Assembly (NCBI RefSeq): GCF_003967015.1
Contig: NZ_AP017560.1
Coordinates: 2,108,001-2,172,000 of the forward strand
DNA from: Pseudanabaena sp. ABRG5-3
Lineage (GTDB): Bacteria > Cyanobacteriota > Cyanobacteriia > Pseudanabaenales > Pseudanabaenaceae
Length of the DNA: 64,000 nt
Direction: 5' to 3'
Positions within the stretch are counted from its first letter, which is position 1, and every line of letters begins with the position of its first letter. Below the pieces are notes generated by a model, which saw only the letters and a list, made by a program, of their open reading frames with translations, did not search any database and had not been told where the DNA came from. Of the stretch, positions 1-64,000 are shown in pieces. The position numbers and the translations under genes were made by a program.

Positions 1-574
1 TATTGCGATCACTTCAGTAGTTCCTGATTTGCTCACCAGTTGGCATCATCTTCCACAAACCCAAATTATTAAAACTGCTGATGTGCCTTTGCAAGGTTTA
101 TACACAACGATGGGATGCGATCGCGCTTTGGCAGCGTATGGTGCAGGGGAAGTCTATGGCTATCCAGTTTTAGTAATTGATGCAGGGACGGCGATTACTT
201 TAACGGGAATTGATGCGGATAAGACTTTGGTTGGTGGGGCAATTGTGGCGGGATTGCGATCGCAGTTTTTGAGTTTGTATCAAAATACGGCAGCTTTGCC
301 CGACGTGCGTATTCCCGAAACCTTGCCAAATCGTTGGGGCATGGATACGTCTAGCTCCATTCAAGGGGGGATTGCTCACATGTTTTTAGCAGGTTTACAA
401 GCTTATATTGATGATTGGCGATCGCGATTTCCTGATAGCAAAGTGATAATTACTGGAGGAGATGGAGAACATTTAGTGAAATGGGGACTACAAGTAGATA
501 TAATTGATAAGAATCTAATTTTTTGGGGATTATGGCATTGTCGTGAGTTTCAATCCAAAGCTTTGTCGCAATGA
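1..574 (+). CDS. coaX: Type III pantothenate kinase, 5' end outside window
   Basis: Catalyses ATP-dependent phosphorylation of pantothenate, the first step of coenzyme A synthesis, in the cytosol. The frame is open from base 2 to the TGA at 572-574, with no start inside the window, so the N-terminal ATP-binding part is missing. The visible part begins with a stretch reading ITSVVP, followed by family motifs: the GCDR segment, DAGTAIT (ASKHA phosphate-binding/catalytic region), a GG-containing loop, and a C-terminal ITGGDG. These are typical of CoaX and not of the bacterial CoaA type. The next gene starts inside the last 32 bases on a different frame, which suggests coupled translation. Family assignment is firm; the true start cannot be seen. 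Confidence 0.9.
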   Translation, partial: IAITSVVPDLLTSWHHLPQTQIIKTADVPLQGLYTTMGCDRALAAYGAGEVYGYPVLVIDAGTAITLTGIDADKTLVGGAIVAGLRSQFLSLYQNTAALPDVRIPETLPNRWGMDTSSSIQGGIAHMFLAGLQAYIDDWRSRFPDSKVIITGGDGEHLVKWGLQVDIIDKNLIFWGLWHCREFQSKALSQ

Positions 575-1952
575 AAGCGAAGTAGAAAGTAAATTAATTG
601 TCCAGTATCTTTTGCCTACGCTTGGTTATGACGCGAGTAAATGGCATCAGGAAGTTGCCTTAGGGAGCATTCGTTTAGATTTTTTAGCTCTGACTTCTCA
701 GGTGTTTCCTAGTATTACTGACTCTGCGCCCAAGGTTTGTGTGGTGATGGAGGCGAAACACCCGAAGCAAAATCTTGACTCCCATGTGCGGCGGTTGAGT
801 CGTTATTTAACGCGCTTACATGTTGTGTATGGTGTCTTAACCAATGGTAAGGATTTTCGGATTTATGAGCTTGTGGGCGATCAGGTCAAGCTAAATTTCC
901 AATGTCAAGGTGCAGAAATTACCGACAAAATCGAAAAAATCAAAGATATTATTGGCAGAGATAAATTAGCTGGCTTTCAAGCAATTCTTGAGACTATCGA
1001 TAAATTTAGTCCACCGACTCCCCAATTAGTTATTCAGCCGCCTCAGTCCCCAGAAGTTTCTCTCTCTTTTTCCAATTACTCAACTAAAACTATGAAAACG
1101 ATCGCAATCTATCACAACAAAGGTGGTGTGGGTAAAACTACGACTACCATTAATCTTGCTGCTGCTATTAGTCGTAAAGGTTTAAAAGTTTTGATTATTG
1201 ATCTCGATAGTCAAGCAAATACTACCTATGCCGCAGGGCTAATGAAGTTTGATACTGAAGAAGAAGATACACTCAAAGATAGCAACATTTACAATGTTGT
1301 CTTCTATCCAAAATCTAACTATATCCCTGAAATTGCACTTAAGAGTACCTTTACTTATCCCCCAGTCGATGTCATTCCCGCCCACATTAATTTAATTTGG
1401 CAAGAGGCAAGATTAGTTGATAAAGATAGTTCTAAAACCCATTTAGTCAAGAAATTAGAACTGGTAAAAGATGACTATGATGTGGTTTTGATCGATACGC
1501 CACCATCTCTGAATCTCTACGCCAAAATTGCGCTGATAGCCTGTGATTATTTAATCATTCCCTCTGACCTCAAGCCTTTTGCCAACGAAGGTTTACGCAA
1601 CGTTAAAAACTTTATTGAAGAAATTGATGAGTTTCGGACTTTTATCAATAAACCTGCGATCGCGGTTTTAGGTGTATTGCCTTCCAAAATCTTAACTAAT
1701 GCCAATTACGTCAAAGCAACTTTGCCTAAACAAGAAAAGGTTGTCGAAGAGCGTTATGGATTCCCAGTGTTAGAAACCAGAATCTTTCAACGTGAAGACT
1801 TATCAAGGGCAATTGATAACTTTACATTTGAAGGCGATCGCCAAATTCCTGACCCTAAGTCTATCTTTGACTTTAAACCAGATTCCATATCTGCTGCTGA
1901 GTTTGAGGAGTTAGCCAATGAAGTTCTTGCAAAAGTAGGATTAAGTGCATGA
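543..1952 (+). CDS. Fusion of HsdR-N-like PD-(D/E)XK nuclease domain with ParA ATPase
   Basis: A 469-residue two-domain protein starting at a GTG inside coaX. Residues 1 to about 130 resemble the N-terminal restriction-nuclease domain of type I HsdR proteins: a helix containing E15, then D46 in RLDF, then E70 and K72 in MEAKH, which together form a D-(X)n-ExK active-site pattern. After a Pro/Ser-rich linker, a complete ParA/MinD-type ATPase begins at Met184, with the deviant Walker A KGGVGKTT at 193-200, IDLDSQANT and then IDTPPS. No ATG precedes residue 69, and the GTG start is needed to keep E15. Met184 sits exactly where an ordinary ParA would start, so a shorter ATPase could also be made. 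It overlaps the next gene by four bases (ATGA), an operon with a ParB-like partner. Biological role unknown; partition, anti-plasmid defence or nuclease targeting are all possible. Confidence 0.85.
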   Translation: MSFNPKLCRNESEVESKLIVQYLLPTLGYDASKWHQEVALGSIRLDFLALTSQVFPSITDSAPKVCVVMEAKHPKQNLDSHVRRLSRYLTRLHVVYGVLTNGKDFRIYELVGDQVKLNFQCQGAEITDKIEKIKDIIGRDKLAGFQAILETIDKFSPPTPQLVIQPPQSPEVSLSFSNYSTKTMKTIAIYHNKGGVGKTTTTINLAAAISRKGLKVLIIDLDSQANTTYAAGLMKFDTEEEDTLKDSNIYNVVFYPKSNYIPEIALKSTFTYPPVDVIPAHINLIWQEARLVDKDSSKTHLVKKLELVKDDYDVVLIDTPPSLNLYAKIALIACDYLIIPSDLKPFANEGLRNVKNFIEEIDEFRTFINKPAIAVLGVLPSKILTNANYVKATLPKQEKVVEERYGFPVLETRIFQREDLSRAIDNFTFEGDRQIPDPKSIFDFKPDSISAAEFEELANEVLAKVGLSA

Positions 1953-2899
1953 GTCTATTAACTTCTTCCATCGACCTAGATACAATCACACCGCCAGCAA
2001 CATCTAATTCTCAATTCCCAGATCAACAAGTTGAGAATCTTGCAAATTTATTTTTAAAAGCTGGTGATACTGTTAGTCCGATTCTTGTACGCAAAGTCTC
2101 ACCGATCGCCTTTGAAATTTTAGAAGGTCATTTTGAATATTATGCAGCAATTAAAGCGCAGGAAATTGACGAACAATTCACTGCAATTCGCGCCTATGTT
2201 GTGTCACCTGATTTAGAATCCACAATTCTTGAGCAGTATCAATTTTTGCGATCGCCTTCTGCACCAACACCTATTCCTAATCCTCCACAAGTGAATCATG
2301 AAGTTTCTCCAGATTTAGCCAAAATCGAAGAGGAGATCGCTAATCGATTAGAGAAAAAACTAACTGCGGCGATCGAGAAAACCATTGAAGAACGTATTAG
2401 TGCTAGTTTGCAAGTAATTGTGGGGCAAGTTACTAAACAGTTAGATGCTCATTTAACCGATTTTCGTCAATCTTTATCCCTCGTCCCTGTTCACCAAGTA
2501 CTTGATCCAAAACCTCAAACTGCACAAGCAGTTGCAGAATTTGAGCCTGAAACAATTTCCAAAACCAATAAAGCTACTAAATCGAAAACAACTACCAAAT
2601 CTGCCTCTAAAACTTCAACTAAGCCCAAGACTGCGAGTCCAAAAACTACTGCAAAGAATAAAGATATTGATAGTAATGATCCCAAAATATTACAGGTTCT
2701 TAATGATTTTAACACCCTCAATATTGCTGATTTAGAAAATAAGTTAAAGCAGTCTGGTAAAGCGAATAGTAAGTTTGCGCGTCCAATTCATGAACAGCGA
2801 TCGCAACAACTATTTACATCAATTGATGATGTATTAGCAAGAGTTGATAAACTTGGTGTGACAACAATCAAAAGAATTATCGCTGCTTGGCTGGATTAA
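1949..2899 (+). CDS. ParB-like partner protein
   Basis: A 316-residue protein translationally coupled to the nuclease-ParA gene. Residues about 20-95 resemble the ParB/sulfiredoxin-like fold (ILVRKV, then EILEGHFEYYAAIKA at the position of the ParB GERRxRA box). The arginine-rich CTP-binding box itself is absent, so CTPase activity is doubtful. Residues about 105-165 form a charged coiled coil, residues about 200-240 are a Lys/Ser/Thr-rich linker, and the C-terminal 70 residues look like a small helical domain ending in ITTIK-type helix turns. It may be an adaptor that recruits the ATPase to DNA. The C-terminal part could also be a helix-hairpin-helix-like DNA-binding unit; I cannot confirm this by eye. 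Confidence 0.75.
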   Translation: MSLLTSSIDLDTITPPATSNSQFPDQQVENLANLFLKAGDTVSPILVRKVSPIAFEILEGHFEYYAAIKAQEIDEQFTAIRAYVVSPDLESTILEQYQFLRSPSAPTPIPNPPQVNHEVSPDLAKIEEEIANRLEKKLTAAIEKTIEERISASLQVIVGQVTKQLDAHLTDFRQSLSLVPVHQVLDPKPQTAQAVAEFEPETISKTNKATKSKTTTKSASKTSTKPKTASPKTTAKNKDIDSNDPKILQVLNDFNTLNIADLENKLKQSGKANSKFARPIHEQRSQQLFTSIDDVLARVDKLGVTTIKRIIAAWLD

Positions 2900-2910
2900 C
2901 ATTCTCATTT

Positions 2911-5886
2911 TCAGATCAAGAATGTTTTGATTTCATAGGGTTTAAATGTAACTTTAAAAGAGTTTTCTGTATTGTTAACTAATGAGATCAAATTATTTTT
3001 GTTTTCCATGAGATCACATTCCCAGACATTTTCTAATTGCAATAAATGTGATGCAATCTCGATATCTGTTTCTGTTGACTGACCATGAGCCTCATATAAG
3101 CGGATAATCCAACCTGATTGATCTTGCGATCGCTTAAATGCGGAAAGAATAATATTTGGTGCAGAGATACTTATAAAACTTTGAGAAGTTTCTTGAATTG
3201 GTGAGGTTTTTAAAACAATAGGATTGTTCAATTCTTGCCCTAGTTGGACAATATTTGCCTCGCGCCAATCACCTTGATGGGGAACTAAGCGATAGGTAAA
3301 TTGATGATGTCCGCGATCGCTATTTGGACTAGGCCAGTTAGGACTACGCAGCAAAGTTAAGCGCAGACAATCAGGCTTAGCATCATAGCCATACTTACTA
3401 TCATTGAGAACTGCTAAACCCAGAGCATCACGCTCTGAAGATATATCTGCCCAATATTGAGCGGGAACTTCCCATTTAGCTTTAGCTTCAGGGTTTTCAC
3501 CCAAAGTACTACGCTGAATTGTTCCCATCGGAATCTCGTAGGTAGCATAGGATGCTTGCCAATTTACAGGGAAACTAACTTTAACTAAGGTATATTCTTC
3601 TTGCCAATTTACAGAATTATTAATAGTAATAAATGGGTCAAAAGCTGCCAGTTGAATTTCTTGAATAAAAGTAGAATTATGGAATTTTTGAACAATCTGA
3701 ATCGATACTAGTAAGCTGCAATTTTCTAAAATTGTAATTGATTCTAATGTTGCAGATTCTAACTTTTTACTCTCATAATTAGGGTCAATATTCCAAGCAT
3801 CCCAATATTGTCCTTTATCTTCAAAAAACTGCAATTGGCTAGGAGATTGTAATATGTCTTTTTTTGATCGCTTATCAAATATTTGCGCGATCACGCCAGT
3901 TCTTGCATCAATCTCAACTCGCAGATAAATATTTTCGAGATAAAATTTATCATTTTTAGAAATAATACTTAAAGGTTGATTAGTTTCCCTAATTGCCACA
4001 GTTTCTAATTCTGCAAACCCAAAACTAGGAATATTTTCTAACCAACATAAGGAATTATCGTCAAGTCTAATTAGTTGCGATCGCTGCCAGTTTAAGAAAT
4101 TCCAAGCTTGTAAATTTGATGTCTGTTGATGCGAAGCATCAACAGACAAGAGGCGATCGCAAATTTCTCGTGCCTCAGCCCATGTGCGATCGGCATCGGT
4201 AAACACTTCAGGAATTGAGGTTCCGGGGAGAATATCGTGAAATTGATTGAGCAGTAATCCTTGCCATGCGGTTTCTAGCTCGGCTTGCGGGTAGGGAATC
4301 TGATTAGTTAAATAGGCGATCGCGCTAAATTTCTCAGTATTGCCTATAAGTACTTCCATTTTGCGATTTTGCTGCTTCTGATCTGCCTTGGTGGTAAATG
4401 TACCTCGATGAAATTCTAAATAAATCTCATCTTGCCAAATGGGTAAATCTGCGGGCAGTTTCCCTTTCAAATTTAAAAGAAAATTCTCTAGGGTGCTAGG
4501 TTGCATTTGAAAGAACATGGGTGAATCTGCCCATTCACGACCCAGATTCAACATATCGGCAGTTGGTCCTCCACCGTGATCGCCCACACCGTAGAGCCAA
4601 GCTGTTTCTGGGATATGATGCTTTTCTTCTTGGGTGGCGAGATATTTAGCGATCGCCACAGGTTCCAATCCCTGACCAAGCTCATTACTGAAATATGTAA
4701 AGATGCGACTGCCATCGACTCCTTCCCACCAAAATATTTGATGGGGAAATTTATTCGTATCGTTCCATAGTAATTTCTGAGTCACAAAGGCTTCAAAGCC
4801 ACTTTTTAAAAGGATTTGTGGCATTTGCCAATGAAAGCCAAAGGTGTCGGGTAGCCATGCGATTTTCACTTCGTGATCAAATTTTGCTCGAAAATATTCT
4901 TGACCATAGAGAATCTGTCTAATCAATGATTCGCCGCTTGGTAAGTTCCCATCTGGTTCTACCCACATCCCGCCGATTAGTTCCCATTTGTCCTCGGCTA
5001 CGGCTGACTGAATCCGCGCGAACAATTCAGGATATTCCTGTTCCATCCATTGATAGGATACGGCGGTACTTTGATTGAAAATTAATTCTGGATAGCTTTT
5101 TTGTAAATTCAAAGCCGAGGTAAAGGTGCGCTGCATCGCATTTTTGGTTTCTGCGATCGCCCATAGCCAAGCCACGTCAATATGGGAATTACCGAGAATA
5201 TAAATCTGGCGTTGCTTAAGAAATTCGCTATATTGCAGCAATGGTTCACGAATTTCTGCGAGTTGAGCAAAAAAACTTTCACTTGATGGAGACTGAGAGA
5301 AAAGAGAATCTAATCTATTCGCAGCAGTTGCTAAAGGTTGTAAATCAATTTGATGTGTTGAGAGAATCGGAATATAGGTTTGTAATATCTCTAGCTCCGT
5401 TGCGAATTTGTCAGGATTGCAGAGTTGATGGGGATATTCAAAAACTATTTCTGAAAGCTGCAACGCGCCAATGTCATGCTTAGTGCTATTTAATTTAATT
5501 TCTAAAATAAATTCTTGATTGACTTCTGCTTTTTGAGTCAATAGCAGACGACATTTTTGATCGAATAAATCCCCTTCTTGGACTTTCTCTCCATTAACCC
5601 AAACTTCGCAAATATCCGCCCACCAAATTAAATTGAGACGAATAGCTGCACCCAAAGTTGGTAAGCCTGCATATATTTCGGGAACTTGCCAAACTTGCTT
5701 GATATGAATATTTTCTTCCCTTGGCAAGAAAGATAACATCGGCTTATTCTGCTTAGAATTTACCGCTGGCAATATTTCCCATTCCCCATGAGCATTCTGT
5801 CGTTTCCAAGTGCTAAGGATCGACAAACGCGATCGCGACTTTAGTTGATCAATAACTTGATTTAAACAATTCCCTAAATCAATCAT
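2911..5886 (-). CDS. Alpha-mannosidase, glycoside hydrolase family 38
   Basis: A 991-residue cytosolic glycosidase expected to remove alpha-linked mannose. Family marks are HIDVAW near residue 236 (zinc-binding His and Asp), WVEPDGN, the nucleophile Asp in LPDTFG near residue 346, and the later GVGDHGGGPT segment. N-terminal and C-terminal beta domains of normal length are present. The gene is convergent with the ParA/ParB-like unit, only 11 bases away, with no obvious terminator between them. A palindrome at 4120-4148 is read through in frame (residues reading SVDASHQQT) and looks like a repeat that invaded the gene. There are no partner genes nearby to reveal the natural substrate. Confidence 0.93.
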   Translation of the reverse strand: MIDLGNCLNQVIDQLKSRSRLSILSTWKRQNAHGEWEILPAVNSKQNKPMLSFLPREENIHIKQVWQVPEIYAGLPTLGAAIRLNLIWWADICEVWVNGEKVQEGDLFDQKCRLLLTQKAEVNQEFILEIKLNSTKHDIGALQLSEIVFEYPHQLCNPDKFATELEILQTYIPILSTHQIDLQPLATAANRLDSLFSQSPSSESFFAQLAEIREPLLQYSEFLKQRQIYILGNSHIDVAWLWAIAETKNAMQRTFTSALNLQKSYPELIFNQSTAVSYQWMEQEYPELFARIQSAVAEDKWELIGGMWVEPDGNLPSGESLIRQILYGQEYFRAKFDHEVKIAWLPDTFGFHWQMPQILLKSGFEAFVTQKLLWNDTNKFPHQIFWWEGVDGSRIFTYFSNELGQGLEPVAIAKYLATQEEKHHIPETAWLYGVGDHGGGPTADMLNLGREWADSPMFFQMQPSTLENFLLNLKGKLPADLPIWQDEIYLEFHRGTFTTKADQKQQNRKMEVLIGNTEKFSAIAYLTNQIPYPQAELETAWQGLLLNQFHDILPGTSIPEVFTDADRTWAEAREICDRLLSVDASHQQTSNLQAWNFLNWQRSQLIRLDDNSLCWLENIPSFGFAELETVAIRETNQPLSIISKNDKFYLENIYLRVEIDARTGVIAQIFDKRSKKDILQSPSQLQFFEDKGQYWDAWNIDPNYESKKLESATLESITILENCSLLVSIQIVQKFHNSTFIQEIQLAAFDPFITINNSVNWQEEYTLVKVSFPVNWQASYATYEIPMGTIQRSTLGENPEAKAKWEVPAQYWADISSERDALGLAVLNDSKYGYDAKPDCLRLTLLRSPNWPSPNSDRGHHQFTYRLVPHQGDWREANIVQLGQELNNPIVLKTSPIQETSQSFISISAPNIILSAFKRSQDQSGWIIRLYEAHGQSTETDIEIASHLLQLENVWECDLMENKNNLISLVNNTENSFKVTFKPYEIKTFLI

Positions 5887-5994
5887 GGGATATAGCCCTT
5901 CTATCTTTCTAATCTTGCAGCAATTTGCGCGACATTTACGCTAGCCTACTTATTTAAACACCATCAATACAGCGCTTTGCGCTGACTTGAAAAC

Positions 5995-6045
5995 CAGAGA
6001 AATTTTTGAAAGCGTAGCTTCGCCACGCTTTCAAAAATTTCTCTG
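5995..6045. repeat. Perfect hairpin repeat between GH38 and mnmA
   Basis: Two 21-base arms (5995-6015 and 6025-6045) pair perfectly around a short loop containing AGCTTCGCC. There is no T-tract directly after either arm. It lies 90 bases upstream of mnmA and is one of many hairpins in this window with a GC-N3-GC centre. A second small palindrome, AGCGCTTTGCGCT, lies at 5973-5985. The remainder of 5887-6129 holds no gene that I can see. Confidence 0.8.
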
Positions 6046-6129
6046 TACTACTTTAAGCCTCAACAGGCTGTAGTTGATCACCAATTAAATTGCCATGACT
6101 ATGATGAGAACAGTTACAATTAAGTCTGA

Positions 6130-7236
6130 ATGGTTCGATCGCAGCAAATGTCAAACATAACCTCAACTATAGAGCAAGTTAAAGAAAAGGTCGTTGTCGG
6201 CTTATCGGGCGGAGTTGATAGCTCTGTTGCTGCCGCCCTATTGCATCGTGCAGGATACGATGTCACAGGATTGACGTTGTGGTTAATGCGCGGTAAAGGA
6301 CAATGTTGTTCTGAGGGGATGGTCGATGCCGCACGTCTATGCGAAGAATTAGGCATTCATCATGAAATTGTTGACAGCCGTGATGTCTTTGAACAAAGCA
6401 TTATCAATTATCTAGTCACAGGATATGCGGCGGGAGCCACCCCTCTGCCCTGCTCGCGCTGCAACAAAGCCGTGAAATTTACACCAATGATGACCTATGC
6501 CCGCGAAAAATTAGGCATCAATAAAATTGCCACGGGGCATTATGCCAAGCTGAGTTTTAATGCCGATTCAGGACGCTATGAATTGCGTCGCGCCGTTGAC
6601 GACACTAAGGATCAATCCTACTTTCTCTATGAAGTCGGACAGGAGGAATTAAGTTGCTGTATTTTTCCTCTAGGTGAGACCACTAAAGTTGAAACTCGTA
6701 AAATTGCTGCGGAGTTTGGCTTAGCCACTGCCGAAAAGCCCGAAAGTATGGATCTCTGCCTTGTCGAAGCCAATGGATCAATGAGAGCCTTTCTCGATAA
6801 ATATCTCACCCCTGTCCAAGGCAAGATTGTTGATACAAATGGCAATGTGTTGGGTGAGCATGACGGTACATATCACTACACCATTGGTCAACGCAAAGGT
6901 TTAGGCGTAGCAGCAGCCAATCCTCTCTACGTGATTGCTCTTGATCCCATTAAAAATGAAGTGATTGTTGGCGATCGCTCCGAAGCCCATGACAAGGAAT
7001 GCACGATCAATCAAGTGAACTGGGTGTCAATGGCTCCTACCGATGTCCCCTTCCATGCAGAGGTGCAAGTCCGTTATCGCACGGTTCCTGCGGGGGCAAC
7101 GGTAATTCCGCTATCAGGCGATCGCGCCCGCATCGTCTTTGACGAGCCACAATTTAGCATTACCCCCGGACAAGCGGCTGTGTTTTATCGGGATGACTTA
7201 CTACTCGGTGGTGGACTGATCGAATCCAAGATATAA
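6130..7236 (+). CDS. mnmA: tRNA-specific 2-thiouridylase MnmA
   Basis: Inserts sulfur at C2 of the wobble uridine of tRNA-Lys, -Glu and -Gln. The 368-residue length is normal. The N-terminal PP-loop reads LSGGVDSS; the first catalytic cysteine is in PLPCSRCN and the second in SMDLCLVE; the [14 protein letters not shown] motif and the C-terminal beta barrel follow. Two starts are possible, ATG at 6130 or ATG at 6148, and neither has a clear Shine-Dalgarno; the longer one is kept. The sulfur donor probably comes through the cysteine desulfurase at 40730-41884. A terminator follows directly. Confidence 0.96.
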
Positions 7237-7244
7237 CAAGAAAT

Positions 7245-7274
7245 AAAAAAAGGAGGCAAAGCCTCCTTTTTTTA
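7245..7274. terminator. Bidirectional intrinsic terminator, mnmA/ycf37
   Basis: The stem AAAAAAGGAGGC / GCCTCCTTTTTT has a three-base AAA loop, with an A-run on one side and a T-run on the other, between two convergent genes. It can serve both directions. Confidence 0.9.
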
Positions 7275-7275
7275 T

Positions 7276-7794
7276 TTAAGCTGTTGGGACTACTTGCTTT
7301 CTTAAAGAAGTTAAGCGACGCTTAGCAGTTTCATTTTTTTCATCTAATATCAGCACTTGCTCATACATCTCGATCGCCTGAGGCAATAACTTTTTCTTTT
7401 CATAGGCATGACCAAGATTATTGATCGCAGTGATATAGCCAGCCTGTAAAGCGATCGCCTCTTTGTAATTCTTGATTGCTAGATCGTACTGATCTTGAGA
7501 AAAATAGGAAAATCCTAACGCATTGTAAACTTCAGGAAGATTTTCGCCACCTTCTTTGATTGCCTTATTAAACAGAGCAATGGCTTGAGAATAGAGCTTT
7601 TTGCGTAAATACACGCTACCAAGTTGGTAATAGTCTTCAGGTGTCCCTTTTTCTTTTTGGAGCTTAGGTTGCAATTCAGAAATAACATTTTCTAAACTAC
7701 GGGCTTTTAAAATCTGGCGGATAACTAACCAGCTAACCCCTGCTAAGAGTAGGACTAACGCCCCAAGGTATGCGATCCCTAATGTACTATCCAT
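7276..7794 (-). CDS. ycf37: Ycf37-like TPR protein, photosystem I assembly
   Basis: A 172-residue protein with an N-terminal membrane segment (about residues 6-26, IAYLGALVLLLAGVSWLVI) followed by three tetratricopeptide repeats (about 52-150). This size and order match Ycf37 of cyanobacteria and algal plastids, a thylakoid protein that stabilises photosystem I trimers. It would be a single-gene unit ending at the shared terminator. The symbol rests on architecture and overall resemblance; another membrane-anchored TPR protein cannot be fully ruled out. Confidence 0.75.
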   Translation of the reverse strand: MDSTLGIAYLGALVLLLAGVSWLVIRQILKARSLENVISELQPKLQKEKGTPEDYYQLGSVYLRKKLYSQAIALFNKAIKEGGENLPEVYNALGFSYFSQDQYDLAIKNYKEAIALQAGYITAINNLGHAYEKKKLLPQAIEMYEQVLILDEKNETAKRRLTSLRKQVVPTA

Positions 7795-7958
7795 AATTTT
7801 ATGTATCAGATCGAATTAACTTTATTAACAAACTTTGTCTATCATTGCACTCTAGCAATTTCTTGAGACGCTTTAAAAAGTAATTTTTAACAAACCCTAT
7901 AATATCTGGCATAGCACTAAACAGAGAAATCCTCCAAAGATTACTAAGGAGTGAGATC

Positions 7959-8045
7959 ATGAAAATATCAGTAGATATGCTGCTGCAAGACGAGATGACC
8001 GATGACAAATTTTCAAAGGATGAGATTTTTTCAACTGATTGCTAA
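7959..8045 (+). CDS. Possible 28-residue peptide gene with strong ribosome site
   Basis: An ATG at 7959 is preceded at seven bases by AAGGAG (7946-7951). The 28 codons give an acidic peptide beginning MKISVDMLLQDEM and ending TDC before TAA at 8043-8045. Nothing in it is recognisable. Such a good ribosome site before such a short frame, 43 bases upstream of a tRNA gene, suggests a real small protein or leader peptide, but length alone gives little statistical support. Confidence 0.4.
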   Translation: MKISVDMLLQDEMTDDKFSKDEIFSTDC

Positions 8046-8088
8046 AAATTTGCCTTTCAGTGTAAGATAGTAACCCGTGAAATTGTTT

Positions 8089-8162
8089 GGGCTAGTAGCT
8101 CAGTTGTATAGAGCAATCGCCTTCTAAGCGATCGGTCGATGGTTAGAGTCCATCCTAGCCTG
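8089..8162 (+). tRNA. trnR: tRNA-Arg (anticodon TCT)
   Basis: The full cloverleaf can be drawn: acceptor GGGCTAG with CTAGCCT, D-arm GCTC/GAGC, anticodon arm ATCGC-CTTCTAA-GCGAT with anticodon TCT, five-base variable loop, and T-arm GATGG/CCATC. The discriminator base is G, normal for arginine tRNAs that read AGA/AGG. The first acceptor pair is G-T. CCA is not encoded and is added after transcription. Confidence 0.95.
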
Positions 8163-8177
8163 TTCCTTAAATCCAAT

Positions 8178-8221
8178 AAAATTAGAGCTTAACAGGTCAA
8201 ACTTGTCAGGCTCTAATTTTT
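8178..8221. terminator. Intrinsic terminator after tRNA-Arg
   Basis: AAAATTAGAGC (8178-8188) pairs with GCTCTAATTTT (8210-8220), followed by T. It lies between the tRNA gene and the convergent gene ending at 8206, whose last codons it overlaps. Confidence 0.75.
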
Positions 8222-9123
8222 GGGTTTTGAGCGCAAAGCGCTTTAATTTCCCGTGAGTTAATCAGTAATTGCAAAGAGTCTCCATAGACAAGATCGTTAA
8301 TAGGCAAAGCAATCACCTCTAGCAACGATGGATTGTGGAAATGACGGATCTTAGTTTCGGGGTGGGGATAGTACACCCAACCATCATAGAGAGTCCCTTT
8401 GTGACGAACTTGGCAGGAAGAAAAGGAGAAATCTTCGGGTGGATGTTCAGTTGTCCAATTTACCTGACGAAAGGTGTAAAGGGGCTTCTGTATTGTGTAA
8501 GTGTAAGGTGAGATATCAATATTTAAAGTACCTCGAAAGTAGCTTGACAGGTCTAGCCCTAGATTTTGGAAGTAAGGAATTTGCATAGAGATTGTTCCTT
8601 TAGAATAAGGACTGTCCTCTGCAAGTCCTGATGCAACCCGATGACCTTGAATCAGTTTGCCATTTACAACATATAAACTCAGAGCATCTCTTACAACTTG
8701 CCTTGTGCGATCGCCTATACCTTGAGCTATGGATTCTCTATTCCCAGCTATATTTAATACTTTGACCTGTTGCTCAATTAGCCAATCATGTAAGGCAATG
8801 GAATCAGGATTGATGAGATAGGGTTTCTGATGTTTGATGCAGGATTCGATGGTTAACTTTGTTCCGTCGCTATTAGTATAGTCAGCAAAAATAACTGTTG
8901 CATCAGCAGTTAGGACATTGTGGATCGTGCGAATCTCGTAATCATCGCTATCTGATTCCAGCAAACCAAATTTGACAAGCTCTGGGTTTGCGCCTAACTC
9001 AGTAAGATAGCTTTTAGGTGCTAGACCACCCGTGGCAATACCCACATCTGCTGCCGCTAGTAATCCACCCCAGTCTGCACCAGTTTGTCCACCTGAAATG
9101 ATTAAAGTTACTAGAGTGTTCAT
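8206..9123 (-). CDS. cpYpsA-type SLOG domain fused to RibK-like (CTP-dependent riboflavin kinase) domain
   Basis: A 305-residue protein. Residues 1-148 are a Rossmann-like SLOG domain of the circularly permuted YpsA group, often labelled putative molybdenum carrier: ISGGQTGADWGG at 9-20 is the nucleotide-binding loop, and ADATVIF and DGTKLT follow. Residues about 156-288 resemble the archaeal CTP-dependent riboflavin kinase: G-x-x-V-x-SGL-x-E at 160-169, a GTLNIDI segment at 198-204, and a C-terminal EVIA-P....L..GDSLQLLI, matching the order GVVSGLGEG, GTLN, IEIIAP...LKDGD of the archaeal enzyme. The SLOG part is clear. The second domain is my own comparison from memory and needs a profile search. 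It is convergent with tRNA-Arg, with no operon partner. Confidence 0.75.
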   Translation of the reverse strand: MNTLVTLIISGGQTGADWGGLLAAADVGIATGGLAPKSYLTELGANPELVKFGLLESDSDDYEIRTIHNVLTADATVIFADYTNSDGTKLTIESCIKHQKPYLINPDSIALHDWLIEQQVKVLNIAGNRESIAQGIGDRTRQVVRDALSLYVVNGKLIQGHRVASGLAEDSPYSKGTISMQIPYFQNLGLDLSSYFRGTLNIDISPYTYTIQKPLYTFRQVNWTTEHPPEDFSFSSCQVRHKGTLYDGWVYYPHPETKIRHFHNPSLLEVIALPINDLVYGDSLQLLINSREIKALCAQNPKIRA

Positions 9124-9307
9124 AGTTTGGATCGGGTGCTGTTACAAAGTGCGATTTTATACCGTTAACGGGACAAATCAGATTCGACAAGATGAGCCAG
9201 TCTGAAACCATCGTAGGTGATTTTAATTTTGTAACTCTACAAGACGAGCTTAAGCAAAGAACATTCAGATCCATTTGGAAACATTCTAAAATTTCTAGAT
9301 GTTAATT

Positions 9308-9423
9308 TATAGCTATCGCCAAGTGTACTAGGACATAAAACCCAAGAATTGATTGGCGGCGCTCCGCGCCGCCAATCAATTCTTGGGTTTTGATTTGTCC
9401 TAAGACAAGTGACTGTAGCTATA
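9308..9423. repeat. MITE-like inverted repeat, family B copy 1
   Basis: The ends read TATAGCTATCGCCAAGTG and, in reverse complement, TATAGCTACAGTCACTTG, converging with mismatches through a shared AGGAC to a perfect central hairpin (9341-9395) with AAACCCAAGAATTGATTGG arms and a CGCTCCGCG apex. No coding potential. A second copy lies at 18592-18706. The rest of 9124-9437 shows nothing else. Confidence 0.8.
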
Positions 9424-9437
9424 TGGAGTAAATATTT

Positions 9438-9851
9438 TTACCTTGTTGATGATTGCTCTAATTCCTTAACGTTCTTAGGCACTTGTACTGTTATATATTT
9501 TCTCAATTCATCTTCTAGATTTTCTTCATTACGGTGCGCTTCCCAATTTTCAAATCCAAGCATTCCAAAGAAATCCCATCTGCCCTGCATAGAATTTTCA
9601 TCTTCAGTGATTGTGCCGTTATAGTTGACTGAAGCACGTTGTTTAGTAGTCGATATATAGCTTTTGACAAATTTGATATTGCGCCCTACCGCTTCACCTT
9701 GTAATGTTGCCTCTCCCAGATAGCCATCATCTAAAATATTGCCGTAAAGCACATTTCCATTCTGGACAAATGTTGCCTCAAAGCGTGTTGGTTTGCCCAT
9801 TTGCCAGTAAGTGCCAAGCCATGTGCCAGTAATATTAACCATACTATCCAT
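9438..9851 (-). CDS. Hypothetical protein, lipocalin-like beta-rich
   Basis: Starting from the first ATG (9851), 137 residues; an upstream TTG would add seven more, and a second ATG lies three codons in. The sequence MVNITGTWLGTYW, then FVQNGNVLYGNILDD, then YNGTITEDENSMQGRWDF has the alternating pattern of an antiparallel beta barrel that binds a small ligand or describes a secreted-lipid-type fold, ending in a charged helix. No signal peptide and no Shine-Dalgarno. Function unknown; single gene. Confidence 0.65.
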   Translation of the reverse strand: MDSMVNITGTWLGTYWQMGKPTRFEATFVQNGNVLYGNILDDGYLGEATLQGEAVGRNIKFVKSYISTTKQRASVNYNGTITEDENSMQGRWDFFGMLGFENWEAHRNEENLEDELRKYITVQVPKNVKELEQSSTR

Positions 9852-10111
9852 TACTAGTAAATATAACAGCAACTATAAATCAATTGGCTCGCTAATCTTT
9901 GCAGAATGCGATCGCCTCTCAAACTAGTCTTGCATTAGCAACACAAAGTAAAGAAATCTATCAGTAATTTATTGGGTTGTTATTGGCAAAGCATAAGTTT
10001 GTTTGATGTGAACAGCCTGCGATCGCGTCGGAATTTTATATCAATTATTTCAAATCACTTTTAAGGAACTGCTAGCATTACAGATAACTTTTTTCATTAA
10101 AATTAAAATTT

Positions 10112-10759
10112 ATGAAAATTAAACACGCAATCAATCTGCATAAAGGACTGACATTTATAGTTGTCCTATCTCTCATGGCAGCTTACAACAATTTTACATT
10201 AGCTGCTTTTATTTATCTGGCTTTGCATGGTGGTTACGGTATTCTTTGGTTACTCAAAGACAGATTTTATCCTGATAAGCAATGGGAACAGGAAGTTCCA
10301 TTAGCAACAGGAATATTTACTTTTTTGGTAATAGGTCTTTACTGGATTGCACCATTTATTCTCGTTAGTAGTAGTTTACAACCTTCACCTATTGTGATAT
10401 CTTCAGCAGCCTTAATTAACCTATTGGGCATATTTCTGCACTATGGTAGTGATGCTCAAAAATATTACACACTCAAATATAAAACTGGTCTGATAACAGA
10501 AGGCTTTTTTGCCCGTTCGCGCAATCCTAACTATTTAGGAGAGATTTTAATATACTTGAGCTTTGCAATGTTGACGCAGCATTGGATTCCTTTCTTAATC
10601 CTTGGTGGTTTCGTTGTAGGAATATTTGTTCCTAATATGCTCAAAAAAGATAAATCTCTTTCCCGATATCCTGAATTTGAGGCATATAAAGCAAGATCTG
10701 GATTGTTGTTACCGAAGTTATTTCCTACGGCACAACCAATTCTCCAAGGGAACGAATAG
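10112..10759 (+). CDS. Membrane protein of the ICMT / steroid 5-alpha-reductase-like (DUF1295) family
   Basis: A 215-residue integral membrane protein with about five or six hydrophobic segments. The C-terminal motif FFARSRNPNYLGEILIYLSFA near residues 130-152 is the conserved cofactor-binding helix pair of isoprenylcysteine carboxyl methyltransferases and DUF1295/steroid reductase-like proteins. In bacteria the substrates of these enzymes are mostly unknown, so methyl transfer versus reduction cannot be decided here. The start ATG is the first in frame; upstream is AT-rich with no clear ribosome site. Single gene, AT-rich compared with neighbours. Confidence 0.8.
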   Translation: MKIKHAINLHKGLTFIVVLSLMAAYNNFTLAAFIYLALHGGYGILWLLKDRFYPDKQWEQEVPLATGIFTFLVIGLYWIAPFILVSSSLQPSPIVISSAALINLLGIFLHYGSDAQKYYTLKYKTGLITEGFFARSRNPNYLGEILIYLSFAMLTQHWIPFLILGGFVVGIFVPNMLKKDKSLSRYPEFEAYKARSGLLLPKLFPTAQPILQGNE

Positions 10760-10933
10760 AAATCTGCTGGCTCGATTGCTATTACAGTGCAATCTCATAG
10801 TGGAGCGATAACCGTTACAAACCACTGTAAATATTTACACCTGTTTTAGTGGAAATGCTAATTTTAATTTTTCCACTAGAACAGCGATCGCCTATCTATA
10901 AAAACAATGCCAAAAATTTCCCATTGCGATCGC

Positions 10934-11497
10934 CTAAACATTTTCAGATAGAATCGCTTCGATATATGAAGCAATATATTTACGACCCTTTTCGATATAG
11001 TGCTTTGAAAATAAAAACTCAAATTCTTGTTGTACTAATTGCATCGCGTATTCTAGTCTTTGACGACCATATACTAAAAAATGAGCCGTAGAACAGGCAT
11101 AGAATTCTCTTTCTCGATCAGCTATATTTTTTTTGAATGCATCTTGATAAAGTTCCCTTATCTCGCGCATTAACTGATTGGTAGATTCAACAAAACTAAT
11201 AGACTTACCACTAGGGAAATATACTTTCTGATCGTTCATAAATCCAATAACTTTCTGCATACATTCACGGGTTTGTTCGACTGTTAAGCAGTTCTCATCA
11301 TTGCGTCTGAATCCATGTTGAACGCAACCATTTGTAACCTCGATAGCCCTTATAATTGCAAGTTTATCTAGTTCTTCTTTCTCAACTTTTTGCAATTCAT
11401 GGATATGATATTCAATACGTTTTTTAAATCCTTGAAAATCATTATCAAAATATTCTTTAAGTTCTCTGATTTGAGATAATTTTTGCCAATCAAACAT
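10934..11497 (-). CDS. Hypothetical helical protein
   Basis: 187 residues, predicted almost entirely helical and highly charged, with three cysteines in the middle (VTNGCVQHG, NENC-type, RECMQK) and a fourth in YACSTAH. No signal peptide or membrane segment. No family recognised. Codon use and base composition are more AT-rich than in neighbouring housekeeping genes, which may mean transfer. Reading frame length and the good start ATG support a real gene. Nothing else is seen in 10760-10933. Confidence 0.6.
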   Translation of the reverse strand: MFDWQKLSQIRELKEYFDNDFQGFKKRIEYHIHELQKVEKEELDKLAIIRAIEVTNGCVQHGFRRNDENCLTVEQTRECMQKVIGFMNDQKVYFPSGKSISFVESTNQLMREIRELYQDAFKKNIADREREFYACSTAHFLVYGRQRLEYAMQLVQQEFEFLFSKHYIEKGRKYIASYIEAILSENV

Positions 11498-11808
11498 TAT
11501 TTAATTGCCTCCAAAAAATTTTTATAGAGAATATATTTAATTAATTTACAATAAAGTAACATAATGATACTAAACAATCAATTTTCAATAATTTGCTAGT
11601 CTTATCAACGAGAGCATTTACCTTTATAAGTGAATCGTTATAGCGTGGCATCATAACTTTTAGATATTTTTTCCCTAGAACAATGTCCTAAATCCCCCCC
11701 ACTGTGATCGATCGCTGTCTCAAACAGAAGTCCTCCTCCTCTGAACTTATTGCCTAGCTACTTAGAGAGTGCTTTGCGCTCTCCCTATTTTGTAGGAGTG
11801 CTTACTAT
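11498..11808. other. Intergenic stretch, no gene seen
   Basis: About 310 AT-rich bases between the hypothetical gene and aroC. They hold a small palindrome with a GCTTTGC centre near 11764-11783 (GAGAGTGCTTTGCGCTCTC) and a C-run near 11692-11700. No coding frame or RNA gene recognised. Confidence 0.6.
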
Positions 11809-11849
11809 AAAATAAGTGATGGTCAATTTTTGGCTATCACTTATTTTTT
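11809..11849 (+). terminator. Hairpin with T-run just upstream of aroC
   Basis: AAAATAAGTGAT (11809-11820) pairs with ATCACTTATTTT (11836-11847) followed by more Ts, ending 20 bases before the aroC start. It could end a transcript from upstream or act as an attenuator in the aroC leader. Confidence 0.6.
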
Positions 11850-11868
11850 AGGATTCAATATTTAAATT

Positions 11869-12951
11869 ATGGGTAGTACATTCGGGCATTTATTTCGCGT
11901 CACGACTTTTGGGGAATCTCACGGCGGTGGCGTGGGAGCGATCGTCGATGGATGCCCACCACAGCTTGAGCTTAGTGAAGCTGATATTCAAGTCGATCTC
12001 GATCGCCGTAAACCAGGGCAAAGCAAAATTGTGACCCCACGCCGTGAAGATGATCGCGCCCAAATTTTATCAGGAGTTTTTGAAGGCAAAACCCTTGGTA
12101 CGCCGATCATGATTTTGGTGCAGAACAAAGATGCCCGTAGCCAAGACTATTCCGAAATGGCGGAAAAATTTCGTCCTTCCCATGCCGATGCCACCTATCA
12201 AGCGAAATATGGTATTCGGAACTGGCAAGGTGGCGGTAGATCTTCGGCAAGGGAAACTATCGGTCGGGTTGCCGCAGGTGCGATCGCCAAAAAAATCTTA
12301 AAACAAGCCGCAGGTGTAGAAATCATTGCCTATGTAAGACAGGTGAAAGATTTAGTGGCTCCTGATATTGATCCGAATACAGTCACCTTAGAGCAAGTCG
12401 AAAGCAATATTTTGCGCTGTCCTGATCCTGTGATGGCAGAAAAAATGATTGACTTCATCGATAAAATCCGTCGTGATGGAAACTCCGTTGGCGGCATTGT
12501 CGAATGCGTGGCGCGAAACGTGCCTGTGGGTTTAGGCGATCCTGTCTTTGATAAATTGGAAGCGGATTTGGCAAAAGCGGTGATGTCTTTACCTGCTAGT
12601 AAAGGTTTCGAGATTGGTTCTGGTTTTGATGGCGTTCACCTAACTGGGCGTGAACATAATGATGAGTTTTATATGGAAGGCGATCGCCTACGGACTCGGA
12701 CGAATAATTCTGGTGGAATTCAAGGTGGTATATCTAATGGAGAGAATATTATTTTGCGGGTTGCTTTTAAACCAACGGCAACAATTTTGCTAGAACAGAA
12801 AACGGTATCAGTTGCAGGTGAAGAAACCACCCTCACTGGTAGAGGTCGTCACGATCCCTGTGTGTTGCCTCGCGCCGTGCCAATGGTGGAAGCGATGGTG
12901 GCTTTAGTACTGTGCGATCGCTATCTCACCCAAAAAACAGTTGTTCTTTAA
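11869..12951 (+). CDS. aroC: Chorismate synthase
   Basis: Converts 5-enolpyruvylshikimate 3-phosphate to chorismate, using reduced FMN, the last shared step of aromatic amino acid, folate and quinone synthesis. The 360-residue length is normal. Signature motifs are GESHG near residue 16, [29 protein letters not shown] and [14 protein letters not shown] at the end. The product feeds enzymes such as the TrpE-like protein at 20153-21514. Single gene, followed by a strong terminator. Confidence 0.97.
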
Positions 12952-12956
12952 ACTAT

Positions 12957-13005
12957 ACAAACAGAGGAAAAGACTGTACTAAGTACAGTCTTTTCCTCTG
13001 TTTGT
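12957..13005 (+). terminator. Long perfect hairpin after aroC
   Basis: Arms of more than 22 bases (ACAAACAGAGG... and its complement ending CCTCTGTTTGT) pair perfectly around TACTAAGTA starting six bases after the aroC stop. Likely the aroC terminator, though no long T-run follows. Confidence 0.75.
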
Positions 13006-13061
13006 GATTTCTATCTAAATTGCTAAAAATATTGATATATCAAGACAAGTTTTGCTTAGGA

Positions 13062-13113
13062 CATAAAACCCAAAAGATGAGTGGCGGCGCAAAGCGCCGC
13101 CACTCATCTTTTG
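13062..13113. repeat. Perfect hairpin repeat, family B-type core
   Basis: AAAAGATGAGTGGCGGCGC pairs perfectly with GCGCCGCCACTCATCTTTT around AAA. The flank AGGACATAAAACCC is the same as in the family B element at 9308-9423, but the outer arms are poorly preserved on the right. Probably a worn copy. Confidence 0.75.
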
Positions 13114-13504
13114 CTATAGATAACGTTTTTACGCCAAAATATGTTATTTTGTACTTATGGGAATAGGTACATTAAAAAATATTGAAATTATAAAAAATAA
13201 CAGTTGATTACAAGTAAATCGGTGATTAACACCATTCAGCTTTTTTCTTTGACAAATGACAAATATTTATATGCAAGGGAATATGCATAGCCAATTTCGT
13301 AATGGAATAGTTACGGTTTAGTTATATAGCCACAGATCTTGCATATTTTAGAAATGTCTCTAGTTTATGCTCCCCCATAAACCATGAGACAGGTCGTAAG
13401 GCATATTTATCAATACGCTTCATAACCAAGATATGTATGCCTTGCTTTTACCATTTTGCTGTTCAAAAGCAAATCTCGCAAGCAAAAGAAAAACTTAAAA
13501 CCTT
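13114..13504. other. Intergenic stretch, no gene seen
   Basis: About 390 AT-rich bases with no open frame of note and no RNA gene recognised. It separates the family B-type hairpin from the composite C-run/G-run repeat downstream. Confidence 0.55.
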
Positions 13505-13505
13505 A

Positions 13506-13682
13506 AAAGCGTGTTTGAGAAGTTTTTACCCCCTCTAACTCCCCCTTACAAAAGGGGAGGATTTGAGTTTCCTACCTTGTGTAATGGGGGATTAAGGGGG
13601 GTAAAAGCAGAAATTTATGCTAAGTAGAATACTTAAACACGCTCTAAAGGCTTGCAAAGCAAGCCTTTAGAGCGTGTTTGAG
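13506..13682. repeat. Composite inverted repeat with GCGTGTTTGAG ends
   Basis: The left end reads AGCGTGTTTGAGAAGT and the inner right end is its near reverse complement, ACTTAAACACGCT (13631-13643). In between are two C-rich/G-rich pairs (CCCCCTCTAACTCCCCCTTA with AGGGGAGG; GGGGGATTAAGGGGGG). A further near-perfect hairpin (13632-13682, apex GCAAAGC) repeats the end sequence again and runs into the stop region of the glucosaminidase gene, where it may act as its terminator. Confidence 0.7.
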
Positions 13683-13685
13683 CTT

Positions 13686-14333
13686 TCAGAAAAATCCAGA
13701 TAACTGATAGAGACGGCGGAGAATTGCCAGAATTTTTTTGTCATAGTTGGGATCTTCGGCCCATTTGCCACTAAGCTGACCCAGTAAAGGTGCAGTGCCA
13801 CGTTTGATGAGGCTAAAACGCGGATCGACTAGAGGTTGTACCAATGGTTTCGTAGTTGCATATGCCTTGAGATGCTGGATCTGTGCTCTTATCCCAATGC
13901 GGCGATCGCTAAAACTATCACCACGTATACCATTACCGATCGCTCCAATTCCACCAAAATTATTTTGTTCAGGTTTGACATCCCCGTCAAATTGTAAGAA
14001 ACCTGTTTCTAAGCACATCTGACAAAAGGCAATGTCATAGTTAACTCCTTCGATCGCAGCTTCTTCGCGATAGATCGTCGGCAAGTCTCCATAAATATTT
14101 AAAGGAGCCTTATTGAGTTGTAAAAGCCTTAAAAGTTGCACTTCTGAAGTGATGCCATCTCCCATAATGCGATCAATTTTGCCAGTGAGAATTTGAGAGC
14201 AAACTTGGTCTCTACGCGAGCTACTGGGCAAAGATAAAAGATCTTGAGCTTGAACAGAGTTTTTTCCTAGTCGATCAACCATGAACATGGCGATCGCACC
14301 AGCCCCAATTTGAAGAAACTGCTTTCTTCTCAT
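13686..14333 (-). CDS. Secreted glucosaminidase-type peptidoglycan hydrolase
   Basis: A 215-residue protein with an N-terminal signal (MRRKQFLQIGAGAIAMFM; the paired arginines suggest a Tat signal). The body matches the LytD/FlgJ-like N-acetylglucosaminidase fold: YREEAAIEGVNYDIAFCQMCLETG holds the probable catalytic Glu (in the EG or ETG segments), followed by QNNFGGIGA and a VQHLKAYA-like helix. It would cleave glycan strands of peptidoglycan outside the membrane. Single gene. Confidence 0.85.
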   Translation of the reverse strand: MRRKQFLQIGAGAIAMFMVDRLGKNSVQAQDLLSLPSSSRRDQVCSQILTGKIDRIMGDGITSEVQLLRLLQLNKAPLNIYGDLPTIYREEAAIEGVNYDIAFCQMCLETGFLQFDGDVKPEQNNFGGIGAIGNGIRGDSFSDRRIGIRAQIQHLKAYATTKPLVQPLVDPRFSLIKRGTAPLLGQLSGKWAEDPNYDKKILAILRRLYQLSGFF

Positions 14334-14399
14334 ATCTGTTCTGCTCTATCTAAATTAATAACTATGGAATGAAAAATGTAGTGCTGAGAACTTCATTTT

Positions 14400-14570
14400 T
14401 TAGTCCTTATAGACGTTAAATAAATTCTGTTGTTTTTGGCAAGGGGGATTTGACGGATATTGAGTTCGAGGATCACTGCAACTGCGGGGGTCTTGAGAAT
14501 AAGCCGACGCACTACCAGCAAAAGGAATCAGTAAAGCAGAAGCGGAAATCATAGATAGCAAAATTTTCAT
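14400..14570 (-). CDS. Small secreted protein, 56 residues
   Basis: The ATG at 14570 has an AAGGA about ten bases upstream. The product starts MKILLSMISASALLIPFAG and has a consensus signal-peptidase site after SASA, leaving a mature peptide of about 33 residues with two cysteines (RSCSDP, PPCQKQ) that could form one disulfide. No family recognised. Signal peptide, ribosome site and mature composition together make a real gene likely. Confidence 0.65.
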   Translation of the reverse strand: MKILLSMISASALLIPFAGSASAYSQDPRSCSDPRTQYPSNPPCQKQQNLFNVYKD

Positions 14571-14699
14571 GTCTTTCAATCCTTGAGTAGAAGTATGATT
14601 TAATATTTTCGGTATAGTATTATTTGTATATGACTAGGCAGGTATTTGCGTGTTTTTAGGGAATTTCCAGCCATTTTGCCTAGCAAAAATATCAGAAAG

Positions 14700-15104
14700 T
14701 TAACAAGTCTGATGCTTGAGAAATTGAGGAATATCTAATTTTCTGAAAGCATTGTTGGATGAGTTGCTATGAGAACTACTGGTATAGAGCAAACCTTCAG
14801 CAACAGCAGATATCAGTTCAGGATCTTGCGTTGATTCTCTCGCAATATCGAGAAACAGGCTCTCAATTTTTTGCATAGATTCAATCACTTGATGCTTGAT
14901 TTTGATGCGGTTGGTCGCCGACCAAAAAGCCTGAGATTCCTCTGAGGAGCATTCTGTAATTAATAGCTCGACCTCATTGAGGAGTTGGTTCAGATGGCGA
15001 TCGCTATCTGGTTGACTTGCCTCTGGTTCGGGAAGGTTTGGTAATAACCGAGGTTGAAAGTGATGGGAATATATTGGTGGGGTAGGAAAGGCATCGCTTT
15101 GCAT
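14700..15104 (-). CDS. Hypothetical protein, paralogue of upstream neighbour
   Basis: 134 residues; a strong AGGAGG lies five bases before the ATG. A proline-rich N-terminus is followed by a helical block HLNQLLNEVELLITECSSEE...FWSATNRI that aligns with FSQLIHEIEVFLLACTYEE...FWNAIANL in the next gene upstream (15113-15529). The last part is variable. No known family. The pair probably forms an operon (8-base gap) and is divergent from the STAND gene. Confidence 0.7.
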   Translation of the reverse strand: MQSDAFPTPPIYSHHFQPRLLPNLPEPEASQPDSDRHLNQLLNEVELLITECSSEESQAFWSATNRIKIKHQVIESMQKIESLFLDIARESTQDPELISAVAEGLLYTSSSHSNSSNNAFRKLDIPQFLKHQTC

Positions 15105-15112
15105 ATGTCCTC

Positions 15113-15529
15113 CTATCTCTGTGTGACTAAGTGAGGATAGTCAAGATCTGATTGCTGTGACTGGGGAGAGTTTTGCTTTGAACCCTTGCCTACAGCTAAG
15201 TGATTGGACAGGTGCATTTGGGGATAGGTTAAATCCGCTAATACCTCCAAAATACGGCAGAACTCTCGATGTCTACGTCTACCAGTTAAGAATTGGGGTA
15301 CTTCGGATGGATAGGCGCAATTTTGTAGGCAGTGACGCAGATTAGCGATCGCATTCCAAAATTTACACATTTCCTCATAGGTGCAGGCTAATAAAAAGAC
15401 TTCAATCTCATGGATTAGCTGCGAAAAGCGTTCAGAGATACTAGGACGCACCGAAAACGATGAGTTTTTGGGTGTAGAACTAGGTAATAAATTGAGATGA
15501 CGTTGGGGCAAATGATGGGATGCGCTCAT
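15113..15529 (-). CDS. Hypothetical protein, first gene of a tandem paralogue pair
   Basis: 138 residues with a Ser/Pro-rich N-terminus, then the shared helical block (about residues 32-65), then a basic segment TGRRRHREFCRIL. No known domain, signal or membrane segment. Two 10-base direct repeats, TGTGAGGGTA, lie upstream at 15547-15556 and 15647-15656, exactly 100 bases apart, and could be operator or promoter elements. Confidence 0.65.
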   Translation of the reverse strand: MSASHHLPQRHLNLLPSSTPKNSSFSVRPSISERFSQLIHEIEVFLLACTYEEMCKFWNAIANLRHCLQNCAYPSEVPQFLTGRRRHREFCRILEVLADLTYPQMHLSNHLAVGKGSKQNSPQSQQSDLDYPHLVTQR

Positions 15530-16416
15530 GTTTCAATGCCTCTATTTGTGAGGGTAGATGAGGAAAAGTCGTTTTTTGTCGTAAAACGCTATTTACCTCT
15601 TGCCATATGCTCTTACCAGTGATACAAGAATTAAACATTCTTTTTATGTGAGGGTAAGTGAGCTTAGCGGACTGTACTTAGGCTTTAAAGGTGAACAAGT
15701 CAACTTTATGACCTCTGTTAGCAATTAGCATACGATCTAAACTGCAATTTGCACACCAGAAAAAATAGTATTTTTTGTCAGTAAATGTATGGATAAATTC
15801 TATAAAATTGCCAAATGAGATGAAGTTATTTCTAACTCCATTATTTGCAAAATAAATAATCCATATTTAATCTCTGTATTCTTGCAAGCTGTGACTTAAA
15901 TGATTTGCCAATATTTATTTATCTTTCAACTAATTATGAAAACTAGAAATAGATAAAAGACAATATTTCCCCAATGTTTTGTTTGCAAAAACAATCATCC
16001 TATGCTTTGATAAACAGGTTTTAAATATGAGCTGATCGCTGTAAAGCCCTTGCTTATGGGTATAAGACAGGAAAAACAAGAAAAAATTGGTATCAATGCC
16101 ATCCAATGTCAGACTAAATCAGGATCTATCTAAAAGTCAGCCAAATCTATTGCAAACACAAAAATATATGCTATTTATCTAACGTGAAAAACAAGAATAT
16201 GTTGATCAAATTATCTGAAATTACAGGAATAAGTCATTGCTTAAACATGATCAAATGTGATTGTAAAACCCTAAAGTGATGCACATTTAAACAAATGTCT
16301 ATTACTTATTTAACAATTGAGATTTGACGACATTCTTAGGCATCTTTAAATTCAAGACTGAGATATTTCCAGACTGAGACATTTACCGAGATATTAATTT
16401 AAGAGGAGTTACGACC
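15530..16416. other. Long divergent intergenic region
   Basis: About 890 AT-rich bases between the paralogue pair and the STAND gene. It contains the repeated TGTGAGGGTA motif near the left end and a good ribosome site (AGGAG at 16404-16408) at the right end. I see no gene, tRNA or hairpin repeat here, which is striking in a window so full of repeats. It probably carries two promoters and perhaps a long leader or non-coding RNA. Confidence 0.5.
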
Positions 16417-18495
16417 ATGACTATTGAAGACGCGATCGCCATCGTTGATGCCGCACTACAGGGCAAGCGCCTAAGTAACATTCAGGAGCAACTTTTCCGC
16501 CAAACTTGGGAAGGTAAGACCTATGCTGAGATTGCGGAGACCTGCGGATATGACTCTTCCTATATCCGTGATGTCGGCTATCGTCTGTGGCAGATGCTGA
16601 CTAAGGGCTTTGGTGAGCGCGTCACTAAGCACAATCTGCAAGTGGTGGTGCGTAGTCATGCCAAGCGTTTGATGGGCAATGTCACTAGTATGAGTCAACC
16701 GATCGCGAGTCCTCTTGTTGCTCTAAACAATCCTCACATTGAGATGATCGCTAAGGATGGTAATGCTAAGCGCTGCGATTGGGGTAATGCGATCGATACT
16801 TCAATTTTTTATGGTCGTACTCAAGAACTGGCGCAGGTCAAAAATTGGGTGATTAGCGATCGCTGCCGTTTGCTCGGTGTATTTGGCATTGGTGGCATCG
16901 GTAAGACTGCCTTTGCAACGAAATTGGCGGAACAGGTACAGGGTGAATTTACCCTGATTGCATGGCGGTCGCTCCGCAACGCGCCCAAGGTCGAAACAAT
17001 GTTGTCGGAATTGGTCAGCTTTTTAACAAATCAGGCGATCGCGACTTTGCCCCAAGATTTCAATAGTTTGTTACTCATGTTTATCCAAGCCCTTCAGCAA
17101 TCACGATGCTTGATTGTGCTGGACAATGTAGAATCCATTCTCCGCAGTGGCGAAACTACAGGGCATTACAGCGAAGGTTATGAAGGCTATGGCGAGCTAT
17201 TTCGGGAAGTGGGACAGGTACGCCATCAAAGTTGCCTAATTTTGACCAGCCGTGAGAAGCCTGCGGATGTGTTGCCTCCTGATAGTAGCGATCGCATGGT
17301 GCGTTCTCTGCAATTGACAGGGCTTAAGGAAGAAGCCAGACAAATGTTTCGTGAAGAATTGGCGATCGCCCCTGAAACTCGGAAGCTAATCGATTTCTAT
17401 CGCGGCAATCCCCTCGCGCTGACGGTGGTATCCCGTTCCATTTACAGCATGTTTGATGGCAATGTACAGGAATTTCTTGATCAAGAAGCGAATGTATTTG
17501 GGGATATTCGCAACCTCATCGATCAGCAATATGCTCGCCTTTCTGATCTAGAGCAGCAAGTAATGTATTGGTTGGCGATCGAGCGTGAACCGATCACCAC
17601 CGACAATCTCCGTCAAGATATTGTACCGATGGTTTCTAAATCCCAGATTCTAGAATCAGTGATTTCTCTACGCTGGCGATCGCTAATTGAGAAAAACGCG
17701 AATAGTTTCACACAGCAGCCTGTTGTGATGGAATATATGACTGATCGCCTGATCGATGTGGCTTACAATTCGATGATTGAGCGCAATCCTGAGTTCTTGA
17801 TGAGCTATGCGCTGGTGCAGCATCGTGCCGAAGATTACATCCGCGAAACCCAAATTCGTCAGATTCTGCAACCCCTCACCGATCGTCTATTAGCTCACTA
17901 TGGCAGTACGGATGTTTTTCAGCGTGAATTGCAGAGCTTGATGCAAACTCTGCGCGATCGCCAGACAGCGATCGGCTACGCACAGGGCAATATCATGAAT
18001 TTGTTACGGGCTTCCCAAAGTGATCTTGCTAAAAACTTTTGCCGCTTCCCCGAACAGGTAACAGAGCATTCTGATCTGCAAATTTTAGAGAGATTACTAG
18101 AAAGCGATCGCGCAGGCGGACTTGCCACATGGGATCATCGTATTCCTTGGGCAAACAATCCTCTCGCACAACAAACTTCCGAATCAAAAACCCAAATCCG
18201 CAGCAAAAATCTCTACTATCAATGGCCAGAAGGTTCTCTCGAACAGTTGCAACAGGAACTTAAGCAACAATCTAAACTTCGCAAGAAATATCACGCATGG
18301 TTAAATGAGACAGAATTTGCAGAGATTGATGCGAATTTTGAAGCTGTAAAAATTACTGATACCCTCAATCAGCCCGTTGATGCTCGATTGGTTTTCATCA
18401 ATGAAGTGAATGTCATTGAGCCTCCGATTGGTCTGCCAACACCAAGCGATCGCCGCGCCCAAGTCCGCAAAAAAAAAGCAAGAGATGCAAGCTAA
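16417..18495 (+). CDS. STAND NTPase with vMAP-type N-terminal HTH domain
   Basis: A 692-residue signalling ATPase. Residues 1 to about 75 match the N-terminal HTH of vWA-MoxR-associated (vMAP) proteins (IEDAIAIVDAAL, WEGKTYAEIAE, YIRDVGYRLWQ). The NB-ARC-type NTPase follows: FYGRTQEL, P-loop GIGGIGKTA near 157-165, Walker B CLIVLDNVES, sensor LILTSREKP and GLPL-like GNPLALTV. A winged-helix segment follows. In most cyanobacterial relatives the C-terminus carries WD40 or TPR repeats; here about 200 residues of charged helical sequence end in RRAQVRKKKARDAS with no such repeats. AGGAG eight bases before the ATG supports the start. Likely a regulator or a defence/cell-death switch; the ligand is unknown. 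Confidence 0.85.
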   Translation: MTIEDAIAIVDAALQGKRLSNIQEQLFRQTWEGKTYAEIAETCGYDSSYIRDVGYRLWQMLTKGFGERVTKHNLQVVVRSHAKRLMGNVTSMSQPIASPLVALNNPHIEMIAKDGNAKRCDWGNAIDTSIFYGRTQELAQVKNWVISDRCRLLGVFGIGGIGKTAFATKLAEQVQGEFTLIAWRSLRNAPKVETMLSELVSFLTNQAIATLPQDFNSLLLMFIQALQQSRCLIVLDNVESILRSGETTGHYSEGYEGYGELFREVGQVRHQSCLILTSREKPADVLPPDSSDRMVRSLQLTGLKEEARQMFREELAIAPETRKLIDFYRGNPLALTVVSRSIYSMFDGNVQEFLDQEANVFGDIRNLIDQQYARLSDLEQQVMYWLAIEREPITTDNLRQDIVPMVSKSQILESVISLRWRSLIEKNANSFTQQPVVMEYMTDRLIDVAYNSMIERNPEFLMSYALVQHRAEDYIRETQIRQILQPLTDRLLAHYGSTDVFQRELQSLMQTLRDRQTAIGYAQGNIMNLLRASQSDLAKNFCRFPEQVTEHSDLQILERLLESDRAGGLATWDHRIPWANNPLAQQTSESKTQIRSKNLYYQWPEGSLEQLQQELKQQSKLRKKYHAWLNETEFAEIDANFEAVKITDTLNQPVDARLVFINEVNVIEPPIGLPTPSDRRAQVRKKKARDAS

Positions 18496-18524
18496 CCGCA
18501 ATAAAAGACTCGGCTAAATATATA

Positions 18525-18555
18525 CATGTAACGCCCGCATAGCGGGCGTTACATG
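18525..18555 (+). terminator. Hairpin after STAND gene
   Basis: CATGTAACGCCCGC pairs with GCGGGCGTTACATG around ATA, 30 bases after the stop codon. Strong stem but no T-run, so either a terminator or another member of the GC-N3-GC hairpin group. Confidence 0.6.
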
Positions 18556-18591
18556 CTAATCCCAAAAAACAGAAGAGAGTTGTGGTGCAAC

Positions 18592-18706
18592 TATAGCTGT
18601 CGCCAGTCATGTTAGGACAAAATCAAAACCCAAAAGAGAGTTGCGGTGCTTCGCACCGCAACTCTCTTTTGGGTTTTACGCCCTGATACACTTGACGGCA
18701 GCTATA
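18592..18706. repeat. MITE-like inverted repeat, family B copy 2
   Basis: Ends TATAGCTGTCGCCAGT and, reversed, TATAGCTGCCGTCAAG; inner perfect hairpin 18627-18676 with arms AACCCAAAAGAGAGTTGCGG and apex GTGCTTCGCAC. Same architecture as 9308-9423 but a different core sequence. Confidence 0.8.
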
Positions 18707-18771
18707 TCTTCTAATAAACCTAGCAAAATTTTTAGATTCCCACAATGTCGCTGCCATTGTGAGAATTACTA

Positions 18772-19239
18772 TTAATTCAGCATTGCTGTGCATTCAAGAA
18801 TTAATTTTTGGTTGGTGAGTGAATAGGGCTGAATTTCTAAGGCTCTCCGAAAAGTGGCGATCGCTTCATGGTAATTCCCGATCGCGGCATAACATAAACC
18901 CAAACCATGCACTGCTCCAAAATGGTAAGGATTAAGGGCAAGGGCTTTTTGGCAATCCTTAATTGAGCGTTTATAATCGCCCTGCATATAAAACAAAACT
19001 GCACGACGATTCCATGCTTCGACAAAATCGGGTTGAGCATGAATCAACTGCGTCAGCATTAACTCGGCCTGACGCACATTGCCACTGTCCGCCATCATCT
19101 GACTTTGGCGCAAGACCTGCAAACCTTGCATCCCCTTTTGCATAAACCACATCTCCCAGAGTCCCTGAGTAGCACGCTCGCGTACATCTTCATCTTCGCT
19201 CTTGAGATCTTGCAACAATTCTTCGATGGGTTGGCTCAT
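18772..19239 (-). CDS. Tetratricopeptide-repeat protein
   Basis: 155 residues. After an acidic N-terminal helix come about three TPRs: GNVRQAELMLTQLIHAQPDF, GDYKRSIKDCQKALALNPYH and GNYHEAIATFRRALEIQPYS, each with the canonical small/large residue pattern and closing proline. No signal or membrane segment, so a cytosolic scaffold. Partner unknown. It is common in cyanobacteria as a short conserved TPR protein. Confidence 0.85.
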   Translation of the reverse strand: MSQPIEELLQDLKSEDEDVRERATQGLWEMWFMQKGMQGLQVLRQSQMMADSGNVRQAELMLTQLIHAQPDFVEAWNRRAVLFYMQGDYKRSIKDCQKALALNPYHFGAVHGLGLCYAAIGNYHEAIATFRRALEIQPYSLTNQKLILECTAMLN

Positions 19240-19360
19240 TAGTCTAGACAGATTCTGCGGTAATAGGGAAACTGCGATATCTAAGTTTGGGCTAAAAGTG
19301 GAGACTTGTGCTAGGTTTTTAACTCATACCTAAGAGATATTTTGAGAGTATTGTGCGCGT

Positions 19361-19699
19361 ATGTCTATCATACAAATTACTGTCCAAGAACTCGCTGAAC
19401 GTTTGGCTGGCGATCGCCAAGATTTACAATTAATTGACGTGCGCGAACGAGATGAAGTGGAGATTGCTGCTATTGATGGTTTTTCAATTTTGCCCCTCAG
19501 TGAATATGACCAATGGGCAACAGATTTTAAAGAGAAATTTGATCCCCATGCAGAAACATTAGTCCTATGCCATCATGGAATGCGATCGGCTCAAATGTGC
19601 CAGTGGCTGATTAATCAAGGCTTTACCAATGTTAAAAATATTGCTGGTGGGATTGATGCCTATGCCTATGGGGTTGATCCGAATATGGCAAAGTATTAA
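19361..19699 (+). CDS. Rhodanese-like sulfurtransferase
   Basis: A single-domain protein of 112 residues. The active-site loop is LCHHGMRS with Cys near residue 69, followed by a GGIDAYAYGVDP tail. VRERDE near residue 26 is also typical. Such proteins carry persulfide sulfur or act as thiol carriers in the cytosol. The substrate cannot be told from context. Ends at a clear terminator. Confidence 0.93.
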   Translation: MSIIQITVQELAERLAGDRQDLQLIDVRERDEVEIAAIDGFSILPLSEYDQWATDFKEKFDPHAETLVLCHHGMRSAQMCQWLINQGFTNVKNIAGGIDAYAYGVDPNMAKY

Positions 19700-19726
19700 A
19701 AATCTGGCAAAGCCAGATTTTTAGTT
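19697..19726 (+). terminator. Intrinsic terminator after rhodanese gene
   Basis: TAAAAATCTGGC pairs with GCCAGATTTTTA around AAA; the T-run is within and after the right arm. It begins in the stop codon. Confidence 0.85.
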
Positions 19727-19732
19727 TGCTGT

Positions 19733-19838
19733 TAAGTAGTTAAGCATAAGTAAACTTAAAACCCAGATTACTGTGCCGCCCGCGTAGCGGGCGGCACAGT
19801 AATCTGGGTTTGGTTTATAACTATGCTGAGCTACTTAG
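19733..19838. repeat. MITE-like inverted repeat, family C copy 1
   Basis: Left end TAAGTAGTTAAGCATA; right end reversed is CTAAGTAGCTCAGCATAG. The central perfect hairpin, 19760-19809, has AACCCAGATTACTG arms and a GCGTAGC apex. The right end supplies the TAA stop of the small gene at 19835-20020. Confidence 0.75.
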
Positions 19839-20020
19839 TTTGCCGTTAAAAAGGGAACGCTGAAAAATATGGCTAGCCCGATCGCGGAAACTATGCAAGT
19901 CGCGATGGTAATAATGATAAATTTGCGATCATTCGCGCCATAGAACCTATTCGGTAATGAACTCGCTAATACCATCAACCCAATTACAACGAGAATTCCG
20001 ATAAACAAGGTGCGATTCAT
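19835..20020 (-). CDS. Small membrane protein, 61 residues
   Basis: Two hydrophobic helices (about 5-20 and 35-57) joined by a polar loop LPNRFYGANDRKF. No family name recognised, but the composition and clear ATG suggest a genuine small inner-membrane or thylakoid protein. The last four codons and the stop lie in the end of a family C repeat, so the original C-terminus may have been different. No ribosome site seen. Confidence 0.55.
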   Translation of the reverse strand: MNRTLFIGILVVIGLMVLASSLPNRFYGANDRKFIIITIATCIVSAIGLAIFFSVPFLTAN

Positions 20021-20152
20021 AGATTTCTAGGTTGCAGTTTGAAGGATTTATCGTTTTCCAGTATGCCACTGAGCTTAGGAAACTGCAATTTGGTTAGCAT
20101 TTTGCATTGCCAAAGTACGGTTTAATAAAACCGTACTTTACGAAATCTCTCT

Positions 20153-21514
20153 ATGACTGATTGGGTGTGGCTTCAGCGATCGCTACCTACTGAAATAACA
20201 GGAGCAGATCTATGGGAATCACTTTATGCCGATGAGCCAGTTACAGTTTTATTAGAAAGCCCCACCACAGTTCCTTCAAAATTAGCTCGATACTCGATCG
20301 CCGCAGGCAAACCTCGCCAAATCTGGACTCCCGAAGTTGGTGAAATTTTGCCATGTTTAGAAAAACTGCGATCGCGAATGCAATCTGCTCCAAATCCTGA
20401 TCCTGATTTACCAGAGCATTTACCCTTTACAGGAGGATATTTAGGGTGGTTAGGCTATGATCTCGCATGGGAAATCGAGCGCTTACCCTATATCAAAGCT
20501 GACAATTTGCCATTCCCAGTTGCTTTTTGGTATGAGCCATCGAGCTTTGCTGTTATCGATCATCAGACTCAAACTGTTTGGCTAGCTGCTAGTGATCGCC
20601 ATGAGCTAGATGAATTAAGCGATCACCTTAGCAATTCCGAGAACAAGGGGCTTAAGCCCCTTGCCTGCGCCAGTAATGATCACAGGCAATCTAATCCAAC
20701 CTATTCGCCAGAACGACAAGGCTATGAAGCAATGGTAGAAACTGCCAAGCAGCATATCTATGCGGGTGATATTTTTCAGGCAAATCTCTCTATGCGATAT
20801 GGCTATCCTTGGGCATCGGATGGATGGCAACTATACCGCCATTTACAAAAAATCAATCCCTCCCCCTTTGCCAGTTATTGGCGTACCACTTGGGGCGAAG
20901 TAATCAGCGTCTCGCCAGAGCGTCTCGTGAGTTTGCGCGATCGCCATGCCGAAACTCGTCCGATCGCAGGCACAAGACCGCGTGGCAAAACTGAACAGCA
21001 GGATCGAGAACTTGAGCGGGAATTACTTGCCTGCAATAAAGAGCAAGCTGAACATATTATGCTGGTCGATTTGGAGCGTAACGATTTAGGGCGGGTCTGT
21101 GAATGGGGAAGCGTTAAAGTTGATGAATTATTAGCGATCGAGCGCTACAGTCATGTGATGCACCTTGTTAGCAATGTGGTGGGGACATTACGCAGCGATC
21201 GCAATTTTGTGGATCTGATTCGCGCAACTTTTCCGGGGGGAACGATTACAGGCTGTCCCAAGGTGCGCTGTATGGAAATCATCGAAAAGTTAGAACCCCA
21301 ACGACGTAGTTTGTTTTATGGTTCCTGTGGCTATATCGACAAGCGTGGCAATATGGATCTCAATATATTGATTCGGACTTTGCTAAAGACTAACGATCAC
21401 ATTTGGGGACAGGTCGGTGCAGGTATCGTCGCTGATAGTATTAGCGATCGCGAATGGCATGAGTCATTACAAAAAGCTCAGGCACAACTAGCTGCGCTTG
21501 GGCTAGTAAGATAA
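20153..21514 (+). CDS. Chorismate-utilising enzyme, anthranilate synthase component I-like (TrpE/PabB family)
   Basis: 453 residues. The C-terminal catalytic domain has the family landmarks GDIFQANLS, PIAGTRPRG, DLERNDLGRVC, HVMHLVSNVVG, FPGGTITGCPK and GQVGAGIVADS. The Ala in PIAGT is the residue found in anthranilate synthases, where aminodeoxychorismate synthases usually have Lys. The N-terminal regulatory domain is shorter than in full-length cyanobacterial TrpE (about 500 residues). It therefore fits the second TrpE/PabB-like enzyme known in this phylum, and a role in p-aminobenzoate synthesis remains possible. A palindrome (20644-20663) is inserted in frame near residue 165, giving NKGLKPLA. 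Confidence 0.85.
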   Translation: MTDWVWLQRSLPTEITGADLWESLYADEPVTVLLESPTTVPSKLARYSIAAGKPRQIWTPEVGEILPCLEKLRSRMQSAPNPDPDLPEHLPFTGGYLGWLGYDLAWEIERLPYIKADNLPFPVAFWYEPSSFAVIDHQTQTVWLAASDRHELDELSDHLSNSENKGLKPLACASNDHRQSNPTYSPERQGYEAMVETAKQHIYAGDIFQANLSMRYGYPWASDGWQLYRHLQKINPSPFASYWRTTWGEVISVSPERLVSLRDRHAETRPIAGTRPRGKTEQQDRELERELLACNKEQAEHIMLVDLERNDLGRVCEWGSVKVDELLAIERYSHVMHLVSNVVGTLRSDRNFVDLIRATFPGGTITGCPKVRCMEIIEKLEPQRRSLFYGSCGYIDKRGNMDLNILIRTLLKTNDHIWGQVGAGIVADSISDREWHESLQKAQAQLAALGLVR

Positions 21515-21550
21515 AAATATACTTCAAGTACTCCCCAAATTTATATACCC

Positions 21551-21922
21551 GTGAATTACTACTTTCCTTCTGATCCTCCCTATTTGTTGTTTATGCTTTC
21601 CCTCGTTGCTGGACTTGCCTGTGGGCGAGCCTTTGAAGTGACTTTACGCAATCTAGTTAAAGCTTGGTCAACCAATAAATCCTCGCGCACAATCCTAGAA
21701 CTCAAAAGCTCAAGCATCAAAGTTCCTTACCTTGGCATGACACTTAGCATTGCTGTATTTATGTCAACAGGACTAGAAGTATTTGGATTTCCTGCAATAT
21801 TTGGCTATATAGTTGCAATTCCTATTACTTTTGGTATTGCGCTCCTTGTGTGGCGGCAATTAGGAAAAATGTTAATTGAACTAGAACGGGGTGGCTCAGC
21901 AGCACTAGATCTCGATTCCTAA
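21551..21922 (+). CDS. Conserved small membrane protein
   Basis: 123 residues from a GTG start, 36 bases after the TrpE-like gene, so probably in the same operon. Hydrophobic segments at about 10-28, 58-75 and 78-98; a cytosolic tail ELERGGSAALDLDS. No signal peptide or named domain. Function unknown. Confidence 0.65.
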   Translation: MNYYFPSDPPYLLFMLSLVAGLACGRAFEVTLRNLVKAWSTNKSSRTILELKSSSIKVPYLGMTLSIAVFMSTGLEVFGFPAIFGYIVAIPITFGIALLVWRQLGKMLIELERGGSAALDLDS

Positions 21923-21930
21923 TGATTTGA

Positions 21931-21962
21931 AGAGAGGGGGCGCATCGCACCCCCTCTCTCTG
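21931..21962 (+). terminator. Hairpin terminator after membrane protein gene
   Basis: AGAGAGGGGGCGC pairs with GCACCCCCTCTCT around ATC nine bases after the stop, with one mismatch. Confidence 0.65.
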
Positions 21963-22105
21963 TAGGTTTAAACTTTTAGTACGCAATTTATTGTAGGGCT
22001 ATTACTTTAATAGTCGGAGAAACGCTATATTAGACTCTGGCGAAATACAAGTTATTTCAACTACACTCAAACGTTTTCATAAATTTTGCCTAGGCTAAGC
22101 AAGTA

Positions 22106-22489
22106 ATGGATGCTAAGGAATTTTTGCAGCTATATCGAGCGGGGCGGAAGGTATTTTCTAATATCGATCTTGTGGGTGCTGATTTAAAAGCGATCGATTT
22201 ACACAAAGTTGACTTTAGCCATGCCTTAATGAGCAAAACTAATTTTGCCAATGCCAAGCTTTGTAGAGCTAATCTCACTGGGGCAGATTTGAGCTATGCC
22301 AATTTAAATAGTGCCGATCTCCATCGTGCAAACCTCCGCCATGCCAATCTGAAAGGGGCTGATTTACGCAAGGCAGATTTGCGTGGGGCTGATTTACGGG
22401 GCGCGAATTTAAGTTGGGCAAATTTACAAGAGACCCTCTTTGATGGCGCTCAGATGAAAAACACCAACCTATACAATGCCAAAAATTAA
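22106..22489 (+). CDS. Pentapeptide-repeat protein
   Basis: 127 residues. After about 20 residues, the pattern A(D/N)LXX repeats through most of the chain (GADLKAIDLHKVDF ... ANLTGADLSYANLNSADLH ... ADLRGADLRGANL), forming a right-handed quadrilateral beta helix. No signal peptide, so cytosolic. Roles of such proteins in cyanobacteria are mostly unknown; some bind DNA gyrase or other partners. The ATG at 22106 is the first in frame. Confidence 0.92.
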   Translation: MDAKEFLQLYRAGRKVFSNIDLVGADLKAIDLHKVDFSHALMSKTNFANAKLCRANLTGADLSYANLNSADLHRANLRHANLKGADLRKADLRGADLRGANLSWANLQETLFDGAQMKNTNLYNAKN

Positions 22490-22528
22490 AAATAAGATAG
22501 GTGCGTAAAACGCGCCTATCTTATTTTT
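22489..22528 (+). terminator. Intrinsic terminator after pentapeptide gene
   Basis: AAAATAAGATAGGTGCG pairs with CGCGCCTATCTTATTTTT around TAAAA (one G-C/T shift), starting at the stop codon. It directly abuts the family A element. Confidence 0.85.
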
Positions 22529-22678
22529 AACGTCAGTTTGGGTTAAGCTGACAAATTTTAAAAGACCAAAAGTAAAAGCCTTGCTACGCAAGGCTTTTAC
22601 TTTTTGGTTCTTTGAGAGAGGGTTTGCGTAGCAAACCCTCTCTCAAAGACCGTTTCAAATTATCCTGAACTCGCGTTA
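22529..22678. repeat. MITE-like double-hairpin element, family A copy 1
   Basis: About 150 bases. Ends AACGTCAGTTTGGGTTAAGC and, reversed, AACGCGAGTTCAGGATAA form imperfect terminal inverted repeats. Inside are two hairpins: 22565-22606 (apex TTGCTACGCAA) and 22609-22653 (apex TTGCGTAGCAA). TA lies at both outer edges, as in elements that duplicate TA. Other copies: 33156-33299, 37687-37833 and a half copy at 48476-48552. Confidence 0.85.
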
Positions 22679-22681
22679 TTT

Positions 22682-24046
22682 TTAGGCTTCACCTGTAATT
22701 GAAAGCCCTTCAACCCATACTTGAGGAGACACACCTGATGGGGTAATTTTTACCTCTGGCTCGACATAGGCGATCGCCTTGAGCAATTCCAAAATATCAC
22801 CAGCGACTGTTGCTGCCTCGATACTCATGCGATCGCCTTTATTCACTAGCCAACCATCAAAGGGCAGAGAGAAAGAACCCTGTGATGCTTGCACACCTGC
22901 ATGGAGCGCTTGCAAATCATCAATCAAAATTACATTCTCAACTGTTGCCAAGTCATAGACTTTCTCATTGCTAGAATTAGCGGCACTGCTACGCTCAATA
23001 TGAAAGAAGTTAGGACTGACGGAAACCTTTGCGCCAACACTACCATTACCCGTCGGCTGAGCATTCAATCGTTTTGCGGTTACAGAACTATGGAGAAAAT
23101 TAGTTAAAACTCCATTGACGATCAAAGGAATACGGCGAGTGGGAGTTCCTTCCCCATCAAAGGTCGATGCGCCGATATTGCCCACATGGAGTTCGTCATC
23201 GCTCACATTGAGCAAGGGTGAAGCAATCTGAGTACCAATAGATTCGGGTGTGGAGAGGCTATTTTTATCGAGAATGCTTTGGGCATTGAAGAGACTAGAG
23301 AAAGCACTAATCAAGCTGAGAAATGCTTCGGGAGAAAATACGACTAAGTATTTGCCAGATTTGATTTTGTCATAGTTCAAATGACTAATTGTTTTCTCGG
23401 CAGTTTCCTCGATGCAGCCCTTGACATCTAAACTAGCAAAGTCGCGACTAATGCGATAGGCTCCCGCACTGCGAGGTTTTCTGCCTTCTTCTTCAGTTTT
23501 AGTATAGAGATAAATGGAGCTATAGGAACTGCTCTCATTCCGCATTGCACCGTCACTATTGAGATAGAAGCGGCTGAGATCGCGTTGAGAAAGTCCATTA
23601 TAGGGAACCCCTGCGATCGCAGGATGTGCATTTAATAATTCCTTTTCAGCACCCAAAAGTGTCTCTACGAGTTGCTCGATCTCAGTTTGCGGTGCAGTCT
23701 GTGGTTCGCGTGCAGGAATATCAGCGATCGCTTCAGGACTAAAATCAGGAATATTTTCTTTAGCACCGAAGAAACTGGCTTCATGGGCGCTTTGGAGCGC
23801 GAGTTCTAAGCCAACGCGATCGATATTGGTGGTGGAAGTAACGCCGACAGTCCCCTCATCATTCCAGACGCGCACGGTGATGCTGGCGCGATTGGATGCG
23901 GATACTTGTTTGGGTGCGCCACTATCGACTTCAGCGCTAGTTTCATCGACGATCGCGCCGTAAATATCAAATTTTTTAATTCCTAATTTGCTAGCGGTCT
24001 CTTTGGCATCGGAGACTAATTTTTCTACACTGAGCGCTGATGACAT
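22682..24046 (-). CDS. pmbA: TldD/PmbA family protein, TldE (PmbA) type
   Basis: 454 residues with the family fold from end to end: an N-terminal alpha/beta domain, then DGEGTPTRR, HSSVTAKRLN and a C-terminal SGDILELLKAI-like stretch. The HExxxH metal site of TldD is missing, so this is the non-catalytic partner TldE/PmbA. In other bacteria it pairs with TldD as a protease that processes peptides such as microcins and the CcdA antitoxin. No tldD lies in the window, so the partner must be elsewhere. Confidence 0.87.
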   Translation of the reverse strand: MSSALSVEKLVSDAKETASKLGIKKFDIYGAIVDETSAEVDSGAPKQVSASNRASITVRVWNDEGTVGVTSTTNIDRVGLELALQSAHEASFFGAKENIPDFSPEAIADIPAREPQTAPQTEIEQLVETLLGAEKELLNAHPAIAGVPYNGLSQRDLSRFYLNSDGAMRNESSSYSSIYLYTKTEEEGRKPRSAGAYRISRDFASLDVKGCIEETAEKTISHLNYDKIKSGKYLVVFSPEAFLSLISAFSSLFNAQSILDKNSLSTPESIGTQIASPLLNVSDDELHVGNIGASTFDGEGTPTRRIPLIVNGVLTNFLHSSVTAKRLNAQPTGNGSVGAKVSVSPNFFHIERSSAANSSNEKVYDLATVENVILIDDLQALHAGVQASQGSFSLPFDGWLVNKGDRMSIEAATVAGDILELLKAIAYVEPEVKITPSGVSPQVWVEGLSITGEA

Positions 24047-24128
24047 AAACCCTTTATTTCGTTTTTAATTTTTCGTTGCTTATTAATATCATCATAGCAA
24101 TCTAAAATCCAGAAATTCACGAGGACTA

Positions 24129-25230
24129 TAGCAATCCTAAATGATTTGTGAGAAAAAGCCATAGGTAAAAAGCTTTGGGAAATTAAAAATTTGTCGATGA
24201 GTAAAAAACTCAAAAAAGAACTTAACTGTCGCAAAAGATTTACATAAATGATAGAACTCACGAATGAAGCGCTTTGCTTGTAACCAAATATCTTCAATAG
24301 GATTTTGTTTGGGATCGTTAGGTGCAAAACGGATACAAGTAATTTTCCAATCTGACTCGTCAAGCTCTCGATTGGTTAGAGCAAGATAATCTTTTACCTC
24401 TTGAGAACGATGATAACTAGCACCGTCCCAGATGATAGCAATTCGCTTGCCTTGATTCTGAATTTGTAAATATTTTAGAAAAGCCACAGTACTTTCAGAA
24501 TTACCTGCACTAGCCAATTGAATTACACATTCCTGTGTATACAGATTCACAGCTCCATAATAGGTCTGTCGCTCTTTTTCATTAACGATGGGTATTTCAA
24601 TCCGTTCTTGCTTTTTGCCCCACACATATCCACAAAGCTCTCCCCATAATAAATGGCATTCGTCAGCAAAAAATATCACTAATTTCTCAGCAATGATTTC
24701 ATCACGATGCTTGGCTAACCATTCTGTTATTTCGTCCTTTTTTTTTGAACGATAGTGGGATCTGCTTTCGGATTATGTTTTTGCGTCTTTTTCCAGCTAA
24801 TTCCCGCTTTTTCAAATATGACGTAATAGCTTTGCGTTGACTCAAATACTACGTTGTACTCATCCTCAATATATTCTTGTAATTCTACCAAGTTCCAATA
24901 ATTCTTAGCCTGTAACCATGTATTGATAGCTTGGTTCTGCATTTCGCTCAGATAACCTGATTTACCTTTATAGCCTAGCAACAATCCTTCTAATCCTTGC
25001 TCTACATATATTTTTGTCCATTTACTGATATATCCCGAACCCACCCCCAAAATATCTTTGATCTCCCGATGCTTATATCCTTCGAGATACATTTTTACCG
25101 ACACTCCTCTCTTTAATTCTCTTGCATCCCGATTTGCCTCGATAAATTCTTGCAGTTCTTCTGTCATTTTTATCTTCTCTAAAAACATTTTTCCAGTTTC
25201 TACTTTCTCACAAATCATTTAGGATTGCTA
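24129..25230 (-). mobile_element. Complete IS630-type insertion sequence
   Basis: 1102 bases with perfect 27-base terminal inverted repeats (24129-24155 and 25204-25230, starting TAGCAATCCTAAATG). It is flanked by TA on both sides (24127-24128 and 25231-25232), the target duplication expected for IS630. The single transposase spans nearly all of it. The intact ends, undamaged catalytic residues and preserved frameshift site suggest recent arrival. Confidence 0.92.
24137..25218 (-). CDS. IS630-family transposase, two frames joined by a -1 frameshift
   Basis: The first frame (25218-24727) encodes a 163-residue helix-turn-helix part (HREIKDILGVGSGYISKWTKIY). The second (24137 to about 24750) encodes the DDE domain, with Asp in FFADECH, Asp in IIWDGASYH and Glu in NPIEDIW. 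They overlap at nine A residues on the coding strand (24738-24746); a -1 slip there joins them without loss and yields a full-length enzyme. The ATG at 25218 and the TAG at 24137 both lie inside the terminal repeats; ATGs 10 and 17 codons further in are alternative starts. Confidence 0.88.
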
Positions 25231-25356
25231 TATAGTCAGAATAGCGATCGCTATAATCGAGGTAAGGGTGATCGCAATCGCATGACTGAAGCAAAAAATT
25301 AGATAATTTTGCAGATATGGTATTAATTTAGTTAGCTGAGCCTGAGACTTACGACC

Positions 25357-26283
25357 ATGATCTTCATTAATCCTAAAATTGACTTTGCATTTAAAAAAAT
25401 CTTCGGTTCCGAAGATAGCAAAGATATATTAATTAGCTTCCTTAATGCACTGATCTATGAAGCTCAACCTGTTATCCAAGACTTAGAAATCATTAATCCC
25501 TATGTTGCCCCCAAAATTCGGGGACTCAAATCAACCTATCTAGATATCAAAGCCAAAACCATAGATGCAGAAACAGGCGAACAGCGTACAGTTATCATTG
25601 AGATGCAAGTCCTAAACATTGAAGGATTTGAGAAAAGAATTTTGTACAATGCTGCCAAATCCTATTCCACACAACTTGGATCTGGACATGACTACAGCCT
25701 ACTTAATCCCGTAATTGCCTTGACTATTACAGATTTTGTCATGTTTCCTGAACTAGGTAATGTCATCTCTAAATTCATTTTAAAAGAAAAAGATTTCCTA
25801 ATTGATTACCCTATCTATGACATCGAACTGATTTTTGTAGAATTACCTAAATTCACAAAGGAGCTAACAGAATTAGTAACTATCATTGATAAATGGCTAT
25901 ATTTCATGAACAAAGCTCGCTACCTTGATGATGTCCCTGAGGTCATGGGTAACATTCCTGAAATTAGAAAAGCATTTTACATCGCCAACCAAGCCAACCT
26001 AACCCTTGATGAGTTAGATGATCAAGAAAAAAGCGAGTTTTTTATTCAAGATCAGCGTGGGGCAGTTACTAAGGCAGTTAAAAAAGCTGTTAAGCAGGCT
26101 TTGCGTGAAGGTCGTGAGCAGGGTGTTCGCCAAGGGCTAGAACAAGGATTAGAGAAGGGATCACGGCAAAAATCTATTGAAATTGCCAAGAAAATGTTGA
26201 ATTTGATGGACGATCGCACGATTTGTGAGGTAACAGGCTTATCTTTAGATGAGCTAGCAGAACTAAAAATTTCAGAACAGTAA
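25357..26283 (+). CDS. Rpn-family recombination-promoting nuclease / PD-(D/E)XK transposase-like protein
   Basis: 308 residues. The N-terminal nuclease domain begins FINPKIDFAFKKIFG and has the active-site pattern D in YLDIKAK followed by E and Q in VIIEMQV, as in Rpn (YhgA-like) proteins. The tail is a repetitive Gln/Gly/Arg/Glu helix (REGREQGVRQGLEQGLEKG) followed by a small MLNLMDDRTICEVTGLSLDEL domain common in cyanobacterial members. Such proteins cleave DNA and promote RecA-independent recombination. An UvrD-like helicase gene starts 24 bases downstream, so the two may be co-transcribed. Confidence 0.9.
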   Translation: MIFINPKIDFAFKKIFGSEDSKDILISFLNALIYEAQPVIQDLEIINPYVAPKIRGLKSTYLDIKAKTIDAETGEQRTVIIEMQVLNIEGFEKRILYNAAKSYSTQLGSGHDYSLLNPVIALTITDFVMFPELGNVISKFILKEKDFLIDYPIYDIELIFVELPKFTKELTELVTIIDKWLYFMNKARYLDDVPEVMGNIPEIRKAFYIANQANLTLDELDDQEKSEFFIQDQRGAVTKAVKKAVKQALREGREQGVRQGLEQGLEKGSRQKSIEIAKKMLNLMDDRTICEVTGLSLDELAELKISEQ

Positions 26284-26307
26284 ACATAAATTTCTAATAA
26301 ATCGTCT

Positions 26308-28626
26308 ATGGTCGCGCCCGAAGTTCTCAATGAATTACGCAAAACACTCCGTAAGGGGCAGCAAACGATGGCGGACTGGCAGGGTGGCGAGCTTGCCGTA
26401 TCCGCAGTTCCGGGGGCAGGGAAGTCAACGGGCATGGCAGTTGCCGCCGCGATCGCGATCGCTAATTTCAACTTACATCGCCAAAAGCAATTAGTAATTG
26501 TTACCTTTACGCGATCGGCAGTTAGCAACATTCGCAAAAAAGTATCGGAACATTTAAAAAATTTGCGATTGCCCCAGAGTGCCTTTACTGTCAGTACTTT
26601 GCATAGCTTAGCTTATACCATTGCCAGCAATCATCGCGAATTGTCAGGATTTGGTGCAGGTGAAACGACAATTGTGTCTGAATCTCAAAAACAGCGCTTA
26701 ATTCGCAATGCTACGAATCTTTGGGTAAAAGAGAATCCAAAACTATACGATCTACTGCTCGAAGGTAGAAGCTTTGATGGGGAAGATACGGAACGCTTGC
26801 GGCGGCAGACTGTATTACGCACCGATGTTTTGCCGAGCTTAGCGAGAGAAGCGATCGCTACAGCAAAAAGTTCTGAACTAACGCCAGAGGATTTGCGACA
26901 AGCCGAATCTCCCGATGGGGGAACTATTTTAGAAATTGCCGCAGGGCTTTATGAAACCTATGAGCGACTATTGCGGCAAGAAGGGGCGATCGACTATGAC
27001 GATATGATTTTGGGCGCGTTGCGAGTATTAAAAAATGAAAGTATTCGTAAATATTGGCAGGAGAGAGTTTTTGCTGTATTTGAGGATGAAGCACAAGATT
27101 CTTCACCATTACAAACCGATCTGCTGGAGATTCTTGCCCTCACCCCCCAACCCCCTCTCCCTAAGGGAGAGGGGGAGAAATCTTCTTTACTCCCATCCCT
27201 CTTAGGCAGAGGAGATGAGGGGGAGGGTATTAAAAATTTGATGCGGGTTGGAGATCCGAATCAGGCGATTAATTCCACATTTACCACTGCCGATCCGCGC
27301 TTTTTTAATGAATTCTGCGATCGCTGCCAACTCAATTCACAACTCTCCACCCTCGACCAAGCAGGACGTAGCACTGTCAATGTGATGCGAGCCGCTAATT
27401 ACGTCTTGCACTGGGTCAATCATTCCGAATATGCCAAATTAGAAAAGCCATTCCGTCAACAAAGAATCCATCCTGTAGATGTGGATGATCCACAGGCAAA
27501 TGCTAATCCAGAACCCATTGGCAAGGGTGTAGAAATCTATTTACCGAATACTGTCGATGATATTGAGCATGAAATTGAGTTGATTGGTTTACGGATTAAG
27601 CAACTACATGAGCAAGATCCCAAACTGAGTATGGCGATTTTAGTGCGGCAACATAATCAAGGTCGCTTTGTGGCGGAGGCTTTGGCATGGCTGACTAAGG
27701 AGCATGACATTAAAATCTATGATGTCGAACAAAGCGATCGCCGATCGCGTGTGCCAATGGATATGTTGGCAATTTTGCAATTTATGGAACGTCCCCATTC
27801 GCCCGACAATCTTAAATCTGCTCTAGAGGTTCTGAAAGATCGCCTGAAAATTTCATCTCAGCAAGACTTAAATGCTCTCGCTAGCAATCCTGAAAAGTTT
27901 CTCTACCCTACATTATTAGATCCTGCCCTAACGACACTTGCTCAAGATGCTCAATCGACATGCAAAGCTTTACTCAGAGCAAAAATTGAACTTCCGCTGT
28001 ATAACCTGATTCCGTTTATCGCATTTACTCTCTACGATGACGAAGCGGGACTCTTAGCGACAGCCGATAAATTAGGCGATCGCCTCAATCAACAGCTTGT
28101 AGGTAATTACTCCATGCAAACAGTGATTGCAGAATTAAAGGAAATTGTCGAGTCTGAGAACTTTGAGGCAGTGGAAGATGAGAATCTAGAAGGGCGCTAT
28201 ATGACTGCGGGTCAGTTGACGATCATTAGTCTGCATAAAGCCAAAGGTCTAGATTGGGATGTTGTCTTCATGCCCTTTCTGCATAAGCGCATTTGTCCGG
28301 GGGAAGCCTATATTCCTGAATCCGTGAAGTTTCTAGGGGATTTTGGTTTGCCTGAAGTGGCAAGGGCGCAGATTCGAGCGATCGTACATCATGAGCGAGT
28401 CCCCAATGCTGAGGAAGCATGGAAACAATGTAGTTATCTCAAACAAGCGGAGGAATTTCGACTACTCTATGTGGGAATGACTCGTGCGAAAAAATTGCTA
28501 TGGCTATCAGCAGCACAATCGGCTCCCTTTAGTTGGAATACTTTAGAGAATCGCACGGAGAATGCACCAATTTGCCCTGCGATTATGGAGCTAGCGAGGA
28601 AGTTTCCTGAATTCATCTCATGGTAG
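26308..28626 (+). CDS. UvrD/Rep-like superfamily 1 DNA helicase
   Basis: 772 residues, cytosolic 3'-5' helicase family. Motif I AVPGAGKST near residue 31, motif Ia TFTRSAVSNIRKKV, motif II FEDEAQDSS, motif III VGDPNQAI, motif V SLHKAKGLDWDVVF and motif VI LLYVGMTRAKKLL. All are intact. A C-rich/G-rich double palindrome (27137-27227) is inserted in frame between motifs II and III, at about residues 277-307, adding PQPPLPKGEGEK and similar peptide. It must be tolerated if the enzyme works. Probably a repair helicase, possibly working with the adjacent Rpn-type nuclease. Confidence 0.92.
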   Translation: MVAPEVLNELRKTLRKGQQTMADWQGGELAVSAVPGAGKSTGMAVAAAIAIANFNLHRQKQLVIVTFTRSAVSNIRKKVSEHLKNLRLPQSAFTVSTLHSLAYTIASNHRELSGFGAGETTIVSESQKQRLIRNATNLWVKENPKLYDLLLEGRSFDGEDTERLRRQTVLRTDVLPSLAREAIATAKSSELTPEDLRQAESPDGGTILEIAAGLYETYERLLRQEGAIDYDDMILGALRVLKNESIRKYWQERVFAVFEDEAQDSSPLQTDLLEILALTPQPPLPKGEGEKSSLLPSLLGRGDEGEGIKNLMRVGDPNQAINSTFTTADPRFFNEFCDRCQLNSQLSTLDQAGRSTVNVMRAANYVLHWVNHSEYAKLEKPFRQQRIHPVDVDDPQANANPEPIGKGVEIYLPNTVDDIEHEIELIGLRIKQLHEQDPKLSMAILVRQHNQGRFVAEALAWLTKEHDIKIYDVEQSDRRSRVPMDMLAILQFMERPHSPDNLKSALEVLKDRLKISSQQDLNALASNPEKFLYPTLLDPALTTLAQDAQSTCKALLRAKIELPLYNLIPFIAFTLYDDEAGLLATADKLGDRLNQQLVGNYSMQTVIAELKEIVESENFEAVEDENLEGRYMTAGQLTIISLHKAKGLDWDVVFMPFLHKRICPGEAYIPESVKFLGDFGLPEVARAQIRAIVHHERVPNAEEAWKQCSYLKQAEEFRLLYVGMTRAKKLLWLSAAQSAPFSWNTLENRTENAPICPAIMELARKFPEFISW

Positions 28627-28675
28627 TACCTGTTTTCACAATTGCAATACCATTGTGGGAACTCTAACAGACAAA

Positions 28676-28709
28676 AGCAGGAGAAGAAGCGATCGCTTCT
28701 TCTCCTGCT
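28676..28709 (+). terminator. Perfect hairpin after helicase gene
   Basis: A perfect 34-base palindrome, AGCAGGAGAAGAAGCGATCG followed by its complement, centred on a HIP1 GCGATCGC octamer. It lies between convergent genes and may serve as terminator for both. Confidence 0.7.
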
Positions 28710-28736
28710 AATCAAAAATAGAAATTTTGGTATCGA

Positions 28737-29435
28737 TTATTTATCCTCTAGGAAAAGAACACGACTGTCTCTAAAATGTGATATTGAAAAATCTTCTGTA
28801 TATTCTTGACGATAGTCAGACTCTTGCAAATCTGAAGATAGCAATGTTGCATTAGAAATCAATAGATTAGGGCGAACGATCAGGCAGCCAGTGCAAGTTA
28901 TAGGAGCAGGAACTACGACTGGCGTAGGAAGTGTAATCGAACCACCTGTAACTGTAGCTGCATAGGTAGATGGTGTGGGAATGGGAAATCCTGAAATGCG
29001 AATACGAGCATTGATAGTTGTAGGAGCATCTGTAAATGCTCCATTTGGACTTGTCCCATTAGTAGTACCAGTAAATACTAAAGAGTTCGTGACTTTAAAA
29101 ATGCCTATGACGAGAATACCCTTACCAATAGGATTGCTATCACTGATAGCAGATGAGGTAACTTGAGAAGAAACAGTATTCTTACCAATAATCGGTAAGG
29201 TAAAAGTATTACTCAGAGAACCATTAAACCCATTGCTATTAACAGTGACAATACCGAGAGGAGTGAGCAGAGTAGAACTAGTAAGACTAGTGGGGAATTT
29301 AAAAAATTTGCCAGTGTTTATAGTATTAAGGGTTCCGCCGATAATTGGAACAGTCTGAGCAGAACTTGGTGAATCTGCACAAAAAGCTCCACTTGTAGCA
29401 CCAAATAGAAGAGATAAAGCAATAAGTTTTTTCAT
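28737..29435 (-). CDS. Secreted hypothetical protein
   Basis: 232 residues with a signal peptide (MKKLIALSLLFGATSGAFCA, cleavage near residue 20-27). The mature part is rich in Thr, Ser, Gly and Asn with a beta-strand pattern, includes a CTGC pair near residue 180 (ITCTGCLIV), and ends in a charged region. It resembles cyanobacterial surface or PEP-CTERM-like proteins but lacks the sorting signal at the end. No family assigned. Lies between a helicase and an outer-membrane porin. Confidence 0.7.
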   Translation of the reverse strand: MKKLIALSLLFGATSGAFCADSPSSAQTVPIIGGTLNTINTGKFFKFPTSLTSSTLLTPLGIVTVNSNGFNGSLSNTFTLPIIGKNTVSSQVTSSAISDSNPIGKGILVIGIFKVTNSLVFTGTTNGTSPNGAFTDAPTTINARIRISGFPIPTPSTYAATVTGGSITLPTPVVVPAPITCTGCLIVRPNLLISNATLLSSDLQESDYRQEYTEDFSISHFRDSRVLFLEDK

Positions 29436-29982
29436 GATTTTTCAGTGTGTAAAAAATAAATTTTTTATAGTGAAGCTTATAAATATCGTTTAATCTAAGC
29501 GATTATCTAATCTAATTAGCAATCTCAATTTATGAAAATATATGTTTAGTGATTTATCTATGTAAGTTGGATTACATACTTTTTTAGTTTGTTAACTAAT
29601 AGAATTTAAATAAATGCAAATGTAAGTAGTTCATCTTGAGATCGAATATCTATAAATTGGGCTAAAAGCACTCTAATGAAAAATTTTTCTAGGGAAACTA
29701 GCTATCTAATAAAAATATAAATATTCGATTGTGGCATGGGATATTGAGGTTGAGATGTTGATTTTTATTTTGAGGATTTATATTTATGAGGATTTATATT
29801 TATCAACAAATTAGGAGTTTCTCAATGCAAGCTCAATCGATTCATCTATTAACTGAATATATACCAGTCAATTACTAGGTAATCGAGCAAAAGTTATCTA
29901 ATAGTTACTATTAGGTTATATAAAGTTATGAATTTTGTCGAACTGGCATTTAATTAACCTGTCGTATATGGTCGGTGTGATT
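29436..29982. other. Intergenic stretch, no gene seen
   Basis: About 550 AT-rich bases without a plausible gene. Likely holds the promoter of the secreted-protein gene. Confidence 0.55.
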
Positions 29983-30018
29983 CAATTATTAAAAGTGTGA
30001 CCACACTTTTAATAATTG
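29983..30018 (-). terminator. Perfect hairpin after porin gene
   Basis: CAATTATTAAAAGTGTG pairs exactly with CACACTTTTAATAATTG around AC, three bases downstream of the porin stop. Confidence 0.8.
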
Positions 30019-30021
30019 ATA

Positions 30022-31824
30022 TTAGAAGGTAAATGTAGTTCTTAAAGCACCTATCGAGATCGTGTCGCTACTTGCTGTATTCCCTGGACTAAAGATGAAA
30101 ACTACTCCTGGGGTAATACTAATATTTTTAGAAATAGGGTAGCGATAGAAGAACTCAATATGCGTTGTCGTAGCAGGTTGAGGTCCCGCGATACCTCCTG
30201 TCCCACTGAGCAAACTAGGAAAGTTAATATTTCCACTCAAATTACTGCTGGTGATGCTAGGGGGCTGTCCAACATAGAGACCAAGGAGATCACCTTCCTT
30301 AAACAGGTCGATCAAGTTGGCATAGGTCATCCAATTAAAAGTATTCACATTGCCTGAAAAACCAGTATTCTGAATATTAGAATTGGTAAAACCAACCCAG
30401 CTACCGAGATTTAGTCGATTAGTAGCTCGCCAAGAAAGAGAGCCACCAAACGCATTGGTACTGAATTTTGAAGCGCTATTAGTTGGGAAGGTGCTACCAA
30501 TAAAGTTATCGCCGATCGCATTATTGAGAGTTCCGTTGTTAGTGTAAGAATTGAGATAGTAAAGAGAAGCATCGACGCGATCAAAGACATTTGCGGTAAA
30601 CTGCACACCAATAGAAGTTGGTCCACCAAATAATCCACCATCACTAGAGGCTGATTCTGGATTACCTGCGGAGTAAACACCCTGCAAGCTAAAACCTTTA
30701 GCAATCTGCCAGTCAAAACCTATACCAGCCTGTCCAGCATTAAGGCTAATGATAGGGTTGCGCTGAGCAAATAGGGAGATTGGTCCATTTCCTGCACTTT
30801 CAATCCGATTTGCACCACGAAATACGTTGATAGCATTTACGCCCCTAGGTCCTACAATAATCGCGAGACGATTTCCTATATAAAAGCGATAGTTGAGGTC
30901 AGTTATCGTCAAGGTATTTGCTGTATTACCTTCGTAGGCAAGGCGCGTAAATCCATTATTAAGAGCATTAAAACTTGTAAATGGTGCATCGGTGGAAATG
31001 TTACCCGCTTGCAAACTAGTTAACAACAAACTGCGATCGGGAAACTGGGTTAACAAACTGATTTGAACATTTGTCCCAAAATTAACATTCGTAGCAGGAT
31101 CGGCTGAAACTGCACCAGCAACTCTAGGAATATTGGCATTGTTATTGAGTCTGCCTTGTAAACCCAAAATTGCTTGACCAAAAAGTTTAGTCGTAGTCGA
31201 GAACTGTTGGGCTTCAAGTTGTGCTGTTTTGGCATCAAGAGCATCGACACGACCGCGTAAAGTAGCGAGTTCTGCCGCAAATTCTTCTTGTAGCTTTTGC
31301 AAAGTAGCGAGATCTTCTTTACTGACTTTATCGGCTAGCCCTGAAGAAATAATCTCATTGATCTTGTCCAAACAGGCATTCAACCCAGCCGCAAATTCAT
31401 AGCGACTGGTTGCTTGTCTACCACGAAAAGTGCTATCGGGATAGCCCACAATACATCGATAACGCTCAACAAGAGACTGTAAGGCGGTGAAAGCCCAATC
31501 AGTAGGCCGTACATCACTTAACTGGGAAACAGAGGAAACATTTTGTGAAGTTTTTTGGGATAGGCTCTCGGTTTGATATTGATTAATTTCTTGAATGAAC
31601 AAGGGTTCAGTTACCTTGTTAGTTACTGCCGTCGTCTTTTCGAGAGGGATTTGTTCTATTGGATCATTACCGATTGCTTGAATCAGACTCGACTCATTTG
31701 TAGCTTTGGTAATGCTTGGTGTTTCGGCTTGGGCGATCGCTCCTATGAGTGTAGAAGAAGCGATCGCGGCAATAGCCCAACCCAAATTTGATAACATTTT
31801 GTATTTATAAATATTTAAAGACAT
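30022..31824 (-). CDS. SLH-domain OprB-type outer-membrane porin
   Basis: 600 residues. A signal peptide (GWAIAAIASSTLIGAIAQAE) is followed by a single S-layer homology domain (SQLSDVRPTDWAFTALQSLV...GYPDSTFRGRQATSRYEFAAGLN, about 100-155) that binds peptidoglycan-linked polymer, a coiled coil (about 165-205), and then a C-terminal beta-barrel of the carbohydrate-selective porin family ending in the aromatic LRTTFTF. This is the standard cyanobacterial major outer-membrane channel, involved in uptake of small solutes and inorganic ions including iron. The start could also be the ATG nine codons later. Confidence 0.92.
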   Translation of the reverse strand: MSLNIYKYKMLSNLGWAIAAIASSTLIGAIAQAETPSITKATNESSLIQAIGNDPIEQIPLEKTTAVTNKVTEPLFIQEINQYQTESLSQKTSQNVSSVSQLSDVRPTDWAFTALQSLVERYRCIVGYPDSTFRGRQATSRYEFAAGLNACLDKINEIISSGLADKVSKEDLATLQKLQEEFAAELATLRGRVDALDAKTAQLEAQQFSTTTKLFGQAILGLQGRLNNNANIPRVAGAVSADPATNVNFGTNVQISLLTQFPDRSLLLTSLQAGNISTDAPFTSFNALNNGFTRLAYEGNTANTLTITDLNYRFYIGNRLAIIVGPRGVNAINVFRGANRIESAGNGPISLFAQRNPIISLNAGQAGIGFDWQIAKGFSLQGVYSAGNPESASSDGGLFGGPTSIGVQFTANVFDRVDASLYYLNSYTNNGTLNNAIGDNFIGSTFPTNSASKFSTNAFGGSLSWRATNRLNLGSWVGFTNSNIQNTGFSGNVNTFNWMTYANLIDLFKEGDLLGLYVGQPPSITSSNLSGNINFPSLLSGTGGIAGPQPATTTHIEFFYRYPISKNISITPGVVFIFSPGNTASSDTISIGALRTTFTF

Positions 31825-31982
31825 TAAAAAATCCTAATAATATCCAACCTAAGTTAAATTAGCTATAACTATACTTGTTATTTCCCAGAAGCACCTCAGC
31901 ATAATTAAACAACTAGCTTCAAAAACTGAGTTACTTGTTGTGCACACATCTCAGGTTTTGCAGTTTTATATTTAATTGTGTC

Positions 31983-32086
31983 TAAGTAGCTAGGCATAAT
32001 TAAAAAATATACCCAAAAGCTGTGGCGCACGCGCAGCGTGCGCCACAGCTTTTGGGTTTTTATATTTAATTGCGCCTAGCGACTTA
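31983..32086. repeat. MITE-like inverted repeat, family C copy 2
   Basis: Left TAAGTAGCTAGGCATAATTA; right reversed TAAGTCGCTAGGCGCAATTA. Inner perfect hairpin 32012-32058 with ACCCAAAAGCTGTGGCGC arms and a GCGCAGC apex. Upstream bases 31890-31982 also contain two short sequences resembling the same end. Confidence 0.75.
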
Positions 32087-32181
32087 CCTACTGAGTTCTA
32101 AATCGGTTTAAATGCTATTTCGGTGATATTTTGTCTGAAAATAATTTATATATAGCAATCTGAAATAGTTTGCTAGAGTAG

Positions 32182-32221
32182 CCTAAGAGCATGTTTGAGA
32201 AGTATCTTACATGCTCTTAGG
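32182..32221. repeat. Hairpin with AGAGCATGTTTGAGAAGT
   Basis: CCTAAGAGCATGT pairs with ACATGCTCTTAGG. The left arm and loop resemble the end sequence of the composite repeat at 13506. About 60 bases beyond the TIGR03943 gene stop, so it might also terminate that gene. Confidence 0.65.
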
Positions 32222-32281
32222 AATCTCTTTTAAAAACTTCAAATTATAACTTTCTACTACCCTTGATATAAGGGTTAGCTA

Positions 32282-33061
32282 TTAATAATCGTATGGATTT
32301 TTAGGCTCAGCGATCGCTGTAATATTACTTGCTACAATGACAACTTGACGCTTGCCATTCGTAGTTTCCACATCTGCTTGACCTTCTATTTGCAACCAGC
32401 GATCAGGTGGGTAATTAGAACGACTTTCGGAGATTTTGACAGGTAGGCTGACGGGATATACATCGGCAGCACAGCAGGTAATCACAAACCTTGTGATCAA
32501 GATCATATTGTCAGCTTGATCGGGGGGATGGACGACAAAGCCTGTAATTTTGACCTTTTGTCCTTTATAGGCATCGGGTTCAGGATAGGCGCTAATTGTG
32601 CGTACCCATTCCACGAGGGTACGTTCTTCAGGTCGATTACTTGCTCGAAAGGACTTAGGAATTGTACGCGCATCAGCAATATTCTCAATTACGCCTCGGT
32701 GGATGGCTTTTTCACTAGTAAAGGGGCGAGGATTGATGAATAGCGCCATAACTGCCACAACCAAAAGTATGCTACTGCTTAAGGATGGCTTGATCAAATT
32801 AATATGCTGCTGACTATTGGTATAGCTACGTCGCCTTTTTGCCACGCGCCAAGCTTCTGCACTACCAACAAAAAGTAGTCCTAAACCTGCGATCGCTGTA
32901 AGAGGAATGTAGTTAGGATGCACTAAGAGATATAGCTGTCCCGATAGCCAAAGTTTCGTTAGTACAATTCCCCAAGCCGCGATCGCACAGGATTCAAGCC
33001 AAGGTAAAAACTTTTGCCAGTAAGTATGAATACGTGAAGAATTGGCAGATCTTGGTGACAT
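32282..33061 (-). CDS. TIGR03943-family membrane protein
   Basis: 259 residues. Three hydrophobic segments in the first 120 residues, then a soluble domain with GQKVKITGFVVHPPDQ, the paired cysteines in FVITCCAADVYPVS, and a closing PDRWLQIEGQ. This layout matches the TIGR03943 family, usually encoded beside a permease and linked by annotation to metal handling. No permease gene lies next to it here. The cysteine pair may bind metal. It follows the phycocyanin operon on the same strand, but a terminator and a family A element lie between. Confidence 0.8.
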   Translation of the reverse strand: MSPRSANSSRIHTYWQKFLPWLESCAIAAWGIVLTKLWLSGQLYLLVHPNYIPLTAIAGLGLLFVGSAEAWRVAKRRRSYTNSQQHINLIKPSLSSSILLVVAVMALFINPRPFTSEKAIHRGVIENIADARTIPKSFRASNRPEERTLVEWVRTISAYPEPDAYKGQKVKITGFVVHPPDQADNMILITRFVITCCAADVYPVSLPVKISESRSNYPPDRWLQIEGQADVETTNGKRQVVIVASNITAIAEPKNPYDY

Positions 33062-33155
33062 TGGGAAATGTTTTACGCACTAACAGCTAGTCAGTATCTT
33101 AGCGTGAAATCTTCCTTTGAAGATTATGCCGCCCGCATGGCGGACAGAATAATAT

Positions 33156-33299
33156 AACGTCAGTTCGGCTTAAGCTGGCAAATTTTAACAACCAAAAGTA
33201 AAAGCCTTGCTACGCAAGGCTTTTACTTTTGGTTGTTGAGAAGGGTTTGCTACGCAAACCCTTCTCAACAACTGCTTCAAATTATTCTGAACTCGCGTT
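33156..33299. repeat. MITE-like double-hairpin element, family A copy 2
   Basis: Ends AACGTCAGTTCGGCTTAAGC and, reversed, AACGCGAGTTCAGAATAA, with TA on each outer side. Two hairpins with TTGCTACGCAA apexes. The most balanced copy in the window. Confidence 0.85.
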
Positions 33300-33337
33300 A
33301 ATATACAGAACTATTTATCTGTAAGCAGAATGATATA

Positions 33338-33386
33338 TAAATTTTTAGGGGTGCGGCTTTGTCTCACCCCTAAAAATTTATTTTTT
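33338..33386 (-). terminator. Terminator of the cpc operon
   Basis: TAAATTTTTAGGGGTG (33338-33353) pairs with CACCCCTAAAAATTTA (33365-33380). On the minus strand it follows the cpcD stop and is itself flanked by A/T-rich sequence. Confidence 0.8.
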
Positions 33387-33402
33387 ACTAAATTGCAAAA
33401 TC

Positions 33403-33621
33403 CTAATCTGCTGAAGTTGAATTCAGTGGACGAACGTCTACAATTGTGCCACCGAGACGAGTGATTCTACGGGTTTGCTCATTTAGACGGCTAAAAGGTA
33501 CTTGAACGAAAATGCTGCTGCTGTTACGAATAGGATAGCTGTTTAGATCAGTGGCATCGCTTTGACGTAAGCCAGATACTTCGTAAACAAAAACGCGATT
33601 ATCTTTAGCGGAAGTAATCAT
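33403..33621 (-). CDS. cpcD: Phycobilisome small rod-capping linker
   Basis: 72 residues forming a CpcD-like domain: FVYEVSGLRQSD at the start, VPFSRLNEQTRRITRLGGTIVDVRPL at the end. It caps the outer end of phycocyanin rods. Last gene of the cpcBACCD operon; a hairpin lies between it and the upstream linker. It ends slightly earlier than the commonest 80-residue form. Confidence 0.92.
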   Translation of the reverse strand: MITSAKDNRVFVYEVSGLRQSDATDLNSYPIRNSSSIFVQVPFSRLNEQTRRITRLGGTIVDVRPLNSTSAD

Positions 33622-33672
33622 AAAACTCAGTTTTACTAAATTTTGAATAGATGGACAGGTAGATTTGAGAAT

Positions 33673-33712
33673 TTGATTAAAGGCGCAACCTAATAGATGA
33701 GCCTTTAATCAA
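33673..33712 (-). terminator. Intercistronic hairpin, cpcC2-cpcD
   Basis: TTGATTAAAGGC pairs with GCCTTTAATCAA around a 16-base loop, 11 bases after the second cpcC stop. Probably a partial terminator or RNA-stability element lowering cpcD output. Confidence 0.65.
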
Positions 33713-33722
33713 TACTAATAGA

Positions 33723-34592
33723 CTATTGAGCGATCGTTACACTAGCAACCTTGCCACCCAATTTGTTGATGCGTTGCAATGTGTTGTTCAACTCTTTGTA
33801 GGAGACAATGTACTCTCTATTGCTACGACGAACTTGAGGGTATCTAGGTAGAGAAATCGCAGCAACTTCAATTCTGTATAGGCGATCTTCAGAACCCACA
33901 GAAGAACGACCAAAGGCACGGGTAGGAGTATTGCCTTGTTTTGCTGGTTGATAAGCCCAGCCATCATTACCGCCAGAAGCACCAACAATAGGAGAAACAC
34001 TGTTTTGAGCAAGCTCGGTTGCCAGTCTAGATGCACTGCCTGCAACTTGAGCGCGATCACTGTTAGCATAACCACGGTAGAGGCGGAAAATTCTAGTAAA
34101 GCCAACTGTTCTGTCACCAACCTTATTGGTGAAACCGCGATAGTAAGGAACAACGGAATCACCGAAGCTAGCCTCATACTCGTCAGAATCGATGTAAGAA
34201 TCGATATCGGCATCATAGCCTTCGTTTTGATAGCGATCGAGGTGTTCAGTTACTTCAGCTTCAGCATAGGGAGCGCGTCCCAACAAGTGCTTGAAGTTTA
34301 ATTCAATTACACGGGTGTGGAAGTTGGAATAGAGAAACTTGCTCTTGTATAGTTCAGACTTGGCAACTGCACGTACGAACTCACGCACTGTGATCTGACC
34401 ATTGGTCAACAAAGACTCAAGTCCAATCAAACGATCTGCTGCCAAGATGTAGTCATTCCCCAATACATGGCGATAAACAGCGTTAATGACTGCCTTAGCA
34501 TCCTCTGGAGAAAAATTAGGACGTAGTTCTACTGGACTAGTATTGCTATAAGCAGCAGTTCCCAAACTGGAGGCGGCATTTGTAATTGCCAT
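33723..34592 (-). CDS. cpcC: Phycocyanin-associated rod linker, copy 2
   Basis: 289 residues. An N-terminal PBS-linker domain (about 20-150, with [29 protein letters not shown] and [13 protein letters not shown]) is joined to a C-terminal CpcD-like domain (about 230-285, ending ASVTIAQ). It joins phycocyanin hexamers within the rod. Close relative of the upstream copy, with a longer inter-domain stretch ([18 protein letters not shown]). AAGGAAAAT lies eight bases before the ATG. Confidence 0.95.
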
Positions 34593-34737
34593 AGTTTATT
34601 TTCCTTGTCTTACTTTAAAAATAAAAAATTAGGGTAAAAGATTCAATAGCGCAAGATAAGCAAATCAAAATGACTGCCTTCTTACCTCTTAAATTTTGCT
34701 GTCTTTTAAATCTTGCCATTTTTAGCATGACTAAAAC

Positions 34738-34770
34738 TAGAAAGAGGATCACAATGTGACACTCTTTCTA
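34738..34770 (-). terminator. Intercistronic hairpin between the two cpcC genes
   Basis: TAGAAAGAG pairs with CTCTTTCTA, with GATCAC/GTGAC-type inner pairing. It lies in the 200-base gap between the linker genes and may damp transcription or protect mRNA ends. Confidence 0.6.
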
Positions 34771-34793
34771 CAGGATATCTTTAATCAATTGCA

Positions 34794-35612
34794 CTAAGCA
34801 AGAGAGACTTGCGTAATACGACCACCACGCTTGCTCAGACGCTGCATAGTGCTAGAGAGTTGATCATAAGGAACCAAGTACTCAGTAGCACTACGACGGA
34901 TTTGAGTAGTCCGTCCGTTATTGGCTTGAATGACACTGACGCGGTAGAGTTGACCACGATCATCACTATTGTTGCCAGCAAGACCTAGACCAAATCCGGG
35001 TGTGCGAATGGCACTAGCAGAATTTTGGGCGAGTTCTGTAGACAACCAAGTAGATCTGTTTTTGCTATGAGCGCGATCGCTGCTAGCATAACCATGATAG
35101 AGACGGAAGATTCTGGTGAAACCAACAGTTCTATCACCAACCTTATTGTTAAATCCACGGAAATAAGGTACAACAGAATCGCCAAAGCTAGCTTCGTACT
35201 CATCAGAATCGATGTAAGAATCGATATCGGCATCATAGCCTTCATTCTGATAGCGATCGAGATGCTCAATTAATTCAGCTTCAGAGTAAGGAGCGCGTCC
35301 TAGCAAATGCTTGAAATTTAACTCAATTACACGGCTGTGGAAGTTGGGATAAAGGAACTTGTTTTTGTACAATTCTGACTTAGCTACTCCACGCACAAAG
35401 TCACGCACTGAGATTTGACCATTGGTCAACAAAGATTCAAGTCCAACCAAACGCTCTGATGCCAAGATGTGGTCATTACCTAGCACATGACGATAAACAG
35501 CGTTAATAACAACCTTTGCATCATCTGCAGAGAAGTTAGAACGCAACTCCAAAGGACTAGCATTGCTATAAGCAGCAGTTCCTAGCTGGGAAGCGGCATT
35601 GGTGATTGCCAT
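34794..35612 (-). CDS. cpcC: Phycocyanin-associated rod linker, copy 1
   Basis: 272 residues with the same two-domain plan as the second copy: PBS-linker domain (about 20-150) and CpcD-like domain (about 215-270, ending RITQVSLA). The first 150 residues are very similar between the copies, while the inter-domain stretch and C-terminal domain differ, which fits linkers for different rod positions. AAGGAAAAC lies before the ATG. Confidence 0.95.
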
Positions 35613-35830
35613 AGTTTGTTTTCCTTACTTTGTTAATTTTAACTTTAATAAAAATTTAGTTATGCAAAATCCTATGTGTTTATGTAGGTGCGACAGGCTA
35701 TCCACATAAACAAAAAGAAAAAACAAAATGAAAATAGCTAATTAGCAAAAATCTAAACCAAAAGTTTTATAAAAATCAAGTATAAATTGATACAAATACT
35801 TTGTAGGTTTTAAAGATTTTTATATGTAAA

Positions 35831-35870
35831 AAGACGATAAGCCCACCCCGCAGGGTAGACTTATCGTCTT
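35831..35870 (-). terminator. Attenuator-type terminator between cpcA and cpcC
   Basis: AAGACGATAAG pairs exactly with CTTATCGTCTT around an 18-base G+C-rich loop. On the transcribed strand it is followed by TTTTT. It lies 38 bases after cpcA, and likely lets a fraction of transcripts continue into the linker genes, giving excess phycocyanin subunits. Confidence 0.8.
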
Positions 35871-35907
35871 CGGGGCTTTCTAGATTCTGTTTGCAGAATT
35901 AAAAAAC

Positions 35908-36396
35908 CTATACCAACGCATTGATAGCGTAGTCGATGTAGGAATTAGCTTCTAAAGCTGCATCTCCGCTCAAACCATGATTAGCTTTGATGTACTTCAA
36001 AGCTTCAACATACCAGCTAGGAGCAAGGTCAAAAGAGCGGTTGATTTCGGTCAAACCACTGATGAGGTACTCATCCAAAGGACCAGTGCTGCCAGCAATT
36101 AGACAGTAGCTGATGATACGGACATAGTAGCCAATGTCACGAGAACACTTTGCTTTACCACGAGGGGTAGAAGCGAAGTTGTTACCTTGTTGGGTGGTGG
36201 TGTAAGGGAATTTTTGATATACAGCGTTTGCTGCACCTTCAGCCAAGCTGGAAGCCTTAGCACTCAAAGTCTTTGCAGCATCAAGGCTAGCTGCTGCGGT
36301 ACGCAAGCGACCAAAAGCTGCTTGCATTTCAGGTACGCTGATATAACGACCTTGAGAATCGGCTGTAGCAACTGCTTCGGTTAAAGGAGTCTTCAT
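35908..36396 (-). CDS. cpcA: C-phycocyanin alpha subunit
   Basis: 162 residues, the standard length. The globin-like phycobiliprotein fold starts [19 protein letters not shown], binds phycocyanobilin at Cys84 ([10 protein letters not shown]), and ends [13 protein letters not shown]. It assembles with CpcB into trimers and hexamers of the phycobilisome rods on the thylakoid surface. AGAGGT precedes the ATG. Confidence 0.98.
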
Positions 36397-36540
36397 GTTT
36401 AATGTACCTCTAAAAAGTTATGTGAGATTAAAAAATGGGTCAGACAAAAAGAAAATTGAGCAAAAAAGAAAGTAAATTAAAGTTTTAATCAGCTTTATAA
36501 ATTGATTTCTAACAGTCAATTACATAAGCTTGAAAAAAAT

Positions 36541-37059
36541 TTAGCCTACTGCTGCTGCTGCCTTGTCAAAATAGCTAGCTACTTCAGCGATAAGAGCGCT
36601 ACAATCGCCACGAGTTACGCCATTAGGATCGTTAGCAAGTGCGATCGCTGCTGCCTTCATCTTTTCAATGCTTACGGCAACGGATCCACCAGGTACGCCC
36701 AATGCGCTGTAGGTTTCACGCAAACCATTGAGGCAACGATCTTCCAATACGCTTGCATCGCCAGCATAGATAGCGTAGGTAACATAGCGAAGGATGATGT
36801 CCATATCGCGCATACAAGCAGCAATACGACGATGAGGATAAGCGTTTCCACCAGGAGTAATCAATTGAGGCTGATCTTCAAATAGTGCGCGAGCAGCATC
36901 TGTAACGATCGCAGAAGCGTTTGATGTAATACGGTTAACAACGTCCAAGCGCTTTGTGCCATCAGCAACCAATTGCTTCAAAGCATCGATTTGAGAATCG
37001 GCAACGAAAGTACCGCGAGTGTCTGCCTGAGCAACTACTTTAGTAAAAGCATCTAGCAT
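36541..37059 (-). CDS. cpcB: C-phycocyanin beta subunit
   Basis: 172 residues, the standard length. Chromophore cysteines are Cys82 (AACMRDMDI) and Cys153 (RGDCSAL), with the methylated Asn72 in GGNAY. First gene of the rod operon, with AAGGAG eight to ten bases before the ATG. The two bilin sites make it CpcB-like; a phycoerythrocyanin beta chain is a less likely alternative because the alpha partner is CpcA-type. The long upstream region probably holds the light-regulated promoter. Confidence 0.97.
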
Positions 37060-37686
37060 TTAAAGAGTCTCCTTTTTATTAATTAAATATATAAATCGAG
37101 AATGATTCCGAGCCTTTCTATTGTTTGGAGTATTTATTTTGCGAAATATCCAATCCAAGAGAATCCTGAAGTGTCAATTGATTAAAGCGATAACCAAGCT
37201 TCTCAATTTACTTAATGGAACTCAACCTCAACCTTTTAAGTTGTTTTGGGTTCAGCGGCTTTTGGATTGAATTGATTAAAACAACTAATTTGTGCAGATT
37301 TTGTGCAATCAATCAAAAGCGTGGAGATCAAGTTAAATTAAACTTGCAAAAAATATCTGTAAACCTCTATCTAGTAAGCTATCTAAGCGTTTACACGTAA
37401 TTGTTGAATGTAAACCTATCGTTGCATTTGGTTTCATTTCTTTACAATATAAAGATTAGTAACAGACTTGCATTTTGACTTTTTTAACTATATTGATTTG
37501 CTGAATCTTTTGCTGAATCTAAATTATAGATATGTAATTTAGTCATGTCCTCTTTTTTCTTTTTATATAGTTTGCAAAAGTTTGCTTTTAGGTAAACTTT
37601 TATTAAGAATATTAGAGGGTGTAAATCTTTACATTTATTTATGTTCTTAGTAAAAGAGGAGAGATGCTTTGCATCTCTCCTCTTTT
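37060..37686. promoter_or_regulatory. Upstream region of the cpc operon
   Basis: About 630 AT-rich bases between cpcB and the family A element. No gene seen. It should contain the promoter and a long leader of the phycocyanin operon. A hairpin at 37659-37685 (GAGGAGAGATGC / GCATCTCTCCTC, apex GCTTTGC) abuts the family A element. I could not assign -10/-35 boxes with confidence. Confidence 0.5.
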
Positions 37687-37833
37687 AACGTCAGTTCGGA
37701 TTAAGCTGGCAAATTTTAAAAGCCCAAAAGTAAAAGCCTTGCAAAGCAAGGTTTTTACTTTTGGGCTTTGAGAGAGGGTTTGCGTAGCAAACCCTCTCTC
37801 AAAGCTCGTTTCAAATTATCCCGAACTCGCGTT
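37687..37833. repeat. MITE-like double-hairpin element, family A copy 3
   Basis: Ends AACGTCAGTTCGGATTAAGC and, reversed, AACGCGAGTTCGGGATAA, the best-matched terminal repeats of the family. Two inner hairpins with apexes TTGCAAAGCAA and TTGCGTAGCAA. Lies seven bases downstream of the pcyA stop. Confidence 0.85.
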
Positions 37834-37839
37834 CTTTTA

Positions 37840-38577
37840 CTAAACGTAATCAAAAAGCATCGTTGTCATATAGCGCTCTGTCCATTCGCCACCAAAGGAC
37901 TTTTCGAGTACCCGTCGCGTTTTATCATTTTGTTGTTGCTTTTGACAGTAATAGCGATGTCCATCCCGAATCTTACTAATTTCCTCAGAAGTAGTGAAAG
38001 GTATTGTGGCGACTGCTAGTTGACAATGCAAAGTTAAAATTGCTCGCACTCTGTCAAGAAAATCTGCCTCTTCGCGATCGCCTACGGGACGAACAAATAA
38101 ACAAAACTCTGAGAAAATATCGCCCCATTGTGGCAATTCGCGAGGTTGCTGGAAATTGACAACAGGTAAATTAGATAAAGCTTGATGATACTTGGTTGGC
38201 AAAGCAAAGGCGGGATAAAGAGGAGATAGATCGGCGATCGCTGCGCTAATCCCTGCCCGACCTCCAACTAAGTCGGCTCCAAAGATAGGAATGTCATACT
38301 CAGGATTAGGAAACATGACACAGTGCAGAATGTCTAACCCATTACCCACCTGTGCGAGTTCTAAATGCAGCTTCCGAAACTGAGGTGTACTATAACAATG
38401 GTTTTCAATTACTAATTTTTCACCCTCCAAAGCTCCTTCCACATAACCGAGATCCTCTGGAATTTGGTAGGGGGATAAATCCAAATTTTCTCGCCATACA
38501 GTTTCAATACAATTGGCTAAAGTATGAATTAAAGGATATTGTTGCTCTCGCAGAGAAGCTTTTAAAGTTTGAGTCAT
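37840..38577 (-). CDS. pcyA: Phycocyanobilin:ferredoxin oxidoreductase
   Basis: Reduces biliverdin IX-alpha by four electrons from ferredoxin to phycocyanobilin, the pigment of phycocyanin and of many phytochromes. 245 residues, normal length. Typical segments: LGYVEGALEGEKLVIENHCY, RKLHLELAQVG, LDILHCVMFPNPEYDIPIFGADLVGG (with the catalytic Asp and His region) and LPQWGDIFSEFCLFVRP. It lies upstream of the cpc operon in the same direction, so pigment and apoprotein genes are neighbours. Confidence 0.97.
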   Translation of the reverse strand: MTQTLKASLREQQYPLIHTLANCIETVWRENLDLSPYQIPEDLGYVEGALEGEKLVIENHCYSTPQFRKLHLELAQVGNGLDILHCVMFPNPEYDIPIFGADLVGGRAGISAAIADLSPLYPAFALPTKYHQALSNLPVVNFQQPRELPQWGDIFSEFCLFVRPVGDREEADFLDRVRAILTLHCQLAVATIPFTTSEEISKIRDGHRYYCQKQQQNDKTRRVLEKSFGGEWTERYMTTMLFDYV

Positions 38578-38661
38578 GCAGATTTATCTCAAGTTAGTTT
38601 TAAAAATACTTATTTAAGTAATTATTCTCTCATCGTCCGATGTCATAACTTACTATAAAAT

Positions 38662-38713
38662 AAACCCAGATTGTTATGCCGTTCGCGTAGCAAGCGGCAT
38701 AACAATCTGGGTT
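38662..38713. repeat. Perfect-arm hairpin repeat downstream of broken gene
   Basis: AACCCAGATTGTTATGCCG pairs with CGGCATAACAATCTGGGTT, centre CGCGTAGCAAG. Outer flanks (ACTTACTATAAAATAA and TTATAGGCTTACTT) resemble degenerate family C ends. Confidence 0.65.
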
Positions 38714-38858
38714 ATAGGCTTACTTAAATTTATAAGGGTTTTGCATTAGTTTTAATCTGCTTCCAAGCAAAAACTATAGATTGCAATTTATTAGGCAGTC
38801 CGTTTTGAGAAATGTCGTTGTATTGAAATGTTCCTTCTTTGCTAGTGAGGGTGTAGGT

Positions 38859-40168
38859 CTGATTGACTGACAAAAGTCTAGGAAGTACAGTCGAGAGTAG
38901 AAACATAGAACTCAATACGAAAGCTCTTCTGACAATGTTTTGGACGAGAAGCAATAGCAGGATCGGAGTCCAGATAAGAAGTAAAAGAGTAAGAAGGGAA
39001 GAAAGCCCAGTTTTTCGTAAGAGCTGAGTGAATCCAGTTCCAGCCAATCTTGAGATAACTAAGCCCACGAAACCAATGAGGATCAACCAAACGACGAAAG
39101 CCAGAATTGGCAACTGCTAGCCCTTGAGCAGTCAAAAACAAAGTGGTCATGGCAACAACGAAACAAAGGCGGGAAATAGCAGGAGCCGAACGTAAACGCG
39201 AAGATTCCAAGTCAAAGCCATTGGATTTGTCATCCAAGAAATTCTCCTCAATATCGAATCTGAGACCATACTCCCAAAAAGTCTGGATTGATGTGGGTTC
39301 AGTGCTGAGAATATACCAATGCTCTCGGCTATGGGATTCCCAAGCCGCCGCAATATGCATATTGGTAAGACGCTTGGACTCAGTTTTATGGACTTGGACA
39401 TTGTGGAGCAACTTGGCTTCACCAAGACGAAGATGTAATTGGTTGACAGTTTGCCAGCGATTCTTGGGGTGATGTATCCAGAAATTCCCTTTGATCCTAA
39501 TCCGACATTGCCACTTTAATTCACTTACATAGCGCACCAATTCTGGATTAGCAAATCCTCGGTCAGCTAATAAAATTACTTTGACATTCACGGGTAACAG
39601 TTTTGATGCACGTTGAAACATGTCCCGATAGCTACTCATATCCACACTGCTACTGCGATGTTCGATAACACGCCAACATAAGGGCAAGGCTCTTCCCCGA
39701 TGCACTACACACAATCGAATTATGCAGTATTCTTTCCACAGTTGGCTCGTATCAAAACTTAGATAGATTTCTTGCTCTTTCCAGTTTGACAATAACTCTT
39801 TAATCACTGGACTGTAGAGCTTGGCGGGATTGATCCGTGGATTATTTAGCCATCTTGACAGTTGCCTTTGTGTACTTTGAGCGATTAATGCTTTGGTGTT
39901 GATGTGGCTTAGCCATTTTGTTAAATTTACACTCCCTGTGGCGATCATTCCCACCATCATCCACACCATTACTCCTAAATGGCGCACATCTGACCAGTCA
40001 CTGTATTGACTCCCGAATTTTGTTAGTTCATTATAGATACGTGAGGCGTTTTGGGGCATTTGTCCTATGCTCTTTCTTTGATAAAAACAGCATACGCCTC
40101 TTTCTTCTCAATTCTACTCTCTGTATACTTTCTCGCTACTTCTAGTTCTACTTTTGTCAGTCAATCAG
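38859..40168 (-). mobile_element. Complete IS4-type insertion sequence
   Basis: 1310 bases with perfect 19-base terminal inverted repeats (CTGATTGACTGACAAAAGT at both ends, 38859-38877 and 40150-40168). It is flanked by the 10-base direct repeat GGGTGTAGGT (38849-38858 and 40169-40178). Target duplications of about this length are usual for the IS4 family. Confidence 0.95.
38878..40059 (-). CDS. IS4-family transposase
   Basis: 393 residues, DDE type. Catalytic marks are Asp in YLSFDTSQLW, Asp in LLADRGFAN, and Glu in the RFDIEENFLDDKS segment, the Y/F-x-x-E..K-type signature of IS4 enzymes. The frame is intact, so it may be active. The stop lies exactly at the inner edge of the left terminal repeat. 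Confidence 0.93.
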   Translation of the reverse strand: MPQNASRIYNELTKFGSQYSDWSDVRHLGVMVWMMVGMIATGSVNLTKWLSHINTKALIAQSTQRQLSRWLNNPRINPAKLYSPVIKELLSNWKEQEIYLSFDTSQLWKEYCIIRLCVVHRGRALPLCWRVIEHRSSSVDMSSYRDMFQRASKLLPVNVKVILLADRGFANPELVRYVSELKWQCRIRIKGNFWIHHPKNRWQTVNQLHLRLGEAKLLHNVQVHKTESKRLTNMHIAAAWESHSREHWYILSTEPTSIQTFWEYGLRFDIEENFLDDKSNGFDLESSRLRSAPAISRLCFVVAMTTLFLTAQGLAVANSGFRRLVDPHWFRGLSYLKIGWNWIHSALTKNWAFFPSYSFTSYLDSDPAIASRPKHCQKSFRIEFYVSTLDCTS

Positions 40169-40729
40169 GGGTGTAGGTAATGTAATCTGCTGCGCCTCTA
40201 GGTGCTGGATAGCTAAGATTATTGAACTTAGCAATGCTATGTTTCTGCAACAATTTTTTAAACTGTTTTAATTGCTCCAGAGAAACTTTACGAACGCTAC
40301 GTTCAGAATCATTGGTGTCCCCAATGCGTATACGGTTTAAAGTTCCATCATTGAGCAGGATTATTTGATAGGTAGCTCCCGTAATACCACCACTAGATAT
40401 TTCTCGGAAGATTACTGCACGCTGTAATGGCTGCGGTAATTGATTTTGTGGGATAACAACAGGCTTGATTTCAACTTTTTTACTGCTGTAATCAGTGTTA
40501 ATAGGATCGGCAAAAGCAGGAAAATTATGGATAAAGGTTAAGCTACCACTTATAGATAGGATGGTGGTTAATGCTAAAGAAGTCGCAATTTGATTGGGTA
40601 AGATATTAGTCTTTAGATGAGAAAGTTTTGACATATGTTGGGAGCAGCTTCAGGACTATCTACGAATGACGTGACATTGCTTGTAATAGTTCCAATTGAT
40701 CTTATAAATCGGGACGTTGCCTTAATTAA

Positions 40730-41884
40730 TCATTTTTGAGAAGTTAGCGATCGCACGGTGGCTATGACATGATTAGCGACTGTTTCGATCTCATCAAAGG
40801 TATTAAATCTACCAATTCCAAACCGAATGGAAGCATAGGCTAATTCTTGGGAATGACCTAGAGCCATGAGAACATGGGATGGCGCAGTTTTGGCAGCAGT
40901 ACAAGCAGAACCCGATGAAACCGCTACAATTGGTTGCAGGGATTTCATCAAGGCTTGTCCATTGATCTTTGAGAAACTCACATTAAGATTTCCTGCAAGA
41001 CGTTGAGTGGGATGTCCGTTGAGCATAATGCCATCAAGTTCGCATAATCTTTTCCATAGATGTTGACGTAGAGTTAATGTTTGTTTTTGTTCTTCTGATT
41101 GGGAGGCGATCGCAATTTCTAGAGCCTTCGCAAACCCCACAATTTGTGGTGTATAAAGAGTACCTGAACGCATTCCCCTCTCATGTCCACCACCATGTAA
41201 TTGGGGGGCTAGTTTCACTCGCGGATTACGACGACGTACATATAAGGCTCCAATCCCCTTTGCACCATAGATCTTATGGGCAGTTAGTGACATTAGATCA
41301 ATATTCATTGCCATCACATCAAGGGGAATTTTGCCGATCGCTTGAGCAGCATCACTATGAAATAAAACTTGGCGATCGCGACAAATTTGTCCAATTTCAG
41401 CGATCGGTTGCAATATCCCAATCTCATTATTTGCTGCCATTACCGAAATTAAAATCGTATCGGGACGAATAGCTGCTTCTAGTTCCTGTAGATCAATAAA
41501 GCCATTGGGTTGAACTGGTAAATAGGTAATCTCAAAACCAAGGGATTCTAAATAAGCACAGGGATCGAGAATCGCACTATGCTCTGTTTGCACTGTGATA
41601 ATGTGTTTGCCTTTGTGATGATAGGACTCAGCAACGCCCTTGATCGCTAGATTATTCGCTTCCGTTGCTCCACTGGTAAAGATAATTTCTTCAGGGGTTG
41701 CATTGATAGAATTAGCAATGATCTCCCGTGCCAATTTGACTGCGGCTTCTGCTTCCCATCCATAAAAGTGACCAACACTAGCGGGATTGCCAAAGGATTC
41801 TTGAAAATAGGGCAACATCACTTCCAACACTCGTTTATCGACGGGTGTTGTAGCATGACAATCAAGGTAAATCGGTCTTTTCAT
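40730..41884 (-). CDS. iscS: Cysteine desulfurase, NifS/IscS type
   Basis: 384 residues, pyridoxal-phosphate enzyme that takes sulfur from cysteine for Fe-S clusters and tRNA thiolation. Starts IYLDCHATTPVD; TEHSAILDP holds the cofactor-stacking His, SLTAHKIYGAKG holds the Schiff-base Lys, and SSGSACTAA holds the persulfide Cys on a class I loop. There are no isc partner genes beside it. It could supply sulfur to MnmA encoded at 6130. Class I loop length separates it from SufS. Confidence 0.93.
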   Translation of the reverse strand: MKRPIYLDCHATTPVDKRVLEVMLPYFQESFGNPASVGHFYGWEAEAAVKLAREIIANSINATPEEIIFTSGATEANNLAIKGVAESYHHKGKHIITVQTEHSAILDPCAYLESLGFEITYLPVQPNGFIDLQELEAAIRPDTILISVMAANNEIGILQPIAEIGQICRDRQVLFHSDAAQAIGKIPLDVMAMNIDLMSLTAHKIYGAKGIGALYVRRRNPRVKLAPQLHGGGHERGMRSGTLYTPQIVGFAKALEIAIASQSEEQKQTLTLRQHLWKRLCELDGIMLNGHPTQRLAGNLNVSFSKINGQALMKSLQPIVAVSSGSACTAAKTAPSHVLMALGHSQELAYASIRFGIGRFNTFDEIETVANHVIATVRSLTSQK

Positions 41885-41889
41885 ATTAT

Positions 41890-42318
41890 TTACATGACAA
41901 CACAGAAATGGAATAGATCTCCCTCTGTTGCAATCTTCTCAACTTTGGATATGCAATCATCTAAGTCTTCGAGCAACTCTTCAGATAGATGCTCTTTGCC
42001 TTGCTCCAAAAGACTGGCAAGCTCAGACTCATTACTTGCCAGATATTCACGCAAAGCTCTCAACATTGGCAAAGCTTCTGAGGGATTAAACCACGATGCT
42101 CTATCTATCAATACTTCCTCATCGGGAAATTCCTCATCCTCATCTTCGGACATATTTACATCAAAATCCGTCCAGTCGAGAAATGTGGAGAGCTTTGCTA
42201 AGCCTAGGCGATCGCATATAGGATCAAGTTTCTCCACGGCATAAAACAGTGCTGAATGATCCCAGTCATCACCTTCCGTTGTTTTGTTCTTACTTAAGAC
42301 CCAGATTGTCGTTCCCAT
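41890..42318 (-). CDS. Small acidic hypothetical protein
   Basis: 142 residues from the ATG at 42318, which has AGGAG eight bases upstream; a longer GTG-initiated frame reads through a hairpin and is not credible. Starts GTTIWVLSKNKTTEGDDWDHSALFYAVEKLD; strongly acidic centre NMSEDEDEEFPDEEVL. No known family for certain. Last of three small genes following the EndoU gene on the same strand; acidic character fits an immunity or accessory protein, which is inference. Confidence 0.7.
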   Translation of the reverse strand: MGTTIWVLSKNKTTEGDDWDHSALFYAVEKLDPICDRLGLAKLSTFLDWTDFDVNMSEDEDEEFPDEEVLIDRASWFNPSEALPMLRALREYLASNESELASLLEQGKEHLSEELLEDLDDCISKVEKIATEGDLFHFCVVM

Positions 42319-42344
42319 TAATCTACTCCTGTGAAAAAACAACA

Positions 42345-42365
42345 GCCGTCTGCTAAGCAGACGGC
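42345..42365. repeat. Short hairpin between two small genes
   Basis: GCCGTCTGC pairs with GCAGACGGC around TAA, between the genes at 42373 and 42318. Apex of GCTAAGC form. Confidence 0.6.
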
Positions 42366-42372
42366 ACATTAA

Positions 42373-42783
42373 CTATTTATTGATACGGTTCTTTAAGTCA
42401 GCGATAGATGCTAACCAAGCTTCATATTCTTCAGTTTCCTGCCATAATTCGTTTAATTCAGAGTTATCGGCAAGAATACACTCGATCGCTAAATGAGCTT
42501 TTTGAACTAGATCAGTTGATGGCTGAATTTTGTTGTTTTCCACCCACCCATCAAGCCTTTCGGAATAGGCACTCCGTTTGCCCCAGTTGCCTTGCAATCT
42601 TGCAATAACTTCGATTGCTGCGATCGCCTCAGTAGCTTCTGAGGACTCCACCCCTTCTTCACCAGAGTTCAGTACTGCATCAAGGGCAGCCTCAACTGGC
42701 GAAAGGTCATTAACTTTTTCCAGCTCATACGTCCAGTCACAAGCATCATCATTGCCAAAGGAATCAACAGCCCAAGTTCCCAT
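42373..42783 (-). CDS. DUF4259-like protein
   Basis: 136 residues from the ATG at 42783, five bases after the previous gene; a TTG 12 codons upstream is the longer choice. Begins MGTWAVDSFGNDDACDWTYELE, the hallmark opening of DUF4259 proteins, then AALDAVL, AIAAIEVIARL and ECILADNSELNELWQETEEYEAWLASI. Acidic and helical. Family function is unknown; members often sit in toxin-immunity or defence-rich neighbourhoods. Confidence 0.8.
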   Translation of the reverse strand: MGTWAVDSFGNDDACDWTYELEKVNDLSPVEAALDAVLNSGEEGVESSEATEAIAAIEVIARLQGNWGKRSAYSERLDGWVENNKIQPSTDLVQKAHLAIECILADNSELNELWQETEEYEAWLASIADLKNRINK

Positions 42784-42788
42784 AAATT

Positions 42789-43118
42789 TCAACTCATTGT
42801 TTGTAAAAAGATCAAGCAATTTTCTAGAGCTTGTTTAAAGTCAGATAAAGGAATATCTAAAGTTTGTTCGGTTTCGGAAAACTCATTCCAGATCGTTACG
42901 CTTTTAGAAGTGATTTTAAGCCCATAGGCATTGCCTATCCCTTCTAATTCAGTGCGATCGCCCATTTCAATTTCTTGGATTGTTTCTAAAAGATCTACAC
43001 AGACTCCGACAATACCTTGCACTTCTGTCTCAAAGTATTGACCGAGCAGTAGATACTGTGCGTCAGTATCAGCCTTGAAGTAACCGTCTTCATCTTGATA
43101 AAAATGAATGTTAATCAT
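42789..43118 (-). CDS. Small hypothetical protein, possible immunity-type
   Basis: 109 residues, acidic, alternating strands and a C-terminal helix (MINIHFYQDEDGYFKADTDAQY ... SDFKQALENCLIFL). Starts at an ATG with a weak AGGA. 76 bases after the EndoU gene stop with a hairpin between; five bases before the DUF4259 gene. No family recognised. Its position directly downstream of a nuclease gene makes it the first candidate for an immunity protein. Confidence 0.65.
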   Translation of the reverse strand: MINIHFYQDEDGYFKADTDAQYLLLGQYFETEVQGIVGVCVDLLETIQEIEMGDRTELEGIGNAYGLKITSKSVTIWNEFSETEQTLDIPLSDFKQALENCLIFLQTMS

Positions 43119-43139
43119 CAGGTAATCCTAATTTGTATT

Positions 43140-43176
43140 GTAAGGATTGGCGGCGCGAAGCGCCGCCAATCCTTAC
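43140..43176 (-). repeat. Perfect hairpin between EndoU and small genes
   Basis: GTAAGGATTGGCGGCGC pairs exactly with GCGCCGCCAATCCTTAC around GAA. Apex of GCGAAGC form. It may act as a processing or stop site between the nuclease gene and the small genes. Confidence 0.75.
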
Positions 43177-43193
43177 ATATTTAGCGCTATTAA

Positions 43194-43757
43194 TCATCGG
43201 CGATAAATGGGATAAGCGGTGGTAATTGTATTTGTCGTTTTGTTGTAGTAACCCTCGATTTTGAGTCCACTTGGAGAAGTGCCTTGCCAAGGTTCCTTAG
43301 TTTTATTTGCCGAAGCAAAGGCTCCCTGAATTTCTGTCAAAACTTGTGCCTGAGACCAGCGATCAGGGAAAAAGCTGGAACTGGATAATTTGCTGACCCA
43401 TTTACCCGTATTTAGATTGCGAATTTCAACGCGACCTGTATACACACCTTGCGTATTCGGCATACCTGTGAGCTTGACCATTCTCGCATTAGCTGCATCT
43501 TTGCCATTAGGTCGATGATGATAGCCCACTGCTAATCCCTTGCGATTGATTTCCCCTTCAAAAATGTGCTTTTGATTAATCGTGCGTGGCTTCGCGACTT
43601 GGGCTTTGGCAACGGCCGTAGAGTTGAAAGGCTGGACAATCATCGCCGCAGGCTTAGTTGGTAGCTCAGCTACTTGAGGGCTGAGAAAACCTGCGCTAAA
43701 TATTGCCCCCAGTGATGCAAAGCCAACGGCTAATTTAGAGATCATGGGATTTACCAT
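43194..43757 (-). CDS. Secreted EndoU-type nuclease
   Basis: 187 residues. Signal peptide or anchor (ISKLAVGFASLGAIFSAGFLS), a linker, then a bacterial EndoU domain from about residue 60: KHIFEGEINRKGLAVGYHHRP holds two candidate catalytic His, WVSKLSSSSFFPDRW the Lys region, and the end ITTAYPIY the Thr/Tyr substrate site. EndoU domains are metal-independent or Mn-dependent RNases also found as contact-dependent toxins. Here it stands alone and secreted, followed on the same strand by three small acidic genes. Confidence 0.85.
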   Translation of the reverse strand: MVNPMISKLAVGFASLGAIFSAGFLSPQVAELPTKPAAMIVQPFNSTAVAKAQVAKPRTINQKHIFEGEINRKGLAVGYHHRPNGKDAANARMVKLTGMPNTQGVYTGRVEIRNLNTGKWVSKLSSSSFFPDRWSQAQVLTEIQGAFASANKTKEPWQGTSPSGLKIEGYYNKTTNTITTAYPIYRR

Positions 43758-43892
43758 AGTTTTGAAGCTACTCTAAAAAATTGGGTGAAAAATTGAGATA
43801 ATCAATGGCGCAATTTACTTAGGTTTTATGATAAGTCATAGAACCTTAACCATTCAATACAAATCCAATACAAATAAGGAAAATTTTAAACT

Positions 43893-46289
43893 GTGGCGAT
43901 CGCAAACCAATACGGCTATTACACCGAAGATTATCGGGAATTTGTGATTACAAATCCGCGCACCCCGCGCCCTTGGTTTAACTATATGTGGAATAGCCAG
44001 TACGCAGGGCTAATTTCCCATACAGGTGGCGGCTTTAGCTTTTTGGAATCGCCACGGGATAATCGTATCAGTCGAATGCGCTATAACTGTCTGCCTTGGG
44101 ATCGTCCCGGACGTTATGTAATGGTTAAGGACAGCGCAACGGGGAAATATTGGTCACTGAGTTGGGCTCCAACAATTGATTTAAACTATGACTTCTATGA
44201 ATGTCGGCATGGGCAGGGCTACACGAAGATTACCACCGAGATTAATGGAATTCGTGGGGAAATTACTTACTTCGTTCCTACTGAAACTAATGCGGAAGTT
44301 TGGCGCGTGAAGTTAACAGAATTATCTGGACAAGCGCGAGATTTAGAAGTTTATTCATTCTTGGAATTGTTGATGGGCAATGCTCTCAACGATCAGATCA
44401 ATCAACCGAACGACAAGCATTTCACGGATATTCATTTCGATCAAGACTTGCAGGCTTTGGTCGCTACACGCCGCTATTGGGTTTTGAATAAGGGAGTTTC
44501 CGTTAAGCAACCAAATATCGATTGGAAGTATCAGATTTATTTCTCGCAAAGTTTGCCAATTTCGGGCTTTGATAGCAGTCTGGATACTTTTATCGGGAGA
44601 TGGCGATCGGAATCCAATCCTGTTGCCGTAGAGACGGGGGTGATGCAGAATACAGAGATTACGGCGGGTGATCCTGTGGTGGCTTTGCAGTCGAAGATTA
44701 ACTTGGCAGCGAAGGGTTCTGTGGATTTTGCTGTGACTTTGGAGATTGCGCCGAAAGATACCCCCCTAGCCCCCCTTGTGAAGGGGGGAAAGATTATTGA
44801 AATAGTTGATAGCTATTTCAATGATTTAAGGCAAAAATGGAATCAGCATCTGTCTTGTGTGCAGGTGCAAACACCCGATGAAGCCTTTAACGCGATGATC
44901 AATGTCTGGAATCAGTATCAGGCGGCTGTAACTTTTGATATGGCGCGAAATTCGGGCTATTATCATGGCGGATTGCTATTTGGTACGGGAATGCGCGATC
45001 GCTTTCAAGATATTCTCGGCGTAGTCATGGTCGATCCTGCACGAGTCAGAGAGAGATTAATTAAAGCGCTGAACTTCCAATTTAAGGATGGTTCCACTTT
45101 ACATAATTATTTTGTACTAACCAATACGGGCGAGCGCACTAACCATTCCGATACGCCTTTGTGGATTCCCTTTGGAATTGTCGAATATCTCAAGGAAACT
45201 GGTGATTTTTCGATTTTAGAAGAAGTCGTTCCTTACCATGATGATACTTCAGGCACTGTCTATGAGCATTTGGTGAGAGCGCTAGACTTTGCGATCGCCA
45301 ACACGGGTGAACGCGGAATGCCCCGCATTTTCACTGGTGATTGGAATGATACCCTCGACCATGTTGGCTCACAGGGTAAGGGCGAAACTACTTGGGGCGC
45401 ATTTTTCTTAGGTTATGTATTGAAAAAATCTTTACCAGTTTGCGAACAACAAGGCGATCGCGAAGCATTAGATCGATTCCAAAAGTTCTATGAGCATCTG
45501 CACCAAGTAACCAATGATGTCTGTTGGGATGGCGAATGGTATTTACGCGCCTTCCGTGACAATGGCGAACCTATCGGTGTATCTTCTGCAACCCAAGGCA
45601 AAATCTTCCTCAACGCCCAATCGTGGGCGGTCATTTCCGAACTTGCTCCAAGCGATCGCGCCGATCGCTGTATGGCTAGTAGTCGCAAATATTTGGCGAC
45701 ACCCTTTGGAATGCAGATCGTCGCGCCATCCTTTACGGAAATTGATGACACCGTAGGGCTAATTAGTCGTTGCGTTCCCGGCAAGAAAGAAAATGGCGCA
45801 GTCTTTAACCATGCCTCTTCATGGTTTGTACTGGCTTCTCTACTCAATGGCGATACAGAATTTGCTTGGGAAATTTATCGCCGCATGATGCCGATAAATT
45901 CCTCACAGGCGACGGAGGCGAAATGCGATCGCTTTGAAACTGAGCCATACGTCTATCCTGAATATGTGACTAGTCCCGATCACGAAACCCAAGGTCAGGC
46001 AAGCCATTCATGGCTCACGGGTACAGCCGTATGGATGCTCCGCATTGGCATTGATTACATCCTAGGATTCCAGCCCACTTTTACAGGAATGATCATCGAT
46101 CCCAAAATTCCGAGCGAGTGGTCTGGATTTACTGCTAAGCGCAAGTTTCGCGGTAAGACTCTCTCGCTAACTGTAACTAACCATAGTGCTGTTAAACAGA
46201 TGACTGTGAATGGTCAAGTTGTGGAAGGGAATTTTGTCGATCTTGCCAAGTATGACAGTGATGAAATTGCGATCGCTGTAAATCTCTAA
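43893..46289 (+). CDS. GH94-type glycoside phosphorylase (cellobiose phosphorylase-like)
   Basis: 798 residues from a GTG with AAGGAAAA upstream. N-terminal beta-sandwich (GYYTEDYREFVITNPRTPRPWFNY) and the (alpha/alpha)6 catalytic barrel with FGTGMRDRFQD, LWIPFGIVEYLKETGD and FTGDWNDTLDHVG, in which Asp is the general acid. These enzymes reversibly split beta-linked disaccharides with phosphate in the cytosol; which disaccharide cannot be told. A C-rich/G-rich palindrome (44761-44788) is read in frame near residue 290 as TPLAPLVKGG. Confidence 0.9.
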   Translation: MAIANQYGYYTEDYREFVITNPRTPRPWFNYMWNSQYAGLISHTGGGFSFLESPRDNRISRMRYNCLPWDRPGRYVMVKDSATGKYWSLSWAPTIDLNYDFYECRHGQGYTKITTEINGIRGEITYFVPTETNAEVWRVKLTELSGQARDLEVYSFLELLMGNALNDQINQPNDKHFTDIHFDQDLQALVATRRYWVLNKGVSVKQPNIDWKYQIYFSQSLPISGFDSSLDTFIGRWRSESNPVAVETGVMQNTEITAGDPVVALQSKINLAAKGSVDFAVTLEIAPKDTPLAPLVKGGKIIEIVDSYFNDLRQKWNQHLSCVQVQTPDEAFNAMINVWNQYQAAVTFDMARNSGYYHGGLLFGTGMRDRFQDILGVVMVDPARVRERLIKALNFQFKDGSTLHNYFVLTNTGERTNHSDTPLWIPFGIVEYLKETGDFSILEEVVPYHDDTSGTVYEHLVRALDFAIANTGERGMPRIFTGDWNDTLDHVGSQGKGETTWGAFFLGYVLKKSLPVCEQQGDREALDRFQKFYEHLHQVTNDVCWDGEWYLRAFRDNGEPIGVSSATQGKIFLNAQSWAVISELAPSDRADRCMASSRKYLATPFGMQIVAPSFTEIDDTVGLISRCVPGKKENGAVFNHASSWFVLASLLNGDTEFAWEIYRRMMPINSSQATEAKCDRFETEPYVYPEYVTSPDHETQGQASHSWLTGTAVWMLRIGIDYILGFQPTFTGMIIDPKIPSEWSGFTAKRKFRGKTLSLTVTNHSAVKQMTVNGQVVEGNFVDLAKYDSDEIAIAVNL

Positions 46290-46370
46290 AATTCGATGTT
46301 GAGATCTCTGACTTTCCTAAAAGTTGGGGATCGTAGATGACATAGCTTTGCATCAAAGCTCTTCTTAAAG

Positions 46371-46421
46371 ACTCGACTTTTTGTTGCGTAGCTTTAGTCG
46401 TACCACAAAAAGTCGGGTTCT
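46371..46421. repeat. Imperfect hairpin downstream of GH94 gene
   Basis: GACTCGACTTTTTGT pairs with ACAAAAAGTCGGGTTC, loop containing GCGTAGC, followed by TTTATTAAAT. Possibly the terminator of the GH94 gene. Confidence 0.6.
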
Positions 46422-46542
46422 TTATTAAATAAGGATATTAAATGTTGTCTGAGGTGACAACGTTAACTAATATTAAGGAAACCCGTAAAATCTGCTTAGA
46501 ACAAGTTAAGCAGTTTAAAAATAATTTAGGGACTAGCAGTAA

Positions 46543-46610
46543 AATAAAGAACCGATTTTTTGTGGCGCGGCGAAGCCGTGCCACAAAAAACTGGTTCTTT
46601 ATTAAATCGT
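46543..46610. repeat. Long hairpin upstream of gltD
   Basis: AATAAAGAACCGATTTTTTG pairs, with one mismatch, with the sequence ending CTGGTTCTTTATT; inner stem GTGGCGCGGC / GCCGTGCCAC around GAA. Shares GGTTCTTTATTAAAT with the hairpin at 46371-46421. Between the two hairpins, 46422-46542, nothing but a weak 56-codon frame. Confidence 0.75.
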
Positions 46611-46654
46611 AGAACCCTTATAGGCTATTTGATAAAACATAGAAACGAAAAGCA

Positions 46655-48139
46655 ATGGGAAAACCGACAGGATTTATTGAGTACCTCCGCGAAGCACCGT
46701 CTGAACTACCACCAAGCGATCGCATCAAAAATTGGGATGAATTTCATCTGCATATGCCCGATGAAAAGCTCCGCAATCAGGGCGCACGCTGTATGGACTG
46801 TGGTACGCCATTTTGTCATACAGGCAATCTCATCAGTGGCATGGCAAGCGGCTGCCCAATCAATAACCTCATTCCCGAATGGAACGACTTGGTATATCGC
46901 GGACTATGGCGTGAGGCTCTGGATCGTCTGCATAAAACCAACAATTTCCCAGAATTTACAGGTCGTGTTTGTCCTGCCCCCTGCGAAGGTTCCTGTGTTT
47001 TGGGGATCACAAACCCACCTGTAACGATTAAGAATATTGAGTATTCCATCATTGATAAGGGTTGGGAAGAAGGCTGGATTGTGCCTGAACCACCTGCTAA
47101 ACGTACTGGCAAAAAGGTTGCTGTGATTGGCTCAGGTCCCGCAGGATTGAGTGCAGCAGCTCAACTAAACAAAGCAGGGCATTGGGTAACTGTATATGAA
47201 CGCGCTGATCGCCCAGGGGGATTACTGATGTATGGAATCCCTAACATGAAATTGGACAAGCAAAAGGTGGTAATGCGGCGCTTGAATATCCTTGAACAAG
47301 AGGGTGTAAAGTTTGTCTGCAATACTGAAATTGGTAAAGATCTACCTGCGGAGACTCTGCTCAATGAATTTGATGCTGTCGTTCTCTGCACAGGCGCAAC
47401 CAAGCCTCGCGATCTCAGCATTGAAGGGCGTGAACTTAAGGGAATTCATTTTGCAATGGAATTTCTCACTGCGAATACTAAGGCAGTTCTCAATGGTCAA
47501 TCGGGAGAAGACTTTATCTCGGCACAAGGCAAAGATGTCGTGATCATTGGTGGTGGCGATACTGGAACCGACTGCGTTGGTACTTCGATTCGTCATGGCT
47601 GCAATAGCGTTGTCCAGTTAGAAATTATGCCTAAGCCTCCAGAAACTCGTGCTAAGGACAATCCTTGGCCAGAATGGCCCAAGGTCTACAAGATGGACTA
47701 TGGACAAGAGGAAGCGAGTGCTAAGTTTGGTGACGATCCTAGAGCTTATATCACTACTGCGACTAAGATTGAAGGAGACGAAAACGGTCAGGTCAAAGCT
47801 GTTCACACCGTGCAAGTGCAATGGGAACGCAATGAAAAAGGTCAGTTCATTCCTAAACATGTAGCTGGTACTGAGAAGGTAATTCCTGCTCAATTAGTTC
47901 TCTTAGCAATGGGCTTCCTTGGTCCTGAGCAACCCTTGCTTGATTCTCTTGGTGTGGAACGTGATCCCCGTAGTAATGTCAAAGCAAATCATGGTCAATT
48001 CACCACTAGTCTTCCCAAGGTATTTGCGGCGGGAGACTGCCGTCGTGGTCAAAGCCTCATTGTTTGGGCAATTAACGAGGGTCGTGGTGCGGCTCGTGAA
48101 TGCGATCTCTATCTGATGGGTGATACAGATTTACCCTAA
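46655..48139 (+). CDS. gltD: Glutamate synthase small subunit
   Basis: 494 residues, normal length. N-terminal cysteine clusters ([32 protein letters not shown]) bind iron-sulfur clusters; two Rossmann motifs follow, VIGSGPAGL for FAD and [12 protein letters not shown] for NAD(P)H; the end reads [21 protein letters not shown]. With GltB it forms NADH/NADPH glutamate synthase, which makes glutamate from glutamine and 2-oxoglutarate. gltB is not in the window. Confidence 0.97.
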
Positions 48140-48151
48140 ATCAGTTTCGTG

Positions 48152-48171
48152 ACAAGGGGCTTATGCCCCTT
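48152..48171. repeat. Short palindrome CAAGGGGCTTATGCCCCTTA
   Basis: Same unit as the one inside the TrpE-like gene (20644-20663) and inside the element at 57127-57225. Here it lies between gltD and the small gene at 48197 and could act as a weak terminator. Confidence 0.65.
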
Positions 48172-48196
48172 ACTGTAATAACTTAAGGAACAAATT

Positions 48197-48418
48197 ATGG
48201 CAAGCAATGTTTCGGTTTCTCCTGAAATTGTCTTTGAAAATCTTAGCAATCTCGATCAGGTAGACCTCACCACTAGTGCCGAATATCGCGAAATGGCACA
48301 GCAAGTTCTCGCTGATTCCCATATAGATACGGGCGTTCGTGAAGCGATCGCAGATCGACTTAATCAAGCTAATCAGCAACTGATTAATACAACCGTCAGC
48401 AAAACCGATAGCTATTAA
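48197..48418 (+). CDS. Small hypothetical protein, 73 residues
   Basis: AAGGA lies ten bases before the ATG. Helical, slightly acidic: SPEIVFENLSNLDQVDLTTSAEYREMAQQVL, then DRLNQANQQL. No cysteine, signal or membrane segment. Follows gltD by 57 bases in the same direction and ends at a strong terminator, so it is likely expressed with or after gltD. Family not recognised. Confidence 0.7.
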   Translation: MASNVSVSPEIVFENLSNLDQVDLTTSAEYREMAQQVLADSHIDTGVREAIADRLNQANQQLINTTVSKTDSY

Positions 48419-48436
48419 AAGTTCCATCTTTATATC

Positions 48437-48475
48437 AAAAGGAGTTGTTTTTGTATAACAAAAACAACTCCTTTT
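48437..48475 (+). terminator. Intrinsic terminator after small gene
   Basis: AAAAGGAGTTGTTTTTG pairs perfectly with CAAAAACAACTCCTTTT around TATAA. Confidence 0.85.
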
Positions 48476-48552
48476 GCTTTTGGTCTTTGGGAGAGGGTTT
48501 GCTCCGCAAGCCCTCTCCCAAAGACCGTTTCAAACTACCTCGAACTCGCGTT
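48476..48552. repeat. Right half of a family A element
   Basis: Contains only the second hairpin (apex GCTCCGC) and the right end reading TTTCAAACTACCTCGAACTC then GCGTT. The left half is missing, replaced by the terminator at 48437. Its last bases form the stop codon of coaBC. Confidence 0.8.
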
Positions 48553-49756
48553 AAGTATAGGTCACAAAATCTAATAATCGATGGGCAAGTTCTAATTTAG
48601 AACAGAGGGGTGTAGAGAGAACCAAGCCATTTTTATGAATAAATGTGGCTTGGTTAGTATCTGTACCAAACCCAGTTTGGGGACTATTGACGGCATTAGC
48701 GGCGATCGCATCTAGCCCTTTGCGTTCTAATTTATCTTTTGCTGCAATCACCACTTCCTGCTCTAGGCCAGTTTGAGCGGCAAATCCCACTAAAATTTGG
48801 TCAGGACGTTTACGGCTAGCAAGATCAGCTACGATATCAGGAATATATTCAAGTTCAAGATTTAAGGGTAATTCTGATTTTGGTAACTTGCGATCGCTAG
48901 TAGATTTAGAACGCACATCGCCAACTGCGGCGGCGGCGATTGTAATATCGACCTTAGGGAATTCTGCGAGCATGGCTTGGTGTATTTCTGCGGAAGTACG
49001 GACTACCCTCACCCCCAACCCCTCTCCCATAGGGAGAGGGGAGCTAGATGTAGTGATGAGGGTGACTTTTGCGCCACGATGGATTGCAGCTTTAGCGATC
49101 GCAATTCCCTGCTTGCCTGTCGATGGATTGCCGATAAACCTGACAGGATCAATAAATTCGCGAGTTCCTCCTGCATTAACTAAAATATGCGTCCCTTTTA
49201 AATCCTGTTTGCCTTTTGTAAACAAGAAAGATTCTAGATATTCCAAAATTATTTCTGGCTCAGCCATCCGACCAGTACCCACAGCATCACAGGCGAGAAT
49301 CCCATCCGTCGGTGCGATCGCGGTATAACGCATATCTTTTAATAATTTATGCCAGTTTTCCTGCACAGTGGGTTGTAGCCACATCGTTGTATTCATCGCT
49401 GGCGCAAAAAGAATTGGACAATTAGAAGCAAGAACCGTATTTGTGAGCAAATTATCCGCCATGCCATAGGCTAGCTTCGCTAAGGTATTCGCAGTTACAG
49501 GCGCAAGCAAAAATACATCTGCCCATTCTGCTAGTTCAATATGTAGAGGTCTTCCATTTGTCGGTTGCCAAAAGTCAGCATCAGTATAGGCAGGTTGACG
49601 CGAAAGGGTGGCAAAGGTAAGTGGCGTAACAAATTCGGCTGCTGATCGCGTCAGGATGACCCGCACTTCAATGCCGCGTTTCGCTAGACTGGAAACTACT
49701 TCACAAACTTTATAGGCGGCAATACCTCCAGAGATTCCAATTAATACATGATTCAT
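48551..49756 (-). CDS. coaBC: Bifunctional phosphopantothenoylcysteine decarboxylase/phosphopantothenate-cysteine ligase
   Basis: 401 residues. CoaC half: GISGGIAAYK, the catalytic His in HIELAEWAD, and APAMNTTMW. CoaB half from about residue 190: HILVNAGGTREFIDPVRFIGN, AAAAVGD and a C-terminal VGFAAQT..., followed by KGLDAIAANAV. It performs the second and third steps of coenzyme A synthesis. A palindrome of the CCCTCACCCCCAACCCC type (49006-49043) is read in frame near residue 245 as SPLPMGEGLGVRV. The stop codon is formed by the edge of a family A element, so the last residues may be altered from the ancestral form. Confidence 0.95.
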   Translation of the reverse strand: MNHVLIGISGGIAAYKVCEVVSSLAKRGIEVRVILTRSAAEFVTPLTFATLSRQPAYTDADFWQPTNGRPLHIELAEWADVFLLAPVTANTLAKLAYGMADNLLTNTVLASNCPILFAPAMNTTMWLQPTVQENWHKLLKDMRYTAIAPTDGILACDAVGTGRMAEPEIILEYLESFLFTKGKQDLKGTHILVNAGGTREFIDPVRFIGNPSTGKQGIAIAKAAIHRGAKVTLITTSSSPLPMGEGLGVRVVRTSAEIHQAMLAEFPKVDITIAAAAVGDVRSKSTSDRKLPKSELPLNLELEYIPDIVADLASRKRPDQILVGFAAQTGLEQEVVIAAKDKLERKGLDAIAANAVNSPQTGFGTDTNQATFIHKNGLVLSTPLCSKLELAHRLLDFVTYT

Positions 49757-49812
49757 GGTTATAAGAGCCTACGTGAAGATTTACGATGAGGTTTCAATGG
49801 ATTTTGTTTCAT

Positions 49813-50388
49813 CTAGGCTTTAAAAATTTGCTCAGGAGTTAGCTTTAATTCTGGAAATAGCAAAGATTTGATTATTTCATCACCTCTATACAATGTTTCT
49901 TCATATAGTCCATCTTCGAGCAATAAAACAGTCACTTTGCGATCGCTAAAATCGATAATCCAATATTCAGGAATCTCAATCGCATTGTATTCTGCTCTTT
50001 TCTTGCGATAGTCAATATTGCGAGTACTATCGCTAACGATTTCTACAACTAAAAGTGGAACCGAATCAGTTAATACTGCCTCGCGGAATCGCATATCCTG
50101 CCACTGATCCGATGTAATTACTACCACATCAGGAACCCGACAGGTAATTTTGCCACCAACTCGCCCCGTTTGCACCGCAATTAAATCTTGCTTAGAAACT
50201 AAAGGTAACTGCAAACGTTGAATCTCTAAACGAAAGTTATCATTGACAAATTCACTCATGCCGCCGTGAATTCCTGTAGGCTGTGCCATCGCCACTAATT
50301 CTCCATTTACTAATTCATACCTTGTATCTGTTCCATCATCGTAAGCAAGATATTCTGCCAGTGTGAGCAAAGGGCTTGCAACAATCAT
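49813..50388 (-). CDS. Uma2-family (DUF820) restriction-endonuclease-like protein
   Basis: 191 residues from the ATG at 50388 (AGGAG nine bases upstream); a GTG two codons earlier is too close to that site. Pattern [24 protein letters not shown], then [34 protein letters not shown] and [16 protein letters not shown], i.e. the D...ExV...K fold of the Uma2 group, which is greatly expanded in cyanobacteria and also linked to insertion sequences. Actual activity is unproven for most members. Confidence 0.92.
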
Positions 50389-50470
50389 AGTCACGTTCTC
50401 CTGAACGATAAGTTAAAAGAGTCTAATTACTCTTTGTCTTGTCAATGTATTTTCAATTTTACAATAAACT

Positions 50471-51196
50471 CTATGGCTGACTGCTAAATTCAGAGTTACT
50501 GACGATTTCCTGCGATCGCAAATCAATTTCGGCGACTTTGATTTTGTTGGAAGATGTATATAAAACCGACAAACGATTATTTTTAATTGTGGAATAACCG
50601 TTAAATCGGTCTACCTGATCGACTAACACTTTAAAATTCGTACCTGCGGCATTAGAGATAGCAATTTGTTTCTGATCGCGATCATTGATCAGTTTATCGT
50701 TATTGGTGTCTTTATCTACTAACACATACAGAAAGGCAGCTACAGGAATTTGCTTCTCTTCAGTATTCGTATTCACAATAGGACTATTGATAATGGGATT
50801 GCCGTTTGGAGCTAAAGCGATCGCAGATAGGAATAGTCCTTCACTTTTGGGTCGCAACCAGTAGGAGCGCTTTTGATTAGGGTCAAAGAACATATAGTTT
50901 TGAATGGAACTAGATTCTTTGGAGCCTGCCCTGTAGTCATAGTCTTGAATCAGATATAGTGGCGCTTGCAGGATTTCTGAGCCTGAGATTGGTGTAAATG
51001 TGCCAATTTCTGTCTTGGCTTTAACTTGCTCATTTTTTGCGATATTAATGACACTATCAACTCCTCTGGTTCTCGTAGCTTGTACGATGACATAAATTGC
51101 TGAGGCTGATAACGAGAGCATTGCAAGAAGTCCAGCCATCAAAATAATGACAGCATTAATGCGCCAAATATAGTGAAAGATTCGCCGTGATTTCAT
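50471..51196 (-). CDS. Hypothetical membrane-anchored protein
   Basis: 241 residues. A single hydrophobic segment (IWRINAVIILMAGLLAMLSLSASAIYVIV, about 9-38) anchors an extracytoplasmic domain with a repeated-strand pattern (YMFFDPNQKRSYWLRP, AAFLYVLVDKDTNNDKLINDRD, KNNRLSVLYTSSNKIKVAEID). The D-N-D-K-L-I-N-D-R-D stretch is a possible EF-like calcium loop. No family recognised. Confidence 0.65.
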   Translation of the reverse strand: MKSRRIFHYIWRINAVIILMAGLLAMLSLSASAIYVIVQATRTRGVDSVINIAKNEQVKAKTEIGTFTPISGSEILQAPLYLIQDYDYRAGSKESSSIQNYMFFDPNQKRSYWLRPKSEGLFLSAIALAPNGNPIINSPIVNTNTEEKQIPVAAFLYVLVDKDTNNDKLINDRDQKQIAISNAAGTNFKVLVDQVDRFNGYSTIKNNRLSVLYTSSNKIKVAEIDLRSQEIVSNSEFSSQP

Positions 51197-51295
51197 ATTT
51201 GTTTCTGGTTTGATTGAGGTATGCGACAGGAGCGCTAAACCTAATAATTTTCACAAAGACTTGCAACGCAAGCCTTTGAAATAACTAATTAATAA

Positions 51296-51799
51296 TTAGG
51301 GCGCAACGTAGCCTTGAATATTCTCAGGACGTAAGGGACGCATAATTTGATTCGCACGGACGACCTGTTGATCTGTACCTTGGACAACGATCAGGTATTT
51401 GCCTTCCTCAAGACGATTGCGGAGAGGTACAGAATCACTGCTAGTAGCAACGCCAATCCCGCCGCCGATAAATATGCTGCCCATCGCACCGCCAAATGCA
51501 CCGAGCAAACCGCCGACTAGATGATTGCCAATGCTGCCAGCCCAAGCAAAAGTATGTAAATCGGTAACGAGGCTAAACCCGATTCCTGCTAAAAAGCCAA
51601 AGGGAACTAGCCAATAGGACATAAAAAAGGCTTGTTTGCGACCTTGGACAAGGGGATCGATAAAACCAAATTCTTCGGCACTTTTGTAGCCTTTACCCAA
51701 AATCGAAATTGCTTCCATCGGAAAATTAGCCGCTTCTAGCTGGGTATATACTTCCTCAGCCTTCAAGCGATCGCTCCAAACACTAACCAAATAATTCAT
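51296..51799 (-). CDS. Conserved glycine-zipper membrane/stress-type protein
   Basis: 167 residues: an N-terminal ferredoxin-like half (NYLVSVWSDRLKAEEVYTQLEAANFPMEAISILGKG), a central hydrophobic region with G-x-x-x-G spacing (VGGLLGAFGGAMGSIFIGGGIGVA), and a C-terminal beta strand half YLIVVQGTDQQVVRANQIM. This plan resembles the general-stress 17M/DUF1269-like group. Likely membrane-associated, single gene, function unknown. Confidence 0.7.
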   Translation of the reverse strand: MNYLVSVWSDRLKAEEVYTQLEAANFPMEAISILGKGYKSAEEFGFIDPLVQGRKQAFFMSYWLVPFGFLAGIGFSLVTDLHTFAWAGSIGNHLVGGLLGAFGGAMGSIFIGGGIGVATSSDSVPLRNRLEEGKYLIVVQGTDQQVVRANQIMRPLRPENIQGYVAP

Positions 51800-51900
51800 A
51801 TACTCTTAATATTTTTAGATATTATTAAAATCGATTAACTTCTGAGCAATATCGTAATCTTAATTTTGCCCTTATTAGCCTTACTCAGCTAGATTAGAAA

Positions 51901-51935
51901 AATAGAGTTGGGGTGCTTTGCGCCCCAACTCTATT
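51901..51935. repeat. Perfect hairpin, apex GCTTTGC
   Basis: AATAGAGTTGGGGTGC... pairs with ...GCCCCAACTCTATT around the GCTTTGC centre. Lies between divergent genes, 35 bases before the GST start, so it is not a terminator for either neighbour. Confidence 0.7.
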
Positions 51936-51969
51936 TTGAATGCTTATAGCTATATCATCTTCTTGAACT

Positions 51970-52662
51970 ATGACCTTGCCAATTCTTTACTCTTTTCGAC
52001 GCTGCCCCTATGCAATTCGGGCAAGGATGGCGCTTGCCTATGCGGGGATCGTTTACGAACTGAGGGAAGTTTCGCTCAAAAATAAACCCAAGGAAATGCT
52101 GGAGATTTCGCCTAAGGGAACGACACCAGTAATGCAGATTTTTAAGGATGTTGAGAACTCTAATCAAGATTCTGATCAAGGTTTTTTAATTCTTGAAGAG
52201 AGTCTAGACATCATGAATTGGGCTGTCCAGCAAAATGATCCCTGTAATTGGCAAAATCTAGCGGATGCAGATTTGGCGATCGCTCAGCAATTAATTAAAA
52301 CCAATGATGGCGAGTTCAAGAAGGCTTTAGATCGCTACAAATATCCCAATCGCTTTCCTGAGCAATCACAGGAGTTTTATCGACAACAGGCTGAAAAAGT
52401 TCTCCAAGTGTTAGAACTTCAACTTCAACAACATCAATTCTTAATTGGCGATCGTCAAACTCTCGCGGATGTGGCAATTTTCCCTTTTATCAGACAGTTC
52501 GCCTATGTAAATATCGACTGGTTTAACTCAAGCCCTTATATCTCTCTGCAAAAGTGGCTCCATTGGCATGCAACCAGCGCAATTTTCGAGTTTGTCATGC
52601 AGAAATTTCCTGTATGGACACCAGAACAAGAAAAAGTCATTATCAGCCAAGATTTTTGTTAA
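51970..52662 (+). CDS. Glutathione S-transferase family protein
   Basis: 230 residues. Thioredoxin-like N-domain starting LPILYSFRRCPYAIRARMAL, with a CPYA motif whose Cys may be catalytic, and ILEESLDIMNW as the glutathione-binding SNAIL-type turn; helical C-domain with QTLADVAIFPFIRQF. Cytosolic, involved in glutathione-dependent reactions; substrate unknown. Its last five codons are inside an arm of the inverted repeat at 52645-52762. Confidence 0.9.
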   Translation: MTLPILYSFRRCPYAIRARMALAYAGIVYELREVSLKNKPKEMLEISPKGTTPVMQIFKDVENSNQDSDQGFLILEESLDIMNWAVQQNDPCNWQNLADADLAIAQQLIKTNDGEFKKALDRYKYPNRFPEQSQEFYRQQAEKVLQVLELQLQQHQFLIGDRQTLADVAIFPFIRQFAYVNIDWFNSSPYISLQKWLHWHATSAIFEFVMQKFPVWTPEQEKVIISQDFC

Positions 52663-52762
52663 AAGTAACGTGAATTTGACAAAGCCATTTGTACCGTGCT
52701 TCTCACGGTACAAATGGCTTTAAAAGTACTGCTTTGCAGTACTTTTAACAAAAATCTTGGCT
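52645..52762. repeat. Nested inverted repeat overlapping the GST stop
   Basis: Outer arms 52645-52667 and 52740-52762 are a perfect 23-base inverted repeat starting AGCCAAGATTTTTG. Inside is an 18-base perfect hairpin (52681-52721) and a third one (52722-52746, apex GCTTTGC) that competes with the right outer arm. The left arm is the end of the GST gene. Confidence 0.85.
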
Positions 52763-52824
52763 CTCGTCTCAGCGCAAAGCGCTGTAGGTATAAAATAAAG
52801 TTGCATGAATATGGAGCTAATTGA

Positions 52825-54399
52825 ATGAAACCCCTTGCCCTTTTGAGTGTTTCTGATAAAACAGGACTACTCGACCTTGCCCGTGAGCTATCCACTACCT
52901 ACAATTTTCAGCTCATCAGTAGCGGTGGTACAGCAAAGGCAATCAAGGCGGCCGAGCTTGAAGTTACTAAGGTTTCTGACTATACGGGAGCACCCGAAAT
53001 TTTGGGCGGACGGGTCAAGACCTTGCATCCGCGCATTCATGGTGGCATTTTAGCGAGACTCGACCTGCCAGAACATCAGCAAGACTTGAATGATAATGCC
53101 ATCCAGCCAATTCGGATTGTGGTTGTGAACCTCTATCCATTTGAAGAAACGATCGCAAAACCTAATGTCACCCTCGAAGATGCGATCGAAAATATTGATA
53201 TTGGCGGCCCTACTCTGATCCGTGCTTCGGCAAAAAATTATAAACATGTGGCTGTACTGTCTAATCCTAGCCAATATGCGGAGTTGCTTGAAGAACTCAA
53301 GGCGAACAATGGTGAGACTACTCTAGAGTTCCGTAAAAAATTAGCAGTTGCCGCCTTCAAACATACACAGTCCTACGATACTGCGATCGCGAAATACTTG
53401 AGTGGTGATTTAGTATCTAATCTTGAGAGTTTAGAAGAGAAGTCTACCAATACACTTTCTTCTTCCTATACTTTGCTGTGTAACAATCCTAAGCCATTGC
53501 GCTATGGTGAAAATCCTCATCAACCTGCCACATGGTATCAAGTGGGTGCAACTCCTAAGGGTTGGTCAGCCGCTCAGCAATTGCAAGGGAAAGAACTCAG
53601 CTTTAATAACCTACTCGATCTCGAAGCGGCTCGTAGCATTATTGCTGAATTTGGTGATGATCAGCCTGCGGCGGTGATCATCAAGCACAATAACCCCTGT
53701 GGCGTAGCGATCGGCTCGACTATTGCCGAAGCCTATCAAAAAGCCTTTGAAGCCGATTCCACTTCCGCTTTTGGTGGTATCGTTGCCCTCAATCGTCCTA
53801 TTGACGAAGAGACAGCCCAACTTCTCAATAAAACCTTTTTAGAATGTGTAGTTGCTCCAGCCTGTGTGCCTAGTGTGGCGGCAATTCTCGGCAAAAAGCA
53901 AAATCTCCGTGTACTAGTTCTATCCGATTTCCATCAAGGTTCCCATGAGACCGTCAAAACGATCGCAGGGGGAATGCTCGTCCAAAGATCCGATGATGAA
54001 TCAGTCAAGCCTGACACATGGAAGGTCGTCACTCAAAAGCAACCGACCCCAGAACAGTTGCAGGAACTGATTTTCGCTTGGAAAGTGAGTCGTCATGTCA
54101 AGTCCAATGCGATCGTCATTACTAAAGATTCCACCACGATTGGTATCGGCGCAGGACAAATGAATCGTGTCGGTTCTGCAAAAATTGCCCTAGAGCAAGC
54201 AGGGGAAAAGGCTCAAGGCGCATTCCTCGCGAGCGATGGCTTCTTCCCCTTTGATGACTCGGTGCGGACTGCGGCGGCGGCTGGTATTACAGCGATCGTG
54301 CAACCAGGGGGCAGTTTACGCGATGCCGACTCAATTAAGGCAGCCGATGAACTGGGCTTAGTGATGGTACTTACAGGCGTTCGCCACTTCTTGCACTAA
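52825..54399 (+). CDS. purH: Bifunctional AICAR transformylase/IMP cyclohydrolase
   Basis: 524 residues, normal length. The N-terminal IMP cyclohydrolase domain has ALLSVSDKTGL, SSGGTAKAI, GGRVKTLHPRIHGGIL; the transformylase domain has RYGENPHQPA, KHNNPCGVA, SAFGGIVALN and the C-terminal ITAIVQPGGSLRD with FLH end. Completes IMP synthesis. A small palindrome CAGCGCAAAGCGCTG lies 40 bases upstream. Ends at a strong terminator. Confidence 0.98.
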   Translation: MKPLALLSVSDKTGLLDLARELSTTYNFQLISSGGTAKAIKAAELEVTKVSDYTGAPEILGGRVKTLHPRIHGGILARLDLPEHQQDLNDNAIQPIRIVVVNLYPFEETIAKPNVTLEDAIENIDIGGPTLIRASAKNYKHVAVLSNPSQYAELLEELKANNGETTLEFRKKLAVAAFKHTQSYDTAIAKYLSGDLVSNLESLEEKSTNTLSSSYTLLCNNPKPLRYGENPHQPATWYQVGATPKGWSAAQQLQGKELSFNNLLDLEAARSIIAEFGDDQPAAVIIKHNNPCGVAIGSTIAEAYQKAFEADSTSAFGGIVALNRPIDEETAQLLNKTFLECVVAPACVPSVAAILGKKQNLRVLVLSDFHQGSHETVKTIAGGMLVQRSDDESVKPDTWKVVTQKQPTPEQLQELIFAWKVSRHVKSNAIVITKDSTTIGIGAGQMNRVGSAKIALEQAGEKAQGAFLASDGFFPFDDSVRTAAAAGITAIVQPGGSLRDADSIKAADELGLVMVLTGVRHFLH

Positions 54400-54405
54400 A
54401 CATTT

Positions 54406-54453
54406 TCACCTAGGTTATTAGGAATCAAATAATTGATTCCTAATAACCTAGGT
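54406..54453 (+). terminator. Long perfect hairpin after purH
   Basis: 22-base arms beginning CACCTAGGTTATTAGG pair perfectly around ATAA, seven bases after the stop. Located between convergent genes. Confidence 0.85.
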
Positions 54454-54513
54454 GATTGTTTCTTAACAAACCCAGAGCTTAAATGATGTCGATGTTACTC
54501 GGCTCACTCTAAT

Positions 54514-55836
54514 TCAGGCTATTGTGTTGAAGCTTAGACTTTGTTCCATTACCTTCAATGCTATACGCAGATTTGCTTGAGTCCATAATAGGGGAGTTGC
54601 ATCATTTGGTATATAAATATCTCCTTGTAAATAATAAAGTTCAGGACATTTAAAACCACCAAATTTAGAATCCGTTGCCGTAATTTGCCCCAATGAACGA
54701 TTTAAATAAAACACTTGTTTTTCCAGAAATTCTGGTTTGTTTGTCTCCTGAAATTTCGTTCCAAATATAGCTGAAATAATGGGATCAAAAATGCACCATT
54801 GTGCTTCTTCAGCATCTTTTAGAGATCGCCCATTTTCTTGAAACCATTGTTCACGTTCTGTAGATATACTTGTGCGTATGGCTTGTGGGATATCTTCATA
54901 GTCACGACACCAAAAGGAGTCGCCTTTATACCTTGAAATACCATACTTTCCTTGTAAATTATTAATCACATCTGTGACAATCTGATCCGACATTTTTTCA
55001 TCGAGAACTTTCAAAGGATAAATCAAGAAAAGTAAAGCTGAATCATAACGTCTTTCTCTTCCTTTTTGAATCGATTCTGAAGGAAGAATCGTATTCAGTG
55101 CATCTATACCTTTCTGAATTAAGTTATCTAAAAATTTAATGTTGATTTGCTTGTCTTTGTATTGAAAGTGTTGAGATAGAGAGAAATCTTCTGTATATAC
55201 TCTTCTAAGAATTTTAAGGCTTGCAACAACAACCCCAATGCTAGAAGCTTCTACCTTACGATCTTCTTCCCAATGACCGCTATCCTCATCTTGCCAATAG
55301 GAAATAGATTCAAAATACAAAGGAAAAAGTGCTATTACCTCAAGATCTTCATGACTAGGTTGTAAAAGATGCTCAGAAACTAACTTACAATAAAACCATA
55401 AAAAGTATCCTAGGGCATCGTTCTGAGCATGTTCCCAAAGTTGATGGATTTCTTCTAAATCTTTTCCATTAAATCGAATGTGGGGTCGGCGCATTACTAT
55501 GGATGGACTGACATAACCATCGATAATATTCATAAAATGGATTTTATGTTTTTTAAAATAATTTATTAAGCACTGGACATTTTTGATTGCTATATCAATT
55601 TCTCCAGAAATATAGTGAGAGTATGCGACAAATACATTGTCGCGAACCCATACAGATGCGTAGCCAGTGTATTCTGTAGATTCTTCAACTATAGCAGCAG
55701 GAAAAAGACCATTTTCTAAAGCCGAGAAGTTAAAAGTATTATTCTGACTTAGAATTAGAATAATATCTTGTATGTTACTTAACTGATAGTCATTTTTGAT
55801 TAATTGACGGATTTGATTGTTATGAATACAAGACAT
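54514..55836 (-). CDS. GH15 / phosphorylase kinase alpha-like protein
   Basis: 440 residues with the (alpha/alpha)6 barrel pattern of family 15: YASVWVRDNVFVAYSHYISG, LWEHAQNDALGYFLWFYCKL, DSGHWEEDRKVEASSIGVVVASL, RRYDSALLFLIYPL, and a C-terminal LLWTQANLRIALKVM. The WEED pair near 196 occupies the position of the catalytic acid in glucoamylase-type enzymes, but many bacterial members are uncharacterised. More AT-rich than its purH neighbour. The adjacent gene at 55939 has the same composition and direction and could be a partner. Confidence 0.8.
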   Translation of the reverse strand: MSCIHNNQIRQLIKNDYQLSNIQDIILILSQNNTFNFSALENGLFPAAIVEESTEYTGYASVWVRDNVFVAYSHYISGEIDIAIKNVQCLINYFKKHKIHFMNIIDGYVSPSIVMRRPHIRFNGKDLEEIHQLWEHAQNDALGYFLWFYCKLVSEHLLQPSHEDLEVIALFPLYFESISYWQDEDSGHWEEDRKVEASSIGVVVASLKILRRVYTEDFSLSQHFQYKDKQINIKFLDNLIQKGIDALNTILPSESIQKGRERRYDSALLFLIYPLKVLDEKMSDQIVTDVINNLQGKYGISRYKGDSFWCRDYEDIPQAIRTSISTEREQWFQENGRSLKDAEEAQWCIFDPIISAIFGTKFQETNKPEFLEKQVFYLNRSLGQITATDSKFGGFKCPELYYLQGDIYIPNDATPLLWTQANLRIALKVMEQSLSFNTIA

Positions 55837-55938
55837 ATTTTAAATATATTCTAATAAAAGATTTGTATATTCTATATTGTAATTCCAAATCATTTATAGA
55901 TTTCTAGTATTTTTAGATAGATTTAGGAATATAAGTAG

Positions 55939-56721
55939 TTAAAGCAAGATGAATCGATGGTGTGATTTTAATGCTTCTTTCTTACTTTTAAATACCATTT
56001 GAGAACAATACGATAACATAATACCCAAAATTCCAGATATTAGAAATGCTATTTCTTCAAATTTTTTTAGATTATTTAGTAATAGAAATAAAACAACAAA
56101 AAAAGTTAATATCTCTAAAACTTTCAATACTACATGCTGATTTTTAAAGACTTTTTGAAAAAAGGATGTTAATGAAGCTAATAAAATAAATAAAATGCCA
56201 AATGCCAGTAGGATTACTAGAAATACTTTATATAGAAATGCTTGATCATTTGTTAGATTATTGAATAATGGAAGTATTGGATCATTAAATAATGGAAATA
56301 AACCAATGCAGGTAAGAATCAGCGACAAAAGTATTGTTGAACCACTAAGCACAAAATCTTCTAAAATAAATATATTTTTATCACGATTATTTTCACAATA
56401 TATTTCATATTCTTGTATAAGTAATATTTTTTTATCTGTTTCGTCACTTGCACTATTTTGGGTTTTATATGTTTGAAAAAACTGACTGATATTTAACACA
56501 CGAATCTGTAAGTGATTACACAGCAAATCAACATAAACACATACAAAGGGAATAAGACAAAGTAATAAACGTAAAGATAATATAGTTTGAGGTTGTTGAT
56601 TTGAGTTGCCTATGCCAAGACCTACAGATCCTAAGGCAGCCACTAATATTGGTTTCAGCCTTAGTAGTTCTACTCTCATTTTGGTTGCTTCAATAATTTC
56701 TGTTCTGAAAGCTTCTATCAT
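55939..56721 (-). CDS. Hypothetical multi-pass membrane protein
   Basis: 260 residues with about five hydrophobic segments (near 25-40, 48-66, 125-145, 165-190, 205-245). A polar loop with NKKILLIQEYEIYCENNRDKN lies between the second and third. No family recognised. AT-rich, as is the GH15-like gene that follows 100 bases downstream. Confidence 0.65.
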   Translation of the reverse strand: MIEAFRTEIIEATKMRVELLRLKPILVAALGSVGLGIGNSNQQPQTILSLRLLLCLIPFVCVYVDLLCNHLQIRVLNISQFFQTYKTQNSASDETDKKILLIQEYEIYCENNRDKNIFILEDFVLSGSTILLSLILTCIGLFPLFNDPILPLFNNLTNDQAFLYKVFLVILLAFGILFILLASLTSFFQKVFKNQHVVLKVLEILTFFVVLFLLLNNLKKFEEIAFLISGILGIMLSYCSQMVFKSKKEALKSHHRFILL

Positions 56722-57117
56722 GTCTACTCCTTACTTATAGTATTAACTCTACTGAAACATCAATTAATCTCAAACACTATTGCTAAATTTAGATTTATGT
56801 ATTGTCTATTTATATCTGAATCTGGACTAATGTATTAAATATTTCATAACAATATATTTTGCATTTAAATAGACAGAGATTGTATTTGCAATTCAACAAA
56901 AATAGTAAGAGAAATATTCAAGAAAAAACAAGATTTTTTATAAAAACTTTACATGCTTTTGCAAGTTAAATATTATTCCTAATTAAATTTATTGGGCGAA
57001 TTTCTTACAGAAATGATATTTAAGGATGAGAAATAGATGATTTGGTAGCAATAAGAATTAGGAAGCACTATAAAAATATTGAACATATCTTATTTCTGTA
57101 AGAGGTCTAATATGTCA
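56722..57117. other. Intergenic stretch, no gene seen
   Basis: About 400 AT-rich bases between the membrane-protein gene and the family D element. No RNA gene or open frame of note. Confidence 0.55.
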
Positions 57118-57234
57118 GTGTCTAAGGGGAGTATCTCACTTTGGAACATTTGGCAAAGACAAGGGGCTTAAGCCCCTTGTTCTAGGCTTAGGAAAATTGG
57201 GACTACGCCAAAGTGAGATGCTCCCGTGTCTAAG
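57118..57234. repeat. MITE-like element, family D, with 9-bp target duplication
   Basis: GTGTCTAAG occurs at 57118-57126 and 57226-57234 as a direct repeat. It encloses a 99-base element (57127-57225) whose ends GGGAGTATCTCACTTTGG and CCAAAGTGAGATGCTCCC are 18-base inverted repeats with one mismatch. The palindrome CAAGGGGCTTAAGCCCCTTG lies at its centre. The right duplication contains the ftsI stop codon. Confidence 0.88.
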
Positions 57235-59185
57235 TGCGATCGCGGGATGGTGGTTTTGGTTGAGAACTTGGAGAAGGACTAGGAGAAGGTGATGAATTTT
57301 GAGTTGAAGGAGTTGCTGCAGGTGAGGGAGGAGGAGAAACAGTAGGAGAAGGTGTGGGCTGTGGCTCAGGAAGAGTTGGGGTCTTAGAAATTAATTCTTC
57401 AGGATGGCTAGGGGGAATACCTTCTGTGACAATGATATCTTCGATCACAGTCTTGACAATGGGAGCTGCTACCGTAGAACCAAAGGCATCGGAACCAACG
57501 GGTTCATCAACCACTGCTAGCACTACATAGCGAGGATCTTTGGAGGGGAAAGTACCAACAAAGCTGGTGATCTTCGCATTGGAATAACCGCCACCAGTAG
57601 ATGATGCTTTTTGAGCAGTACCTGTTTTACCTGCGATCCGATATCCGGGAATGCGTGCAGGTAAACCTGTCCCTTTTTCCACTACGTTAGTCATCATCTC
57701 TATCACCTTCTGAGCAGTGGTTGGGGAAATGATTTGGCGAGGAGTTGGTAATTTAGGCTGATAGTACTCTTCCCCCTCTTCATTGATCAGTCCTTTAACT
57801 ACATGGGGCGTGAGTAATTTACCGCCACTAGCCAAAATGCCGTGGAGCTGCACCATTTGAAGAGGAGTAAGTGAAAATCCTTGTCCAAAGGCAGCCGTTG
57901 CAGGCTCAATCACATACTCATTGAATTGTTCTTGAGGCTTGAGGGTACTTGGGGTTTCCGATGGTAAATCTACACCCGAAATATCACCTAATCCGATTCG
58001 TTCGAGCCAACCATAGTAAACCGATGGCTTCATGCGTTGGATGATATGCACCATACCCACATTGCTCGATCGCTCTAGGATTTGACTAATGCTGAGGGGA
58101 CCAACTGCGCCGACTTGTTCATAGTCAAAGTTAGCTACGGGCCAACCGCCAATAGTCAAAGCGCCTTCATCATTAAATACGGTGTCAGGCTGAATAGCTC
58201 CCGCTTCGATGGCGATCGCCACATTGATCGGCTTAAAGGTAGAACCCGGTTCATAGAGATCGGAAACTGCCCAATTTTTAAAGAGTTTGACATCAGCATC
58301 ATAATAGCGGTTGGGATCATAGGTTGGTTCAGTAACGAGTGTTAGTAGACCGCCATCCCTAGCATCCATGACGATGACTGAGCCACGCTTGGCATTAAAC
58401 TTGACCATTTGCTGCTTCAGGATTTGCCTTGCAGTGCGCTGAATCCGCGAGTCAATGGTCATTTGTAAGCTGGTGCGATCGCTACGGATCATCCCCGCAG
58501 GTACACGGTTGGGAATTAACTTACCATTGCCATCTTGAGCAACCGCAGGAGTTTGATCGGTACGTTCTAATAATTTTTCTTGGCTAAGCTCAATACCTGC
58601 TTGACCACGATGATCAACATTTACATAGCCGATCAGTTCGGCGGCGAGATCCTGTTGGGGATAGAGACGATGACGCTGTTGGATTAATTCTAAGCCTTCA
58701 ATCTGTAGGGCATAAATGCGATCGGCACTTTCTTCTGAGAGCCAATATTCGACTTGAATGGAAGTAGTATCACGGCTGAGGATACTCACTAACCTTTCTG
58801 GTGATTTTCTCAGGATTGGTGCAAGTTTTGTCGCGATTTCCGTAGTAATTTCCTCAAAGCTCTTCTTCTTGGGGTCTTTGCCAATATCTTTGTTATTCTT
58901 CTCAAATAGATGTGGATAGGCAAATAGGGTATAGACAGGACGATCTAAGGCTAAAACATTACCCTTGCGATCAGTAATCGTGCGGCGGGGAATAAATGGT
59001 CGTAGCGTAAACATTTGTTGCTTACGCGCCTTGTCTAGCAGGTCGGGTGAGGTAATTACCTGTAAATAAACTAAGCGCACAATTAATCCCAGCATCGATA
59101 GCGCCAAAATAATCCAAATCAGGACAGTTCGGCGCTTGAATAGATTAATGGTGGCAAGATCCTTGGGAAGAAAAGATGGAGTCAT
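57230..59185 (-). CDS. ftsI: Penicillin-binding protein 2/3, septal transpeptidase FtsI
   Basis: 651 residues from the ATG at 59185, which overlaps the murD stop as ATGA; a TTG five codons earlier is the longer alternative. One N-terminal membrane helix (VLIWIILALSMLGLIVRLVYL), a dimerisation domain, and the transpeptidase domain with Ser in GSTFKP, SSN in RSSNVG, and KTGTAQ. A Pro/Ser/Thr-rich tail of about 55 residues follows, typical of cyanobacteria. It cross-links septal peptidoglycan. Its stop codon lies inside the target duplication of the family D element. Confidence 0.94.
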   Translation of the reverse strand: MTPSFLPKDLATINLFKRRTVLIWIILALSMLGLIVRLVYLQVITSPDLLDKARKQQMFTLRPFIPRRTITDRKGNVLALDRPVYTLFAYPHLFEKNNKDIGKDPKKKSFEEITTEIATKLAPILRKSPERLVSILSRDTTSIQVEYWLSEESADRIYALQIEGLELIQQRHRLYPQQDLAAELIGYVNVDHRGQAGIELSQEKLLERTDQTPAVAQDGNGKLIPNRVPAGMIRSDRTSLQMTIDSRIQRTARQILKQQMVKFNAKRGSVIVMDARDGGLLTLVTEPTYDPNRYYDADVKLFKNWAVSDLYEPGSTFKPINVAIAIEAGAIQPDTVFNDEGALTIGGWPVANFDYEQVGAVGPLSISQILERSSNVGMVHIIQRMKPSVYYGWLERIGLGDISGVDLPSETPSTLKPQEQFNEYVIEPATAAFGQGFSLTPLQMVQLHGILASGGKLLTPHVVKGLINEEGEEYYQPKLPTPRQIISPTTAQKVIEMMTNVVEKGTGLPARIPGYRIAGKTGTAQKASSTGGGYSNAKITSFVGTFPSKDPRYVVLAVVDEPVGSDAFGSTVAAPIVKTVIEDIIVTEGIPPSHPEELISKTPTLPEPQPTPSPTVSPPPSPAATPSTQNSSPSPSPSPSSQPKPPSRDRT

Positions 59186-60573
59186 GAAAGTTCTTGACAA
59201 AGTTGGCGGAAGCGATCGCCGCGTTGCTCAAAGTTAGCAAACTGGTCGAAGCTTGCACATGCAGGCGAGAATAGCACAGTTGGCAAAGGCTGGCTAGGGT
59301 GATTATGGGCGCGGGTGTGGGCAATATGAGCCGCTTGCTTAACGGCTCGTTCAAGAGTTTCCACAATCTCATAATTCTTAAACCCTGCATCCTTGAGCAT
59401 TTCCGCAAATAAAGGTGCAGCTTCACCGATTAATAAAACAGCGATCGCTCTTTGGCGAATTTGCTCTAGCCATGCACTTGCCTCACCCTGCTTTGGCTGA
59501 CCACCCGCAATCAAGACCACAGGTGGTTTCACGGCACGTAAGCCCACCTCCGCCGCATCATAATTTGTTGCCTTGCTGTCATTGATAAAAGCAATCCCCT
59601 CATAAAAGCGAATATGCTCCAGACGATGGGGAACACCTTGAAACTCAGATATGGCGCGATCAATATGCTCTGAGCCAATGCCTGCTAATTTTGCCGCCGC
59701 AACGGACATTAATAAATTCTGGCGATTATGGCTACCCAATAGATGCCAATGGGAAATTGGAAAAACGGGTTCACCGCGAAACTTGACCCAACCATCATGG
59801 ATACAAGCTCCATCAGCGATCGCTTCTACCACTTGATCGTCAATACCCGTCCATATTGCCTTGGGCCACATCGCCGCCCCAAAATCAAGCAAAAAGGGAT
59901 CATTACCATTAAGGACAATGTGACTAGAGGGATCAATCAACTTTGCCTTGATATCTCGATAGTTCTCAAGGGTATAGTGGCGATTGAGGTGATCGGGGGT
60001 AAATGTTGTCCAGATCCCTATTTTGGGTTTGACACTTTGGGATGACTCAATCTGATAGCTGCTTAGTTCCGCAATGATCCAGTCAGGCTGAATTTGTTGA
60101 TGCAATACTTGCAGCGCAATCTCACAAGCAGGTAGACCGATATTGCCACAGGCGATCGCCTTCAGCCCTGCCGCCTGAAAAATGGCTGCCGTCAAGGATG
60201 TTACCGTAGTTTTACCATTGGTTCCTGTGATCCCCACCCAAGGAATATGCTTGAGATAGCGCCATGCCAACTCAATCTCGCCGATGGTATCTAAACCCAG
60301 CGATCGCGCTTGCTCAACCTCAGGACGATCCCAAGGCACACCCGGACTTACGGCTACTAAATCTACGGGTTGGCTCGTTTTAATTAAATTCTCAAAGTCG
60401 GGAAATCCCCCAAGTTCAACGGCAATGCCCTCAGCCTCTAAATCAAGCTTGCGCTGTTCGAGGCTAGGACTGGCATTACTATCACTAATTGTCACCTGCC
60501 AACCATCAGCCTTGAGTAGCTTAGCAGCAGAAATTCCCGACTGTCCCAGTCCCAGTACATACGCTTGAGGCAT
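59182..60573 (-). CDS. murD: UDP-N-acetylmuramoylalanine-D-glutamate ligase
   Basis: 463 residues. Rossmann-like N-domain (YVLGLGQSGISAAKLL), the ATP-binding GITGTNGKTTVTS, IAELSSYQIESS, and the C-domain HRLEHIRFYEGIAFINDSKATN. Adds D-Glu to UDP-MurNAc-L-Ala in the cytosol. Four-base overlap with ftsI downstream indicates one transcription unit for wall synthesis. Confidence 0.97.
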   Translation of the reverse strand: MPQAYVLGLGQSGISAAKLLKADGWQVTISDSNASPSLEQRKLDLEAEGIAVELGGFPDFENLIKTSQPVDLVAVSPGVPWDRPEVEQARSLGLDTIGEIELAWRYLKHIPWVGITGTNGKTTVTSLTAAIFQAAGLKAIACGNIGLPACEIALQVLHQQIQPDWIIAELSSYQIESSQSVKPKIGIWTTFTPDHLNRHYTLENYRDIKAKLIDPSSHIVLNGNDPFLLDFGAAMWPKAIWTGIDDQVVEAIADGACIHDGWVKFRGEPVFPISHWHLLGSHNRQNLLMSVAAAKLAGIGSEHIDRAISEFQGVPHRLEHIRFYEGIAFINDSKATNYDAAEVGLRAVKPPVVLIAGGQPKQGEASAWLEQIRQRAIAVLLIGEAAPLFAEMLKDAGFKNYEIVETLERAVKQAAHIAHTRAHNHPSQPLPTVLFSPACASFDQFANFEQRGDRFRQLCQELS

Positions 60574-60644
60574 TGCGATCGCTTGATATAGAGGTTTATT
60601 AAAAATTTAATAATAAACGATACAGGATCATGAGTGCCAAAGAT

Positions 60645-60673
60645 CTGACAACCGTGCAAAGCACGGTTGTCAG
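60645..60673. repeat. Perfect hairpin, apex GCAAAGC
   Basis: CTGACAACCGTGC pairs with GCACGGTTGTCAG around AAA. On the minus strand it lies just after the HIT gene stop and before murD, so it could stop read-through. Confidence 0.75.
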
Positions 60674-60676
60674 GCA

Positions 60677-61024
<348 letters not shown>

Positions 61025-61064
61025 CTAAAATCATTTTTGCTATGGTGACACAAAGCGAACCCGA

Positions 61065-61099
61065 AAATGAGAGAGGGTGCTTAGCACCCTCTCTCATTT
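61065..61099 (-). terminator. Perfect hairpin at the dapF end
   Basis: AAATGAGAGAGGGTGC pairs with GCACCCTCTCTCATTT around TTA, starting in the dapF stop codon. Apex GCTTAGC. Confidence 0.75.
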
Positions 61100-61943
61100 A
61101 CAATTCGTTAACAACTGAGCCTGTAAATACTAGTTTTGCGGGACCAGTCATCAAAATGCGATCGCTTTCGGCTGACCAAGTAATTTTCAGATCGCCTCCG
61201 GGCAGATTAACAGTACAGGTGCGATCGCAAAGGTCATTTAAGACACCTGCGACGACGGTGGCACAGGCTCCTGTTCCACAGGCAAGGGTTGCCCCTGCGC
61301 CACGTTCCCATACGCGCATTTTTACATAGCCACGATTGACGACTTCCACAAATTCTGTGTTTGTACGTTTCGGGAATACGGGATGATGTTCAAAGAGAAC
61401 GCCGATTTCGGCTAAGGGAATGCTATCGACATCATTCACAAAGGTCATGCAGTGGGGATTTCCCATGCTCACGGTAGTTACATTCCAAGTTTTGCCGCCG
61501 ACTTCGAGGGGGAGGTTGACTACTTTTTGATCGCTTTCGCCTAGAGTAGTGGGAATCTCGGCAGCAGTCAAAAATGGCTTGCCCATATCGACGGTTACTA
61601 ATCCGTCTGCATCCATTTGGGGAACGATCAAGCCTGCACCTGTGTGGATCGGATATTTGCCGTCAATGGTGGGGATTCCCAAATCCTGCATGAACTTTGC
61701 TAAACAGCGAATTCCATTACCGCACATTTCTGGTTCGGAACCATCGGAGTTATAGATTCGCATCCGATGTTCACCATTATCGGCATTTAGCAAGAAGATT
61801 ACGCCATCTGCACCGATGCCAAAATTGCGATCGCACCATTTTTCTGCTTGCTCTGGTGTGAGAATAGGTTCAGCGCTATGACGGTTATCAATCAATACAA
61901 AGTCATTACCTAAGCCGTGATATTTACTAAATGCGATCGCCAT
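61098..61943 (-). CDS. dapF: Diaminopimelate epimerase
   Basis: 281 residues, normal length. The two catalytic cysteines are in MCGNGIRC and [17 protein letters not shown] and the N-terminal [13 protein letters not shown] are also diagnostic. Converts LL- to meso-diaminopimelate, used for lysine and as the peptidoglycan cross-linking residue. It fits the wall-synthesis context of murD and ftsI. Confidence 0.97.
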
Positions 61944-62049
61944 GAGTTATTTCAATATATTTCTTAATCTATGTTACCAATAAAGGTAAAAGTGCGCGAA
62001 GTGTACGCTCACGCTTAGTTCTAAGACTTGTCAATTAGGCGATCGCCTT

Positions 62050-62256
62050 CTAGTTATCAGGAAATTGCCAACACATAATCCGTTCGACATTTTTGGAGCC
62101 ACAACGACATGCCTCAGCATGGGAAGCAACCCATTCATAATCACATTTGCGACAGTGATGTAGGACGTTGTTGATATTAGCGGCAGCAATGTGATCGCGT
62201 CCTGCTTTTAGTTCTTCAGGTGTGAGGACGGATTCAAGATCATTTGGCTCAGTCAT
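62050..62256 (-). CDS. Zinc-ribbon protein, copy 1
   Basis: 68 residues. MTEPNDLESVLTPEELKAG is followed by a four-cysteine zinc ribbon: HCRKC, then ACRC about 20 residues later, and CWQF at the end. Probably a small nucleic-acid-binding or regulatory protein. A nearly identical gene lies at 63792-63998, differing at three residues (L7P, H22R, N68D). The two copies flank two toxin-antitoxin pairs. Confidence 0.75.
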   Translation of the reverse strand: MTEPNDLESVLTPEELKAGRDHIAAANINNVLHHCRKCDYEWVASHAEACRCGSKNVERIMCWQFPDN

Positions 62257-62284
62257 TACAACATCTCCCTTTGGGTTCTGTTTT

Positions 62285-62692
62285 TTAAAGTTCGAGAAAA
62301 TCGGCTGGGGTGAGAATCTGAATATCTCTAAAAGGATGTAGAACTAACAAGTCGTGATCGCCTGTAATCAAATAATCAGCTTTACCATTGACCGCCACTT
62401 CTAGAAATTTATCGTCTTTGTGATCGCGACAGATATTTATTGACTCAGTAATCTCGATCGCTTCTATTTTGGATGCTAAGGTTTGCAAAAATTTCGAGCG
62501 TTTGACTAAGGAGACATAGCGATCGAATTTTTTACGAGTGAGGACTTCGGTTATTTCTGTGACTGTGGCTTCTGACATTAAGATAATTCCATGAGCCATG
62601 CTGTAATCAAATAGTTTTTGAGGTGGTGTATTTTTGCTCAAGATACTACTGATAAGGATATTTGTGTCGATGACAAAGCGTAATTTATTCAT
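62285..62692 (-). CDS. PIN-domain toxin (VapC-like)
   Basis: 135 residues. PIN-fold acidic residues are in FVIDTNILISSI, SEATVTEITEVL, DHKDDKFLEVAV and LITGDHDLL. Likely an Mg-dependent RNase. Overlaps the end of the upstream antitoxin gene by eight bases, the normal arrangement for such pairs. Confidence 0.92.
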   Translation of the reverse strand: MNKLRFVIDTNILISSILSKNTPPQKLFDYSMAHGIILMSEATVTEITEVLTRKKFDRYVSLVKRSKFLQTLASKIEAIEITESINICRDHKDDKFLEVAVNGKADYLITGDHDLLVLHPFRDIQILTPADFLEL

Positions 62693-62900
62693 CTTCTAGA
62701 AGTTTCTCTAGTATTTCTGGAGTTAGTCCGTTGGATTCGGCTTCGTCTCTAAGGTCGGCAACTATATCTTCTAAGGATTCTTCTAATGAACGTTTCAAGA
62801 TAGATGTCATTAGTGCTTGAAATTGTTGTTGGCTCTGTGGTTTGAATGCTCTATAGGCTCTAGCAATTTCTGGCTCGACTTCAAAGCTGATGGTTTCCAT
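62685..62900 (-). CDS. Antitoxin partner of the PIN toxin
   Basis: 71 residues. METISFEVEPEIARAYRAFKPQSQQQFQALM resembles the dimerisation strand plus helices of small ribbon-helix-helix antitoxins; the acidic tail LTPEILEKLLEDE would block the toxin. Immediately upstream of, and overlapping, the PIN gene. Family name not certain. Confidence 0.8.
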   Translation of the reverse strand: METISFEVEPEIARAYRAFKPQSQQQFQALMTSILKRSLEESLEDIVADLRDEAESNGLTPEILEKLLEDE

Positions 62901-63013
62901 AATTTACCTCCAATTTTTACTTTTCCTATTTTACTCAGGTTTGATTTACCTCTAATTGAGACGATTGCCCACTTCTCTATCAATAATTAGGTCTAGGTTT
63001 GAGATCTGATTTA

Positions 63014-63400
63014 TCAGGTTGTTAACCAAGCTAAAATCTCGTCAATTATCGATTCGATACTTGGTAGTGGATAGACGATGATTTCTCCATTTTGTTGATG
63101 TTTATGTTCTTTTTCTGATAGTGGTGGTTTATGAGCAGCATTATCGTAACGAAAAATTAAACTTTCTCCTGCATCTTGATATTGGTAGGCATAGCTGAAA
63201 TGTTCGATCTGTTGCTGCTTGGCGGAAATGTATTCTCGAATAAAAAGTACGGAGTTATCAATTAGTTCTACTTTGATATTGATGAAGAGTTCACCTGATG
63301 GACGAGATTCGCTATTAGATGTAATTGTTTTGGCTAAACCGTAATCTTCTAGCCGAGAAACTGCAATAACTAAGTCTTGAAAATAGCTAGATACTGACAT
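63014..63400 (-). CDS. TumE-like (DUF6516) toxin candidate
   Basis: 128 residues. The core INIKVELIDNSVLFIREYIS followed by FSYAYQYQDAGESLIFRYDNAAHKPPLSEKEHKHQ matches the pattern of DUF6516/TumE proteins, small toxins that are paired with an upstream antitoxin. The start overlaps the preceding gene by 14 bases. Assignment from memory of the YAYQ..LIFRYDNA...HKH pattern. Confidence 0.7.
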   Translation of the reverse strand: MSVSSYFQDLVIAVSRLEDYGLAKTITSNSESRPSGELFINIKVELIDNSVLFIREYISAKQQQIEHFSYAYQYQDAGESLIFRYDNAAHKPPLSEKEHKHQQNGEIIVYPLPSIESIIDEILAWLTT

Positions 63401-63695
63401 TTTGACTGATATTTTGTAGGCTTAGGAGAATATGTAAGTCTTGAGTAATATTTTCTAAACAGCGATATTCGCCAAACCATTCAATATATTCTAAGTCTTT
63501 GCCTTCTAGATTCTCTGCTGTCCAAGAGGTGATAAATTCACTGGAGGAGATTTGATATTTCTGCTCGAATGTTTTTAATTTTTGTTCTATTTGTTTTTTA
63601 CCTTGTTCCATTCGCAGGATTTCGGCACGGATTGTTTTTTGGAGAATTGCGATCGCGCGATCAGGGTATTCGGTAAGGATTTTTAACTCGTTCAT
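63387..63695 (-). CDS. Antitoxin candidate upstream of TumE-like gene
   Basis: 102 residues from the ATG at 63695 (a TTG two codons earlier is possible). Mostly helical with a charged coiled coil (RAEILRMEQGKKQIEQKLKTFEQKYQIS) and an acidic ENLEGKDLEYIEWFGEY stretch. No HTH seen. Position and overlap suggest it is the cognate antitoxin of the next gene. Confidence 0.65.
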   Translation of the reverse strand: MNELKILTEYPDRAIAILQKTIRAEILRMEQGKKQIEQKLKTFEQKYQISSSEFITSWTAENLEGKDLEYIEWFGEYRCLENITQDLHILLSLQNISQNVSI

Positions 63696-63791
63696 GGTCA
63701 AGTTGCGATAAAGTTTTACTGCTATTTTAGTCTTTTTAGATCTTGCCGATCGCTAATCATGTCACTTTTCAGGCAAATAGGTGATCGCCTT

Positions 63792-63998
63792 CTAGTCATC
63801 GGGAAATTGCCAACACATAATCCGTTCGACATTTTTGGAGCCACAACGACATGCCTCGGCATGGGAGGCAACCCATTCGTAATCACATTTGCGACAGTGA
63901 TGTAGGACGTTGTTGATATTAGCGGCGGCAATGCGATCGCGTCCTGCTTTTAGTTCTTCAGGTGTGAGGACAGATTCAGGATCATTTGGCTCAGTCAT
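63792..63998 (-). CDS. Zinc-ribbon protein, copy 2
   Basis: 68 residues, 65 identical to copy 1 at 62050-62256; the DNA repeats extend a few bases past both gene ends. The same four-cysteine ribbon is present. Its promoter is cut by the window edge, so only the coding part can be compared. Confidence 0.75.
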   Translation of the reverse strand: MTEPNDPESVLTPEELKAGRDRIAAANINNVLHHCRKCDYEWVASHAEACRCGSKNVERIMCWQFPDD

Positions 63999-64000
63999 GA

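Follow-up and report, generated by a model that had tools for sequence, protein, structure and literature searches.

The window analysed here is a stretch of 64,000 nucleotides from the genome of Pseudanabaena sp. ABRG5-3 (contig NZ_AP017560.1, positions 2,108,001 to 2,172,000). On its minus strand it carries a single stop-free frame encoding a two-domain protein (Table 1); read in frame 1 of the plus strand, the interval is riddled with stop codons. The full-length AF2 model of the protein has a mean pLDDT of 90.6 and a pTM of 0.87, and in this model the last helix of an N-terminal SLOG domain (residues 136-149) runs directly into the first strand of a C-terminal domain with the RibK fold (residues 150-158), leaving no loose linker between the two. 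A convergent tRNA-Arg(TCT) gene is separated from the 3' end of the fusion gene by 42 bp. The closest relative (locus L097) has this neighbour as well; the 17 other loci scanned, which include duplicates of one place, do not. The window also holds a palindromic repeat (9337-9391 and 43149-43167), which is a REP/MITE-like element. Its core, GGCGGCGCTCCGCGCCGCC, found at 9355-9373, has 89 copies in the genome (44 on the plus and 45 on the minus strand, with at most one mismatch), and a reversed control had none.

Table 1. Features of the fusion gene and its surroundings, in positions of the window
Feature	Position	Strand	Basis
Two-domain ORF, 305 aa	8206..9123	-	Open frame, full-length AF2 model
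SLOG domain (cpYpsA), residues 8-146	8686..9102	-	PF12694, E 1.9e-31; PDB 3imk
RibK-fold domain, residues 150-297, unnamed bacterial family	8233..8676	-	Foldseek, VIA-align, hhalign
GHRVASG loop (160-166), opposite the glycine-rich GLGEGRY of MJ0056	8626..8646	-	Profile alignment
GTLN motif (198-201)	8521..8532	-	Aligned to MJ0056 42-45
Family signature WTTEHPPEDFSF (223-234)	8422..8457	-	69-row alignment
HPETK insertion relative to RibK (254-258)	8350..8364	-	Between P253 and the segment towards E269
Glu269, equivalent of MJ0056 E107	8317..8319	-	Profile alignment
tRNA-Arg(TCT), convergent neighbour	8088..8163	+	Also the neighbour in L097 (G002)

The N-terminal half is a circularly permuted YpsA (cpYpsA) SLOG domain. 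It scores 109.2 bits with PF12694, where the cut-off is 26.2, and the structure 3imk is recovered both by phmmer among PDB sequences (E 5.6e-14) and by Foldseek with the AF2 model (E 1.6e-14, TM 0.84 by target length, rmsd 1.9). With cpYpsA proteins such as 3imk it shares a match over the full length of the domain, as well as the SGGQTGAD and LN.AG.RES stretches; unlike them, the Pseudanabaena copy is joined to a second domain. According to two earlier papers, SLOG domains are enzymes acting on nucleotides or sensors of nucleotide ligands, and sporadic SLOG fusions occur in phages, one of them with a guanylate kinase domain (PMC9503650, PMC6459960). The fused half matched Maribacter phage proteins labelled 'SLOG family protein' at 48% over 86% of the query and two of three IMG/VR contigs at 43%, compared with 29-39% for 13 cpYpsA copies from other cyanobacteria (drawn from 13 of the 16 genomes outside the genus that have a match). 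The Pseudanabaena subfamily is therefore nearer to the best phage copies than to those 13, hinting that the fused SLOG half may be of phage origin. The phage copies (L128, 6001-6453; L082, 4935-5465; L083, 5001-5456) are the nearest found outside Pseudanabaena (43-48%).

RibK-type riboflavin kinases have been described from archaea, and the initial annotation had read the C-terminal half as an archaeal-type, CTP-dependent domain of this kind. In Pfam searches at E<=10, the full fusion protein matched PF12694 only, the C-terminal fragment matched only PF01982 (DUF120, the archaeal RibK family; E 0.13, 12.3-12.6 bits, under the 25-bit cut-off), and neither matched PF01687, the RibF flavokinase family; the domain reaches the cut-off of no Pfam family and matches nothing in NCBIfam. 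Across the aligned members of its family, PF01982 matches at E<=1 were found in 25 of 69, all of them sub-threshold or weak (best E 0.0042). PF01982 itself gave no match in 38 genomes, comprising that of the window and those of relatives, and was detected in all four archaeal controls. The alignment behind these counts holds 69 of 81 sequences, near-copies and partial or frame-broken sequences having been dropped (L002, L003, L009, L013, L023, L038, L041, L047, L062, L066, L068 and L072).

A separate AF2 model of the domain (mean pLDDT 89.3) matched, in Foldseek at E<=0.001, five structures of the RibK MJ0056, reportedly the subject of a structure paper by Ammelburg in 2007, and nothing else (best E 3.0e-7); TM values were modest (0.47-0.50 by query, 0.58-0.63 by target), with an rmsd of 5.4-6.4. 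VIA-align 2 superposed the domain on MJ0056 with a Z of 13.6 and an rmsd of 2.2 over 127 aligned residues, and ranked seven RibK/RbkR entries first (Z 13.6 to 7.6), followed by an entry at Z 6.9. Furthermore, hhalign of the 69-row family profile against eight RibKs returned a probability of 90%, an E of 1.4e-6 and a score of 44.2 over 124 columns, above its controls (12.8 and 15.5 with reversed profiles; no more than 27.3, with an E of 1.1e-3, in 60 column shuffles); with two RibKs in the profile the values were 74% and 2.7e-5. RibK was not recovered when the family profile was searched against PDB sequences, the best match being a de novo protein at E 0.78, so that the link to RibK rests on the fold, the profile-profile comparison and the weak Pfam matches. 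Given the fold matches and an hhalign score above the controls, common ancestry of the C-terminal family and RibK is well supported. A comparison that could have turned up an unrelated fold thus found that of RibK, and the initial reading of a SLOG domain fused to a RibK-like domain is borne out.

We conclude that the C-terminal domain represents a separate, bacterial branch within the superfamily of cradle-loop barrel riboflavin kinases to which RibK belongs. It is kept out of PF01982 because its score lies under the cut-off and the LR motif is missing; together with a changed glycine loop, these features do not allow its assignment to the CTP-dependent family, and any use of CTP is putative. 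The label 'archaeal-type' understates the separation, the bacterial sequences forming their own group apart from the eight RibKs in a quick tree without bootstrap. Among the titles and abstract openings listed in searches of the open-licence literature, none concerned the family or a SLOG-RibK fusion.

Seven residues of the C-terminal domain (G155, G160, G198, T199, N201, P253 and E269) pair in the profile alignment with residues invariant in all eight RibKs, and are kept in 65-69 of the 69 family members. The first two stand opposite G9 and G14 of MJ0056. Within the loop opened by G160, that residue, A164 and S165 are found in 69 of 69 members and G166, the G of 'SGL', in 57, so that the latter is not fixed in the family; in terms of the glycine-rich GxG, the G14 equivalent is invariant (69/69) and the G16 equivalent has no majority residue, giving a consensus of GHxVASG. 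The GTLN motif (G in 65, T in 68, L in 67 and N in 69 of 69 members) we take to be the equivalent of the Mg/phosphate motif of RibK: its T and N align with T43 and N45 of MJ0056, which presumably bind Mg together with the phosphates. Glu269, present in all 69 members and all eight RibKs at this position, faces E107, which we take to touch the flavin and to be the proposed catalytic or FMN-contacting glutamate. The initial annotation had listed G..V.SGL.E, GTLN and EVIA as a series in RibK order. GTLN and the E of EVIA do align with their MJ0056 counterparts, but G..V.SGL.E is probably out of register, since the predicted first strand (150-158) lies opposite residues 4-12 of MJ0056, with G155 at G9.

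Other positions set the family apart from archaeal RibK. G16, P39, I82 and D122, invariant in RibK, pair with R162, Y195, V239 and Y280, and the C-terminal LR motif, whose R115 is invariant in the eight RibKs, is absent, residues 113-116 of MJ0056 facing a gap in the profile alignment. There are extra residues ahead of the GTLN segment, and the HPETK insertion, invariant in the 69 rows (H254 and K258 in 69/69), is missing from RibK in the alignment and lies on what is presumably the acceptor side; its region is modelled with a pLDDT below 50 at 255-261 in the full-length model and with a mean of about 74 over 255-264 in the domain model. The family signature WTTEHPPEDFSF contributes a further set of invariant residues in the 69-row alignment (W223, E230, F232, S233 and F234). 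If these roles of the MJ0056 residues are right, the phosphate and base machinery would be kept and the acceptor side rebuilt. Because the LR motif is missing, nucleotide binding could be altered or lost, this region of MJ0056 being, we assume, in contact with the nucleotide. Of the three cyanobacteria with small genomes (family f2) that were examined, two have a C-terminal domain lengthened at its C-terminus by about 65 residues (L093, 1610-2257; L094, 1312-1992); neither of these proteins matches Pfam at E<=1, and in L094 HPETK is degenerate (HRSTK).

The family usually takes the form of a lone gene of about 150 codons. From the 283 relatives of a first scan, 79 loci were retained; most belong to cyanobacteria and Chloroflexota, and a few carry the label of another phylum. 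Binning errors may account for some of the loci outside the cyanobacteria: in the quick tree, the copies from Tatlockia (L079) and Gracilibacteria (L020) fall inside cyanobacterial clades. Domain matches, a few of them fragments, were found in 91 of the 291 cyanobacterial genomes sampled (42 of 130 genera). The family also occurs in Anaerolineae, and 5 of 120 genomes in the class of one Chloroflexota-type genome, the centre genome counted, have the domain.

Unlike archaeal RibK, this family stands beside RibF in bacteria. PF01687 was detected in 282 of the 291 genomes. Among the 91 domain-bearing genomes, 90 have it, the one exception being an assembly of 1060 contigs (G289), and so do 16 of the 17 genomes behind the other loci. 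A role as a RibF replacement is ruled out by these counts, and the suggestion of the initial annotation that the protein does not serve bulk FMN synthesis is probably correct: the genome of the window itself encodes RibF, the fusion and, on another contig, a stand-alone paralogue that is 62% identical. With RibF-type kinases the domain shares the type of barrel (Corynebacterium, Thermotoga and fission-yeast kinases reach Z ~5-6 in VIA-align), but it lacks their Pfam match and has a separate RibF gene elsewhere in the genome. A member of the RibK superfamily is also found in a bacterium in the case of the betaproteobacterial Azoarcus pAZKH copy (L086, 3974-4408), which, unlike the family described here, is a genuine PF01982 protein (E 4.4e-29). 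Its gene sits between those for the UbiX flavin prenyltransferase and a NUDIX hydrolase, in the company of phenylphosphate carboxylase genes, and it is possibly a dedicated FMN supply for prenyl-FMN.

The fusion has a far narrower distribution. The initial annotation had raised the question of its occurrence across cyanobacteria; in the 291-genome sample, which holds 12 domain-bearing Pseudanabaena genomes, that of the window among them, it was found in 7 of 25 Pseudanabaena genomes and nowhere else, the domain being mostly stand-alone. Likewise, among the 79 loci the SLOG half is present only in four from Pseudanabaena, which correspond to four of the seven fusion genomes. In a quick tree without bootstrap, the six intact fusions group as a single clade (SH-aLRT 96) nested within a clade of Pseudanabaena sequences (SH-aLRT 97). 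The fusion of lw0831 has a frameshift in its SLOG half, and SLOG copies with in-frame stops occur in two genomes of the genus (G020 and G188). SLOG occurs alone in G021, where the C-terminal domain lies by itself 30 kb away on the same contig, and in G019. The G019 SLOG copy differs from one fused lineage by a dS of 0.16-0.29, and that lineage from that of the window by 0.80-1.14; this copy has therefore probably lost its C-terminal half. Across the 15 pairs of the six intact fusions, dN/dS is 0.07-0.23 for the SLOG half and 0.10-0.26 for the C-terminal domain, which indicates that both halves are maintained under purifying selection. Outside the genus, 16 genomes have cpYpsA and 79 the C-terminal domain, and 3 of 266 have both, which is not above expectation (Fisher p 0.41); an obligate partnership with SLOG is ruled out by this count.

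The neighbourhood of the family offers little by way of recurring partners. Clustering of up to three neighbours a side over the 79 loci (L003 left out, and the anchor misplaced in L066 and L068) gave a largest cluster touching 12 loci, of generic Pyr_redox-type similarity as judged from one Pfam-checked member; other clusters reached at most 6. We also scanned hand-picked neighbours with Pfam, omitting near-duplicates, short ORFs and the upstream side of L018 and including second neighbours at a few loci. No Pfam family occurred in more than 2 of the 64 upstream or 3 of the 66 downstream neighbours scanned, and no operon partner therefore recurs among them. In L051 a nucleoside phosphorylase gene overlaps the start of the family gene, the only PNP_UDP_1 among the 64 upstream neighbours. 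In L081 (867-1959) a SAM-dependent methyltransferase gene is closely followed, on the same strand, by the stand-alone paralogue, and is not a recurring neighbour.

Links to particular pathways were also considered. CofH (TIGR03551) gave matches far below cut-off in all 12 domain-bearing Pseudanabaena genomes (E 1.3e-5 to 1.9e-7); of the 91 domain-bearing genomes, 20 had weak matches only (E >1e-20) and at least 6 more had none. Since no CofH match in Pseudanabaena rises above the cut-off, a general role as a deazaflavin (FO) kinase was rejected. A defence-system reading was likewise set aside, with no PADLOC match at E<=0.1 for either the fusion or the stand-alone paralogue; PHROGs gave weak matches only, for the paralogue (best E 0.0065). 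A pattern-based scan of viral contigs detected no relatives of the C-terminal domain, nor were any found in plasmids, and a Foldseek search against viral models gave none at E<=0.001, a giant-virus riboflavin kinase coming second at E 0.012.

Taking these observations together, we favour a reading in which the fusion phosphorylates a small molecule other than riboflavin with an Mg-nucleotide as donor, this kinase being joined to a SLOG domain that binds or processes a ligand. From the comparisons above we infer its activity, donor, acceptor and coupling, and we hold the reading with about equal measures of confidence and doubt. In the C-terminal domain, the GHxVASG loop and GTLN would hold an Mg-nucleotide, whose terminal phosphate would pass to a hydroxyl group of a small acceptor, either different from riboflavin or not riboflavin alone. 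By closing over this acceptor, the HPETK loop could provide new contacts, with Glu269 as the putative base. The SLOG half, for its part, may bind or trim a nucleotide-derived ligand, the fusion either channelling the product to the kinase half or allowing the ligand to control it. Points against this reading are the missing LR motif, the failure of the family profile to recover RibK from PDB sequences, the lack of a recurring neighbour that would point to a pathway, the SLOG co-occurrence outside the genus that does not exceed expectation, and the broken SLOG copies within the genus. The 'modification or signalling enzyme' of the initial annotation is, for the fusion, a guess.

Other readings of the same evidence have to be weighed. 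It seems unlikely to us that the C-terminal domain is still a riboflavin (FMN-making) kinase, working beside RibF for a special, SLOG-regulated FMN supply. Such a role would suit a domain whose nearest solved fold is RibK and which keeps GTLN, P253 and E269, and the Azoarcus gene next to UbiX would be a possible precedent for local FMN supply; the HPETK insertion, the changed loops, the sub-threshold or absent PF01982 matches throughout the 69 members and the lack of a recurring flavin-linked family among the scanned neighbours all speak against it, though the generic Pyr_redox-type cluster does touch 12 of 79 loci. We consider it similarly improbable that the domain is not an enzyme but binds or senses a nucleotide or flavin, which would make the fusion a two-input sensor. 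T199 in 68 and N201, H254, K258 and E269 in 69 of 69 members across phyla are, in our judgement, more fixed polar candidates for catalysis than a binder usually needs, and no effector domain is attached, even though the LR motif is lost, the family gene stands alone without pathway neighbours and, according to PMC9503650, some SLOG domains are sensors. Finally, a RibK-like barrel turned to other chemistry (hydrolase, lyase or nucleotidyl transfer), with HPETK as the new active site, could draw on the invariant His and Lys of this insertion and its absence from RibK, but is very unlikely given that GTLN and the Glu are fixed, which would be needless had phosphotransfer been given up.

For the family as a whole, the kinase reading leads to a broader and more tentative proposal, which we rate as somewhat short of probable: that the members of this branch use a nucleotide to phosphorylate a novel acceptor of the cofactor or nucleoside type, operating beside RibF in some Chloroflexota and in roughly one third of the sampled cyanobacterial genomes, and that the Pseudanabaena fusion makes or senses a nucleotide-derived ligand, which it then phosphorylates or by which it is gated. 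A bacterial sister family that combines a fixed presumed core with a new invariant loop, and that stands beside RibF, suggests an extra phosphorylation step in cyanobacteria and Chloroflexota. At about 150 residues, the stand-alone proteins are small and lend themselves to testing. The SLOG fusion offers a clue to the chemistry, and the case also bears on the use of SLOG domains outside defence systems.
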